The notes below the pieces were generated by a model. It ran no database searches. It saw only the letters and a list, made by a program, of their open reading frames with translations, and was not told the origin of the DNA. A stretch of DNA of 64,000 nucleotides from Ulota crispa (Eukaryota > Streptophyta > Bryopsida > Orthotrichales > Orthotrichaceae), in NCBI GenBank assembly GCA_963920765.1, contig OY987249.1, positions 8,866,817 to 8,930,816 on the forward strand, in the 5' to 3' direction. Below, piece after piece: positions 1 through 64,000 of the stretch. The stretch's first letter is position 1; each line of letters starts with the position of its first letter. A program made the position numbers and the translations under genes.

Positions 1-201
1 TGTATCCGCAGCTGTTGGGAGTTGTTGCCTGAAAGTCGACCTACTTTTGCAAACATTTGCAACTTGTTGAGACATGCAAGGTTTTTGAGCTTGGGAGTGA
101 CCAACTTGGATGAAAGCAAGTTGCTTTTTGCTTATACAATGCGAAATGGCCAGGTCAACAGTTTACCACGGTCCTCGTCTCGAGCAAGGTACTTGAGATA
201 A
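1..201 (+). CDS. 3' end of a protein kinase gene (C-terminal 66 residues)
   Basis: Frame 1 is open from the first base to a TAA at 199-201 and gives 66 residues. The start RSCWELLPESRPTF matches kinase subdomain XI (C-W-x-L-x-P-x-x-RP-x-F), whose conserved Arg pairs with the Glu of the APE motif. It is followed by a helix (NICNLLRHARFLSLG) and a basic, Ser-rich tail. The CW...RPTF form is typical of tyrosine-kinase-like (TKL/Raf-like or receptor-like) plant kinases; the exact subfamily cannot be told from this piece. The gene starts left of the window, so the ATP-binding and catalytic parts are not visible. No splice acceptor is evident inside the piece, so it is probably part of the last exon. 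Confidence 0.75.
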   Translation, partial: CIRSCWELLPESRPTFANICNLLRHARFLSLGVTNLDESKLLFAYTMRNGQVNSLPRSSSRARYLR

Positions 202-1741
202 CGTGATTTTTTGGAGTTTTGCTTTGAACAAACAAAATGATTTTCTTTCATCAAATGTGCCAACTCTAGAGATTTTATGTATTCAAATCTCTTCCATAGA
301 ATCAAAAAGTTATCAGTAGTAAGAGAACGTTATTGTAAGTTAGAGGACAAGGTGTGAAGGAATTTTTTTTCATGTCATTTGAGAAGGTGCTTAAGAAAGG
401 GTGTCTTTAATGTTGTACTGTTAGACCACATGGGAACATCTCTTCTTAATACCCACGCGTAGAAACTCTCTGTGTACAAGCGTGAGATTCACAATTTGAG
501 AGGGAAGTGGGGTGTTTATGAATGGGGTTGAATCAACCGATCACATAATTACAGTTATAATCATGACAGTTCTAGAAAATTTGGGGTGCGGAAAAGATTG
601 AGTTTTTCTCATAAGTTATATTTTAGATCATGTTAAAGATGACATGTCAAATTAAACTTTCTATGAACTACTCATGTATTTATAAACTTTCTATGTCCTT
701 ACATATCTAGAGATTTCTTCATGTTTTGTTTGTACTCCTTGCAATTATGTTTTGGCTTGGATATAGCTCAAAACGTTTTACAAGTATCTGTTTTTCGTTT
801 TGTAAACCAAAGCCATTATTAATTTACTACTTATGGACTTTGTTATATTGTAGGTTGAGAGCTGATTTGGTAGGTCTCAACCAAATTGATTATTTTTTGA
901 GAAAAAAACCAATTTAGCATCTGATTTCATAATTATATAAGATTAGGCACTTTCAAAAAAAGCTATTATTATTTGGCATTTAATCAAAAAATTTAGAAGA
1001 ATTAAGTCTTTTTCTAAGCATCTTTCACTTTCTAAAATTAGCCCTTTGTACAAAATTTGCAATAGATTGGGCCCTCTTGGAATCAACCTTGACCTTCCAT
1101 TTTTAGTTAAGCTTAATGACTTTTATAATATTTGACATTTCAATTTTTTGATTTGTTTGACATTGGACATTTTTGAAGAATAATTTATATAATAATTTGG
1201 CAAAATTTTGAGAATTATTTTATGCCGGATTGCTCTCAACCTATAGTAGTCAAGTATTACTGTATGACATCAATGCTAATTAATGTCAAAGTAATGGTAT
1301 TATTTGCAACGTCATATCAAGCTCTTTCCAACGACACTAACATCACATATAACGCATTATTTGTTAATTTGGGGAAAAGCTTACAAAGTGGAATTTTTTT
1401 TTTTTTTTTTTTTTTTTTTCTTGCAGAGAACTCCATATTCATTGAATTGGGAATTTGTTCACTGTTTTCCAATGAAATGAGATATATATCATTAAAAAAT
1501 ATGCTCTTTTTGGATAGAAACTTCATTAACTTTGAAATTTTGGACAGAAGTTCATAAACTAGGTTTCAAGTGATCTCTTGGCAATTTTGGATTAAGGCAA
1601 GGTTTAAAATGGTACCCATCATTTTCCCAAATTAATGAATAACACGTTATATATGGCAACTTGAGATGAGGACTACCTATGTAAGTTGAATATCAACCTA
1701 CTCAACATTAAAAACTATGCCATTAAAAACTATGCCGACTC
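202..1741. other. AT-rich spacer downstream of the kinase
   Basis: No coding signal is visible. The stretch contains a run of 26 T at 1394-1419 and short AT-rich repeats, including a direct repeat of AAAACTATGCC near 1710-1735 just before a MITE. The short ORFs here look like chance. Confidence 0.6.
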
Positions 1742-2168
1742 TAGAGGAAAAATGAACTCAAGAGAAGGCCCCTATGGGAAGTGGTTGGAGGGGTCAAAAG
1801 CATTTAAATGTAATGTCCTTTTTCAAATAAAAAAAGACTAATACCCTATACCCACTTACAGGTACTTCATGAGAGTAATTCTTTTTTACAATATCATATG
1901 CTTTTTGTTTGATGAGTGTCCTTGTTTAATTGGGAATTTTAGTCCTAGTTTATTCTTGTGTCCCACTAAAGGTCCTTGCATTTGTCATTGTCATGTTATA
2001 ATATTGTTTTCCGTCATCAATCCTTTTGTTATGTATCATGATACATTTGAATACTTCACACAAAGTAGAGACACTTATGTAGGTACCTTACCTATGCTTC
2101 TCCAACCTCAATAAATAGAGTAGTTTGTCAAAATATAGGGGCCTTCTCTTGAGCTCATTTTTCCTCTA
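1742..2168. mobile_element. MITE with about 34-bp terminal inverted repeats
   Basis: The left end TAGAGGAAAAATGAACTCAA is repeated inverted at the right end (2134-2168) with one or two mismatches over about 34 bp; both arms run on to GAGAAGGCCCCTAT. It is 427 bp long with no convincing ORF. No clear target duplication is seen, so the superfamily is not assigned. Confidence 0.7.
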
Positions 2169-2264
2169 ATGTTTAATAGAAGGGTGTCTTGCGTGATATT
2201 GGTCCAATACATGCTTAATTCGTGAGATTTGTGTGCAGGTTTTCAAGATTCTCTCAATCACCAT

Positions 2265-2369
2265 CTTCAGGACTCGAAGAATCATATTCTTCAGGAGACG
2301 AGTTTTTAGGACTCGAATCACCGCCTTCAGGACTCGAAAGATCACCGTCTTCAGGACTCGTAAAATCAT
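2265..2369 (+). repeat. 24-bp tandem repeat with in-frame 8-residue period
   Basis: Units begin CTTCAGGACTCGAA at 2265, 2289 (a longer 36-bp unit), 2325 and 2349. The period is 24 bp, a multiple of three. The frame open from 2222 to 2455 reads repeats of the type S-S-G-L-E-x-S-P. Whether this is translated is unknown; no homologue is recognised. Confidence 0.6.
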
Positions 2370-2514
2370 TGTGGAAGCGGTTCATGCAAAGATTTTCAAA
2401 AGCTCCAAAACTTCATGTCGTTGGTGAGTCATCAAGCTGTGTTCGTTCGTGTTGACAATTTGTATGCTTGTAGTCGTGCTAGTGTGGCAGAGGGACGAAC
2501 CTTGTAAACACCAT

Positions 2515-2756
2515 ATTAGGTAAATTGGGAAAAACGGAGGTACTATTTTGTATTCCACCTTAATCTTACATACAATAAATGTAGGTTTAGCTATAGCTCA
2601 AAGTTGAAAATTATTTGAAATTCTTGTAAGCAATCATTAAGACTTCAATATTGTATAAGATATTGCATGTATTTTTTTGTAATATGCTGAATTTTTCATA
2701 ATGACAGAAGTAGTGAAAGTCCTAGAATGTACTCTTTTTCCCAATTTACCTAATCT
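2515..2756. mobile_element. MITE, family with AAATTGGGAAAAA ends
   Basis: The left end TAGGTAAATTGGGAAAAACG and right end CTTTTTCCCAATTTACCTA are inverted copies. Related elements lie at 56177-56413 and near 54687-54955; they share the ends and internal words such as GGAGGTACCATTTTGTA. It is non-coding. Confidence 0.7.
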
Positions 2757-4609
2757 ATATCTGTAAAAGAATCCCATGGGCTATTTTGAATGAAAAGTAA
2801 AGAGTTTGAGTGCAACTATGAGTTGCATTCCATGCATATAAGTTGCGCCTTTTACATTTTTTTTATTTAACAAGTTGCACCTTTTAAGTTTTCTATTGTT
2901 GCAACTTTTACATTTTCTATTTAACAAGTTGCGCTTGGGCAAATAGAGGGGCACAAGAATAGGGGGCACATGGATAAGATTGCTATTACATAATTTGTGT
3001 ATTGCAAGGATATTTTTGTTGCCTCCGTTGGTACAACAGGTACGTAAACTAGTATGGTATACTATACTCTTGGATGACGATGAACGCCATTGTTTTGCAG
3101 TTGCCTATTCACTGTCGACCCTACGGTTGACCCTGAACTTTTCAGGGTCGAGTGATGATTAGGAGAGCCTACAGGAAGCTTGTGCAAACCTTGCTGCCCT
3201 TGCAGCGAGAAAGTGTAGAGTCAGCTACTGCTCATGAGTCATGACTGTGACACCCCAGTGGCCCCACCACATGCAAGTCACTCCCTGCAGAAATCAAAGA
3301 CGCTTGTCCGGTTTAGTAACTCGTTTGAAGGCCGGTTTGTTAACTCGTTTGAAGGCAGATTGAAGTGCTGAGCCTGGGCAACCCAAGTTTCGAAATGAAG
3401 CCAGTGCATGCAATTCTCCAGCCGCTCTTGCCAGCATGGTTGTTACTTCCGGCAAGATTTGGCTACAGGACAGCAGAGGCTGCAGAGGCACCAGATGCAT
3501 GAGATGGACAGCACGTAGGTCCTCTTGTGTTTTATCGGGCATTATTAGGATTTTTGCCCTATAATGGGAAGAATCAAGTTATGATCTTTCATTTTCAATA
3601 CTTGATATGGTTTTAAATCCATGTTTTGACTACATGTTGGCAACAATGGGTGTCACCAACATGTACAAAGTAAGTTTTTTTCTTGTCATTTTTTTACCAT
3701 TTTTTGAAATTGACTATGAGTTGACTATGTTGGAGTTGGACAGATCATGAGCTCAATCACGTACATTGGGCATACGGGCAAGTGGACAAACATGCGGTAT
3801 AATGCAACAACTATGCTTGCCAGTTGGGCCTTGGGCATCGCTCTACCCAAGCGGCTTCCTCTACTTGACTGACACTTCCTCAAAAGCCATATTTCATCCT
3901 CTTCTAGACAAGAAGACGGGCGATGGCACGATCAAGGTATTTCAAAAAGCCCCTTTGGACCTCCAAAAAGTGTGCTGTCTGCACTAGTGAGTTCTAGACT
4001 TCTTATATTTAAGGGAAAATTTGAATGTGCAAACAATGATATATTTTTCTTAAGCTCTCGTTATGTTATGACATTCATTTAGAAACTATTCCCTCCATAA
4101 TCACGACTATCTTGAGTTCTTTCCACACCATACAAGTAATCAGAATCCAAATGTCCAAATTTGGACTTTTCTAGACTTGTAATTTGTAATGTATCCACAA
4201 TATTAATTATTAACATTTTGGTAAATTCGAGTGTACGCACACCTAGAAACAAGTATATGAGCATGTTTTTACCATTAAAAAAGTAAAATTGCAGTTCTTT
4301 GATGTTCCTTATTGGGCATGGAAAAACCTACATAGTATTGTTGTTTAAATAATTCACAACAACTAAGTTTAGTAATTTATGGACTAATAAACTTCAAAAA
4401 TTATGGACCATAGAAGCTTACACATCTATAATCCCACTTTTCCTAATCCTATCAAACAAATTTGTAGTTTGGATGAATCTTTTACTTTGGATGAAATGAG
4501 ACATTATCCAAAATATTCATAAAAGCTCTCATTTGAACATGATAACATTCCTCATTTTTAGATTTTTTTTTTGTTTTTTTCTAATCTACATGTAAAAGCA
4601 TATTATTTT
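2757..4609. other. Spacer with a GC-richer, coding-like patch (about 3170-3545)
   Basis: Most of this stretch is AT-rich. At 3170-3545 base composition rises and there is an 82-codon minus ORF (3294-3542) and a short plus frame (RRAYRKLVQTLLPLQ...). A second plus ORF is at 3766-3987. None is recognised. They may be decayed gene fragments or chance. Confidence 0.4.
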
Positions 4610-5049
4610 GGGGAATTTACAAATAGGGGCACAAAAAAGTAAAATATTACAATAGGGGCGCAATTTCAAAATAATTACAAATAGGGGCACAATTTCAAAA
4701 AAATTGTAATTTTTTGTGATTTTTTTTAGTTTGGACATAGGTTGATTTAGATACATCACATTAAAAGTTAGCTGATTTCCAAAAAACTTAAAAGTCTCTC
4801 CAAATCAAGCCTAAATAAAGAAATTCTAGTATAGGGGATGACAATTTTTGAAAACTTTAAATTTTTTTGGAAGTTAGCTAACATTTTAATGTGATGTATC
4901 TAAATCAACCTATGTCCAAACCAAAAAAATCATAAAAAATTACAAGTTTTTTGAAATTGTGCCCCTATTTGTAATTATTTTGAAACTGTGCCCCTATTTG
5001 TAATATTTTACGTTTTTGTGCCCCTTATTGTAATTTCCCTTATTATTTT
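4601..5049. mobile_element. Foldback MITE, Mutator-like (9-bp target duplication)
   Basis: The element (4610-5040) starts GGGGAATTTACAAATAGGGG and ends with the inverted counterpart (CCCCTTATTGTAATTTCCCT). The arms pair for roughly 190 bp, including an inner part around AACCTATGTCCAAAC. The 9-base TATTATTTT flanks it at 4601-4609 and 5041-5049. A 9-bp duplication is characteristic of Mutator-like (MULE) insertions. It has no ORF. Each arm carries repeated 'AATAGGGGCACAA' units. Confidence 0.75.
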
Positions 5050-7062
5050 CAAAACGTCAACATCATGGCACTATCCATTAGGGGCTTAATAAATAGGAGA
5101 AGTATCATAGGTAGGGCCAAATTAAAGTTAAGCAGTCTACCCTTATTGTGCCATTGAGGACTACCTTAGTAATGACTCTTGAGAGCATGGTGGTTGCCAT
5201 ATCCAACTACACCTCTATCGCATAAGGGTCTCCAATAGGCCAAGATTCAATCAAGATTCAAATAGAGGATATTGTTATCCTTTAATTTCAAATTTGCAAA
5301 GATTGTGTGATTTGCACAAACCATGCTAGAAGGCCATAGGGGAATGCTATTTCATGAGCGGGGATTCATGAGCTGTGAGCCGTGAGCCAGGATTTATTTT
5401 CAAAATAATGAATTCCACCTATAATGTGTACATAGGGTCCTAGAAATGTGCATTTTAAACTACTATTTATTGAAAAACTTGCTGTTTTTTTAATTATTCC
5501 ATTGATTTTGAGTTAAGAATTCCATTCTTGCTCACATAATCTTAAATCCCCGCTCATGGCTCACCATTTTATGCTCACCAAATAGCGTCTTCCTGTATGA
5601 ACATGGCATTTAAGCTTTGCCAAAAGGAGCCAAAATAACTCTCAAAAAACATCAAAAGAGAACTCCAAGTCAAACAAGTGAACACCTTTAGAATAGCCAA
5701 TTGACCTTTATAAAGATTGCCACAACTTCTTCATTTGCATGTACAAGAAGCGTATTGAGTATAATTCATAAATATTGTACCATGGATTTTTAACATCATG
5801 CAACATCACTTATCATAAGCTATTCTTCTTCTTGAGATGCAAAATATATTCATAGGGAGTTGATTTAGCTTGTATAATTTTCATTTGCATTATTTTTTCT
5901 ACAAACTTGTTTAACTCTTAAATGTTGGGTTGGTCATAGTGACTGGCCCAGCTATAGTATAGTCTACATTGTTCATTTGAACATTGGCACTACCCAGCAA
6001 CTAAAATATTATTTCCTAAAGTTGGAGAAGTTAACAATGCATGGTGCCCTTGTAAAAATTGCAAGAAGGGTAGTTTGGGACCTAATACCATGTTTCTACA
6101 TCTTATCACAAAATGAGTTACCTAAAAACATGAGTGCATCTAATAAGGTAATCTTTTGCATTCCATGATGGACAATATGTTTATGATCAATTCTAAAAAA
6201 ATTAGACAAAAAATAATTTTTTTTGGGATACAAAATCCTTTTTTGGAGCCGGAGGATGGAAAAACGTCCTCCTCGGCATTTAGGGGTTGAAACAAATCTA
6301 TCGATTTTTTTTTGTTGTATATATACATATACATGTAACAATGAACCAATAAAGTTGTCAAATGTCCTAAGGGAAAACCCATTATACAGCTTTGTTTATT
6401 TTGAGAAAATATATGCTTTGTTTATCTCGATTGTTTATTAACAGCCACCACTTCAGTGCTCTACGTTGAGTTTCAATAGTAGATTGTTTGTTTTGATTTG
6501 AACGATAATGTTGGCAATAATCAATGAAGTGCCTTTCTTCTATAAAAAAATGGTACAAATCTGTATTACAACCTTCAAACGTCCCAAGTCAACTAATTTC
6601 CTTAAAGAGTAACTTGTACAAACAAAAGGTTAGCATAATAATGTCTAAATTTCACTGTAACTACTTAACATTTGCTTCCAAATAAGACGGGTGTCCTACC
6701 TATTGTTGAAACATAGGATTAGTGTTAACATCACACCGTTAAATCCTACAGAGGTGGATGCAAGATGATTGCTGTAGTAACAAAAAATGATCCACCTAAA
6801 GTGGGCCCACACCCGCTCGAGTTAACTGTGTACATGCTGCACAGTTGACCGCTAAGCTTAGCATTGGGTGATCTAATGTAAGAGAATATTTGCTCTGTAA
6901 GATGTTTCCTACTGTCAAAATGTGCTCAATAGGCACAGGGCATTCTAGAGTTTGTGTTTTGGCCTGATCTACTTATGCGTGAAGTACCAATATAGATGGA
7001 TGATTTGTTCTCAGAGACTCCATGCGCTCTACAGGATATGAAATATTTTCACAAACAAGGTG
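5050..7062. other. Spacer between MITE cluster and U2AF65 3' end
   Basis: AT-rich. An inverted pair, GAGCGGGGATT near 5356 and AATCCCCGCTC near 5546, suggests a further decayed MITE of about 240 bp. The rest includes the 3' flank of the U2AF65 gene. No coding sequence is recognised. Confidence 0.5.
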
Positions 7063-10000
7063 TCATCCACCGTAGTCCCCGTTTAGAAACTTGTCTTCGG
7101 AGTAATAAGATACACTGACTAAGTTGCCTCCAAACTTTCGATTGTACAACGCTTGCTTCGCCTTGGTAGCACTTTGCAAGTCTGAATATTCCAAAAAAAC
7201 CTGCAGCATTCACGAACAGGAATCTCAAACGATTGTAAAAGCAACAGAAACAAACATTAATGTTCACCTTCGGCCTGTATATATAAGACAGAAACAGTGT
7301 CCAATGAATCTGTTTAAATGTCATAGAGCTTACCATCCCAAGACCAGGAACATCTTCCCCGTTGAAGCTAGGACGAGGTATAACAACATTTACGAGGTTT
7401 CCTGTAAACAAAAGCCGCAAACTTTCGAAATTCAGAAATGGTGTGAAAAAAGCTTAACATTCCAACAAACGGCTATTTGCAGCAATGTCATTGTTGTCCA
7501 GTAAGCTCCTCTGCTACAGAATTCTAACTAACTCCCAAGTTATGGAATAGAAAATAATTAGAGAAAAGATTAGTGTGCCAACATTTCCTTACCGTATTTG
7601 CCACATTCCTCTCTCATATCTTCAACAATCTCGTGGAACTCGCCATCGTTTTTCAAATCGTCAAGAGAAACAACCTGCAAAAGCAAATGATAGATTTGAA
7701 TGAGCTGATCGGTATTCTAAAGTTCGCTTTCTACTGTGATGATCACAAGATAAAGTTATGGCAACATGTCGAGTTCATGCCACGGAATAGTTACCTGAGT
7801 AAGGCAAATAACTTTTGTTGCAACCCTAGACGGAGCAGCTACAGGAACCCCACCGGGAATCATGCTTGATATCATGCTTCTACCCAATCCAGGAAATATT
7901 CCTCCAACACCCATGCCCATTCCTAGTCCCACTGCACTTGCTCCAGTCGAAAGTGCCAGTTTCTGAAAAATTTGAACACGAGTCACGAGGTCATAACTTA
8001 ATCCCTCTACTTCTCAAATCGCAGAGAGAGCAAAAACAAGCTATCAGGACTACAAAGGTATTTCCTAAGATTCTTGGTTGAAACGCCAACAGCGGACATT
8101 CATAGATATGAGATCACGAAAGAAAATAAACCTACTTGTAAAGCAATCTGTTGTTGGGCTTGCACAATGACGTTCGCCTGGTCGGGCTTGGGTTGCCCAC
8201 TGAAGCCCATGAAGCTATAGACGTGTAAGCACAAAACGGTTAACTTCAATGTTCGTAAGTTTAGACAACAAGTCTGAAAAGCTCAAATCACTGTGTACAC
8301 CTACTAGTACAGACCAATAGATTCTTGCAAAGTCCAAGACCCAAAATTATAGCAGTTAAGCAAAAAATGCTAGAAACATTACAAAAAATTGCAGTTATGG
8401 AACTAATCTAAATCCAAAAATGATGCGCGCAGACTTGGAAATGGAAAATAGAGTTTCAATGAGATCATATCCACCTGGCAGATGCACGTCGCACAGTCAA
8501 TGTCCGGTCACCCATTTTTAACCCGTTGAGAGCCGCACAGGCAATGTCCATAACCGAAGGATCCTGAACGAATACCCATGTTACAAAGTTAACGGCTAAC
8601 AGATTCCGGAATCATTTTAAGTTGAAGTTGAACCCCTCTACATCACAGAATACAGACCACAAGAAGCTGATTTTGAGATAATAAATCCCCGCACAAGTGA
8701 ATGAAAACATGTTACTAAACAAGCAGATACATAAACAGTTAGAAGAAGAGCTCCTGCAGTAGATGAAAGGAAAACAAAACCTGATAAACGCAAAATCCAT
8801 AGCCCTTGGAGTTCCCAGTGTCGCGGTCCTTTACCAGATCAAAAGCTCGTAGAGGACTGTGATTAAAGGAGGATATCACGTCAAATTCTGCATATTTTAA
8901 ACATATATCCTACCTACTTACTGCTGAACACGTGGTAGACTAACCACGGCTAGTCCAAGAACTGCAAATCTGCGCAAATCGTCAGCACATGAAAACAGCG
9001 TGGTCATTCTCCTCAACATAACTTATCCTCTTTCGGTTGGAATTGGCAAACCCTACGGTATTGATTGAGACAACATCTAATCATTAATGGAAAACTTACC
9101 CAAATGAAGAAAGGAGATCCATAATCTGTTCCTCACTGAGATAATATGGCAAACCCCCTACAAAAATCCGGTCTGGGCCATCTGCACCTCCTGAAGCACT
9201 GCAACGTGACATGAAATATTAGCTCCGTAACTCCTAGATTCTCAATACTTGCTGTCAGTATGAATATCCAAAGCGTCTTCAATATGAGATTGTCTTATAA
9301 AACCCTTCTCCTTGGTACTCAGTAGGAATTTACAAACGTATAGAAAGATATATCACCTTGAACGAATAGATCTAGCTGGTGGAAATGTTGAACTTGTACA
9401 ATCAGAAACAGCAATAACATAACTTAAGATGGATGACAAGAACAAACCCAGGTGTAAGACCGACAGCGGCTAAGTTCAGGTGACCACTTGGTTGACTCGG
9501 CCCCAGAGTTGCTGCCATTGAGGGATTATAATCACTAGGTCTTCGAACTCGAACTGAAACACCCTGAAGTAATAGGCACAGAAAACATCAGCGCTGAGAT
9601 ATATAAGTAGAATCGCAACCACAAGCAACGATGCCGTCAAAAAAATTATATCAATTTCAACACGATTCAAAAGCAGAATGACATAACTGGACGATTTCAA
9701 ATGATCATAGTGATCAAACAATACTTTGTCCTCCAATTTCATGTAGTGCAATTTTTATGATCTCGTCCATGAAAACTTAACTAAGACTCGTAATAAGCGT
9801 CCAAAAAATGAATCAGAAAGCATTCAGAGTTTAAAACAGATCGCTACCTCATAAATGATGCCATCTAGAGCCATAGCATTACTAGCTTCTTCAACAGTTC
9901 GCATTTCTACGAAAGCAAATCGCTTTTCCTGATTGATGTATACGTTCACCACAGCATCACCTGCGGAAAGCAGTAGAAGATTATTATGTTGCAGTTTTTC

Positions 10001-13000
10001 CTTCAAAGATGCATCACGTGAATGGAAGAAATCAATGGCATATCAACCAAGCATCTTAGTTAAAGCAAGCGTGAACTGCTCGTTTCTACAATTTTTTTTT
10101 ATTATACCAGGTCCAGCTGTATTCCCACCAACAGCAGCCATGACCTGACTGAAAAACGTGGCGATGCTCTGATTAGCCAAACCAACAATCGCGATTCAGT
10201 CGTTGAGAAGCATTGGCGTAACTTTTCAGATGACAAAAATCAATGAAACGTAGCCACTTCGGTAGAATTATTACAAACAACTGGAAACGAGTTCCAGCTC
10301 ATTTATCCAAGAATGCAGACAACACAAAACTACCTGTTCATTTGCCAATGGAGGCAGTCCACCTACATATACCCTGCGAGCATGTCTTGTGGCCTACACC
10401 GTATTTTTCCAAGGAAACATTTGTTAAAGTTGCACGCATGCAAACTGAAGATACATACTGTGTCTCTCCTGCTTTACTGTCGCACCCTTAATTCCTACAG
10501 TAGACTGAAACATACTATCAGATAAAACTCCGTTCCAGTAACAGACTACATGAATTGCAGCCAAGGAAAGCACCCATGAACGACATATTGCAATAACCAA
10601 CTTGTTATGAGGAAATGAATGAACTTAGATTGATTGAAGACTCTCTTGGTTGATCACAGATAGGCTCAAGTCATTGAAGTCGAGCATGATAAGCCAACTT
10701 TCAAAAGACGAATCAAACAAGAACTCACTTGCGTTCCCCCAACAAAAGGAAACATGGATGGAAACGCCATGCCATTCCCCATGCCTGGAATTTGACCTGT
10801 TGTTTCAATTATTACAGTTAATAGCTACTTTCACATAGACGACAAGGATTGAAGGACCTAATTCTAAAAGCAACAGAAATGGCCCAACAAATACTTAGCC
10901 TACTCTTACATCATTGACCTTAACCATTCATTCCAAAGCCGATTCCAGTAACTAAATTTTAAGACATTTCATATTGACCTGAACCAATAACCATTGAAAC
11001 TGCCAATGCTTCCTTTTCTCTCGACACGATAGCCCCAAACCTCAATCAGCCCCTACGAAGAAGGTTAACCAGGAAAACATGTTTTCAAGTTAAAAACCGC
11101 ACTCGAAAGTTCAATAATTATAACCTGAAACCTTTAGTATTCGAGAAGAAAAGGAAAAGATCTAGCAAAGTTCAATGGTGGTCCATACAAAAGCACGGGA
11201 CCTCGAGTTAAGAGGATAGACCTAGAGATGTCAATCCACTTCCAACACCCGCGGCTGATGCTGGCAGCCCCCCTGCCATTGAGTTGAGCGTTGAACCTAA
11301 TCTCACGCACAGTCAGCCAGTGTGCCATGTTTTTCTTGCTATTACGCCCCACTGAAAGCTCTAAGTAGAAAGAAAGCATCCCAGTATTGGAGAGGTGAAC
11401 ACACTATTCGCTAGTGTAAGCCCATGATTCTTTTTACCAGAATAACCAATCAATTATCTCCGGAAATAAGGGCCGTGCTGTAAAAAAGGATGAACTGGGC
11501 TCGCATAAAGATGTCCAAGGTGAACCACTAAAGGGCTCCCAAACTTCCACGCAGTACAAAGAGCCTTCGCAGCTAGATTCGTTGAGAGGCACTGATGACT
11601 ATTGAGGCTCGTAGCGATGGTATCCCGCAACCACAAAGCAAACAAAAACACAAACACAAACAAGGGCATCCAACAAAAAACACACAAACCAGCAAACAGA
11701 GCTCCTCAGTTTCCAACATAATGAATCGTATAAAAAAGTACTCTACATTTGATCTTCAATGCTTATATATACTACTTAAACTGACCATCTGAGAGAGTCA
11801 GACCGACCAAATAATTTCAGAGATCAGAACAGTGGAAGAAATATTTGAATTCTCTAAATATATTCACTATAGATAGTCACTCATAGCAGAGTTTTCAGTA
11901 ATTGAATTGATTGTTGATACTGAGACAGCTTACTGAGCGACCTCAAGCCGCCCTCCAATGTAGTAGCTCTTGCTTACTCTAATTATAAGTTGCAGAAGCC
12001 ATTTCGGAAGTGCTATATAAGCACTTCAAACTAAGTAACAACAGATACCAAAAACAATTCGACCAAACCAAAACGGCCGTCTAGGTCACTACTCCATTTT
12101 TAAATGGATATAATTTAGAGATTGAACTGAGAGACAAAGAGTGATTATGCCAAAGTGGGTAGGATGTAGCATGTGGTCAAGTATCAAACTGAAACAATCC
12201 TAGTGAAGCTGATAAAGTTTGTAATCTCAAGCCAGTGCACAAAATTCACATACCTGGAATTGCAGTAGCTGTTAAAATCGTGGCACCAGGAGGAGCCATA
12301 TCAAAACCAGTTGCTCGCTTGCTGCTTCAACACACCAACAATTTCAAACAGGCTTCATCAGCAACCCATTTAAATTAAAATCACCCTAAAATTACGCGGA
12401 AAGGAGATCGGTACGTCTCCGAATACCAAGATATTGGTAGCCAGCCCGATTCTAAAACTGACAAAAAAATAAACTGTTGAATATGTTATAAATATGAAAC
12501 TCTATCAAAATTGCCAGTCAAACAGATGCTCATTCAGAAATTAGAGTCCACAAGATATTCAAGATGGATAAAAGAATGAAGTACGCCCTGCAGACAAACC
12601 TTTTCCTTTCCTTGGAGCGAGATTTAGATCGTCGATCACGAGACCGTCCACGGGAGTTCGATCGAGACCGACGCCTGTGCCTTCGCCCTCGATCCTCCCT
12701 GTCATGGTCACGGCGTCTGCAGAAACAATCTATGTGCCAAATGAATTCAAAGAAAATGAAGATGGCGTTCTCAGTCCAACGGCACTAATTCCAAACCATC
12801 CAGACCAGTTTGGCTACCACGATTTATGTCACTAAGTATAAGTAGGCATGCACCGTCAGCCCTGTTTGCGCCTAACAAATGACACAAAACAACAGAACCT
12901 GAATCTGAATCATAAACGGAGAAGCTTCACCTTTCTCGATCGCCCCGATCTCCTCTGTCATTATCTTCACGATGACGACGGTCCCCTCTTTCACCACGTT

Positions 13001-14465
13001 CGCCTTTGTCGCCCCGTTCAGCCCTATCTGAGCGTTCACCTCTCTCGCGCTCGTCTCTCTTCCGCCTGTCTCTGTGACCATCGTCTTCTCGGCTCCGGTC
13101 TTTACTTCTGTCATCGTCCCTGGTGGATCGCTGTGGCCAAAGATATCAACTTTATGTCGAGAATTTTGACGGTCCAAAACTACAGAATCCTACGAAGAGT
13201 GACAGGACTATCGTCGGAAGTTGGCAAAAAAAACTGCTATTCGTAAAAGATGATTTAGGATCCTAACATCAGTCCAAGCTCACGATCCAGAATGAGCTTG
13301 TCAAAAAAAATCGCATAATACATGCTTGCCTGCAACTTCTTTCGAGGAAACTCATGCTCAGCAGAATGTCATAAACTTAGAACTTGGAACATGCTAATAA
13401 AATAGCTGGTTACCAAAGACCGATCGTTTGAAGCAAGAATCTATACTTACCATAATACATGTAACCTGAGAAACAATGAGTAAAACATCATTGACAAAAG
13501 CACGAATGAGCCTCCTCGAAAAACGACATTTTGATTAGTCTCAAAAAATGTTAAAAGAAGTCTCCAAATTCGACATGAGGAACAGAAGCAACTCAGAGGT
13601 GCATACAGGGGCGGCATCAATCAGTCAAGTATCAGTATATGATACACTGCAAACGAGCTGTAATAAAGAGTTATTCTTACAACCATAACAGGCCACGGAA
13701 AATGACGATGCCAGCTGCCCTGATGGCTCAATTAGCATTTTCAAAACAAATGACCTCTGTATCTACGAAGACTTGGTATGCAGCACATTACGACATACCA
13801 CAACAAACGGCATAATCTGTAGACTCGTTAAAGCCGATCGTGCTTTCCATTGTACAAAATCCAAGCCTATCCGCTTAGTAATAATTAGTCAACAGAGATA
13901 ATTAGAAGCACACTAACGATGCAAGTTTACAGTTATAGCGGAGTAAGCAATGTGAGATAAAACTCGCAAACAAAGCATACAAAACGTAGCTTCAAAATGC
14001 TTGACAATTAAAAGGAGTTACCAAACCAAATACGAGTTGTGTAAGATTTTGGTGATTGTGTTCAATGTCAACTTCAGATTGCACATGGATCTCTTAATGC
14101 AATGAGAAGAATTGACAGGTATTTGCAGTGACGAAAGAATCATACAGCAAACTTTTGTAAATTTCTCTGTCTCATCTCAAGAATTCTTCACATTTTCCCT
14201 GTGAGTTGTTAAACATCTCTGTCTATTTCTTCGATGATTTTTACCTGTCTCACATTTCCTTGTTAAGACACAGGGAATTCATATGCAAATCCCTTGACGA
14301 GAGTTTCAGGTATACCTGACTGTGACGATCCCCGTTCTCCCGAACACCTCGACCTTCCGATGGATATTCTTCCTCATCAGGAGATTTCCGCTGCAACTTA
14401 TTAGAGCGCGGAGGCGGCGAATCCCTCAGATCAACTCCAAATCTGTCCTCCTCCTCGGGAGCCAT
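7063..14465 (-). CDS. U2AF65: U2AF large subunit (U2AF65), 17 exons, complete
   Basis: This is the splicing factor that binds the polypyrimidine tract at 3' splice sites with U2AF35 and recruits U2 snRNP in the nucleus. Exons in gene order: 14465-14316, 13130-12931, 12716-12600, 12321-12254, 10796-10729, 10393-10334, 10168-10108, 9960-9848, 9563-9448, 9198-9100, 8856-8781, 8563-8475, 8214-8136, 7962-7795, 7674-7593, 7401-7334, 7200-7063. They sum to 1752 nt (583 aa plus TGA), all in phase with GT-AG borders. Domains: an acidic N-terminus; an Arg/Ser-Arg/Asp-rich region (about 50-157); the conserved KRATGFDMAPPG linker; RRM1 (about 207-283, RRVYVGGLPP and FAFVEM); RRM2 (about 327-405, RIFVGGLPYYL and KGYGFCVY); and a C-terminal UHM (about 490-575, ending SEDKFLNGDYGG). 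A Gly/Met-rich stretch in exon 14 sits before the UHM. The length fits plant U2AF65. Confidence 0.95.
11222..11296 (-). other. Candidate 75-nt cassette exon in U2AF65 intron 4
   Basis: Inside the 1.5-kb intron between exons 4 and 5, an AG|GT acceptor at 11297/11296 and a donor CTAG|GTCTAT at 11222/11221 bound 75 nt. It enters in phase 1 and leaves in phase 1, so inclusion would add 25 residues (GSTLNSMAGGLPASAAGVG...) and keep the frame into exon 5. The composition (Gly/Ala/Met) resembles the linker it would join. The acceptor's pyrimidine tract is weak. The main gene is complete without it. Confidence 0.3.
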
Positions 14466-14718
14466 ATTCTCAAACCTCCTGCACTTTGAGAAAACCCTAC
14501 CACTTCTTGAAGCTTAATTAACATAACCAAGTCCCGAATTGCGAAACCGATAAAGAAATCATTGCAGTATAACTCTTAACAAGCCGACGGCCTGCATTGC
14601 TAAATTGACGTGGTTCCGGTACAATTCGGCGGATCAGCTGCAGCCATTATCGCCTTGCGAAGCGAAGAGCTTGCAAATTATTCGACCGTCCTTCGTCTGC
14701 TGCAGTAATCTCGCGACG
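14466..14718. promoter_or_regulatory. 5' flank of U2AF65, head-to-head with the Asterix 5' array
   Basis: 253 bp separate the U2AF65 start codon (minus) from the first copy of the duplicated Asterix 5' region (plus). No ORF. It should hold the U2AF65 leader and at least part of its promoter. A divergent promoter is possible, but no TATA box could be assigned with confidence. Confidence 0.4.
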
Positions 14719-15358
14719 TCATGAAAATCAACGATAATAGAACTCGTCGAAGGAACTCGTCAAAGGTCCCGCACTTCTCATCCAGAACAGAGCCAACGAG
14801 TGAACAGAGCCAATGTGAGAACATCGTGGAGAACACCATCGGGAACGTCGGATATATAACTTGGATGAACAGTAGCTTTCATTCACGGAGCACTGGATGA
14901 GAAACGTCCTATTTCATGAAGCCAGGCATTCGCTAGAGATTGGGGGGTTCAAACATGAAATATGGCCTACGAGTTTCTCACCTCACAGGATCCCCTCCCC
15001 AATCAGTGGTGAACTATTTTTGTTCATTCCTATGTTAAAAATTTGATATATATGTGAATTTGCAGTTAGGGTTTTGTGCGCAAGTCACGGGTTTGAGCAT
15101 CTGAGACAAATGTGAGGATGAGACACACAAAAGTGAGTTTCTGAAATTCACTCCTCATGTGCATCACGTTAGGAGTGAATTCCAAATGTAAGTCACCTCA
15201 CTATTCACTAGTGAATTCATAAAAGTAAATTGCGACGTGTGTCACCAGAAAAAGTATAAGTTTGAAGCCCCATATTATTTGTGTTTTTCATGATTTTAGG
15301 GTTTAGCATTGCATTGCATTTTTGGGGAAGCTTTTGAGTCTCGATGGCAGACAAGTAG
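14719..15358 (+). repeat. Array copy A of the Asterix 5' region (promoter, leader, start codon)
   Basis: 14719-14950 and about 15281-15358 match the region upstream of the intact gene (23055-23330), from AACTCGTCGAAGG through CCTATTTC(A/G)TGAAGCCA to GTTTAGCATTGCATTGCAT and the start codon. The start codon is followed by GCAGACAAG and then an immediate TAG, so no protein is made. About 330 bp of unrelated DNA (from GGGGGGTTC) interrupts the copy after GCTAGAGATT. Confidence 0.75.
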
Positions 15359-15379
15359 GATATGCTCTTGGTGCAATAA

Positions 15380-15632
15380 TCTCCCATTGTCATGAAATCA
15401 ACAATAAAAGAACTCGTTGAAGGAACTCGTTAAAGATCTAGCACTTCTCGTCGAAGGAACTCGTTAAAGATCTAGCACTTCTCGTCCACAACATAGCCAA
15501 AGTGAAAACATCATGGAGAACACCATCGAGAACGTCGAGCACCTAGCTTAGATGAACAAAATATTTCATTAATCCATCCCTGGACAAGAAATGTCCTATT
15601 TTGTGAAACCAAGCAATTAGAGGACTCGCTAA
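15380..15632 (+). repeat. Array copy B, left part, cut by the Harbinger insertion
   Basis: This is the same unit as copy A, from CATGAAATCAACAA to GAGGACTCGCTAA. It carries an extra internal direct duplication of about 38 bp (CTCGTTAAAGATCTAGCACT, twice, around 15427-15484). It stops at the transposon's TAA target duplication, and the rest of the unit resumes at 22340. Confidence 0.75.
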
Positions 15633-15889
15633 AGGCCCCTTTGCACTTGCACTATGACAAACGGGGTATTTGGCGTAGAAGTTGTCACTGTTCTGAAAAA
15701 GTCATGCGGTTTTCAGGGCCCTTTTAATTTATTTTTTTAAAAACCCAAAAACGTCTGCAGGGACGAAGTGTTTGCACCAGCAATTTTAAAAATCAAGAGC
15801 ATTCCCTTTTATCCTGCTAGCGAGGCAAGGGAAATCATTTTAAGAACCCCCTGTTTGCACACCGGATCCTACTTTTTCAAAACTTCCAA

Positions 15890-16025
15890 TCTCGCCGCTT
15901 GGCTTGTCTCGCCGCCTGGCTTGTCTCGCCGCCTGGCTTGTCTCGCCGCCTGGCTTGTCTCGCCGCCTGGCTTATCTCGCCGCCTGGCTTATCTCGCTGC
16001 CTGGCTTGTCAAATCGCCTGGCTTC
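15890..16025 (+). repeat. 17-bp minisatellite, eight units, near the Harbinger left end
   Basis: Unit TCTCGCCGCCTGGCTTG is repeated eight times head to tail. Inner units are identical or differ by one base; the first and last two are diverged. It lies about 260 bp inside the transposon's left end. 17 is not a multiple of three, so the frame changes each unit and the open frames across it are not meaningful. Confidence 0.9.
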
Positions 16026-16745
16026 TCTCACGCAGATGAATCACCCCCTTGTTTTTGCTAAGTTTTAATAGATTGCGGTTGTGTTCTTGCTTCTTGAGAT
16101 TTTTTGTGCTCCATCTTTGCATTGTGGAATTCCGTGTCGTTCCTGTCTTCTGTGGCTTAGTAGAAGCGCGGTCACTACTTCTGTGTGACTTTGTGGTTTT
16201 GGCCAAACATTTTGTCGCTGGCAATTCAATCTGCGGTCAGTCTTGGCATTGCTGCGCAGAAGTTAAATTTCTGGCTACCCATCACCGGTTCCCATTCTTG
16301 CGACTATGAAGAAAAGCTATTGTTGTGTATGTCCAGAAATTGCAAGTGTTGGTGAGATTCATTGAGGAATTTTCCTGCATAGCCTACCAAAATTGAGTTC
16401 CTCTAGACGTGGTGTCAGCCACTTCTCCTCTAGGGCTGTTGTTTTGGCAGGTATGTCACCGTTCTCCTACCTTCACTTTGGATTGTTTGCTTGTCCTCAA
16501 AGCAAATTTTTGAAGGTTTACGTTAGGATGATAGGAGAATTTACGTTTTTATGTTGTTGTAACGTGTGTAGTGCCTGAATGTCTTTGTGTACATGTTGAT
16601 CACATTGTAATTGCTTGAGAGAATTTAGGGTTTCCTGCAGTTGGATATGCTTGTAATACTTCCGTTATTTGCTGTCTTTGTTGTCACTTATTCTAAATTA
16701 TTTCCCTTTGTGTCTGTGCATGGAGGACATTGATAGCTTGCAGGT

Positions 16746-17699
16746 TTGTTTGCAATGGATCCCATTTTCAATTCCCAATTGGCAATGGTCATGGGAATAT
16801 GGATGGTTGTGCAAGTGTTAATTGCAGATCAAAATGATTTCCAGGCCCCTCCTACTGTGGAAGAGGATGACCACTTCTTTGCTCCAACACAAGCTATTCT
16901 CAAAACACTTGCAGATCTGGCACTCAATCCCTTCGCTAACACGGACATCGGCCTCCATTTGCTTTGTTTGTGCACTCCATCCTTTGTACTGAATGAGGAA
17001 CTAGGGTTTTGGGTTAAGCCCAGATCAACAACATGGTTCAGCCGATTCCTCATGGAAGAGTATGACAACAGTCGGTGGTTCGAAATGTTTCAGATGAGGA
17101 AAAAAACAATTTTTAGTTTGGCCAATTTGTTGGCTCCTTAGGTTCATTGGAAGGACATGAGGTATCAGGTTGTGGTACCAAAGATTGTCCGCGTTGCTTG
17201 CACGCTTTATAAACTATCACATGGAGTTTTGTTCCTTTCATATTCGGAGTTGTTTGCAATTGGCAAGAGCACGGTCTGCGATGTCTTACGTGACGTTGTT
17301 CATGCCATAAACAACACTTTCTGTTACAACATTAATTGGCCAACAGGGGATCGCCTTTGCCTCACTCAAGCAAAGTTCAAGGACTTGTGCAGCCTACCTT
17401 CTGTTGTGGGAGCTATTGATGGGACACATGTCTCAATTTCTAAGTCCCGTTACGTCCTTGCAGACTACTACTACTTTAAATCTAGTGGATCCCAAGAGGA
17501 TGTGCAGAACTTGTTTGATGTTTTGGAAGCGGAAGCCATGCAAGGCGACGTCTTTGAAGGCATAGCAACCGATGCAAATGCCAAGTACGGACCTGAAGGT
17601 GGTGAGGCAATACATGAAATGGCGGGGACGGTTGCAGCTCTTCAGAACAAGCAGTTACTAGGTATGCAATTGAGTAACCAAAGACCAGAACTACCATAG
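16746..17699 (+). pseudogene. PIF/Harbinger transposase (DDE_Tnp_4/HARBI1 type), disabled
   Basis: One frame runs from the ATG at 16746 with a single stop (TAG, 17139-17141) to 17699. The part after the stop has family hallmarks: VRVACTLYKLSHG, ELFAIGKSTVCDVLRDVV (helix-turn-helix-like region), and PSVVGAIDGTHVSI, which holds the first catalytic Asp, then ADYYYFKSSG. Straight after this the frame jumps to an acidic C-terminal-like tail (SQEDVQNLFDVLEAEAM). The normal stretch with the second Asp and the Glu is missing, so an internal deletion removed most of the catalytic core. The cut lies near the GGATCC at about 17488. Confidence 0.8.
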
Positions 17700-18121
17700 C
17701 TAATAATGTAAGTCATTCCTCATCGTCTCTTTCAATTCAACTGAGTTTTTGCTCCAATTGCTCTTTTATCACGTGTTGTGCTTCTTGTGTGAGGAACAAG
17801 GTGACTGTCATTTTGACATCACAATTGGGTGCTTGCTAAATTGAATGATTAGGAAATCAATAGTAAGAACTGAAATGAAAAGTACCATACACAGAAGTCA
17901 TTTTTTCTTCCACAACAAGAATGTGATCACCTTGTATTGCATTATCATTGTCCCAATATACTCACAGATTTGGAAGAAAAAAAGCTAGGGCTCTAGAAGC
18001 ATTTCCCAAACCACACCTGCAACCTACATGTTCACATTTTGTAACATCAGCTATACTAATGTCTTATGTGACTATAACATGTGGGCTCTAAAGATGGCAG
18101 GGTGGGGGTGTTGTGCAAGTC

Positions 18122-18565
18122 TCAAAGGTTTCTACCTGTCATTGCCAATGAAGGCAAACATGGGTCCAGTATGTCGCCATCGAGTGGAGTATTCGGCAAT
18201 CCTTGGCCACTGGTGACTTCCACGCGGCTACTGGGAAGTCCACCTAGGTCTTCAAGCATGGGTCCTTGTCCAAGGTTCAATGCGTATTCCTGCATGTGCT
18301 CCAACTCCGTGGATGCAAGTGCATGAGGGATACATTGATGACCGTGGACCTTCTGTCGCTCAGTCGGTGTGTGCGCTATTGTGACCTGCCCCTCTCCTGT
18401 TTGCAAAGAGACCAATACAGAAGCACTTTGACACTGCTCATTACTAGCGCTGTAGTTCTTATTTCTAGTAGGTGTAAGTAGCATTCCAGTAGTACCTAGT
18501 TGCGTTGTTCCTAGATTTGTGGCTTGCGGAGGTGGGAGGCTTTGCCGACCATCCTCTTGCGTCAT
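18122..18565 (-). CDS. Open frame of the Harbinger minus-strand gene (unrecognised part)
   Basis: 147 codons, Gln/Thr/Pro-rich at the start and Gly/Pro-rich later (ELEHMQEYALNLGQGPMLED). It lies inside the transposon, downstream of the 18656-19267 frame on the same strand, and may be a further exon or frame-shifted continuation of the Myb-like gene. No domain is recognised. Confidence 0.35.
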   Translation of the reverse strand: MTQEDGRQSLPPPQATNLGTTQLGTTGMLLTPTRNKNYSASNEQCQSASVLVSLQTGEGQVTIAHTPTERQKVHGHQCIPHALASTELEHMQEYALNLGQGPMLEDLGGLPSSRVEVTSGQGLPNTPLDGDILDPCLPSLAMTGRNL

Positions 18566-18655
18566 GTGATTTCCTTATCAGTCATGATAAGTTGAGTTTG
18601 GTTCGACGGAGTCCTCTCAAGCTTGAGGTGTCTTCTTTGGAGGTGGCAACTTTTA

Positions 18656-19267
18656 CTAGTCTTGGCTAGCAGTCCTTGCGAAGCACTGGTTGAGGATGCT
18701 AGAATTATGAGATAAGCAATTCACTATCTTTGTCTGTTTCATGATTGCCAATTTTGCATTTCGATTGATTTCAATGGCATTTGCACTCATTCTGTGGTCC
18801 CTCTCTTGCATGAACGCAATGTTGTCTCCAAAATACTTTTGTTGAACATCCATCTTGGACATCTCCAACTCCCAATTTGCTTTAGCTATGTCCTGCAATT
18901 CCTTGGCCATTGATTCCCCGGCCGTCCATGTGGCTTCTGCTATGATTGAGTGCCCAGATGGTGATTTTATCTTAATCCCAGTGTTTCCTGGACATCTCCC
19001 AAGAGAGTAAAAAGACGCACATGCGGAATTGATGACATGCGGGGTAACACCATGGGGAATTCCGGCAGCTGCTTTGATTGTGGGAGTCCTTGCCAATGTA
19101 GGAGGTCCAATGTTTGGTGCAGGAGTGGACGAGAAGCTTTGTGGAGGCAATGTGGAGCTATTGGGAGAGCAAGGCAGGGTTCCAACCTTTGCCCTCTCAT
19201 CTCCAAAAACCCCGAAGTGGTCTAGTGGATCCTGAGGAGCAAGGTGAGTGGTATCATTGAGCCCCAC
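18656..19267 (-). CDS. Harbinger accessory protein, C-terminal part with helix-rich tail
   Basis: 203 codons. The first half is Pro/Thr/Ser-rich. The second half (GESMAKELQDIAKANWELEM ... MQERDHRMSANAIEINRNAK) is charged and likely coiled coil, as is common downstream of the Myb/SANT-like domain in plant Harbinger accessory proteins. It lies 3' of the 20258-20731 frame on the same strand and is probably another exon of that gene. Confidence 0.5.
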   Translation of the reverse strand: MGLNDTTHLAPQDPLDHFGVFGDERAKVGTLPCSPNSSTLPPQSFSSTPAPNIGPPTLARTPTIKAAAGIPHGVTPHVINSACASFYSLGRCPGNTGIKIKSPSGHSIIAEATWTAGESMAKELQDIAKANWELEMSKMDVQQKYFGDNIAFMQERDHRMSANAIEINRNAKLAIMKQTKIVNCLSHNSSILNQCFARTASQD

Positions 19268-20159
19268 GTCGTTTGGGTTGTCGTTGCCTCTGTAGTTTTT
19301 GTTAGTAGCTGCAAGGAGGTTGCCTCAGGGAGATCACTCCCTCTTGTATTTTGCATACATCTGCAATAACAACCTATTTAAATGGAGGCTATTTACTTTG
19401 TCAAAAAGATAATAAGGCATGGTATTTTTTTAAATAAAGGTAAATGTTAGTGATTAAGTGCATCGTATTGGTATTTATAATTTTTCTAGGGGGTCATTTT
19501 AAGCTACCTTATATTACTTACAATACTTTATTTTCCTTCTACCCCAATTCCTTGTAAATCATTATATTTGTTATATGCATTTTGTTTCCTAAGTTTTCAG
19601 CTTCAAATGCTATTGAAACCCTAAGTGTTCATATTGGGAAATCAAACCCTAGTGTATCTCATCAAAAATCTAAACCCCAATATGTAGCACACAAGTGGGA
19701 ATTTTTTTCAAACAACTCTGACTTCTATTAGCGTCCCCATAGTAATGAAGGCAGATCCAAAAAATAATAATCAAACCATTGGATACCCACTCCTCCAGTG
19801 ATGACCAAGCGGTTGATGTCAGCCATCCATCCACAAATTTTGGACAATAAAATTTACTTTTTGTTCTTGTTGAAAGAATCCTAAAGCCCACGGCCCCAAA
19901 CCATATACCCTACACCCTATACCCTAAGTACTCACTAGTCACTACTAACTGTTTTTCTCTATGTTGTTTTATATCTACAACATACATAATTCTATTATTT
20001 TTTGTCTATCCTATATTATATAATCATGATTTCCACTACTAGACCACCCTATATTAGATGTAATTTTTTTACAAAATTTACCCAAAATTAATATAATGGA
20101 CCCTATATTTTATTGCACGTAGTTTCTACTTTTTTTGCAAGTGACTTCCCCGAGGAGGT

Positions 20160-20731
20160 TGCGCATATGGGGGGTGCATTATAGGGCGCGAACCAAACCA
20201 TTCGTCTATGGCATTGTAAATCTCCTGTGGAAAGTGCCTGGGTAAACCCTTGTCCTTTCATTCATTGGCAGTGAGATCCCAAAAATCACTGACTTTCCTA
20301 CCAGTTTGGCTTAGATAGTCAGCTATCCTCTTGTAGTCCGGCAAAATGACACTCCACTTTGCCTTACAGGCAGGTCCATTGCAAACGCAAGGTAAGTGGT
20401 TTGAATGCATGACCTCTTGAGAAATCCGAACCCATTTATTGCTATCCATTGTCATGAGGTCCCGACCATCAACAACGTCTAGGTCTTCCAAAAATAATTC
20501 TCTCTTTGCCGATATGAGTGACAGCACCTCCAGTAAAAACCAATTGGGTCCCCTGTCCTTGTGTGCTCTCTTATTGCTGTTTGTCATGGGTGGTGAAGTT
20601 GTGTGAGGTGTAGATCCGCTGCTAATGGAGGGCAACGTGTGGGGTGGATGGGTGTTGCATGGCGGGGCTGCGACTGAAGGGCCTTCAATGTTGTACTGCG
20701 CCATGGGTGATCGTCGAGGAGCCATAGGCAC
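20160..20731 (-). pseudogene. Harbinger Myb/SANT-like DNA-binding protein, broken by a stop
   Basis: The open frame 20731-20258 has a low-complexity start, then RGPNWFLLEVLSLISAKREL and CKAKWSVILPDYKRIADYLS, the tryptophan-anchored helices of the trihelix/Myb-SANT-like domain found in the second gene of Harbinger elements. A TGA at 20260-20258 stops it, but the same frame continues with family-like sequence (GLPRHFPQEIYNAIDEWFGS, then RPIMHPP). The TGA is what a CGA would become by C-to-T change at a CpG. In active elements this protein binds the ends and helps bring in the transposase. Confidence 0.65.
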
Positions 20732-22339
20732 TGGACAGTCAACGGCGGAGAGCCCCCTACCAAATGTTGGGGGCCAGTACTAAGACGTGGGTAACGATAT
20801 GATAGCTGCAGGTGTAACCACAACACAGTATGTTAGCATGAACCCCTAAAAAGTGGAGTGTGAATGATACTACGTATCACACCGACTTCTGAGGAGGAGA
20901 CTCATCCCGAGAAAACCACAAAGACTATGATCAAAAGCTCAAGCAGCAGATAAACAATACTGAGGCACGTGAAAATGGTAATCACCTAAAACCTTTACCC
21001 TAAACTCAATGAATTTGACACAGTACTCATTGAAGCATTAGATAGTGAATTTGTGTTGTGCTGGTCAAGTTTGGCCTCAAATACGGAGACTTCTAATATG
21101 GCAAACTTTATGCAGGTCATGAACTAAACCCCCAACCCTAAATGTCAGCCATGACATGCATATGTTTGTACTTCTTGTTCAAATATTTAATTATGTCATC
21201 TCGAAACAGTTGTGTCATTCATTGAAAATTGCACGAGAGTCCTCACATAATGTAAAAGTGACAACGAATTTATAGCTCTGATTGCTTATTGTTTCCAAGG
21301 ACAGCCATTGCCTACGGAAAAAATGTACTCGGCTTGATTGGGGAGGTGTAATTGACAGGGTGCAAGTGATTTTCCATCGCCCTCTGAAGTCTTGAAATTG
21401 CAGGACAATGCGGCAACAAAAGAAGTAGTCATTGTTAAACCCAAGCATTGCTTCTCTCTTTGGAGTTTCTTTCCTCTTTATCATTGAAACTATCTATCTT
21501 CACTATTGTTCTTACCCCTCTCGTGAGTATGTGTCTTTCTTGTCACTCTGTTTATCTCTCAATACTACTATTCCTCTCCTTGTTCTTCACTTCACTCAAA
21601 TGTTTGAGTTTCCTCTGTACACCCGGTATACAGTGAAGTATGTTGTTTTACATACTCATTATCCAATTGTGACAATCATGTACTATCCTTAGTTCTTTGA
21701 CCTTCTACACATTAATTTGCCCTTCCATTGAGGTCAATTCCTCTCTTTCTGGACAGTTCTATTCTCTCAATGCTCAATTTTTATCTCTATTGAGGAATAA
21801 AGACAAGAATGCAGCGATTTCAGAGCATGGCATTTGTGCAACAAAGAGGAATCTCACAAGACATGACAATTCCGGCAACGTACTTGAAGAAATCCTGTGA
21901 ACATGATTATTGATCCGCTGCTGTAGAAGGCGTAGAGAGGCACTGCTGTTCAGTCTTTCATAGTGCACCTAAACCCACCTCTACGGGGCGGCGGCATAGC
22001 GCGCCAGGGTCGCTATAAAGCATGTCCCTTGATTTTAGATAAAGGGTTGTTACTTAAATGAACCGATCAAGCGGCAATACAAAGTTATCAATTTACATTC
22101 AATTTTGTCCTTCAAATGTTCATTTTGAAAAGATTATGAGATACAAAAAGTTTGCATGTAATCCCCACCTTTGCGGATTCTTATCTTCTAATTTTGTTAA
22201 GTATGGCTGATTATAGCCTGTTCACAAGGCTGCCACATAGGCTCGGGTGTAATTTCTGTCCCAAGTGGGAACTCACGCATTCCTCATTACTTAGAATTGT
22301 GCACTTTGAAGGCCGCTAAGTGCACGTGCGAATGGACCA

Positions 22340-22442
22340 TAAGCTTAGAGATTTGTGTTTTCATAGTTTTAGGATTTAGCATTGCATAGCATTTTTGTGG
22401 AAGCTTTTGAGTCACGATGGCAGACAAGTTGGATCCGCGCTT
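22340..22442 (+). repeat. Array copy B, right part, with a dead start codon context
   Basis: Continues copy B after the transposon: AGAGATTTGTGTTTTCAT, GGATTTAGCATTGCAT and the start codon at 22417. The frame reads MADKLDPRLVQ and stops after 11 codons, because the unit ends and the next unit begins (TTGGTGCAATAATC). It has the gene's first 8 codons in recognisable form (MADK-DPR). Confidence 0.75.
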
Positions 22443-22454
22443 GGTGCAATAATC

Positions 22455-23055
22455 TTCCATCATCGTGAATTCAACAATATAAGAACTTGTCGAAGGAACT
22501 TGTTGAAGATCCCGTAGTTCTTGTCCACAACACAGCCAACATGAGAACATCATGGAGAACACCATCAAGAACATTGGGCACCTAACTTGGATGAACATAA
22601 TCTTTTATTCATCCATCCTTGGACGAGAAACGTCCTATTTCGTGAAGCCAAGCAATTGAACGACTCGCTAGAGATTTGTGATTTCATGGTTTTAGGATTT
22701 AGCGTTGCATTACATTTGTGTGGAAGCTTTGAGTCTCGATCAATGTTTTTTTCTTTACTTTCTAGTGCCAAATTGCACCAAAAAAAAATCCGTCCAAAAA
22801 ATGTCAAAAAATTTGCCAAAAAACTTGGATGAAATTGCCACAAGGCATCAATTTTTTTAAAAAATTGGATGAAATTCTCAAATTTTGGATGAAAACCGAA
22901 TTATAGACATGTAATCTGTTCTAGTGTGAAATTGTTTCCAATATGTGTATGAATGTTGAAATTTGGAACACCATTATAACATTTTAAATCGCAACTTTCA
23001 CACTTCTTAAAAAATGAAAAAAAAAGCCCTGATCCCGATGACGGACAAGTCGGTC
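22455..23055 (+). repeat. Array copy C, split by a MITE at its start codon
   Basis: 22455-22740 matches the unit from GTGAATTCAACAA to GAGTCTCGAT. The unit resumes after a MITE at 23034 (CCCGATGACGGACAAGTCGG) and then passes directly into copy D (TCATGAATTCAACGAAG). This junction differs from the A/B and B/C junctions, where TTGGTGCAATAATC separates units. Confidence 0.7.
22741..23030 (-). mobile_element. MITE of the AGGGCTTTTTTT family inside copy C
   Basis: About 290 bp, in reverse orientation to close relatives at 41979-42272 and 56535-56825. All share an AGGGC-T-run terminus, GTGGTGCTCCAAATTTCAAC and TTGGATGAAATT words. GAT occurs on both sides (22738-22740 and 23031-23033), a possible 3-bp target duplication. 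Confidence 0.6.
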
Positions 23056-23313
23056 ATGAATTCAACGAAGATGGAACTCGTCGAAGGTCCCGCACTTCTC
23101 GTCCACAATACAGCCAACGTGAGAACATCATGGAGAACACCATCGAGAACGTCGGGCACCTATTTTGGATAAACAGAAACTTTCATCCATCCCTGGACGA
23201 GACACGTCCTATTTCGTGAAGCCAAGCAACTGGAGGACTCGCTAGAGATTTGAGTTTTCATGGTTTTAGGGTTTAGCGTTGCATTGCATTTTTGTGGAAG
23301 CTTTTGAGCCCCG
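23056..23313 (+). promoter_or_regulatory. Array copy D: promoter and leader of the intact Asterix gene
   Basis: This is the fourth unit of the array and the only one joined to the full coding sequence. It includes a telo-box-like TTTTAGGGTTTAG at about 23264-23276 and the conserved GCATTGCATTTTTGTGGAAG just before the start codon. The transcription start cannot be set from sequence alone. Confidence 0.5.
23130..23219 (+). other. Possible upstream ORF (29 codons) in the Asterix leader
   Basis: ATG at 23130 to TGA at 23217-23219, ending 94 bp before the main start. The peptide begins MENTIENVGHLFW. The equivalent ORF is broken in the array copies: start codon changed to GTG in copy A, early stop in copy B, frame shift in copy C. 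It matters only if transcription starts upstream of it. Confidence 0.25.
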
Positions 23314-24329
23314 ATGGCGGACAAGTCGGATCCGCGCATGCCAAGTGCTGTTCGACATTATGTGGCTCCTCTCCTCAACCCTAACGACCTTCCGCCTGAG
23401 TACTCCAGCTTAGCGGCCGTCGTATTCGGCATTTTTGGAGTCATGTTGCGGGTGAGTATGCTTTGTTACAATTTCAGTGCGGTTATTTCGGTCCTGCTTT
23501 GATTGATTGCATTTTTCGAGTGGATCTATTCCAAAGTGAGAGCGGTGATTTTTTGGAATGATCGAGATCGGGCGTTCAATGCCTTGCTACCGTTGTTTTC
23601 AAAATTTCGGGAAAATATCGTGACAATTTTTCATTATTAATATTAATCTGAGAAACTCTTCTATCTTCGCTGAGATTGTTTTCGAAGCTGGTACATTGTC
23701 CTGGGAAGGATAATGCTCGGAATCGCTTTATGTGGAATGATATGTACACTCAGCGGTTGCAATGTTGTGAAGGCTTGTGGATGCACGTTTAGTAGTTCAG
23801 CTAAGGTGATGGTTTTTTTATAATGAAAATGACGGGGAGATAGAATGGATAGCGCTTTACAATACTTCGTGTCTGTGTTTTCTAGTGTTTGAAGACCTAA
23901 GTTAGCAAAAAGTGTATGTATGTTAACCTACGTGTTCATTGCAGGTCTAACAATCTTTTGTGTTTTGGTATGGATTGCAGCAAAAGATCGCGTCATGGTT
24001 CTCGTTGGTCTTCGTCATGCAATCGCTGGCTTTGATGAAGAGTCCAGAGAACGATTTGAAGCAGATTATCATGGCCTTAACGTACTTTACTCTTCCTGTT
24101 CTGGCTTCGTCTGGCTTTGGTCATTCCTTCATTATGAGATTTTCCTTGAAAAGAATTTTGTTGATTGCCTGAGTCGTCTGTTCATATATGTGTAATAGCG
24201 AGGTTGATACTTTCGTGAGCGGCAGAACAATAATACTGACTGCTTTTACAACTCTACTACTGCAGGTTTGCGGTCATGGGGCTTGTTACGAATTACTTTG
24301 GTCCAAATCCGAGGGTCGGAAAGACATAA
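23314..24329 (+). CDS. Asterix / WDR83OS homologue (PAT complex subunit), 3 exons
   Basis: Small ER membrane protein; in animals Asterix with CCDC47 forms the PAT complex, which shields unassembled transmembrane helices of multipass proteins. Exons 23314-23451, 23981-24081 and 24266-24329 sum to 303 nt, 100 aa. Visible family features: an N-terminal MADKSDPRMP start, NPNDLPPEYSSLAAVVFGIFG (Pro-rich linker then first membrane segment), the second segment IASWFSLVFVMQSLALMKSP, the conserved KSPENDLKQIIMA, and a last segment TFAVMGLVTNYFGPNP. Length and order match the family (about 100-106 aa). Exon 1 ends in phase 0 and exon 2 in phase 2, with GT-AG borders. The start is the ATG after the conserved leader, the same ATG that is duplicated in the upstream array. 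Confidence 0.9.
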
Positions 24330-26769
24330 AGCCAATGTGCTTTGAACGGTGCAACTTTTTTTTCAGATTGAATAGAATTTTTCGGTGGAAAGAAATTTGA
24401 GGGAGACTTTCTGCGACAATCTTCGGTAGTGTACCCTTACTATCGTGAGATTGAAGTTCTGGAATTTCTTTTTTAGGTTTTTTAGTAGGTTTGATAGTTT
24501 AAGAACGTTTCAAGTGTAGGGAATGGTATTTACGGCCACGAATTGCTTGTCCATATAATTCTGATTGTAACATTATCACATGGAACTATTTCGGGAGGAA
24601 TAATACCAAATGTTGACTGCACACGTTTCGTCACTGTGAACTATAGCCAGGGTTGTATATCTGCCATATATATTTCGTAACTTTGAAGCCCAGTAGTTAC
24701 TGCATCACTGGCTGGCTTCTGCAAATGAATGGGCGAACTAGGTGATTCGCTTCTGAAGACATATCTCGTGGCTGTCGTGAAGTTGAGATCCACAATGTTA
24801 TGAACTGAAGGCTCATATGTGAATTTCAAATCTGAACAGCAACCCGAAGGTAGGTTGCCATGTCTAGGACCTAATGTATCCTCTTCTATTTCTAACGCTT
24901 CTGTTCACTCTTTAGGAAACTGTATATGGATAGGAAGTAAAAGCTTAACTTGTTGCGCCCTTGGATTGAATCCATTACCTTACGCCAGGTACCCACTCTG
25001 GGTAGAGAATGCGGTTCATATGTTTATACTCCTAGGAATAGTTTTCTGGTGCATGGAACTGGACATTCTTCTAATTTGATTGTATTTTCAATTGAATTAT
25101 CCTTCTGATCGTCGTCTCATAGTATTCCAGAGAACCGTGGTTAACCATCCTCCCGTTTGGCTTGTCATGGTATCCCGACATCTCATTTTTGGAGTTGAGC
25201 TCAATTTGAAACAATGGGAGCTCCTCAAGACAGTGAGCGTCTGTTTTCATATGTGAGTATGTTAAGCTTCAACATAACTTGCTTTGTTCTGGTATGACGT
25301 GACTTTGCCCTAAATAGGTCTCAGTTGGCACTGTTCTCATCAATGGCTCCATGCCACTACTTCTCAAGAATCAAGAGGTTGGCGTCTTGTGCGGTGAGAA
25401 CTTCATCCTTCTTCGTGAAGGACTGATGCCAACTTAGAAACTGGCTTGCCGAAGTTGACATGATTCACGACCATACATCAAGTCTTGAGCTCTCCTGATG
25501 ACGTATCTTCATCATGAGTTTCGACAGGACAACAGGTTTGCATGCTTTCAACGGAAGGCCCTCGAAACTGCACCGTTTGGAAATACTTGTACGCCCTGGG
25601 CAGCCTATGCGTGACAAGCTCCTTTTTGCAAGTGATCAACTTCGGTCTTTGCTTTGGACTCGTTTGGAACTTCGCCAGGTACGGGCTTCTCTTCAGCCGC
25701 TCCAAACCTAAAGACATCTTCTCTTTCTTTTTAGGATTCCTCTCATTGCCCTCCGGCACAGCGCCAAGCTGATGAGCCCCCTCCAGCTTCAGTTGCTGCC
25801 TGAACCCTAAGTTCGACATTTTTAATATGATTCCAGAATCATGAAACCTCGCCATGGAGCAGCTCCGGTAACCCGCAATGGTTCCGTTGTTGTAACTCAC
25901 ACCTCAGGTAATAATCTTCTTCTATCGCGCTCATTTGCAAAGCATCAGTTTGCAACATCCTTCTCACAGAATCTTGTGCCTATAGAAAGCCCCCCTGAAA
26001 CAATGTCTCCGTCATGTATTCATGATAGAGCCATTTCCAAGGCCGAACTTCGGAGGTTATAATTCGAAATGGTCCGTTCTCGTGTTGAGTGCATCAGACA
26101 CCGAGCTATATCTTAAGATTTTAGTGAACGTCTCTGATCAGCAAATACGAAGACTGTGATGTATAAATTCTCACCACACAAAAATTGAAATTTGATGAGT
26201 GACAGACAGACAAGCAACACTGAGCTTCTCTGTCGTGTGTAAAAGTCAAGAAAGCTTTAGCAACGTAATCAAATCACAGTCCAAGTAAGGAAACTGAGAC
26301 TGGTTTCGAGTTTTTTTTTCGAACGTGTGACAAAGAAAAAACCTAAATTCAGCACCACTAGAGAAAGAGAGAGAGGGAGGGAGTTAGGGCCACAAACGGC
26401 TTCGTAACCAAATGTGGGAATGCAAAGTATGACACCGTTCAGTTGCCAAAGGTCGACGCGTCGATTCTGACAAGAGGTTGCCACCGTTCGCCAGGCAAAA
26501 CTTTGCCTGCATGTTCTCTTTGAAGTTTTAACTTCTGCTGTCGTGGTCTTAGAGGGATTCAAGCTGCTTCCTCGTCGGAGAAGTGTAAAATTATAGTGTT
26601 ATGCCCTGGGTATCAGCCCGCGTTCCCTTCTAGAGTTCCCTGTGATAATCAAAGGCTCTGGTGTGACTTTCTGATCGGACGGTCGAGGTGTCCCCTGCCC
26701 GAAGCTGGGTTACGGGAGACTCGCGTAGTGACGTGGGGGCGACCCTGGTTTCTTTGCCCTTCGATACTA
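24330..26769. other. Unresolved region with coding-like, splice-like pieces
   Basis: No family recognised. Plus-strand pieces with plausible borders: about 25132-25233 (FQRTVVNHPPVWLVMVS..., donor ACA|GTGAGC), 25319-25395 (acceptor AG|GTCTCAG, donor GTGCG|GTGAGA), and 25514-25678 (MSFDRTTGLHAFN..., donor CAG|GTACGG), followed after a 54-bp gap by 25733-25804 with a stop. A last piece, 25841-25905 (MKPRHGAAPVTRNG...), ends at a GTAATA donor. They do not join into one gene in my hands. This may be a decayed gene, exons of an unknown gene, or chance. Confidence 0.3.
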
Positions 26770-27345
26770 CTCCCTCTGTCCCAATATGAAGCTCCAAATT
26801 AGGCACAGTTCTTGTTCCACTAAAAAGCTCCCTTTTTGTTAATTTCAATTCCTGAGAAAGCGTTTGTCATGTTCAATGATCTCATGGGGCAAGTTAAGCA
26901 ATTAAAAAGCATTCCTCTCCTAACAAGCTTGGCCTTGTCCATATGAGGTATCATTGTTGCTACTAATCTTTAAATCATCAATAATGAGGAGCTTGCAACA
27001 TGTACAAATATGATTGCATGGAATTTGGGTGCCCAAATGGCAACATCAAAGTTGGAGATTTTGCACATATTTGGTGGGTGGTATATTGATTCTAGAGTGC
27101 ATTTGTCACTAGCACAAAGACTAAAATAATGAGGAGCCGGTAGCCTCCACAAACTATGCACAAATATGATACTTTTTGTGTGAAATTTAGGTGTCTAAAC
27201 AACAGCATGAAAACTTGAAATTTTGGACATATTTGATAGGTGGTATATTGATTCTAGATTGCATTTGTCACTAACATAATGACTAAAAATACAGGTAATT
27301 CCTTGTGGAGAAGTTTTTTGGAGCTTTATAATGGGACAGAGGGAG
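26770..27345. mobile_element. Stowaway-like MITE with internal duplication
   Basis: Ends CTCCCTCTGTCCC and GGGACAGAGGGAG, flanked by TA on both sides (26768-26769 and 27346-27347), as in Tc1/mariner-type Stowaway MITEs. It is longer than its relatives at 30200-30626 and 38041-38459, because an internal segment (ATATTGATTCTAGA...CACTAGCACA) is present twice. Confidence 0.8.
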
Positions 27346-27820
27346 TATTTCATAAAGTAAAAAGGTGGGTCCACAGCCGTAATCCTAACCCTAACATCAA
27401 GACCTCCTCTTCACTCTCAATCCTTGCAGAGTTTCCTCTGGATTTGCTTCTCGTATTAAATTTCTCTCTCTGCTGCCTTTGATGGCAGCTTATGTGACTT
27501 AAAACGTGTCTTTCCACTGCATACTACGTTTTTATCTCCGTCGTCGAAGTGTAGTACATCTTGGCGCACTCACTCTTTGTGGGATTTTCTTCATCGTTTC
27601 GGTGTTTTGCTTTTTCTCCCGGTAACTTAATATTAGGTTTTTGTTCTAGCTTTGATGTAGGATTTAATGTTTTGGTACGTTCTTTTTCTTTTTGGGTTGT
27701 GGGTGTATGAAAATCTTTGTGTAGTCTTAGTGGTACTGTAGCTGCTTGAACATTCACAATATGGCATTTTTTTAGGTCTTTATATTCCGCTTTTATCGCC
27801 TGGTTACTTGTGTATGTTAT

Positions 27821-27974
27821 GCATTCTGGATGGAGGAGTAAGTAAATCTCAGTGCACTGAGGAATTTGTGAGGGTTTAGGGTTTAAGGAGCTTGTCAGCA
27901 TTCTGGATGGAGGAATAAGTAAATCTTAGTGCACTGAGGAGTTTGTGAGGGTTTAGGGTTTAAGGAGCTTGTCA
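27821..27974 (+). repeat. 77-bp tandem duplication upstream of IMPDH, with telo-boxes
   Basis: Two direct copies, 27821-27897 and 27898-27974, nearly identical, each starting GCATTCTGGATGGAGGA and holding GAGGGTTTAGGGTTTAAGG. AGGGTTTAGGGTTT is a telo-box, an element often found in promoters or leaders of plant housekeeping genes. The duplication ends 124 bp before the IMPDH start codon, so it lies in the leader or core promoter. Confidence 0.8.
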
Positions 27975-28097
27975 TTGCCAGTAGGACCATTCCACCACTC
28001 CACTGACTGTCGTCGTCGAATCGTTTTTGAGACGACGAGCAGGAGGAGTTGTGTGAGGGAGCCGGGCGGGGTTTGTAACCGAGGTGATCAGCTGGCG

Positions 28098-31000
28098 ATG
28101 GCTTCGAACGGCGGCGACTTCAGCGATGGCTGCACAGCCGCAGCGTTGTTCAAGCAAGGCTTTTCCTACACATACGACGATCTTATTTTTCACCCGGGGT
28201 ACATCAACTTCGCAGCGGACGACGTGGATCTTCGAACCTCGCTCACGCGCAACATCCAGCTGAGAACACCGTGCGTGTCCTCGCCCATGGACACAGTGAC
28301 GGAGGACTCCATGGCAACCGCCATGGCGGCAGTGGGCGGAATTGGCTTCGTGCATTACAACAACACGTCGCAGGAGCAAGCGGAACTGGTGCGGAGAGCG
28401 AAGAAGCAGAGAGTGGCGTACGTGGCAGATCCAGTGTGCGTGCGACCGTCGGACGCCATCGCCACAATCGACACCCTGAAAGCCACCCGGGGGTTCTCGT
28501 CCGTGGTAGTGACGGAAGACGGACGAGTCGGGTCGCGCCTGGTGGGAGTGGTGACGAGCAGAGACGTGGATTTCGTCCGCGACCGGAGCACCGAAGTGCA
28601 GGAGGTCATGACTCGGGACGTCGTCACTGCTCCTGCGGGGATCACTCTGGACGAGGCGTCGAGGATTCTGATTCCGAGCAAGGTAGCAACACTCATAACC
28701 ACCCATAACCATCACCTCTAAAATCTTGGAAAATCTGTGGAAGTGAATAAGGTAGATGCATCTAAATGTGACACTTTTGTAAAATCAATTCACTAGGAGT
28801 GTGCATCCAGATTCTGAGATTGTAGAAGGTTTAGGAAACTAACAAAGAGTGCTGAAAAATTTGTTTTTGGAATTTTTTGAGATCGTACGAATAAACTACG
28901 AATTGTTGAAGGTAACTCCCTAGACCCACCTATTGTGGACACATACTGGTTCATTTCTAGGTGTCTGTAAATGAATGCTGTCAGATTTAGGTGCTTCTAC
29001 CTTAGATGTAATTACAAGGATGTACAACATGTGAACATGAAACCTTAGTGTTGGTATTAGGTGCAATTGCAGTCGGCTCTTTTAAAAATTCACAACTTAT
29101 TCTCTCAATATATCCCAATAATACATTTGAATGTGCAAACTCATCATTTTTCTATTGCTAATAGGATCCTATAATTTGCTAGATGTTCAAAAGCCTTAAT
29201 TTGTTTTGACGGTGGTTATGGGTGCGGATACCAGAAGAGTTTGCTTCCGATGGTGACGAACAGTGGAGACTTCGTCCAGCTCCTCTGCCGGACGGACCTC
29301 AAGCAATTCCATGCGTTACCACCTTTGGGAGCTCCTTCTGTTGGTGCCGACGGGCACATCCTCGTGGGCGCCGCCATTGGTACTCGTGAGAGCGACAGAG
29401 ACCGTCTGGCGCTGCTTGTGGACGCTGGTGTGAATGTCGTCATTCTCGACAGCTCGCAAGGGGACTCGATTTACCAGCGGCAGATGGTTCAGTACGTGAA
29501 GAAGGCGCACCCTGGTTTGGATGTCATCGGCGGCAACGTCGTCACCGCTTACCAAGCAAAGAATCTCATCGATGCTGGCGTGGATGGCTTGCGTGTTGGC
29601 ATGGGCTCTGGTTCCATTTGCACCACGCAGGAAGTTTGCGCTGTTGGACGAGGCCAAGTACGTCGTCACTCTCTCCCTCCCCTCACAACTCTTCTCCCTT
29701 CATGTCCAAGGCTGCTTTTGCACTTCCTGTCAGTGGGTGTTGCACTTGTAGAGAACTAGTCTAAGGTAGGAACACCCGTAAGCGTCACTGTCCCCATAAC
29801 CGTCACCTCTGAAATCTTGAAAAATCTGTGGAAATGAATAGATGTAATTACAAGGATGTACAACATGTGAACATGAAACCTTGAAAGTGGTTATGGATGC
29901 AATGGCAGTTTGCTCTTTAAAAATTCACAACTTATTCTCACAGTATCCAAATAATACATTCGAAAGTGCAAACTCAATATTTTTCTGTTCCTAATAGGAT
30001 CCTATAATTTGCTAGCTGTTTATTAATACTCATCATGTTCAAAACCCTTCGTTTGACGCTTATGGGTGCTCCTACCTTAATCAGTCGTTTGAAAACAAAA
30101 AAAAAACAGATGACTGCAGGGTTCGGGCTGCGCCTCCATATACCCGAGAGTGGTGTTCACCCTGCTCCTTAGCTAATTAATGGTATCCCTAAATTAGTAC
30201 TCCCTCTGTCCCTCTTAAGAACGTCCAAAAAGCTTCCTTGCGAAGGATTAACCCTGTTTTTAGTCTTTGTGCTAGTGACACATGCATTCTAGAATCAATA
30301 TACCATCTACCAAATGTATGCAAAATCTCTAGTCTTGATGTCGCCGTTTAGGCACCCAAATTTCATGCAAAAAGTACACAATCTTTGTGTATGCTGCCAG
30401 CTTCTTATTATTGATGATTTAAGTATTAGTAGCAAAAATGGTAACTCATATGGGCAAAGCCAAGCTTGCTAGGAGAGGAATGACTCTCTAATTGCTTAAC
30501 TTGCGCTCATGAGATCGTTGAACATGACAAACGCTTTCTCAACGTTTGAAATCAGCAGCAAAAGGGAGCTTTTTAGTGGTACAAGAAATGTATCTGATTT
30601 GGAGCTTTTTAGAGGGACAGAGGGAGTAAGCCGTTACCTAGTTAGGCTAACTACTACCCTAATAACTAGTCACTCTCAGGATCCCTAACTTTACTGCTCC
30701 TGTTCTGATTTGGCATGTTCCAGGAGTAACAACAGTACTTCCTGTCCAAGGCTTTTGCACTTCCTGTCCATAGCTTTTGCATTTTCTGTCAATTGCGGAG
30801 ACCCCATTGTTTTCCTAAGTTTTTGATTATATGAGATGCGGTGCATATTGCAGGGCACTGCCGTGTACAAGGTGGCAGCAGTAGCGAATGCTTTGGGAGT
30901 ACCCATAATAGCAGACGGGGGAATTTCGAACTCGGGGCACGTAGTGAAGGCACTGTCGTTAGGAGCATCGACAGTCATGATGGGAAGCTTTCTCGCTGGC

Positions 31001-33318
31001 ACGGACGAAGCGCCGGGCAACTTTTTCTTCCAGGTAAACCTTTTTTTTCTCAACAACGCATGTCTGGCTAGAGCTTGGCATCTAACCCAAGTTGTTTCAT
31101 ATTTTTTGGAGCTTTGTGGAATTAGTTATGAAATTTTGAAGTGGAAGGCCATAGGGCTCTAAAATAGTGCACCTCCTCAAATGTACATTGCTTGTACATT
31201 GTTGAAGGGCTATGAAACAAATAGAGTATATTTGAGGAGGTGCACCATTTTAGAGCCTACACGCTTTTAGAATTTTAGAACCTCCTGCCTTACAGCATCC
31301 CCAATGCAATCTACTACATGCACCGTCATTCTATAGGTTCATCCCACTTTCAGTTCTAAGGGACCCAAACACCCTCACTATTATATCTACCTAGAAAATT
31401 CAATCAAAACTCATCTTATTTCGAATGTCAGATAGAGGAGATCCCACCAAGATTGTTATTATTAAGCACGGAGCTGACTGAATTTACTACAAAATATGAC
31501 GGGCTTGACTTGAGCAACCCTTGTAAAGGAGCCGCTTTGCTTTTCATCCATTTTGATGTGTGTTTACAGGCTGCTGCATTGTAGACGCTCTTATACACTG
31601 CTCTGTAATGAAGGCACATTAGCTTCCCAAATTCACTCGCATTTTGTCAGAGACGTTGTTCAATCTGATCTAAACTGAACGTGACAATTTCTGAGAATTT
31701 CCAGGGACTGTGCAAATTTCAGAGTGCGTCCTTGGAAAGGGGTTGGCTGTTATATTTGGTTGTTGTAGTTTTTAACCATGCCTGTCTCTTGCATGGGGAA
31801 TCTGAGACGTTTTTCAGGGCTTGATTTTTCTCAGAGACACTGTTTTTTTTATCAACATGTTGCTTTTAGATGCACTGCACTTGACATAGGTTATCATCTA
31901 GAAGGATACTGTCGACATAGCTGATATGCTGGACGACTCTTTCTGCATGTTTTTTGAAACTGCACATAAACCAACAAGCCTAAATTTCTAGTGTTGAAAC
32001 CTGAAAGAGAGCCCCTCAGTCAACCCCTGAACATTTTACTGGTTTTGAGTGAGCCTTTTCTTCAGTCCAGTTTTAGTTTTTTTGTATCAATGCATGCAAC
32101 CTCGTGATGTAAGATTTGACACCCCGTCTGAGTTTTCTTTTCTACATCACAATTGGTCAGTTTTTGGGGTAATGTATATGTAAATTTGCAGGCTGTAGTG
32201 CCTGATTGGTTTGGTTTTGTACATATAGGATGGTGTGAAACTGAAGAGCTACCGAGGAATGGGGTCTTTGGAAGCGATGACCAAGGGTAGTGATGCTCGC
32301 TACCTCGGTGACAAAACTCACCTAAAAATTGCACAAGGAGTAGCAGGTTCTGTAGCTGCCAAGGGCTCAGTGTTGCGGCTCGTCCCGTACACTTTGCAGG
32401 CTGTGAAGCAAGGGTTGCAAGATTTGGGCGTGGCTTCTGTCAAGGCCGCTCACGATGGTTTGAACGCTGGTGCTATCAGGCTTGAGGTTTGTTTCTCCTA
32501 TTCTTCCCATCTCTTCCATTAGGGGGTTTCGAAGGTACAAACTTTTTATCATCAAAGACTTAGGTGATGTGTGCACAGATTTTATCATGATAAAACAAAC
32601 TTTGCTGTGGAAATAAAATTGCTAAAATTGCACAATAGAGGTAGCATTCCGAACCTTGGAGCAGTATAGTGCCATCATAATTACAGTTTTCCATGTTTGT
32701 TGTTCCTCACTATTAGAGACCTTGTTTGTTGCGACGTGGCCATAAATTTTGTCAAGTAGATTCTCTTACATACCTTGTGTGAAGAAAAGTGGACTATAGC
32801 ACGTGTTTTAACAAGATATTTTATAGACTTTGTTGCAAGAGTAAAATTGCACAATAGAGTTAATATTCTGGACCTAGGGGTAGTAACATGTATGCGTCTT
32901 TAGAGCTCCTCACTCCTAAAGATCTTTGCTTGCTGCAAGTTATGTTGAGTAGTTCCTTCACTTAATGTTGGTAAGGAAAGTGGACAGTTAAATCAGGTGT
33001 TACCAAGATACCTTATCACTTGATAACCAATACCTTTTCCTTGATAAGGTTTGCATGATAAACAACATATTTTGTTAACTTTGAAACCTCCAGTGAATAG
33101 TATGGAAGTTAAGATAAAATTGCAATATATCATGCAATTCTATTAAGGAAAACCAAACCCCTATTAGTATAGTACAGGAAGTATGACATTGGCGGTAACG
33201 GGCACATTTCTACCTTCACTGACAAAACGATATTTCTTGGTGGCAGGTGAGAACTGGTGCTGCTCAAAGAGAAGGTGGTATCCACGATCTTGTATCGTAT
33301 GAGAAGAGGAGATTTTGA
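28098..33318 (+). CDS. IMPDH: Inosine-5'-monophosphate dehydrogenase, 5 exons, complete
   Basis: Cytosolic enzyme that oxidises IMP to XMP with NAD+, the committed step of GTP synthesis. Exons 28098-28682, 29235-29657, 30854-31033, 32229-32486 and 33247-33318 sum to 1518 nt, 505 aa; every intron is phase 0. Visible features: N-terminal [18 protein letters not shown] and [12 protein letters not shown] of the TIM barrel, a Bateman (two CBS) insert at about 115-230, [35 protein letters not shown], the catalytic-Cys loop [11 protein letters not shown] (Cys about residue 324), [30 protein letters not shown], the flap [10 protein letters not shown], and C-terminal LVSYEKRRF. The ATG at 28098 is the first in frame; the frame is open further upstream but has no ATG there. 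Intron 1 is MITE-derived (see findings). Confidence 0.96.
28681..29233 (+). mobile_element. MITE that forms IMPDH intron 1
   Basis: The intron (28683-29234) starts GGTAGCAACACTCATAACC and ends GGTTATGGGTGCGGATACC. The two ends are inverted repeats, 18 of 22 matching from GGTA inward. The same ends and body occur as a separate MITE in intron 2 (29764-30077), which shows the sequence is transposon-derived. Element and intron borders agree within two bases: AAG|GTAG serves as donor and TACCAG| as acceptor. Confidence 0.75.
28750..29002 (+). mobile_element. Nested TA-target MITE within IMPDH intron 1
   Basis: Ends AGGTAGATGCATCTAAA and TTTAGGTGCTTCTACCT, flanked by TA (28748-28749 and 29003-29004). 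The related MITE in intron 2 has the empty site at 29839-29840 (GAAATGAATAGATGTAATTAC), which shows insertion into TA with duplication of TA. Confidence 0.8.
29764..30077 (+). mobile_element. MITE in IMPDH intron 2, relative of intron 1
   Basis: Ends AGGTAGGAACACCCGTAAGC and GCTTATGGGTGCTCCTACCT, flanked by TA. The body is collinear with intron 1 minus its nested insert (for example ATTACAAGGATGTACAACAT and TAGGATCCTATAATTTGCTA in both). 314 bp, non-coding. Confidence 0.8.
30200..30626. mobile_element. Stowaway-like MITE in IMPDH intron 2
   Basis: Ends CTCCCTCTGTCCC and GGGACAGAGGGAG with TA on both flanks (30198-30199 and 30627-30628). The body shares CACATGCATTCTAGAATCAA with the related elements at 26770 and 38041. 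Confidence 0.85.
31058..31260. repeat. Repeat fragment in IMPDH intron 3
   Basis: Contains GGGCTCTAAAATAGTGCACC and, inverted, GGTGCACCATTTTAGAGCC, a foldback of about 100 bp. Related sequence (GAGGAGGTGAACTGTTTTAGAGCC and similar) occurs in the larger elements near 41500 and 46900. Confidence 0.55.
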
Positions 33319-35370
33319 AACACAGAATAATTGTGTCAATGAAAATATAGAATTTGAAGCGGCAGGGATTGGATTTTTTTTCTGTTGTGAAAAATAGGTC
33401 CAAGCACAAGAGAGGTGCCTAGAAGATTGAGTGACATACTACTGGTAAAAATCTTCCACGAATGTCTCATCTGCAAGTACTGCTAGATTTCTCCTACTCG
33501 TGGCATGCAGCAGATGACTTGGATGGAAGTAAATTCGCCAGCTCAGGTTTTACAGCAAAATTCTACTCCGAGTATTAGTTTCTGCATTTGTTGGCAAGGT
33601 TACGTCCATGAGCTTGCTTTACTGACATACAGAGGATAATCCTATATTCTAAGTTGGGATTTTGTTCAACGTCGATTTAGGCGTTGAAATATTGTATCAT
33701 AATATCATTTCTTTCCTGAAAGAAATGGTACAATTTTGTTATATTTTTTGAGGTAAGAGACTGTTCAAAGAGGTTTGGTGGTTGTTGTAAACAAAGACTA
33801 AAAGAAAGGTTTACTCAGAGTTGAAAACCCAATTGCCACATTATCACGCCAGAAGTGATTATAGTCTCAGCTTCAGAAGCTTGACCTCAGAATTGATGCT
33901 CACCATGCTCATGCTCGCCGCTATGAAGATTTCACTTTAGTGCATAACTCCACATAGCACTATGAATAGTGCGTATCAAATGCAAAGGTATGGTTTAGAA
34001 AGATACGATTTAGGGAAAGATGAAGGTATTTTCGTGACATACGTCACGCATACTAAATTTTGAAAGCTGGATCGAGGGTAATCTGCAAAGTGATTCTGCA
34101 TGCTTCTCTGGAACTCATCAATACTACTTAATTGGTCATAGCCCTTGATGTCATTGGAAAATGAGTTTCACGAAATGTTGATGTGTTCTTATAGCTACAA
34201 ACTACATTCTTGGAGAAGCAATAATCAATCAATGTCCAAGTTTTCGTTTAGTTAAGAAGCAAACGACAGATTGAAAGTTTTATTACTTTTAAGCTCCAAT
34301 AATAAGTACTTCAGCGTAGTACAAAAATCAGAAATCGTATTCCTGTAGTTTCAAGTGTAAAATGCTTCGAAGTGGACTTGAAAAAAGGTCTATAAGAAGG
34401 AAAAAAATTGAAACTTGACACTACAAGAATATTCTAAAAATCGTTTTGGCGTGCATACGTAACATCTCCCTCTTTAAGGCAAGCTTCGTTATGCAATCCG
34501 AATCGAAGCCAATGCGAATAGACAGATGGTACTGGTGAAGTAGGGATTGAATTCATATTCCCTTCCTTTTTATAGACCAAGGTTAAGCTGAAAGTATGCA
34601 ACACTCATGAGAAGCTGCACACCGTAAGAAAAAAAAATCCTGATTCTCTTTCTGCAATATCTTGGGCTCGTCTCAAGTGGGAAGTACTAAAAGCTGCCTA
34701 AAGAAAAACAGCTACTGAACACCGACTGAGCACCGTGCATGCTCTCTAACAATGTCTCTTGAATCTGTTACTATCTACAGTAAAGAAGGGCGAGTTCTCA
34801 CAACCGCTGAAGAATGTTATTTTGAAGTGTGGTCACAAAGTCAAACCTTGAATACAATGACATGAACGACGAGCGGGTTCAGCAATGTCGACCAAGGATA
34901 GATAAAATCCGAATAGGAAAAGAATTCGACTTTCAATGGTGCTCGTCCTACGACACTTTATTTGCATTGAGAATCCAAGTTCCCCAATACTGCACCCTAC
35001 TACTGTTGTGGGCTTCTCCACCCACGGTTGAACCCAAAGTGGAGCAGTGAATGCCTCTTGCACAAACAAATTTTGTCACATGTCAGTTGCTAAGCTGTTT
35101 TGGGAGGGTTGGTAGTGGGACCATCCAATGCTAGAATAGGAACACAACCAAGCAGTTTGTCTCAAAGTGGGTCTAGAGTTGGTGGGTCTAGAGTTGCTTA
35201 TAGGCACCCTATGAGCTGCATCTTTTGCCATTTGATATAAAATATTCTACAAGACTTTTTCCCACAAAAATTACGTTCCATGAGAGCTTGTTGAAAGGAT
35301 AACTAACCCTATTGATTTTTTTTCGACCTTGGTGTACATACCTTAGTAGATGGAAGGGAGGGTACAATTA
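33319..35370. other. Convergent spacer between IMPDH and NDUFS1
   Basis: Should hold the 3' untranslated regions and termination regions of both genes, whose stop codons face each other 2.05 kb apart. No coding sequence or clear repeat was recognised. Confidence 0.5.
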
Positions 35371-38300
35371 TCACCTACCCTGTACCGTCTCCGCTTGGCG
35401 CTTCGAAAGAATAGAAGTGCATTGCGCCATAGCCCTGGACGCCCTCGAAATGGCATCAGTCATGTAGTAATTCTCAACGGCCTTAGGAAGAGGCGACGAC
35501 TCCAACGCACTGCTCGGTCTCGTGGCTGCATCAAGTGACCAGCCAGTGGCCAGCTCCACTTCGTCAACGCGCAACAGATTCGGAGACACAGCCAGCATGC
35601 GAGCTCTCAAACCATTAGCAGTGTCATAGGGGAGCGTCTTCCCGGCCACTTCAGAGAGAGCACGGATGATCTTCCAGTCATCACGAGCATCTCCGACAGT
35701 AGGCACAGCCGGGCTGGTTTGCTGGGGTCGGCCTTCAAGGTTCTCATAAGTGCCTTCCTTCTCCGTGTACGCCACTCCAGGGAGGATCACATTCGCTCGG
35801 TACGCACTGCGATCCCCGTGGTGACCCTGGTACACCACAAAAGCATCTTCAGGGACATTTGCCGGAGTTAAATCATCCGCTCCCAGCAGGTACAAGAACT
35901 TGGCCGGTGCTTTGCCAGCCCTCGCACCGGGGACGAATCCGAGATCACGCGCCGCGGCCTGCGAATTTCAGTGATCCCAAATATGATTTTCACTTTTAGC
36001 ACAAGTGGCTAAAAACACTGCTAAAAGCTAAAAATTTCAGATTTAACACCGGAAAGCTTACATTTTTTTTAGCTACTAGAAAAATTTGTTAGCAATCCTG
36101 CTAAATTTAGCCAGTTTAGAGAACGCTACCTGCGATGCGTTCAGAAGCAACACGTTTGCGCCAAACCAGTCGTCACGAATGAGAGTGCTGTGCTGTGCAA
36201 TGGTGTCCAATGCAGACATGATGGCTGCCTTGTCTGAGCGCTCTAGAGCCCCACTGCCCACGATGACCACCGGACGCTCCGCTGATGCCAACTCGGCGCA
36301 ATACGGATGTCGTCCTTCCGCAATCTCTAACAGAGTGTCAGTGCTCGTGCCGAGGTGCGTGTGGGGGTAGGCCAAATCCACCTTAGGCCCCACGACAGCC
36401 ACCTTTGTTTTGTTGAACCTCACTGCTTTCCTCAGCCTTGAGTTCACCAATGGTGCCTCCCATCGAAGCTGCAGTCACAAGTGAGCAAACATCAGAGCCA
36501 GGCTCAGCCATGGAGCAGATCATGGTCTCTTGTGCATACTGAAAGCCCAGAATATGATTGGTCGAGTCAGCAACTTTAACAGGACGATCATACGTACTCA
36601 GAAGGTAGGGATAAGAGTAGTAGTACAGTAGAACCTCCGTGAAGCAATATTATCTAAACTAATATCCCCTCTAATCTAATGTCTATTGCTAATCTCAATG
36701 TGAGCTCCCAGCCACACATAAATTAATGTCAGTCATGGATCAAAATAATTTATTCAGCAACAGTCAAGTTCCTCAATTCTATCTCTGGCAAGCCGGCACT
36801 ACCCTCAAGATTACTCTGATACACCTCCACATAATTAATAAATGACCTACTTAATCTAATATGGACCATGCAGTCCCAACCATGTTAGTTTACAGAGGTT
36901 CTACTCTATAGAGGATCTGGCCTTCTACAGTGTATGGAGGAGAAAAAACAGCCCTATTTGAAGCGAAGAGGAGGTTTTTAATTACATCATTCTCGTATAG
37001 ATTGCATCTGTATAAATTTTAAACATAATCAAGTTCTCCATTCGTTTCAAAGCTAGAATCCTTCAAGTGTTAATTTTATGAAAAAGGATGTAACTAAACC
37101 AGTGATTTCAGTATTGCTGTAGCATAGACTGAATAACTTTGTGTTACATACCTATTAATTAATTCAATATCAATGAAACTACGGAATTGAAGTCCCTACC
37201 CAGTTTTAAAATTGTACATAACCAGTGACTTGTGTGATGCAAGTCAATGAGATCAACTCCTAGGGGACCTGTTTCGTAAACATTCGATCAGATTCTAGAC
37301 AGAACCGCCTGCGCGGCGTTACAGCTATTCTGACCTTATCACAGACTCTATTTGCTCCACTCCATAGGATTTATGATTAAGCAGGGGTTTTTGGAAGAGA
37401 ACCCCTGAAAGAAGTCTTTCATCTGCAGGGGTCTTAAAGGCATCGGAAGAGGAAACGGTATAGTATGCCAAGTTTCCTCCTCAGGGTCTTCTATAAGACA
37501 AACTAGCTCAGAAATTAACATCAAGGTTCGGAAGCAAGAAGTAATTACCTGAGTTCCAATCAAAAGACAGACGTCTGCCTGTTCAAGGGCGGCAATACCC
37601 GTGTTCAACAAGAACCGAGATCTCAGGTCCGCATCCACAGACTTGCCATCTCCTTCAGCCCAGAGACGCTCGCAACCCATTCTGTTCAAAAAATCCTTTA
37701 ATGCCAACATGGACTCTGCATCTGCCAGCTTGCCAGCTACACCTACCATCTCATCAGGCTTCACTTTGTAAGCCGCTTCAGCAACAGCTTCAAGAGCATC
37801 TTTCCAAGAAACAGCCTGTAATTGGCCATCGGGACGACGAATCATTGGCTCACTCAAACGCTGACGCTTCAGACCATCGTAACTGAATCGTGCTTTATCT
37901 CCAAGCCACTCCTCGTTAATTTCCTGCACCACCGATAGAAACATCAATATTGATGAATGTCCCAAGGGTAATCAGTCAACAGAACAGCTAATACCAATAC
38001 CAACACCAGTTTGAAAGGCTATTACTTCCTCAAACAAGTACTCCCTCTGTCCCATTATAAAGCTCCAAAAAACTTCTCCATGAGGGATTAACTGTATTTT
38101 TAGTCATTATGCTAGTGACAAATGCATTCTAGAATCAATATATCACCTGCCAAATGTCTGAAAAATCTCCAGTTTTTATATTGCCATTTGGGCACCCAAA
38201 TTCCATGCAAAAAGTACCATATTTGTACATGTTGCTAGCTCCTCATTAATGATGATTTAAAGAGTAGTAGCAACAAGGGTACCTCATATGGGCAAGGCCA

Positions 38301-41300
38301 AGCTTGTTAGGAGAGGAATGCTCTTTAATTGCTTAACTTGCCCCATAAGATCATTGGACATGACAAACGCTTTCTCAGCAATTCAAATCAGTAAAAGGGA
38401 ACTTTTTAGTGGGACAAGAACTATGCGTAATTTGGAGCTTTATATCGGGACAGAGGGAGTAGTTTATTAATAAGACCTATTCCATCCTGCTGCAATTCCT
38501 GTAAAATAATTTGCTCCAACACTACGAATCTCACTAGATCCATTGTTGGATTCAGAAAGTTATCAATTGTACATTACGGTTAACCTAACAGTAAATTAAA
38601 TCAATACTAGAGATAGGCAACTAGGCCAGTTAGTTTCTAGCTAATGCTGACTTGATGTAAGGTTAATACCATAGTAGTTAATGCAATGTCAAGTTTATGC
38701 CAAGCATACTAACACCACATTAACCTTGAACTAACAAGATTTGCAATTTACGTTAACATTAACTTGACATTAACTCAACATGAGGAGAGTATGAAGCTAA
38801 TGCCTATCAACCTAAATTTATCAATCTGAAGGAAAGAATATTCTGTACAGTAATTCAAATGAATTGGTATACGAGATTTGCTGGAAAACAGACCTCATGA
38901 AGACGAGGAATGATACGCATCACTTCAGGCCCTCTACTATTGATGCGGATGTTTGAGCCAACAGCGTCTAGAACGTCAATACTTTCCGTACTCTTCAGCT
39001 CCCACGGTCTTGCGGTGAATGCATATGGCTTGGACGTCAATGCACCGACAGGGCACACGTCTATCACATTGCCAGATAACTCGCTGGTCATTAAATTCTC
39101 AACATAAGTTCCAATCTCTTCGCTCCCTCCACGTCCCAGAACACCCAGATCCTCCACACCAGCAATCTCCTTTGCGAATCTCACACACCTGGAGCAAGTT
39201 CCAGTTGCATACAAACAATAAATTCACATGTTCTAATTGCAGTTTTTTATTTCGGCTTAAGGTAGGCGCACCCATAAGCGTGGAAATAAGGGTTTTGGAG
39301 TAGGTAAAACAATTGACTAACTTTGAAAAAAAATACTGTAAGCTAGGAAATGGAAACCAAAAATATTGGCATCAATTTCAAGGTTCCAACTGCAAGCATT
39401 TGTTCACAAAGACTTTTCACAGTCCAAAATCACTAAAATTGTAGGAACCATGTGTAATAGATGCTAAAAACAAGGCTTGTTGGTTCTCAAATAGTGAGAT
39501 GGGTACTCAAAATCGTCATGGAGTCACCCACAACCATCACTTTGTCACCCATAAATATCACTTAAGTACCCATAACCACCTTGACTTTGTCAATGACGCC
39601 CATGGCTGCGGCTACCTTACATATAGACAACGACAAAGCAAAGCTATCTGCTGTTCTGAAAATGCTCATTAGGTGTCATTTGCAAAGCACTTCTTCCAAG
39701 AGCCTTCTCATAAGAAGAAGCTTTCTCATAAGAAAAAGGTTAAAAAAAAGGAGGAATTTTTCATGGATACCCCTGAAGTTTGCAATATTTACATAGATAC
39801 CCCTGCTTTTTCAGAAATTGCACAAATACCTTTGGACCAAAATTTTTAGGCATTTGTTTTGTTGTGCATGTCACTTCCCTTCTTCCTTTGTGCACACGTT
39901 GTTTCATTTTTGTTTCATTACATTTCCTTTCTTCAACATTGGTCATGAAGGGAGTACAAGCACAACAAATAAATGCCTATAAATTTATGGTCCAAGGGTA
40001 TTTGTGCAATTTCTGAAAAAGCAGGGGTATCTATGCAAATATTGCAAACTTCAAGAGTATCCGTGAAATTTTCCTAAAAAAAACAAGGTAAGCCATGTAA
40101 ACGGCCAGCTTATGGCAAACCACGTGCTTCACAAAACCCAAGTAGGATGATATGGCATAATCATTATTACTCCCTCCGTCCCAAAATGATGTTCCTATTA
40201 GCCTTTTTAGTGTCCCAAAATGATCTTCTTCTTGGATGAGGAAGGAAGTTAGGGACACTTGCACATAGTCCAAAAGCATGGGCATGCTAACCAATCCCAT
40301 GTCATCAAGTGAGTGGCCACTGGTGCTCTTCAAAAGTGCCTCAAAAATTCAATTTTCAAGCACTTTGAAACCACACTTTAAAAAGTAATTTGAAACTCAA
40401 AATTTCAGAACAATAGGAGGACATCAAACTCTATTCATAGGTAAAAAATAAAATAAAAAATGGTTCTTTTCAAGTTTTATTTATAACATTTTGTGTAATA
40501 GGAAGATCATTTTGGGACGGAGGGAGTAGTATGCAACGATATACACCGCACATTTCTAAGCCTGCAACTTTACCGGAGTGACTCACCTGGTACATTGAAT
40601 GCATCGAGTCATAATGGTCTTCACAAGAGGTCCCAGATTCTTATCAAGGACAGATCGCTTCGTGTCAATAAAACGGCCACGGTCCGATCCAAACACCATC
40701 GACTGATCTTGAAGATCACACTCTCCACCTTGATCGCAAATTGGACAATCCAGTGGATGGTTCATCAACAAGAACTCCATCACTCCCTCTCTTGCTTTCT
40801 TGGCCAGAGGTGTATCAGTCTTGATTTTCATACCTGAAAAGCCACTACTCAGCCTCTTAAGGTAGGAGCCTCTAATTCGGACCATACATTTTGAACCAAC
40901 CATGTAGGGGTCACAAAAACAGTGCACAGAGGTTCTTAAAATGGGGTCACATTTTTTTAATGTTCAGAAATTGTACTTGTGTATGCACTATTTTAGGAAC
41001 ATAAGAGAGTGATATGAGCCACTATTGTGTGTGCTTATTGGTCATAATTGTGTTCAGATCTGTCTTTCAGTAAAATATAAATATATGTCACACTAAAGTA
41101 AATGAAAACATGTTCTCAATCATGATTTGAGTATTAGAATATGGAATGGGTGCTTGCACGCTTCAAGAGCCTTATTGGAGCATTCTTGGTTTTATAGTGG
41201 TTGCTTTTAGGACTCATGTGCTCCATTTACAACCCGCCTTTGCATCTAACTCAAAAAAATTCAAATTAAATGGCCACATAACTGCCTCCTCTTTGGCTTT

Positions 41301-42757
41301 CTACCAAAAAATATTTCCATTTTACCAAGCTGCCCTAATTTTTCCACAAAAGCACACTTTTGCTTAGATGCTCCATTCACGAGCCTCCTAAGGTAAGAGG
41401 CTCAAACTCTGTTAGGGCAGTAATACCATTCACCTCCCTAAATGAACTCCACAGGTACATGCCCTTATTCATAGCCTTTCAGCAATGTATAGCGGGCGTA
41501 GATTTGATGAAGTGATCCATTTTAGAGCCCTATGACCTTTCCACTTCAAAATTTCATAACTAATTCCACATTGCTCTAAAAATTACAAAATAACTTGACT
41601 TAGATGCCAATTCCTCTTGTCATTCAATAAAAATTTACTGAAAAATATTTCAAGAAGTTCCACCTCCCCAAAATTCAGTTTCAGCTCTTAGATGGTCGGT
41701 TTACAAGCCTCTTACCTTACCACCTATGACCAAGAATAGCTATCCATGCACCTTTTGCTTTGATAAATTGTAGTTAATTCATACTAACTCAGAAAATTTC
41801 AAATTAAATGGCCACATAACTATCTCTTCTTTGGCTTTCTGCCAAAAAATATTTCCATTTTATCAAGCTGCCCTAATTTTTTCACAAAAGCACACTTTTG
41901 CTTAGATGGTCCATTCACAAGCCTCCTACCTTAGCATCCATCTTACAGAATCGATCCAAAAACAAATCATGAAATAAGGTTTTTTTTTTCATTTTGTAAG
42001 AAGTGTCAAAGTGGCAATTTAAAATGTTATAGTGGTGCTCCAAAGTTCAACATTCATCCACATATTGGATAGAAAATATCACATGAGCACATATTACATG
42101 TCTATAACTTGGTTTTCATCCACAATTTGGCGATTTCGTCCAAGCTTTTTTTTAATTTGAAGATTTTTTGGCAATTTCATCCAAGTTTTTTGCTTTATTT
42201 TTTAGCCAGACTTTTATTTTTGGTGCAATTGAGCACCAAATCGCAAAAAAAAAAAAAAAAAAAAAAAAAAACACTGCAGACACGAAATCTTTCAACAGAA
42301 AAACAAACAGCTTGGAAATCGAACCTGGTAAAGCAGGCATGGCGCAAGAGGCGACAGGCTTGGGCGTCTTCTCAACCTCAACCAAACACATGCGACAATT
42401 TCCAGCTATGGAAAGACGACTGTGATAACAAAACCTGGGAATCGTTATTCCGCCCAGCTCACATGCCTGCAGCACTGTCATGCCCTTCGGCACTTGCACC
42501 GGCATTCCATCCACGCTTACTTCAATTGTCTCCACCTCCGTTTTCTCGGGCTTGACTCTGTTGGAAGCGACAGCAGTAGCACCAACGCTAGAGGAGTGGC
42601 GTACACCGCCACGCAACATGCTATTATCCGAATACTTCTCAAAAATATTCTGAGCGCCTGCGAGTCCTCTGTGCTGCCTCAAGCTATTTCGAAACAAAGG
42701 AGCAGTAGCGGCCACCTCCTGCAACAACTTCACAGTTTGACGTCCCCTGCACGCCAT
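35371..42757 (-). CDS. NDUFS1: Complex I 75-kDa subunit (NDUFS1), 6 exons, complete
   Basis: Iron-sulfur subunit of the matrix arm of mitochondrial NADH:ubiquinone oxidoreductase; it passes electrons from the flavin subunit along clusters N1b, N5 and N4. Exons in gene order: 42757-42325, 40833-40587, 39188-38894, 37923-37549, 36468-36130 and 35958-35371. They sum to 2277 nt, 758 aa, all in phase. The N-terminal ~75 residues are Arg/Ser-rich and poor in acidic residues, like a mitochondrial presequence. N1b ligands are in [20 protein letters not shown] (about residue 110-135); N5 in [20 protein letters not shown]4 in CIQCTRCVRF plus [10 protein letters not shown]. The rest is the molybdopterin-oxidoreductase-like fold (for example [16 protein letters not shown]). 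Length fits plant orthologues (about 745 aa). Introns 1-3 carry several MITEs. Confidence 0.96.
38041..38459. mobile_element. Stowaway-like MITE in NDUFS1 intron 3
   Basis: Ends CTCCCTCTGTCCC and GGGACAGAGGGAG with TA at 38039-38040 and 38460-38461. Closely related to 26770-27345 and 30200-30626 (shared CAAATGCATTCTAGAATCAA and GGGCAAGGCCAAGCTTG). Confidence 0.85.
39260..39617. mobile_element. AGGTAG-family MITE in NDUFS1 intron 2
   Basis: Ends AGGTAGGCGCACCCATAAGC and GCCCATGGCTGCGGCTACCT, flanked by TA (39258-39259 and 39618-39619). Belongs with 29764-30077 and IMPDH intron 1. The inside has several CACCCATAA words. Confidence 0.75.
39752..40083. repeat. Foldback repeat in NDUFS1 intron 2
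   Basis: GGATACCCCTGAAGTTTGCA near 39770 pairs with TGCAAACTTCAAGAGTATCC near 40043; the arms continue through ATAGATACCCCTG. About 330 bp with inverted arms of about 90 bp; probably another MITE. Confidence 0.6.
40170..40526. mobile_element. Stowaway-type MITE (CTCCCTCCGTCCC ends) in NDUFS1 intron 2
   Basis: Ends CTCCCTCCGTCCCAAAATGA and TCATTTTGGGACGGAGGGAG with TA at 40168-40169 and 40527-40528. The termini are the classical Stowaway consensus. The body differs from the CTCTGTCCC elements in this window. Confidence 0.88.
40860..41931. mobile_element. Compound AGGTAGGAG-family element in NDUFS1 intron 1
   Basis: Outer ends AGGTAGGAGCCTC and GCCTCCTACCT flanked by TA (40858-40859 and 41932-41933). 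Inside is a second element at 41391-41717 (AGGTAAGAGGCTC to AAGCCTCTTACCT, TA flanks). The right-end segment (ATGGCCACATAACT...CACACTTTTGCTTAGATG) occurs twice, at about 41268 and 41808, on either side of the inner element. So this is a nest or tandem of at least two elements. Confidence 0.65.
41979..42272 (+). mobile_element. AGGGCTTTT-family MITE with A27 tract at NDUFS1 intron 1 donor side
   Basis: Shares TTTAAAATGTTATAGTGGTG and TTGGTTTTCATCCACAATTT with 56535-56825 and, inverted, 22741-23030. Its right end is a 27-base A run at 42245-42271 that lies 53 nt inside the intron from the NDUFS1 exon 1 donor; in the transcript this is a U27 tract. Confidence 0.65.
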
Positions 42758-43190
42758 TGTGTTCCCGGTCTTTCAACCACTGCCCCTGGCAAACAATACG
42801 TCGTGCTTCCTTGATCTAAGCACCAAAATAAAAACCTAAGGAAGTCGTGAAGAACGGGAAGAACGGGAAGAACGAGAAGAACTCCGTGATGCAAGGCGGC
42901 TCTCCAGCATCACCGCATCTCCTGTAAAGAAAACGACTTCTTCGGTGATTGATCGCCGAAGATCTGTCAAACCCTAAAACGAATGCAAAGTGCTTCCGAA
43001 TTCCCGCATCGTTTCTCCAGAGGCCCTGAATGGCGACGGAGAGGGTTACGGCATTTTTGACGGTTATCAACCCGGATATGAGGGTCTCCTGCTCCCTCGT
43101 CGGTGGGGGATCTGCTGTAACTTTTTCTATGATTCTAGACTAAATCATGGTCTCTAAGTCCAAATCTAAATTCAAAATTCTTTATTTTGG
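42758..43190 (-). promoter_or_regulatory. NDUFS1 5' flank with pyrimidine-rich leader repeat
   Basis: Read on the minus strand, 42882-42849 is a 9-base repeat of CCGTTCTTC type (three full units and a partial one), about 90 nt upstream of the start codon. Such CT-rich tracts are common in plant leaders and core promoters. No TATA box was assigned. Confidence 0.4.
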
Positions 43191-43273
43191 GGGAGAGTGG
43201 CCGAGTGGTTAAAAGCGACAGACTGTAAATCTGTTGAAGGTTTTCTATGTAAGTTCGAATCCTGCCTCTCCCA
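43191..43273 (+). tRNA. trnY: tRNA-Tyr(GUA), organellar (mitochondrial) type
   Basis: The acceptor stem GGGAGAG (43191-43197) pairs fully with CTCTCCC (43266-43272), and the discriminator base is A. The anticodon stem ACAGA/TCTGT encloses CTGTAAA with anticodon GTA at 43225-43227. It has a long variable arm (class II), as in bacterial, chloroplast and mitochondrial tRNA-Tyr. Nuclear-type tRNA-Tyr has a short variable loop and an intron, and neither is seen here. From memory it is almost the same as the plant mitochondrial trnY. The T stem GTAAG/CCTGC has an A-C mismatch, so this may be a nuclear copy of mitochondrial DNA that is no longer used. No flanking mitochondrial sequence was recognised. 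Confidence 0.75.
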
Positions 43274-46200
43274 TATACTCCGTATTTGAAGAATAGAGAC
43301 AAAGCACTTGTTTTTGTGCTTATCCCTTCATGCAATTAAATAGAGTGGAACTTTCTCAGAAACATTCAGCTTTATGATGGTAGAAATCTAAAATTTACCC
43401 CATGTGGGGGGTGTGCAAATATCAACCCTTGGTGTGCATATATCAATTCCCTTTAATTTTTGGTTTTTCCCTAGTAGAGCAACATGCACCCCACTAGGCT
43501 AGCACGTAAGGAAAATTTGGATAGAGTTGGATAGAATCAACAACGTGTGTACATTCATGCAAAAAAATACTAAGATTAGTAGCTTTCATCCAAAAGCTGG
43601 CGAATCTAGTGTAAACATTAGGAGAGATTTGACAAATTCATCTACTTTTTTGGGAATTTTTCTAGTGTTATGATAGCCACTCAAGTTTTGAAGTAAGATT
43701 TAGGTAAATTTTTGCCAAGGAATATTTTGCTGGCTAGGTGCCAAGTGAGATTCCTTTCACCATCTTTTTCATTCCCTTACTTTTTTGTTTCTTTTTCTGA
43801 TTCTTGACTTTTTTTAGAGTCCCAAATAGAAAGTCATAAGTTAGTCCTCACTCAAACACCTTCCCACACACTCAGTTTGTTATCAAATCTAAAAGTGATT
43901 ACATATTTGAAAGTCTAGTAAGAGAGAAAATTTGATTTAAAAATCTAAAGAGTAGATTATTCCTAATAATTTTAAAAAAAATTCATTAACTTCCTTAAAA
44001 TCTAATTGCTCCAAAGTTGTATTTTTATTTAATATTTTTTTTCATTTTTTTCTTACTCATTAATTTTATTTTGATATTGTTGAGTAAGTACTTTGCAATT
44101 CAAAAGTACTTGATTTGATATAAATTCAATGAGAAAGCCATATTCATCAACTTTAATGAACACCACCAACATCTTTGTGGCTTTTAATAGCTCTTTAGAA
44201 CTTGAAATGGTCTCAACTCAAGCAAGCTTATTGTACATTGAGAATAGATTAAGAAAATATTGGTGGTAAATCATTGGTGAACTTGTAGTAAGTTTCAAAA
44301 GCATTTAAATCATGACTTGACATTTTTCAAATGTTTTTTTACCACTTCTCCTCCTTAGATTTATGTCAAATTTTAGTACAATTTGTCCCTTTTTTACTGA
44401 GCTTTTCAAATATGTAATTAGTTTAAGATTTGGTAACATATTGATTGGGTGAGAGTTATAAGAAAAGGACTATGACTTTCTGTCCAAGACTCTGTTTCTT
44501 CTTCCTTGAGCTAGCAATTTTACAAATGCAACAATAAATTTTAGATTGTAAGTTTTTTTGTTTTTTTCTCCTGTATGAAGTCATGTCAAAATATTGGTAA
44601 CCATCAAATTTTAAAAAGTCAAGAAAAGCATGTCAATGACAACATTTCATGCTAGAATCATCTTTAATAAAATCACATTATAAGAATGTTGTCAACAGCT
44701 AGGAACATTTGATTAATCAAGCACCAAATTTTGGTGTTGAATGTCAACAAATGCAAATCAAATTTCTATTTGGTTGTTACATGTAAACTTAATTGTCCAA
44801 GTTGTTCCATTTATCCAAAAAGTAAAGTTTATCCAAAAAGTAAATTTTATTGTTAGTGTTACTAATGATTAATGATTATGTCTTAATGATAAGCACAATT
44901 AGCAAACATAAATCACAAAATCGAGTTTGCAATGCCAAGGGTAGTTATTGTGCCCAAAAAGTATTATTAAGCATGGCAAACAATTCAATTCATTGATGAT
45001 TAATCAATAGAGATAAACATACGTTTCTTTGTGAGCTAAGAATTAAGTCAACTAGAAGAAAATTGAATTGAAAACATGGAACTCAACATAAACTATCTTG
45101 CATAATTTATTGGGTTCCAATGCAATTTTCTACTACATTAAGATCTTTTTGAGATAGAGGGAGTATAACATTATTCACAAGAGGCAAAACAATTCTTACA
45201 TCCCAAGAATATAAGAAAGGTACAAAAACATTGAAGCTAAAAGTCAGTATTTTAGGTAACGGAATTGAAGCTAAGGCTTATTAAGTGCTTAGAGTAGCAA
45301 AAAAAAGTTATTTTTTATTACTAACTCACAACACATATGTGTTTGTATGTGTTTTTGATGATGTTGTATAAGCAATAGTTTAAAGAGGTCCTTGTTTGTT
45401 TTGGATATTGTAAGAAAAACAATTCCAAGAGTATGTACAACACTCTAACAAAAAAAGCCAAATGTATCTATAGTTTAGATGAGAAGGTTGTCAAAAGTAA
45501 TGCTCACATCCATTGTCAAATTGTCACTGCCCTTTAAACAAAGGTAGTATCTTGAAATTCAACCTAGGTAACACAAGTTGCCACAAATAAGTGATGTTTT
45601 TTTTTTTTTTTTACTTTTGCACTTTAGTAGAGAGTTATTATCAACAAAAAGTTTGTCCAACATGTTGCCCCTAAATGTCCAATCGACCATTTTCTGGTCG
45701 CTGCCCGTTTTTTTTGGGTGCCCAAGATAAAACATTCTTTTTTCAAATAAACATTTTTTTTTTGTGATAGAAAATCAAGTCTACTGTTCAACTTAACTTG
45801 AATCATGTCATTCCAAGTTAAACTTCACCAAGGAGAATTTTTCAAAGACAACACTTCAATATTTGCGAGTGTTGTAAAACTTGCTATTTTGAGAAACTAA
45901 TGATGTTCTCTCCTTTCAAAAGATTGTATTTTTGAAGTTTAGGATAGAATGTCTATTTTTAACCAATCATACCAAAATTAGAAATCTATGAGTAAAATTT
46001 GTAATTTTGGTGAACATTGAATGGTAAATGCTTCAAAATTCATTACATAAAAATTCAAAACTTTTTTTGAGCGTTTGGCCTTATGGACAATTTCTAAACA
46101 TTATGATTTTTATTTTCTCTTTTGAAACAAATTTCATCAAAGTTACAAAAGTACCGTTTTATAACACATCTATGTTTTGTCCTTACCCCTTGCGCTTTTA

Positions 46201-46873
46201 GGGGTTCAGTGGGGTAAGAAAGGGAGCCGCATTCCAAATGCTTTTGCAAGTGAGCTGCTCACTGCCCTCCAAAATATAAAAGCAATTTCTCGGGTGTAAA
46301 TGAGATTTTTTTGACTAGGTGGAGATCTAGTTGTTATAAACACTAAAAAGAACAAAAAAAAAAAAAAAAAAAACCAATTCATAATAATTACAAAAGTCAA
46401 CAACAGTAATTGCATCATTTCATAATCATTGTATAATTGTTGTGAAAGTTTGCAATGGCTGGGAACCAATTATTTAAAACACTTTTTTCTTTTAATGATA
46501 AAATACCATGTTTAATATCTTCCTTCATTTGTGTGTAGTCAAAAGAATATGTAAAGCAATAAGTTTTGCATTTTATTGTCAATGGCACACAAACCAAAAA
46601 AGAGTCAATTTGAAATAGATGAAGAAATGAGTTGTATTTTTGAAAAACTAGAAAACAACACTTTGCTCAAGGTTCTAAGCATTGTTTTATTGGAAATAAC
46701 ATATTTACCATTTAAGGGTAAGCGGTTGCAAACCGCAATTTGTGAAAACTAAAAACCGCTAATATGGAACAGTCCAAAAAGCAAATGGAAAAATTCAAGA
46801 AATCTACTTTTACAAAATAAAAAAAGTAAATGCAGACACTTGTTTTTTGAAAAACAACATTTCAAAAAGCCTA
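43274..46873. other. AT-rich spacer without recognised genes
   Basis: No coding signal. It holds homopolymer runs (A at about 46355-46373, T near 45598-45612) and one decayed Stowaway-like end (GATAGAGGGAGTA near 45156). Otherwise featureless to me. Confidence 0.5.
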
Positions 46874-47658
46874 AGGTAGGAGGCTTATATTCTGCTTAGG
46901 CTCTAAAACCATCCACCTTCTTAACTGTATTTCATGTGTACATGATATTTTTTATAGGTTTCAAAAATGTACAAGTAGAGTACATTTGAGGAGGTGAACT
47001 GTTTTAGAGCCTTATGGCCTTTTTCATTTCAAAATTTTATAACTTATTCCACAAAACTCCAAAAAGTATGAAACAAGTTGGGTTAAATGTCAATTCTTCT
47101 TGTCTTTCAAGAAAAATTTACTGAAAAATAGTTCAAAAAGTTTCACCTGCCCAAAATTCAATTTCAACCTTTAGAGCATCATCAATGTGTACACTGCAAA
47201 TGGGTCTCGGAAGTAGCCGGTCTTGCATCTCTCCCCACCCCTTAAGTATGCAGTTTCTTTCACCAGCCAGTTCCTCCTAAAATTGACGCAGCTCTCGTCA
47301 CATATTCAAGCACAGTAGTAGAAAAGTGTAAGCACTTGCAAGTTGTTATTGGGAAATTGCAGGCTATTGCAAGCTATTGTAAGCCATCACAAGCAACATG
47401 TCACTCCATTAGCAAATGCAATGCACATTGGGAAAACAAATTGGGGCACGGGAAAACGAGATAATATGCCTCTCCAGGAGGTGGTTTTAACGGGGTCAAG
47501 TTTGGCGTTTCCATTCTGGTGGCGATGTTGGAGCCTTAAAAATCCCTAAACCTCTCGATAACTAAAGTGGCTCCTACCAAACAAAATACAGGCCCGTCTC
47601 TTTTTGAGTGTACACATTGATGATGCTCTTAGATGGTCGGTTTATGAGCCTCCTACCT
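46874..47658. mobile_element. AGGTAGGAG-family element, 785 bp
   Basis: Ends AGGTAGGAGGCTTATATTCT and AGCCTCCTACCT with TA at 46872-46873 and 47659-47660. Shares CATTTGAGGAGGTGAACTGT with elements in NDUFS1 intron 1 and IMPDH intron 3. A piece in the middle (about 47180-47620) is unlike the others and carries a short ORF (47343-47549) with no recognised family. Confidence 0.65.
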
Positions 47659-49464
47659 TAGTTGTTTGCGAGGTTGTTTGGTGTGGCCTGGCATTGTGTC
47701 AAGACTCACATTTGGCTTTGACTACCCCGCTTCTCCTTTTAAATTTTATACATGTTTATAATCTCACAAAAGTCCATAAAGGATCCTAGTAGTTGACATG
47801 TTGACAATTTGACCCCCTTTGCTGCTACACTTTCATTTGGGCGACCTCGTTTTGCAACAATGACGTCCACTGCTTCTCTGGGAGAGACAACACCTTGCAG
47901 TCCACACCGAAAGTTCAGGGTACAATTACTCCTTGTAGGACCAAGGTTAAAAATTGACCAAATTCAATTGATCATGTCTTGAAACTTTTATACAAACTCA
48001 TTGGTTGGTCAAGCACATGTTTGTTGTAGCAAGTGGGTTCTCAAAGATAACCTGACTTTCTTTATTGGTGGATTTTTACTAGGTTGTGTAATCTATAAAA
48101 CCAGTAGAGAGTTGTATTCATAATAGCTGTAAACTTTGTCCACAATGACTAAACTGGGTCATTGTAAACAATCTTTTTAAATCATTATGGACGTGGTGGA
48201 TTGAGTCCTTAACCCCTCATTGCCTAAGCGGACAAATATGTTTGCATTTCTCATATATTTTGCAGTCAGTTGGCAATAAGGAGTTAAGATGCGTGCATTT
48301 TGTGGTATTCATAAATAATTGTGATACATAATCTATACCTTGTATCCAACAAATAGCTTCAATTTAATCACCATAATTAAATAATTAAGGAAAAATTTAG
48401 CTGGTGTTGGGCAACAAACAACTTCAACACAACTAAACAATAATTTCCATGTAACTGCCCTCATGTTTTAGTTAACCCCTAAAAGCCCAAGCAGTTTTCT
48501 CTAGTGAAAGTCACTGTTAACTGCCACTTTGGGGGGAATGAGTAGAAAAGTAGGAAATAAAGTTTGTTTTGCAAATCCAACCATAGGATCTTGCCTTAGA
48601 CTAGAAGAGGTACTTGTCAAAAAAAATTAAGTCATTCTAGATGGAGAGGAGGGAGGTATTTACATCTAAAGTGAAAAAACTAGTTTTTTTCAATGCTGTC
48701 CAAAAAATTCGAGAAGCCTTTGTCCACACTTACATGAAAAAATTTGCTCTACACAAAGTTGAGGTTTATTTTTTCCTTGTAGAAGACCAAGTTAGGTATG
48801 TGTGGGAGAATTTTCAAATTAATTGGAACTATACAACACATGGGAGAAAGTAGCAAGTAAAAAGAAGTAGAGAATGAGTCAAATCACTAAATTTTTAAGA
48901 ATTTAATTATTAAAATGGAAAAATGAAAATCCCAATGGTTATAATCATGTGATAAACAATCTACTTCCTTAGGTTTAGTTTCTTTTTCCAAAATATTAAA
49001 AATTGTGAAAAATAAACACTAGAAGAAAACAAGAGATGTATCTATGAAAACAAGTCCTTTTTTAGTAGTAAATGACACAAACAACTAGAAAACAACTTCA
49101 TTACTGGTAGTTGGCTTCCAGTTATTGTGAACGTGTTTGAATTTGGATGTCAAACAACAATGGCGTCTGTGCAAAATTCATCCTTCTGACACGCATCTGC
49201 TTCTTCTGTGTCAGTGTTTTTTTGGAGGCAAGGCAAGTCTAGCAGGTGCCCAAAATTTTCTTACGGGCACTAAATTTTTTTGAAGTGCCCAAATGTGACA
49301 CTTGGCTGCAACTACTGTACAACTAGAAGTGGTTCTAGGTTTTGGCAGGTGTTGAACCCCCATTTGTTGAGATTCTATTTATAAATTTATTTACTGTATT
49401 ATTATTGCTTGCTTGCAGGTCCCTCTCGCTCTTCACGTTTCCAAGACAGTTCATGTTTAGTTGT

Positions 49465-49583
49465 ACCATAGTTGATTTGGAGTTGTACATTGCACCATAG
49501 TTGATTTGGAGTTGTACATAGTAACTGAACCATAGTTGATTTTGAGTTGTATATTTCACCATAGTTGATTTGGAGTTGTATAT
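49465..49583 (+). repeat. Four-copy tandem repeat, ACCATAGTTGATTTGGAGTT
   Basis: Copies start at 49465, 49493, 49529 and 49558, spaced 28, 36 and 29 bp, each followed by GTA(C/T)AT. Lies inside the inverted-repeat complex. Confidence 0.75.
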
Positions 49584-50215
49584 AGTATGCTCTAGTGTTG
49601 TTCTTTTCTATTGACGCTAATAGTACTAGTAGTTAAGTAGTTTGTCTTCTATGGAGTTACAGTTGTGATTAAGGTATAAGGAATTGTGTAGCTGCAATAC
49701 ATAACGCAATTCCTCCTTCATTGCCCTTCTTGTGTACCTCGATGGGTGTGACTATTGTGTCGGTGGGTACCTACTCCAAAGTTTCAAAAATTGTAGTTAG
49801 TATTGGCAGAGTCAATTGGATTCTTCAGCTGTAAGACAAAACAAGTAGCCCACGACTAGTGACATCTATAATATGACTGCTTAGTACAAATACAACTAGA
49901 CCATGACTAGAAACAATTGAAACACAACTCTTGAGTAGAATGAACAACTACATCTTCACAAGAAACTACTACAATACAACTACAAAGTACAATAAACAAC
50001 TACATTGTAACTGGTGACAACTGTGATACAATTGCTGCAAAGGGATTAACTACTGCCAAAGTAATGGTGATGACTATGAAAGAACTACTGAAAAGCATAA
50101 ACAACTCAACCATGAATCACGTGACTGTCGTAGAAAGAAGGTGACTCCCATAGAAAGGAGGTGACTCCCAAAGATGCATCGCATGCATTGGAAGCACAAG
50201 AGAGATTATCAACGA

Positions 50216-50751
50216 TTACATGTTTTCGGTGTAGATAATCTTACCTAGTGCAATGTTGCGGAAATCCCTTTTGGAGTCGTTGGACAATTTTGAGCTTGAG
50301 TCCACCATCAACATCTTCTCCGGCAATGCAGCGCCCGCCAAATTACACACGCCTCCTCCTGCGAAACAAAGTGTTTCCTCGTTGAATGTTGCGTATGAAC
50401 TAGATAAGCCCTCCAGAGCTCCAACCCCTGCTTCTACCATAGAGTCTCCTTTGCCAACGGACGTGGCTGTTCTCACCTCCTTTAGAAAGTTTGCACCAAA
50501 ATCAATAGACAAAGATGCGGACCCTAATGCCTTGGTGCTCTTCAATCGTGAGCTTCTTCGTGAAGGTAATGGTGGAAGCTTTGATTTAGCTGTAACTGCC
50601 ATTGATGTAAAGCAAGCTCTTGCGCCACTCTTTCACCTGCAAGTAATGAAGAGCTTGCTGCTATCAACAATGGATTTGACAAGCTAAACCCTAATTCCAA
50701 GGAAGGTTTGGTGGGTGTACCAAAAGGAGGAGATTGTGTTTTGGAATCCAA
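50216..50751 (-). CDS. Overlapping open frames in a GC-richer island, possible captured gene
   Basis: Both strands are open: plus 50253-50687 (144 codons) and minus 50602-50216 (128 codons), with a further minus frame 50751-50542. The minus frames look more protein-like. The upstream one (MDSKTQSPPFGTPTKPSLEL...) meets the downstream one (...SKLPPLPSRRSSRLKSTK), which carries an RRSSRL motif seen in many plant transposon-linked proteins; a shift of frame would join them. It lies between the arms of the inverted-repeat complex, so it may be cargo of that element. Function and strand are not certain. Confidence 0.35.
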
Positions 50752-52999
50752 CCTTATAGTTACTTTTACACGCCTTTTAATGAAAATCCAAGTGATGGAG
50801 GCGGAAAGTCAGCTCTAGATTTAGGGTTTTCCAAGACACGTGTCTTCTAGAAGTTTGTGTGGTTAATTTTTTGTGGTAAAGTTTGGTGTTCTCTTGTCTG
50901 CAATTGAATTATTTGCAGAAGATAATTTATTAGCTAATGCAAGATATTAGAGCGTACTAAATGGTGGCTAGCTCAAGAAATGCACATTTTATGTAATTTG
51001 TACTTCTAGTCATGAAATGTATGTGGTTTTTGCTACCATGGTTGACGTCATCCTTCTACATGTAGACTTAATCCAAAATCAAATCTTTGTCACTGCAAAA
51101 TGAGAATGTTGGTGTACAAAGGACCAAAGTCCCCTCGAGGGACAAATGGGATTTTGGGCATGTACCTATGGCTAATTTACTTTTTGTGATTTTTTGAAAC
51201 TTTTATTGAAGGTGGGGAATTCAAAGATCTACAAGGACATCTAACTTTTTCTTCATTCCGACATTTGATGAAGAAGTTATGCATGAATTTATGAAAAATG
51301 GTGTTTGAGGGGCAGCCAAAAACTTCTTTAAAAATTTCATTTTTTTCAAATAAAAATCTGAAATAGGTTCTTTAGACTTATATAGACGTGGGGAGCTTTG
51401 AATCATTCAATTTTGATAGATGAGATGAAAGTTATGAGGAGTTTTTGTTTGCGGGCAATTTTAGATTCTCTACTCTAAAATAAACTTTGAAGTCCTTTAT
51501 TTTACTCAATTTTCAATATTTAAAAAAAAAAACAAAACCAAAGGATGTAGATTGTTTATCACAACATCATAACCGTTGGGATTTTCATTTTTCATTTTTA
51601 TAATAAAATTCTTAACAATGTAGTGTTTTAACTCATTCTCTACTTCTTTTTACTTATTATTTTTTCCCATGTGTTGTATAGTTCCAATTGATTTGAAAAT
51701 TCTCCCACAAATACCTAACTTGGTCTCCTACATGGGAAAAATAAACCTCAATTTTGTGTAGAGTAATTTTTTTGCTCTAAGAGTGGTCAAAGCCTTCTGA
51801 AATTTTTGGGCAATACCAAAAAAAAACTCATTTCCACAATTCAGATGTAAACATCTCACTCATTTTTGTGTAGATTGAGCTAATTTTTTTTACCACGTGT
51901 ACCTCTTGTAGTCTACTATAAGATCTTATGGTTGAATTCTTGTGAAAAACTTTTTTTCTTACCATTGTACTTGCTTCCCAAAAGTAGCAGTTTTCTGAGT
52001 TTTTCACAGAAAAAATGGCTTGGTCCTTTAGGGGTCAAATACAACTGCAGCTCAACTGTGCAATGCCTCTATGAAAAGTTTGAAATTATCTATAAAATCT
52101 TCATGAACAACTTGTAAACAATTGTTACACTACTACTTCAAGTGGATGCATTCACATTGAAAGTGAATAGAGAGAAATTGATGACTGTCAAGGCATCACG
52201 GCGGGCAGCTAAAATAACAATGTTCTTGAAATTTTCTAGAAAACTTGGTCATAATGCTTTTTGAGTTTTTCTTGAGTAGCAGTGGAGCAATGGTAGCCTA
52301 CTAGTTGTAAAGAACTTCAACTCCCTTACAACTAGCTAGCACAGTTGTCAGAGGAATGTCAGAATGGCAGCATATTCATCCGCTGGTGGATCTAAAATAG
52401 GTAACGAAAACCAACTCCAACTATTTGAAACAAACTTCATCCGTGACAGAGAATCATACTACTACACTGCATCTCCCTCAACTCCACCCTTTCTCACAAT
52501 TGTTCTATAGTCGCAATTGTTTTGGATATGGAGTTGTATACCAGTCAGTTAGATTTGACCCTTTTTTCTTCTAGTGAAATGACTTTAAAGTTTATTTTAG
52601 AGTAGAGAACCCATAACTGCCCACAAACTAAAACATCTCATAACTTTCATCTCATCAATTGAAGTTGAATGATTCAAAGCTTCCCACATATGAAAAAATC
52701 TAAAGAACCAATTTCAGATTTTTATTTTTAGAAAATAAAAAAATTTAAGAAGTTTTTGGGCTGCCTAGAATGCCCTCCCTCCTCCAGGCAGCAAAAATTC
52801 TTGCATATCTTCTTTGTCAAATGTCACTATGACAAAAACATTAGATTCCCGCATAGGTTTTGGAATTCCACACCTTCAATAAAAGTTTAAAAAAATCACA
52901 AAAACTAGATCAGCTATAGGTACATGCCCAAAATCTCAATTGTCCCCCGGGGGACAGCTGGGCCTTTAGGGGTTAAAGGGATGCCTTTGATTCATTTGG

Positions 53000-54686
53000 A
53001 CATCCTGGTATTTATTGGAAGGCAATATGCAAGATTATACTCCGTAAACAAATAAAACATCTAAACTTTCTAAGAAATATACACTTAATTTTTAGTTAGG
53101 CAAAAGCTCCTCTTGAATCAAATGACTAGGCAAATACTTTGTAGATAGAGAATCCAAGATGAATTGAAGAAAACACATCATCATGCAATTAAGAAGCATA
53201 TGAAACAAGATTCTACAAAGTGAAAAGACATCAACACCAACTCAAAAAACAACCTCGTTACATTAATAATGTTTTAAAAGTGTTATGATACTTATGATAT
53301 TTATCCTATCATCTAACTCACTCTAATTCCTATTGAAATTAGTTGAAAATTAATGTTCATGTTAAGAATGGATACTACTTTAGTGCAAGCTAATTATTTT
53401 GGTACTAATTTAGAATTTTTGATGAGGTTTAGTAAACAAATAATGTTTGTATTGACATTTAATGTTGATTTCACAAATAGTGTTGTTGACGTTTACTTTT
53501 ATAGTTTGTGATTGGTGTTGCCAACATTGAAGATCAATACTATTGTAGTTCTTTTCTTCAATGGTTGAGAATAAAACACCCTCTTTTTTTACATAAACCT
53601 CAAAACACCCTGCTACCATTGGTGACTAATGTTCTGAGTTGGTCAAACAGGAACGCTCTAAGTAAGTCAATTTTTGAACCACCCAAAAGAGAATTTTATT
53701 CTCACACAGTTTTTCTGTGCACGGGAGATAAAAGCCTCCTGCCTTGTGGACGGAGTTACACCACTAATTATTTAAGTTTCTTTTGAGGCAAATAGAGACC
53801 TTCATCTGCTGTTTTTAAAGTTGAAACACCAAAAAAAAAGAGACCCATCAGCTCTGAATTTTTGAACTAAAAGAAAGACCCACCTGAGCGGACAATCCAA
53901 GATCTCCACTCTTTACACGACCTGGGCTGGCTAGTAAAGCCACTAAAGTAGCACCTCCAGTTCCAAGCTTTTAGGTAAAGAGCAGCATTGCACTTGTATG
54001 GAAATTCTTGGGGACGGCTCATACTACGTCCCATGTCTCATTGAAACCTCACAAAAGTCACTTGAATTGGTTGAGAGCCTAAAGTTAGGATTTGATAATA
54101 TACACCAAGTCTCTCATCTTGGTTGTTTGCATTTTGCCATTGTAGTATTATTTGGAAAATTTGGTGCTAAGAAGGTGGGATTTCACTCAAGGTTGAGCTG
54201 ACCATTTTGTTAATCTTTGATTTTCAGCCCGAGCTCCACCGATCTTTTTACATAAAATGTTCATGGCTTTCATTTCATTAGTACAGTGTTGGAGTGTGTT
54301 CAAGAAAACGCATTCTGGTTAGAGAACAATGCAGATTTAAATCCACATGTAAAACATTGTATTTGTGAAAATGTTATACATGAATGTGACGCTTTTGTAA
54401 CGTCAGTAAAACTCAACCGCATATAGACAAAAGCTTCGATTGTTCACATCCAAATTTCACTCTTTATGTGAACATACAGATACTTTGTTATTAACACATT
54501 TTTGCTTTAACTTTACATTTGTCACAAACCATGATTTGACTTGACTGATCTTGCAAAACCTTCTGAATTGAATTTTCGTTTGCCATATGACGTTTAAAAT
54601 TCAAAATTTCCCAAGTCGGTCTTGTGGTGGGATAATTTTCGAAATTCCTACGTTTTCCCGCTTTTTCACCACGTGAAAATCCTCAT
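53000..54686. other. Spacer without recognised features
   Basis: AT-rich, with short ORFs at 53508-53786 and 53998-54201 that match no family known to me. Confidence 0.45.
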
Positions 54687-54955
54687 TAACACGATATTCA
54701 TTAAAATTCATTAAAAGGGGAAAAACATTTGTACCATTTTGAATTTCACCTTAATCCAAAATAGCCACCTTAAATCAGATTCAAAGGTATCAAATTTGGT
54801 CTAAGTCACTAAGAGTTTTTTCCTCGCAAATTTCTCCTCTCAAGTGAGGCCAAGTGTACCAAAAAATGCTAAAGCTTGGATTTAGGTGACCACCTTAATC
54901 CTTCAAAAGTCCCACTTTGTAAGCTTTTTCCCCTTTTAATGAATATCGTGTTCAT
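54687..54955. mobile_element. MITE with AACACGATATTCATTAAAA ends
   Basis: The left end AACACGATATTCATTAAAA pairs with the right end TTTTAATGAATATCGTGTT; the next bases GGGGAAAAA and TTTTTCCCC also pair. The body matches 56177-56413 (CTCGCAAATTTCTCCTCT in both). Confidence 0.75.
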
Positions 54956-55300
54956 TGAGCTTTTTTTCCACCCCGGGGTCCACAAACGAGGTAACGTTGT
55001 GTTCAGTAAGATACCGAGCTATACCAACCCGCCTTGATGATGATGATGGTGGCGATGGCCCCGGAGAAGCAAGGCCATAAAGCCACTCTCTCAGATTATG
55101 CAAGCAGCTCTGCCGCAGCGGCAACATGAGCCCCTCCCCCGGACAACTCGCTCATCATGTTTTCATGCGTGCAAAGGAAAGAATTTAGAATTTCATACTC
55201 ACCAGCTTTTTGCAAACCAACGGAAAAGCATGTGAAGACCGTCCGGAGCTCACTCAGGTGTTGCAATTGGTTCCCTTTTCTGGCTTTTTCTGGCATAAGA
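54956..55300 (-). other. Coding-like minus-strand patch, unrecognised
   Basis: Two minus frames overlap. 55296-55096 ends MMSELSGGGAHVAAAAELLA and stops; a second frame, 55127-54936, continues as QSCLHNLREWLYGLASPGPS. A one- or two-base change could join them, or a splice could. The sequence is GC-richer than its surroundings. No family is recognised. Confidence 0.3.
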
Positions 55301-55404
55301 AAGAATGAAGAACTACAGGCTAAGTATTCTTTTGTAGGTCAGGATAATTACATTCCCGTTTCCATTGATTCTAACATGATGGAGTCACTCTAGTTGCTTC
55401 GGTG

Positions 55405-55986
55405 ATGGCTTCGAGTGATCTCATGAAGGTGTTCTACTCGCCACGTACGTGAGCTAATTTCTCTCAGTTCTTGATCTCGCTCTGATTCTGCTTTTCTTCA
55501 TTGTGACTTCAACGTGGCGGTGTGCAATTAATAGCTAGTATAATCTTTATTTGGAGAGTTTGACAATAAATTCACTGAACGGATGTTTGTTTGTAGAGAA
55601 ATTTAATGTAGAAAACTTATGCGGCAAGGGTTGATCGAGCCACTTGTAGAGTTGTAGGTTACTACTTGCTAAGTAAGTGAGCTTTCTCTCAGTTCTTGAC
55701 CTGATCTTTGAACAGGGAAAGAACCTAGGAATCTGAGGTGAGAAGTTGTCTGCGATGGATTGTAACTAAGGTTTCCATTAAGTACTGAATTATTTTTGTG
55801 CCGTGCTTGACAGCAGGGCGAAGGAGGAGCTGGAGGATTTCATCGCCGAAGTTATGCCTGACATTGTTGACGGTCGTCGCCGTGCTGGCGTACCTGGTCA
55901 TACTGAAACCAACGTCCACGCTTAGTTTCCTTCCCCGTCGTCCCATGGAACAGACTCCACACCGGAACAGTTTCTTCGATTTCTTG
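55405..55986 (+). CDS. Possible 5' end of a membrane-anchored protein gene (2 exons)
   Basis: Candidate exon 1, 55405-55444 (MASSDLMKVFYSP), has a good donor CCAC|GTACGT. Candidate exon 2, 55814-55986, has acceptor TTGACAG| and donor TTCTTG|GTGAGT. The joined frame gives a basic stretch (GRRRSWRISSPK), one hydrophobic segment (LCLTLLTVVAVLAYLVIL) and a Pro/Arg-rich stretch, as in a type II signal-anchor protein. The exon 2 acceptor is a tandem CAGCAG. No further exon was found before the MITEs at 56177 and 56535, so the gene may be broken or the model wrong. Confidence 0.3.
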
Positions 55987-56176
55987 GTGAGTCTATCTCT
56001 CCCTTGCATTGGCTTGCTTGTGTATCAATGGAGCGTGACATCTCTGATTTCAATCTGGAACATGTGCATGCATGCTTCGGCTGTGTATTCGATCATCAAT
56101 TGGCATTTTTAATTGGAGATTGATCCGAGGAATTGTATGTCAGTCTTCGCTTTTTACTAGTTCGGAACTAATTATT

Positions 56177-56413
56177 CGTTAAATTGGTAAAAACGGAGGT
56201 ACCATTTTGTACTCCACCTTAAACCCAAAAAGTCACCTTAAAACTAGATTCAAAGGCATCAGATTCAGTTTGAGCCACCAAGATTTTTTCCCTCGCAAAT
56301 TTCTCCTCTTAAGTGAGGACATGTGTACCAAAAAAAACGCTGAGCTCAATTTCTAAAAGCCCCTGAAACCTTCAAAATTTCCAAAATGTAAGCTTTTTAC
56401 CAATTTAACAAAT
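56177..56413. mobile_element. MITE with TTAAATTGGTAAAAA ends
   Basis: Left TTAAATTGGTAAAAACGGAG, right CTTTTTACCAATTTAA. Same family as 2515-2756 and 54687-54955. Confidence 0.75.
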
Positions 56414-56534
56414 AATGCGTTTTCCTTATGGAACGACCATCGGTGGCTTCGAGACTTTGTGGTTTCTGACTTTGGGAGATTGAGGATCCTCAAAGTTTCT
56501 CAGTTTGCATGCAGTGAATTGGTTTGACAATAAC

Positions 56535-56825
56535 AGGGCTTTTTTTTTTTCATTTTTTAAGAAGTGTGAAAGTGGCGATTTAAAATGTTATAGTGGTGCT
56601 CCAAATTTCAACATTAGTTCACATATTGGATAGAAATATCACATTAATACATGTCTATAATTTGGTTTTCATCCACAATTTGGTGATTTCATTCATGTTT
56701 TTTTAAAATTTGAAGCCTTGTGGCGATTTCATCCAAGTTTTTCGACATTTTTTTTTGACATTTTTAAGCCAGTTTTTTTTCTTGGGTGCAATCTGGCACC
56801 AGAAAGCCAAAAAAAAAGAAGCCCT
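56535..56825 (+). mobile_element. MITE with AGGGCTTTTTTT / AAAGAAGCCCT ends
   Basis: Best preserved member of the family also found at 22741-23030 and 41979-42272. The ends AGGGCTTTTTT and AAAAGAAGCCCT are inverted. 291 bp, non-coding. Confidence 0.75.
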
Positions 56826-57416
56826 GTTTGACATATGTGTTTTGGTCTTCGTGTACTTCGTGTACTTGGCATAGCGAATTTCAGTACTGATGACGACGAG
56901 AAAGGAGACGAAATTCTGGATTAGGAAACCTGAAAGTAGAGCCTGAGTGTGGTAGTGAGTGAGAACATGCCGAGATAGAGCGAGTAAATGCCGTGTAAGA
57001 GAAAGAATTGTCGAGGGAAGGAACGAACATGCCGAGGATATGTACTTTCTAAGGTACACAACATCTATACCTTAAATCAGGTTGTTTGGATTGATGTTTG
57101 TCACATTGAGATCTCTTGGATCGTGTGTTTCTCATTGTGTGCTTGGTATTGTCAAAAAGCTTTCGACAAGGAGGGGTGCACTGGCTTGGTTTGGTAGCAT
57201 TTGGGTGTACGGTGAGAAAGTTATTGAATTTCAAAGTTTGTTGTGGATTATAAATTTGGAAAATTACTTATTGGCCGAAGACAATTTCTATGTAAAAATA
57301 AGGTAAAGTACAAGTTTAACTGAAGTAAAGTACAATTTAACCACAGGTGGCATGAGGAGATGGCATGAGGAGCATGGGGTGAAAATTGGGCCAACGGCAT
57401 AGGGCCACACTAGTGA

Positions 57417-57605
57417 GGTAGAAGTACCTAAAAGTGACACTTACTTCAAATGTGGTAATTTGGAGGGTCTTTTGAGAATCTAATGGGGCGGGATTAGCAG
57501 GAAATGGGTATAGATGCAAGCACAATTGTTTTTGGAATTTTCTGAGATTGTATGAATAAATTACAAATTGTTGCAAGTAACTCAAATTGACCTATTGTGA
57601 ACATT
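57417..57605 (+). repeat. Truncated relative of the MITE nested in IMPDH intron 1
   Basis: AGGTAGAAGTACCTAAAAGT and TTTTTGGAATTTTCTGAGAT ... ATGAATAAATTACAAATTGT match 28751-28940 with about 75-80% identity. No right end was seen. Confidence 0.6.
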
Positions 57606-60356
57606 AAACCCCCAAAAAAGCGACAACAAAAAGATCATGTCATGACAATAAAAAAACCATCTCACATCCAATCATAAATTGTCACTTACAAAATTCATGT
57701 TCCCTTATGTTAACTTGTGTGTCTGGTTTGGTTGCCCGAGTGTTAAGGGGTTCAGAATGAAAGACACCATAACATGAAAGCAAACAAAAAACATCATAAT
57801 GTGAAACATGAAAGCAAATGAAAGACACCATAACAATAAAGCAGCCTTATGCTGTGTAAAATGATGTATCAATGTTGTATTTAACTAAATATGGACTATT
57901 TGTGATAGATGTTTGTGTATAATTATGGATTATACAAGACATAGAGATCTCCAAATGCTTTAATCCAACCAATGCAAAATTTTAGGATATCTCTCCATGT
58001 TTGGGCTTTTACATAAAAACCTTGGGAGATGTCCCCACGCTTTTGCATATAATTCTTCGAGTTTTTCATAAATTATTAATTATGAACTTTGCAAAGTCTA
58101 CATTTAGTTAAATATGGCATATCTTTTTTTATATGGATTTAATAGCAAGTGAGTGGCTGAGTGCCGCTTGTTTAGAAACAAGATCCATTGAGGTTATGAA
58201 AGATAGATTCATGCATTCACTGCTGTAGGATTTTGTTGTAGCCTGTTGTCTTAAGATTTAATATGTCCTGTTCTTTTGTTAGCCTTTATAAGCTTGCGAA
58301 TCTCTTCACTTTGAAAGTCAAAACTGCATTCTAATAATTTCCAAATCATGGGTGGTTCAAGATTGATTGACTTTTCAACATGATTTTTTTTAGTTTATTC
58401 TCCTTTTAGTATATCTCCTATTTGTGGGTAAACACAAGATAATATGAGTCACTCAAGGAACAGTTATTGCTTATTTTGAGATTTTTTTTCATGGACTTTT
58501 CATTGAAAGAATTGAAATATTTTGAAATTATTAAAAATAATAATGTCTCATTGTTTCTATGCTTGTAGGCTTACTTAGTGATAATGAATAAATAAAATTT
58601 CAACTTCAATGTTTTATCAAGAGGAATAATATCAAACCTTTAACCATTCCTTTTTGGTTTGTATTTGTATTTTATAATTAAGAAAAAAAGAGAATATTGA
58701 TTGAAATTGAAAGTATTTTGGACAAGACATACCATTCATAACAACATGGATGTTGCTTGTGACTCCAATTATCTTATGCCAATAAATTTTCTATTAATGC
58801 ATTTAACATTTGACAAGAAGATGGATTAGGTATCTCTTGTGCAATTTTAGTCTCTTAATCCCTAAAGGATGTTGCCTACCAAAAGTGTTGGTTGTATTCA
58901 TATGAGGATCATTTTGTACTTGAAGAGATGGCTTCATGATAAATGTCAAAAATCCCCCAAAAAATACTAGTTCACTGGTAGTATGTTTATGACTTGGCTT
59001 GAAATTTACAACCTCCATTGGGATTTATGTACTACCCAAATACCCCATCCATATACAACACATGAGAGCATATACAACATAACAACATCCTTTAGGGGCT
59101 AACACAAAGAATTACAATTGGTGCCTAGCACTTCTATTCTTGGAATAGCAAGTTAAAATTGATAATTCCTATATATGTCTAAATTTGTTCATGTTGGGGA
59201 AAATTTGAAATCCAAAGACGTATGTCTTTAAAAATGGTGGCACTCAAGATGGATGGCTCTTGTTGTTTTTGTCCATGTGATATAGTTATAGGAATTGCCT
59301 CTACCAAACTCTTTATGTATGGTGATTGTGGGATCAAAATTTTCTTTTTTTTGGATAGATTTAGCTTCATTACTTGTTAAAGAATTAAAACCTTTGAAGA
59401 TGATTGATGATGACTATAGGTGACTAGTTTTTCATTCAAATTCAAGCAAAGGTCCCTTGGGGTAGGCCAACGGATTTTGTTGCAAGACAGGCGAATTAGG
59501 CCCACCCCAATAGGATACCCGCCCCCAAGAGATAACCAACAATTTATTCCTCGTGCACCTCCATTTCAAGGGTTTCATCATGATATTCCTTGAACATTTT
59601 ACAACATTATTTATTCATGTAGGATATCCTTGGTATACAAAGTAGGTTTTATGAGTGTAGTTTGCTAGTCTCTATTTGATACAGTTTAGAATATGATAAA
59701 TACAAAATAGTCTTCTTTTGGTTATGACATATGGAAGAAAATGTTAATTTATTGCAAAATTTAAACTTGTCCTTTCAATTTACACCTGTATTCTTCTTCT
59801 TCTTTCTCAAAAGCACTGTTTTATTATCCTTCTGTTTATATGAGCTAAGACAGAAATCGTCACGCACATCTATGTATCTATCTTAAAGTATCTTTGTAAT
59901 TGTTAGTTAAGTATTGAGGCATGATCTTTGCCACCAGATTAAATCAAATTGTTATGACTCTTAGCCTCCTTCTTTCTATTAACATAACGAGTCTTCTAAA
60001 CCCATTTACCAAGATAAATGAATAGTGGCGAGATTTTAAGTGGGGACTAAATACATATGTCTTTTCATGTCAATCTATACCTCTTTTAGTTTTGAATTTC
60101 AGATTTAAATTTTTAAAATATTCAAAGGAGTTCATTTCAATTGTCTTTTTGTCTCCCTCCCTACCCCTTTGTTTTCAATTTAAAATACAAAGTAATAGTT
60201 AACAAATAAGGTTCATTGAAAATGTCCTTTCACCTTCCAAATATCAAGTAAAACACTGGTCACAATATACCAAATGTTTTTTGTTTTTTGTTTATGTTGT
60301 AGGTTGACTGGTCGTAATTACCCAACGGATGAGTAAGAGGGGCATTTTTTTATATA
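57606..60356. other. AT-rich spacer without recognised features
   Basis: Very AT-rich. Short ORFs only. No repeats with clear ends were seen. Confidence 0.45.
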
Positions 60357-60414
60357 GATAGACAAGTCCTGATCCCATTTTGCTACCGCAAAATGGTCTC
60401 AAGACTTGTCTATC
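60357..60414. repeat. 58-nt hairpin with two paired blocks
   Basis: GATAGACAAGTC (60357-60368) pairs perfectly with GACTTGTCTATC (60403-60414). Inside, CCATTTTGC pairs with GCAAAATGG. It is preceded by GGCATTTTTTTATATAGATAG; a similar GGCATTTTTTTTATAAGGATAG lies at about 61024. It may be the end structure of a transposon, or an inverted pair of short ends. Confidence 0.6.
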
Positions 60415-63400
60415 ATGGTGGTGTGGGATTCAAGTTGGGGGATTTTGAAAAACAAAGAGGAAAATTTACTAAAGAAGGAGGTAGCCCCATTTGGCATAGC
60501 AGAGGTAAATGTGATGTTTCCATTTAGCATAAATACACGAGTTTGCAACCCCATTTAGCATTTTTTTAGAGAAATTCAACTTGAAATTTTTAGTAGAAAT
60601 TTTCATTTGAAAGGAAAGATTGGTATTAAATCAATTTAAATAACTGAAATTAAATAATTCTAATATAGATTTTCTAATAATTTTAGCAAATTACGATGTT
60701 TGTTTGAAGTTAACTTAGGAAAAAGAAATATATGCCATTCATAAAAAGAGTACAAAGGAATTGGATATTTTCTACAGTTAAATTAAAAAATATCCAATGA
60801 AGCACAATTAAATTTAAACAATTACAAACCTGCCCTTTCATTTACCTCCTTAATATTTGAATTTGAACTTCAAATCAATTTGCCCCTTCATCTCTCCCTC
60901 CCCACCCCTTTGTAGTTGAATTTCAATTCCAAGTTGGAAAAAGGTCTTGGCCCTCAGTCAATTACTAATTGTGTCAAACCGACAGACACAAACACACACA
61001 CACAAAATACACTATGGAGAGTGGGCATTTTTTTTATAAGGATAGATGTCACATAGATGATAGTTTTTGTTAATTTTGTACTAGAATTTGAGTCACTAAA
61101 CTATGAATATTTTTAAGTTATTCCCAACATTTTAAACTATGAAAATTCAAGATAAGTTCTATTGAAATTCACATATTATCAATAGTAGAAAGTAGGGTCC
61201 TAATCAAGTTGACTTAAACTACTACAACATGTCCTAATAAACACAAGTGTGTTAAAAATGTCCACATAAAGACATTAAAATCAGCATCATTATGTTGACT
61301 TGAGTCCCATCTCTATAAACGTGTTTTTAAAAGAGGAGGGTTTTCACAAGTTCAAAAATTTAAGAAAAAATAATAGAAACATGATTTTTGATACGTTGCA
61401 TTCAAATTAAAGCCTTCTTTTTCTGTTCTTGTCAAATCTTTCCATCTTACAACCTCCAAGCCGGAGTCCATTTTTGTATAAATGGCCATCATTCATAAAA
61501 AAACACTAATAAGCATTTTATGTTTCATATGTTGTGATTAATTTGACATTGCTGTATCCTTCTTTCATGATCCTTGACTCAATACAATTGAATAAAATCC
61601 ACTACTACAGATATGTTTAGTAAAGTGAAAGTAAAATTTTATTTCAAATTTTGATCTTTTTTTATTTCTTCTATGACTAGCCATCTTTGTTTTCAATACA
61701 AGGCTCTACTTTCACATTGCTGACTTCAAAATATGTGTTGATTGGTAGTTGGTTGGTAGAAGTGCAAAATTGTGGAAAACGCTTGATAGGACAAGATATG
61801 AGAAAGTTATAAGACATTTAATTAATTGTGGAATTTTCATAGAAATATGGACTCTCTATGTGCCTAACATTTAGAGATTTTCTTGTGTTTCATATATCTA
61901 TCAAAGGTTTGCAAGTATCTCTTGATGTTTTGCAAGTATGATCCAATATTTTGCAAAATAAAATAATTTTTGGAATATTATTCATGAAGCTTGGTTAGTC
62001 CATATCAAGATAAATGTGGCATCAGAGGAGGATTAATTTATAGAATGATTTGTAATTGTGAGGTGCAAAATTGTTCTCTTTCTAATTACTATCTCTAAAA
62101 GTATTTTCTCATTATTTTTAACATTGTATTTGAAAAAATCTCATTCGAATATAATGCTTATTTGAAAGTTACTTAAGTTTGGCCAAGTTTATGAATCTTT
62201 ATATGTTTACAAACAAAAAAATGTGATTGTGTAAAGACTTGGTCAAAAAGATCCACTCCTCACGTAGATACTTCCTACACAATTAGTTTGTCACCAAATT
62301 TAAGTTAATTGCATGTTATGATTTAAGCTAATACATTGGGACAAATGAAATTAAGAATTGAAGTATGATACAGATTATTGGTCCATCATGCATTCATGCC
62401 TTTAAATATTGTCAAGTTCAATTTTCATCTATAAGTATGTCATATTCATCAATTTCCGTATCCAAAATTGAATGTGAACAATTTTTCAAGACTTCAACAG
62501 CTCCTTAGCTTAACCCCTAAACAACCCAGCGTGCTACTGCGGCCAAAATAGGGTATTTTTCTTGTATTTAGAGGTGTTGTTGTTTTGGATTTTGCTTGGA
62601 TTTTTGAGGGTTGTGTATTGCTGTTCTTCTCAACCTTTTATGAAGTTCAGCATGTTTCTGCGATTGTTTTTTTGACTTTGCAAAGCATTTGTATTGGAGG
62701 TGGGCTATGAATACGTAGCTAGAGCGTATTTGCAACTTACGGATCCTTGCGGTGGATCCCCAAAATGAACACGTTGCCAAAGCGCCAAGAGCAAGCGCTC
62801 TCATCTAGTCGTTCAGATTCACAATCCACGTCAAGAAAATAACGAAAATCAGATTTGTGTCACCATGGAATTACAATACAGCTAGGATTTTATGGTTCCA
62901 TGTGGTTGTTTAAGGGTTAAGGAACCATTTTGTAAATTGAGAATATATTGGTAGTAGATGAGTAACTTCAAGAACTTTTTAACTTTGGCATGCTGAAAGA
63001 AAATCGGTTTTCTTGATACCACTTTTCCTTATTTGGTACACTTTAGATAAGAACACCGTCTGCCTCTAATTCTCATCTTACAGAACATATAGTTCATCTT
63101 GAGTTTGATAAGGAATTGACTAGACGGAGACGGCCCATACTTTTTGTCCTTTATTCTAGGTGAATGATTTAAATAAACATGTTTTTCCATACATTGTGGG
63201 TTACCTTGCATTTGCCTTTATGTTTTACCAACCCTTTCTTGACTTGCAAAATCGTCATTTAATATGATGTTTTTGGACGCTATGTGATAGTTTTCAAAAT
63301 ACAATTAAGTTACCACATTCATGAAAATGTCCCACGATATATGAAAACTTCAAATTGTGGATACATGCTCTTAATTTCAATTCTCATTAAAACACCCATT

Positions 63401-64000
63401 GTGAAGAGTTTCCGTAAATTTTTAAAACCAAACTGGAAAGGTTTCATTTCATTGGTTTTATTAAATGGCATAAAATATCATTTTCAATCTCAAATTCCAG
63501 TTTTTAAGAACATAAAGTCATACATGCCATATACACTCAACAAATGCATCATTTAGTTGCTATGCACCCCTATCTTCAATCAATAAATGACAAACACATA
63601 TTGCTCTACATTCAATAGTAGAAGCTTTTCATTGTTGAACTAACAAAAATGCGCAAAACAAAATTCAATGAAAAATATTTGTTTATTATTGATAATTATG
63701 TATGAACTATTGAAAAGCCATTAGTTAGCTCCAAAAACCATTCCAAAGCTAGACAGAAATCAGACCAAAATGTCCTTAAACCATAAAAGACCAAGCCCAT
63801 TTTTTTTCACAAAGCACTTAAAACTATCAGTTTTAGTCTTTTAATAATGAGAATACTTTTTCATTTGATAATCTAACCATAGAATTTTGCATTATATTTA
63901 GGTAGAAAGCTCGTTAAAAAGATGTGATAAAAAAATTGTGAAGTCTAATTGTATAGATTGGGAGGTACAATCATTTGAAGTTAGTCTAGAAGTTTTTTAA
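60415..64000. other. AT-rich spacer to the window end
   Basis: Contains a short CA run near 60990-61006 and a small GC-richer patch at 62568-62804 with a minus ORF of 78 codons that is not recognised. No gene supported. Confidence 0.45.

Follow-up and report, generated by a model that had tools for sequence, protein, structure and literature searches.

The first intron of the IMPDH gene studied here carries the ends of a MITE at its own edges, and it raises the question whether the insertion of a transposon into an exon has made a new intron in a land plant. The gene lies in the window, by which we mean the whole stretch of 64,000 nucleotides that was analysed (C8:8866817-8930816 of a 275 Mb assembly); genome-wide searches were run on that assembly. 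Five exons between 28098 and 33318 encode an IMPDH of 505 residues without an inner stop, and the reading frame is kept where exon 1 meets exon 2. The relevant features of the window are given below, with a slash marking an intron or element border here and throughout.

28098..28682, + strand: IMPDH exon 1, ending ...CCG AGC AAG (from the open frame, PDB alignment and the uninterrupted paralogue)
28683..29234, + strand: IMPDH intron 1, 552 nt, GT...AG, phase 0, an element from edge to edge
28681..29232, + strand: MITE copy AGGTAGCAACACTC...GGGTGCGGATACC in forward orientation (from genome matches; arms 28682-28703 and 29211-29232)
28750..29002, + strand: second MITE nested within the intron 1 element, TA/AGGTAGATG...GCTTCTACCT/TA
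29206..29210, + strand: branch-point-like TTGAC within the element, with the A lying about 24 nt upstream of the acceptor AG (a consensus match only)
29232..29237, + strand: tandem acceptor CAGAAG, of which the choice of CAG gives SKK, matching the paralogue
29235..29656, + strand: IMPDH exon 2, beginning AAG AGT TTG (from the open frame, PDB alignment and the paralogue)
29764..30077, + strand: family member inside IMPDH intron 2, TA on both flanks, away from the splice sites
30853-31033, 32229-32486 and 33247-33318, + strand: IMPDH exons 3, 4 and 5
39260..39617, + strand: element related by its ends, which are the same, flanked by TA on either side and with another body

Intron 1 starts with GTAGCAACACTC and finishes with GGATACCAG. 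A preliminary description of the locus had noted inverted repeats at these ends that match at 18 of 22 positions; the repeats are found at 28682-28703 and 29211-29232, and none of 20,000 shuffled versions of the intron gave a match of this extent. The further assertion that the intron is an element and almost nothing else also holds, as it is a copy of a MITE family from end to end. For the intron 1 element 79 matches in the same genome were listed, drawn from the best 40 of 3,843 candidates scored, and it differs from the majority sequence of the family by 3.8% over 289 sites. The arms of the nested MITE (28748-28773 and 28979-29004) are 88% alike, and portions of it match other places of the genome; the family copy in intron 2 shows the uninterrupted counterpart of its site. 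The proposal that the terminal repeats supply both splice sites is correct for the 5' GT and for the TACC that precedes the acceptor, whereas the 3' AG lies outside the repeat. The 39 nt ahead of the acceptor are free of AG. Solved IMPDH structures align without a gap to the window protein across SKK/SLLP. Further features were noticed by eye in the window: longer, Stowaway-like elements with ends like ACTCCCTCTGTCC...GGACAGAGGGAGT upstream of IMPDH (26766-27347) and inside it (30200-30627), and an open frame of 180 amino acids (17157-17699, + strand) that resembles a piece of a transposon nuclease and gave no Pfam match.

A paralogous protein is encoded without this intron elsewhere in the genome. 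A protein search with IMPDH returned one paralogue, on C1, with 82% amino-acid identity, which matches residues 8-337 of the query in one open stretch without a stop (C1:19434346-19435335). It aligns gap-free with window exons 1 and 2, and its site reads CGC AGC AAG / AAG AGC TTG CTT CCG. Since the paralogue has an SKK of equal length, the predicted splicing would restore the IMPDH site exactly; the net gain of three bases assumed in the preliminary description has to be given up in favour of a length-neutral event. The second acceptor (AAG) of the CAG AAG pair, if used, would leave one lysine fewer. The other three intron breaks are found near the same residues in the two genes, and therefore only intron 1 distinguishes them. 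Fourfold sites differ between the paralogues at 78 of 150 positions (52%), compared with the 3.8% divergence of the element, so that intron 1 should be much younger than the duplication. Taken at the level of sequence, IMPDH intron 1 is thus best read as a gained intron that arose long after the gene was duplicated. A literature search for intron positions in plant IMPDH genes gave no useful match.

The element belongs to a large family. Its consensus form is TA, AGGTAG...CTACCT, TA, and a simple search recovered both ends in 25 of the first 29 other places. TA is present on both sides in 42 of 53 entries and on one side in the remaining 11, a count in which three copies, that of intron 2 among them, were entered more than once. 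Terminal inverted repeats and a TA target duplication are the marks of a TA-target (Tc1/mariner-like) MITE. An 18-base pattern of the end occurs 7,449 times in the genome with at most two mismatches, as against 214 times for the reversed pattern; if each element shows both ends, this corresponds very roughly to 3,600 copies. At least two subfamilies exist, one ending ...GGTTATGGGTGCTGCTACCT and the other ...CGCTTATGGGTGTTCCTACCT, and AGGTAG is found in the left terminal repeat of nearly all copies. The intron-2 element had been described as an independent MITE with the same ends and a collinear body, and this is confirmed: its 26-nt arms match at 92%, and its body is collinear with that of the intron 1 element, in one stretch of 185 bp at 86% and another of 48 bp at 92%. 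The element at 39260-39617 had been taken for a third member. Its ends and TA flanks agree with this and its body does not; it has only some 41 terminal bases in common with the intron-2 copy (88%) and is therefore a relative by its ends rather than a collinear copy. It probably sits in an intron of a complex I 75-kDa-like gene; two open frames of this type are present on the minus strand, one with a Fer2 domain (42152-42757) and one assigned by eye (37348-37965). Members also lie within ordinary introns, namely IMPDH intron 2 and, by eye, those at L020, L025 and L058. Among the matches listed the commonest departure from the standard end is CTACCAT, with 69 such ends genome-wide; these may be point changes of CTACCTTA or another insertion form. 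The right flank AGTGTTTTTTTT is common to L126, L132 and in part L134, in L126 and L132 followed by CACCTACCA, as though the copies had landed in another repeat or been copied together with it.

A genome search for family MITEs whose borders coincide with introns had been suggested. A search for element ends that are directly followed by AG yielded at least seven exons interrupted from edge to edge, that of IMPDH included. TATGGGTGNNNNTACCAG gave nine exact matches, of which intron 1 is one. From a slightly looser list ten places were fetched, nine ending in TACCAG and one (L099) in TACAAG; the left extension was done for L090, L091 and L095-L098. At seven loci, intron 1 among them, the element reads AG/GTAG...TACC/AG (once AAC/GTAG) and the frame is open across the join. 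The others are listed here with an eighth locus.

L090: ...IDVIK/TRLQLD, mitochondrial carrier
L091: ...ENTNK/NNKSHN, histidine-rich, no Pfam match
L094: ...EKMAK/SKRSTT, no Pfam match
L096: ...DESIL/TKCNLQ, exon ending AAC and not AAG, no Pfam match
L097: ...RMASK/YSFQPMKHAWG, expansin
L098: ...HRRYVK/SMSEQQL, CDC50, element antisense
L142, eighth locus: right side only, Arm repeat with E = 0.0038, below the Pfam cut-off

Element and intron edges thus coincide at seven loci, in seven genes and with elements of two subfamilies, as is expected of introners. AAG or GAG stands ahead of the intron in six of the seven and AAC in L096. In six cases AG stands ahead of GTAG as well as behind TACC, and L096 has AC ahead and AG behind; TA on both sides is found in none. 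The left exon of L090 appears to have a one-base frameshift relative to the form expected in the carrier family, and the carrier gene may therefore be broken.

The intron is absent from a homologous gene for IMPDH, by sequence, and for CDC50, by coordinates; the expansin evidence is mixed. Two CDC50 paralogues (C5:3897004, 65%, and C8:10732757, 52%) run uninterrupted through the site as judged from coordinates only, and a third, distant relative has its break at 117/118, away from the site near 128. Yeast Cdc50 aligns ungapped with the L098 product over the junction, and an ungapped junction alignment to solved structures was obtained at four loci, IMPDH, CDC50, expansin and the peroxidase of L115 described below. 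Of the expansin paralogues, at least five continue without a break across the L097 site (residue 140), and one (C1:20166) breaks at 142/146, close to it. An ancestral status of introns A, B, C and F in EXPB (beta-expansins) has been put forward as a hypothesis (PMC3680112). This and the nearby break make the expansin case the weaker one. For L096 no paralogue was found in the genome. These data also bear on a different history, in which an old intron received the MITE and lost the rest of its sequence while the paralogue lost the intron precisely. Such a course gains some credit from the family members named above as lying within ordinary introns and from the expansin paralogue with a possible intron close to the position of L097. 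It would, however, require the exact loss of both flanks at each of seven loci and, in addition, that the IMPDH paralogue and two paralogues of CDC50 each lost the intron precisely, and we consider it improbable.

The exonic copies were compared with copies that carry other ends. In the TACC/AG class 8 of 14 copies examined were exonic, versus 1 of 81 in the remaining classes of end that carry AG (Fisher p = 2e-7; with L107, L108 and L137 counted as exonic controls, p = 9e-6). Whether a copy was called exonic was decided, partly by eye, from its open frames, its base composition and its family matches. The class extends beyond these 14: the count leaves out C9:9018845, C5:18861013 and, among the matches listed, at least three weaker TACCAG ones, and L099 is not counted. 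Not exonic in this class were L092, L093, L095, L139, L140 and L141. L093 has an open frame of 97 codons over the join, without a Pfam match, and was scored as not exonic; L140 and L141 probably stand outside the family. All ten CTACCTTCAG ends were fetched, with one exonic copy (L115), seven that were not and two (L107, L108) that were not classed. None of the nine fetched out of 15 CTACCTTTAG ends was exonic, and of the CTACCNAG ends, all 13 of which were fetched, 12 were not exonic and L137 was not classed; 49 CTACCTTAAG ends, described below, make up the rest of the 81. The right flanks of L107, L108 and L137 are open and gave no Pfam match. The one exonic copy with a CTACCTTCAG end is the following.

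L115 with L116, C10:4107300-4108654: class III peroxidase intron, ...FDNQ/YFKDL, TC on both sides

Its element has a different body and shares the end sequence with the MITE family. A gene-model artefact or chance, in which the exon was simply read on into an element whose repeat happens to hold a GT, is extremely unlikely in our estimation. AGGTAG does occur in the left terminal repeat of nearly every copy, and splicing is predicted here; against this stand the exact restoration of length relative to the uninterrupted IMPDH paralogue, the ungapped protein alignments at four loci and the contrast of 8/14 to 1/81.

The element appears well prepared for removal by the spliceosome. Of the rows without an intron label, 87 in number with three second rows of introns included, 85 in forward orientation carry YTNAY at a distance of 15-45 nt from the end, and the median AG-free stretch is 60 nt; the same 87 rows reversed have the motif in 23 cases and a median of 23 nt. 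In each of the eight introns examined YTNAY is present and the AG-free stretch measures at least 37 nt. The YTNAY counts are matches to a consensus and say nothing of actual use. The left end of the MITE supplies AG/GTAG. The right end contributes CTACC and a branch-point-like YTNAY with its A some 21-26 nt ahead of the acceptor, to which copies in the usual orientation add the long AG-free stretch, so that it lacks only the AG itself. An exonic copy with AG before GTAG and AG after CTACC would then be removed by the spliceosome, and the exon would be restored.

How the copies reached their exons can be judged from their relationships. In a distance table of 94 rows, which includes second rows of the introns L091, L094 and L096, the nearest copy is non-intronic for each of the seven exonic copies once these second rows are set aside. 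The seven are interspersed with non-intronic copies and belong to two subfamilies; the three that are members of the second one come together in a region of the tree from which few copies were sampled. The orientation of L098 is opposite to that of the other six (p = 0.06, alone not significant). An intron spread by RNA would keep one orientation, and the reversed L098 thus points to DNA transposition; the scatter among non-intronic copies together with this inverted case favours repeated transposition of DNA. An RNA route would have a spliced MITE-intron reverse-splice into AG sites of transcripts that are then copied into DNA. It might account for the GTAG...TACCAG ends in all seven copies (the right end was demanded by the search pattern), for the AAG or GAG before the intron in six of them with AAC in L096, and for a right side without the TA duplication. 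With two subfamilies, in which each exonic copy is nearest a non-intronic one, with L098 reversed as would not be expected from copying one intron RNA, and with the end pattern present thousands of times in the genome, we give this route very little credence. That MITE insertion into exons made new introns, and that IMPDH intron 1 is one such event, we therefore hold to be highly probable. The transposition as the route of insertion and the removal of the exonic copies by splicing are both inferred, the latter from sequence features. The intronless paralogue and the further cases in the same genome uphold the initial idea of a transposon insertion spliced at its own edges, and the preliminary interpretation of intron 1 as a whole is partly supported.

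The acceptor side calls for a separate explanation. In all seven exonic copies it is devoid of the last T and of the TA of a standard insertion; their shared TACC/AG form is in part a consequence of the search, which demanded TACCAG. The route first envisaged, insertion at a TA target followed by G, does not fit, as the exonic copies read TACC/AG and the final T and TA are absent. A seamless insertion at TAAG that leaves CTACCTTAAG was considered and rejected. The fetched loci contained 54 CTACCTTAAG ends, of which five without a left end were dropped; none of the remaining 49 could be shown to be exonic, ten were open across the join and none of these had a Pfam match above the cut-off. The expected starting state was therefore not found. 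L058 was dismissed as a CTACCTTAAG exonic case, its copy seeming by eye to lie within a short ordinary intron. Two possible alternatives are proposed here. The insertion could have directly duplicated A or AG and so formed TACC/AG. Alternatively, the TTA of CTACCTTAAG could have been lost later because AAG is a poor 3' splice acceptor. Against later loss, a change of A to C would do, yet only one of the ten CTACCTTCAG copies is exonic, and this one (L115) reached its exonic state by a TC duplication; also, the IMPDH paralogue carries CA and not TA at the left of the site, and a TA target at IMPDH therefore needs an extra change. Against direct duplication, the non-exonic copies examined have TA at one of their borders or at both, as in the standard form. 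TA is present on the left of four of the seven exonic copies, which is only suggestive because A is common there ahead of introns. We lean slightly towards duplication of A or AG at insertion over later loss of TTA.

Short length, terminal inverted repeats, TA duplication, many copies and no coding capacity seen place the family close to Stowaway and other Tc1/mariner MITEs; it differs from Stowaway, with its end CTCCCTCC, in ending AGGTAG. In maize, insertions of Ds and dSpm are spliced from transcripts, as mutant alleles and imprecisely. Both systems concern plant DNA transposons with splice sites near the ends that are removed from exons, and the present introns differ in being predicted to be seamless and in lying mostly in intact-looking genes. 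Introners were found in 175 of 3,325 genomes surveyed (Gozashti et al. 2022, PMC9860276). In the accessible text of that survey they are reported from algae, fungi and other microbes and from no land plants; among 835 animal and land-plant genomes only two groups had them, both animals, at a threshold of families of at least four introns (PMC9860276). The present family resembles the DNA-transposon introners described there in being non-autonomous, in having terminal inverted repeats with splice signals at or beside the ends, in several length-keeping gains and in copies outside genes. Unlike the enrichment in genes reported for 161 of the 175 introner genomes, a handful of introns is found here among several thousand copies; the usual target duplication is TA here and 3-9 bp there, and both orientations occur here (PMC9860276, accessible text). 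A literature search, with preprints and most subscription papers outside its range, gave no report of a land-plant introner among the titles and abstract openings listed, and the accessible parts of PMC10487979 and PMC12550479 mention none.

Whether a land plant here has a working introner family, a TA-site MITE with an AG-duplicating exonic form that yields seamless introns in either orientation, we can answer in the affirmative only tentatively, with the balance of our judgement somewhat against it. An expansin, a class III peroxidase and a B-lectin protein in this genome are consistent with a land plant, although they are no proof of one. How lineages that are rich in introns and gain them slowly, plants among them, come by new introns is an open question. 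With this common MITE family both the source elements and the filled sites are at hand, and two of the genes have uninterrupted paralogues as well. This makes the single steps testable: the landing site, the origin of the acceptor AG, the preference for one orientation and the odds that an insertion survives as an intron, for which the measure at hand is a handful of introns found among several thousand copies.
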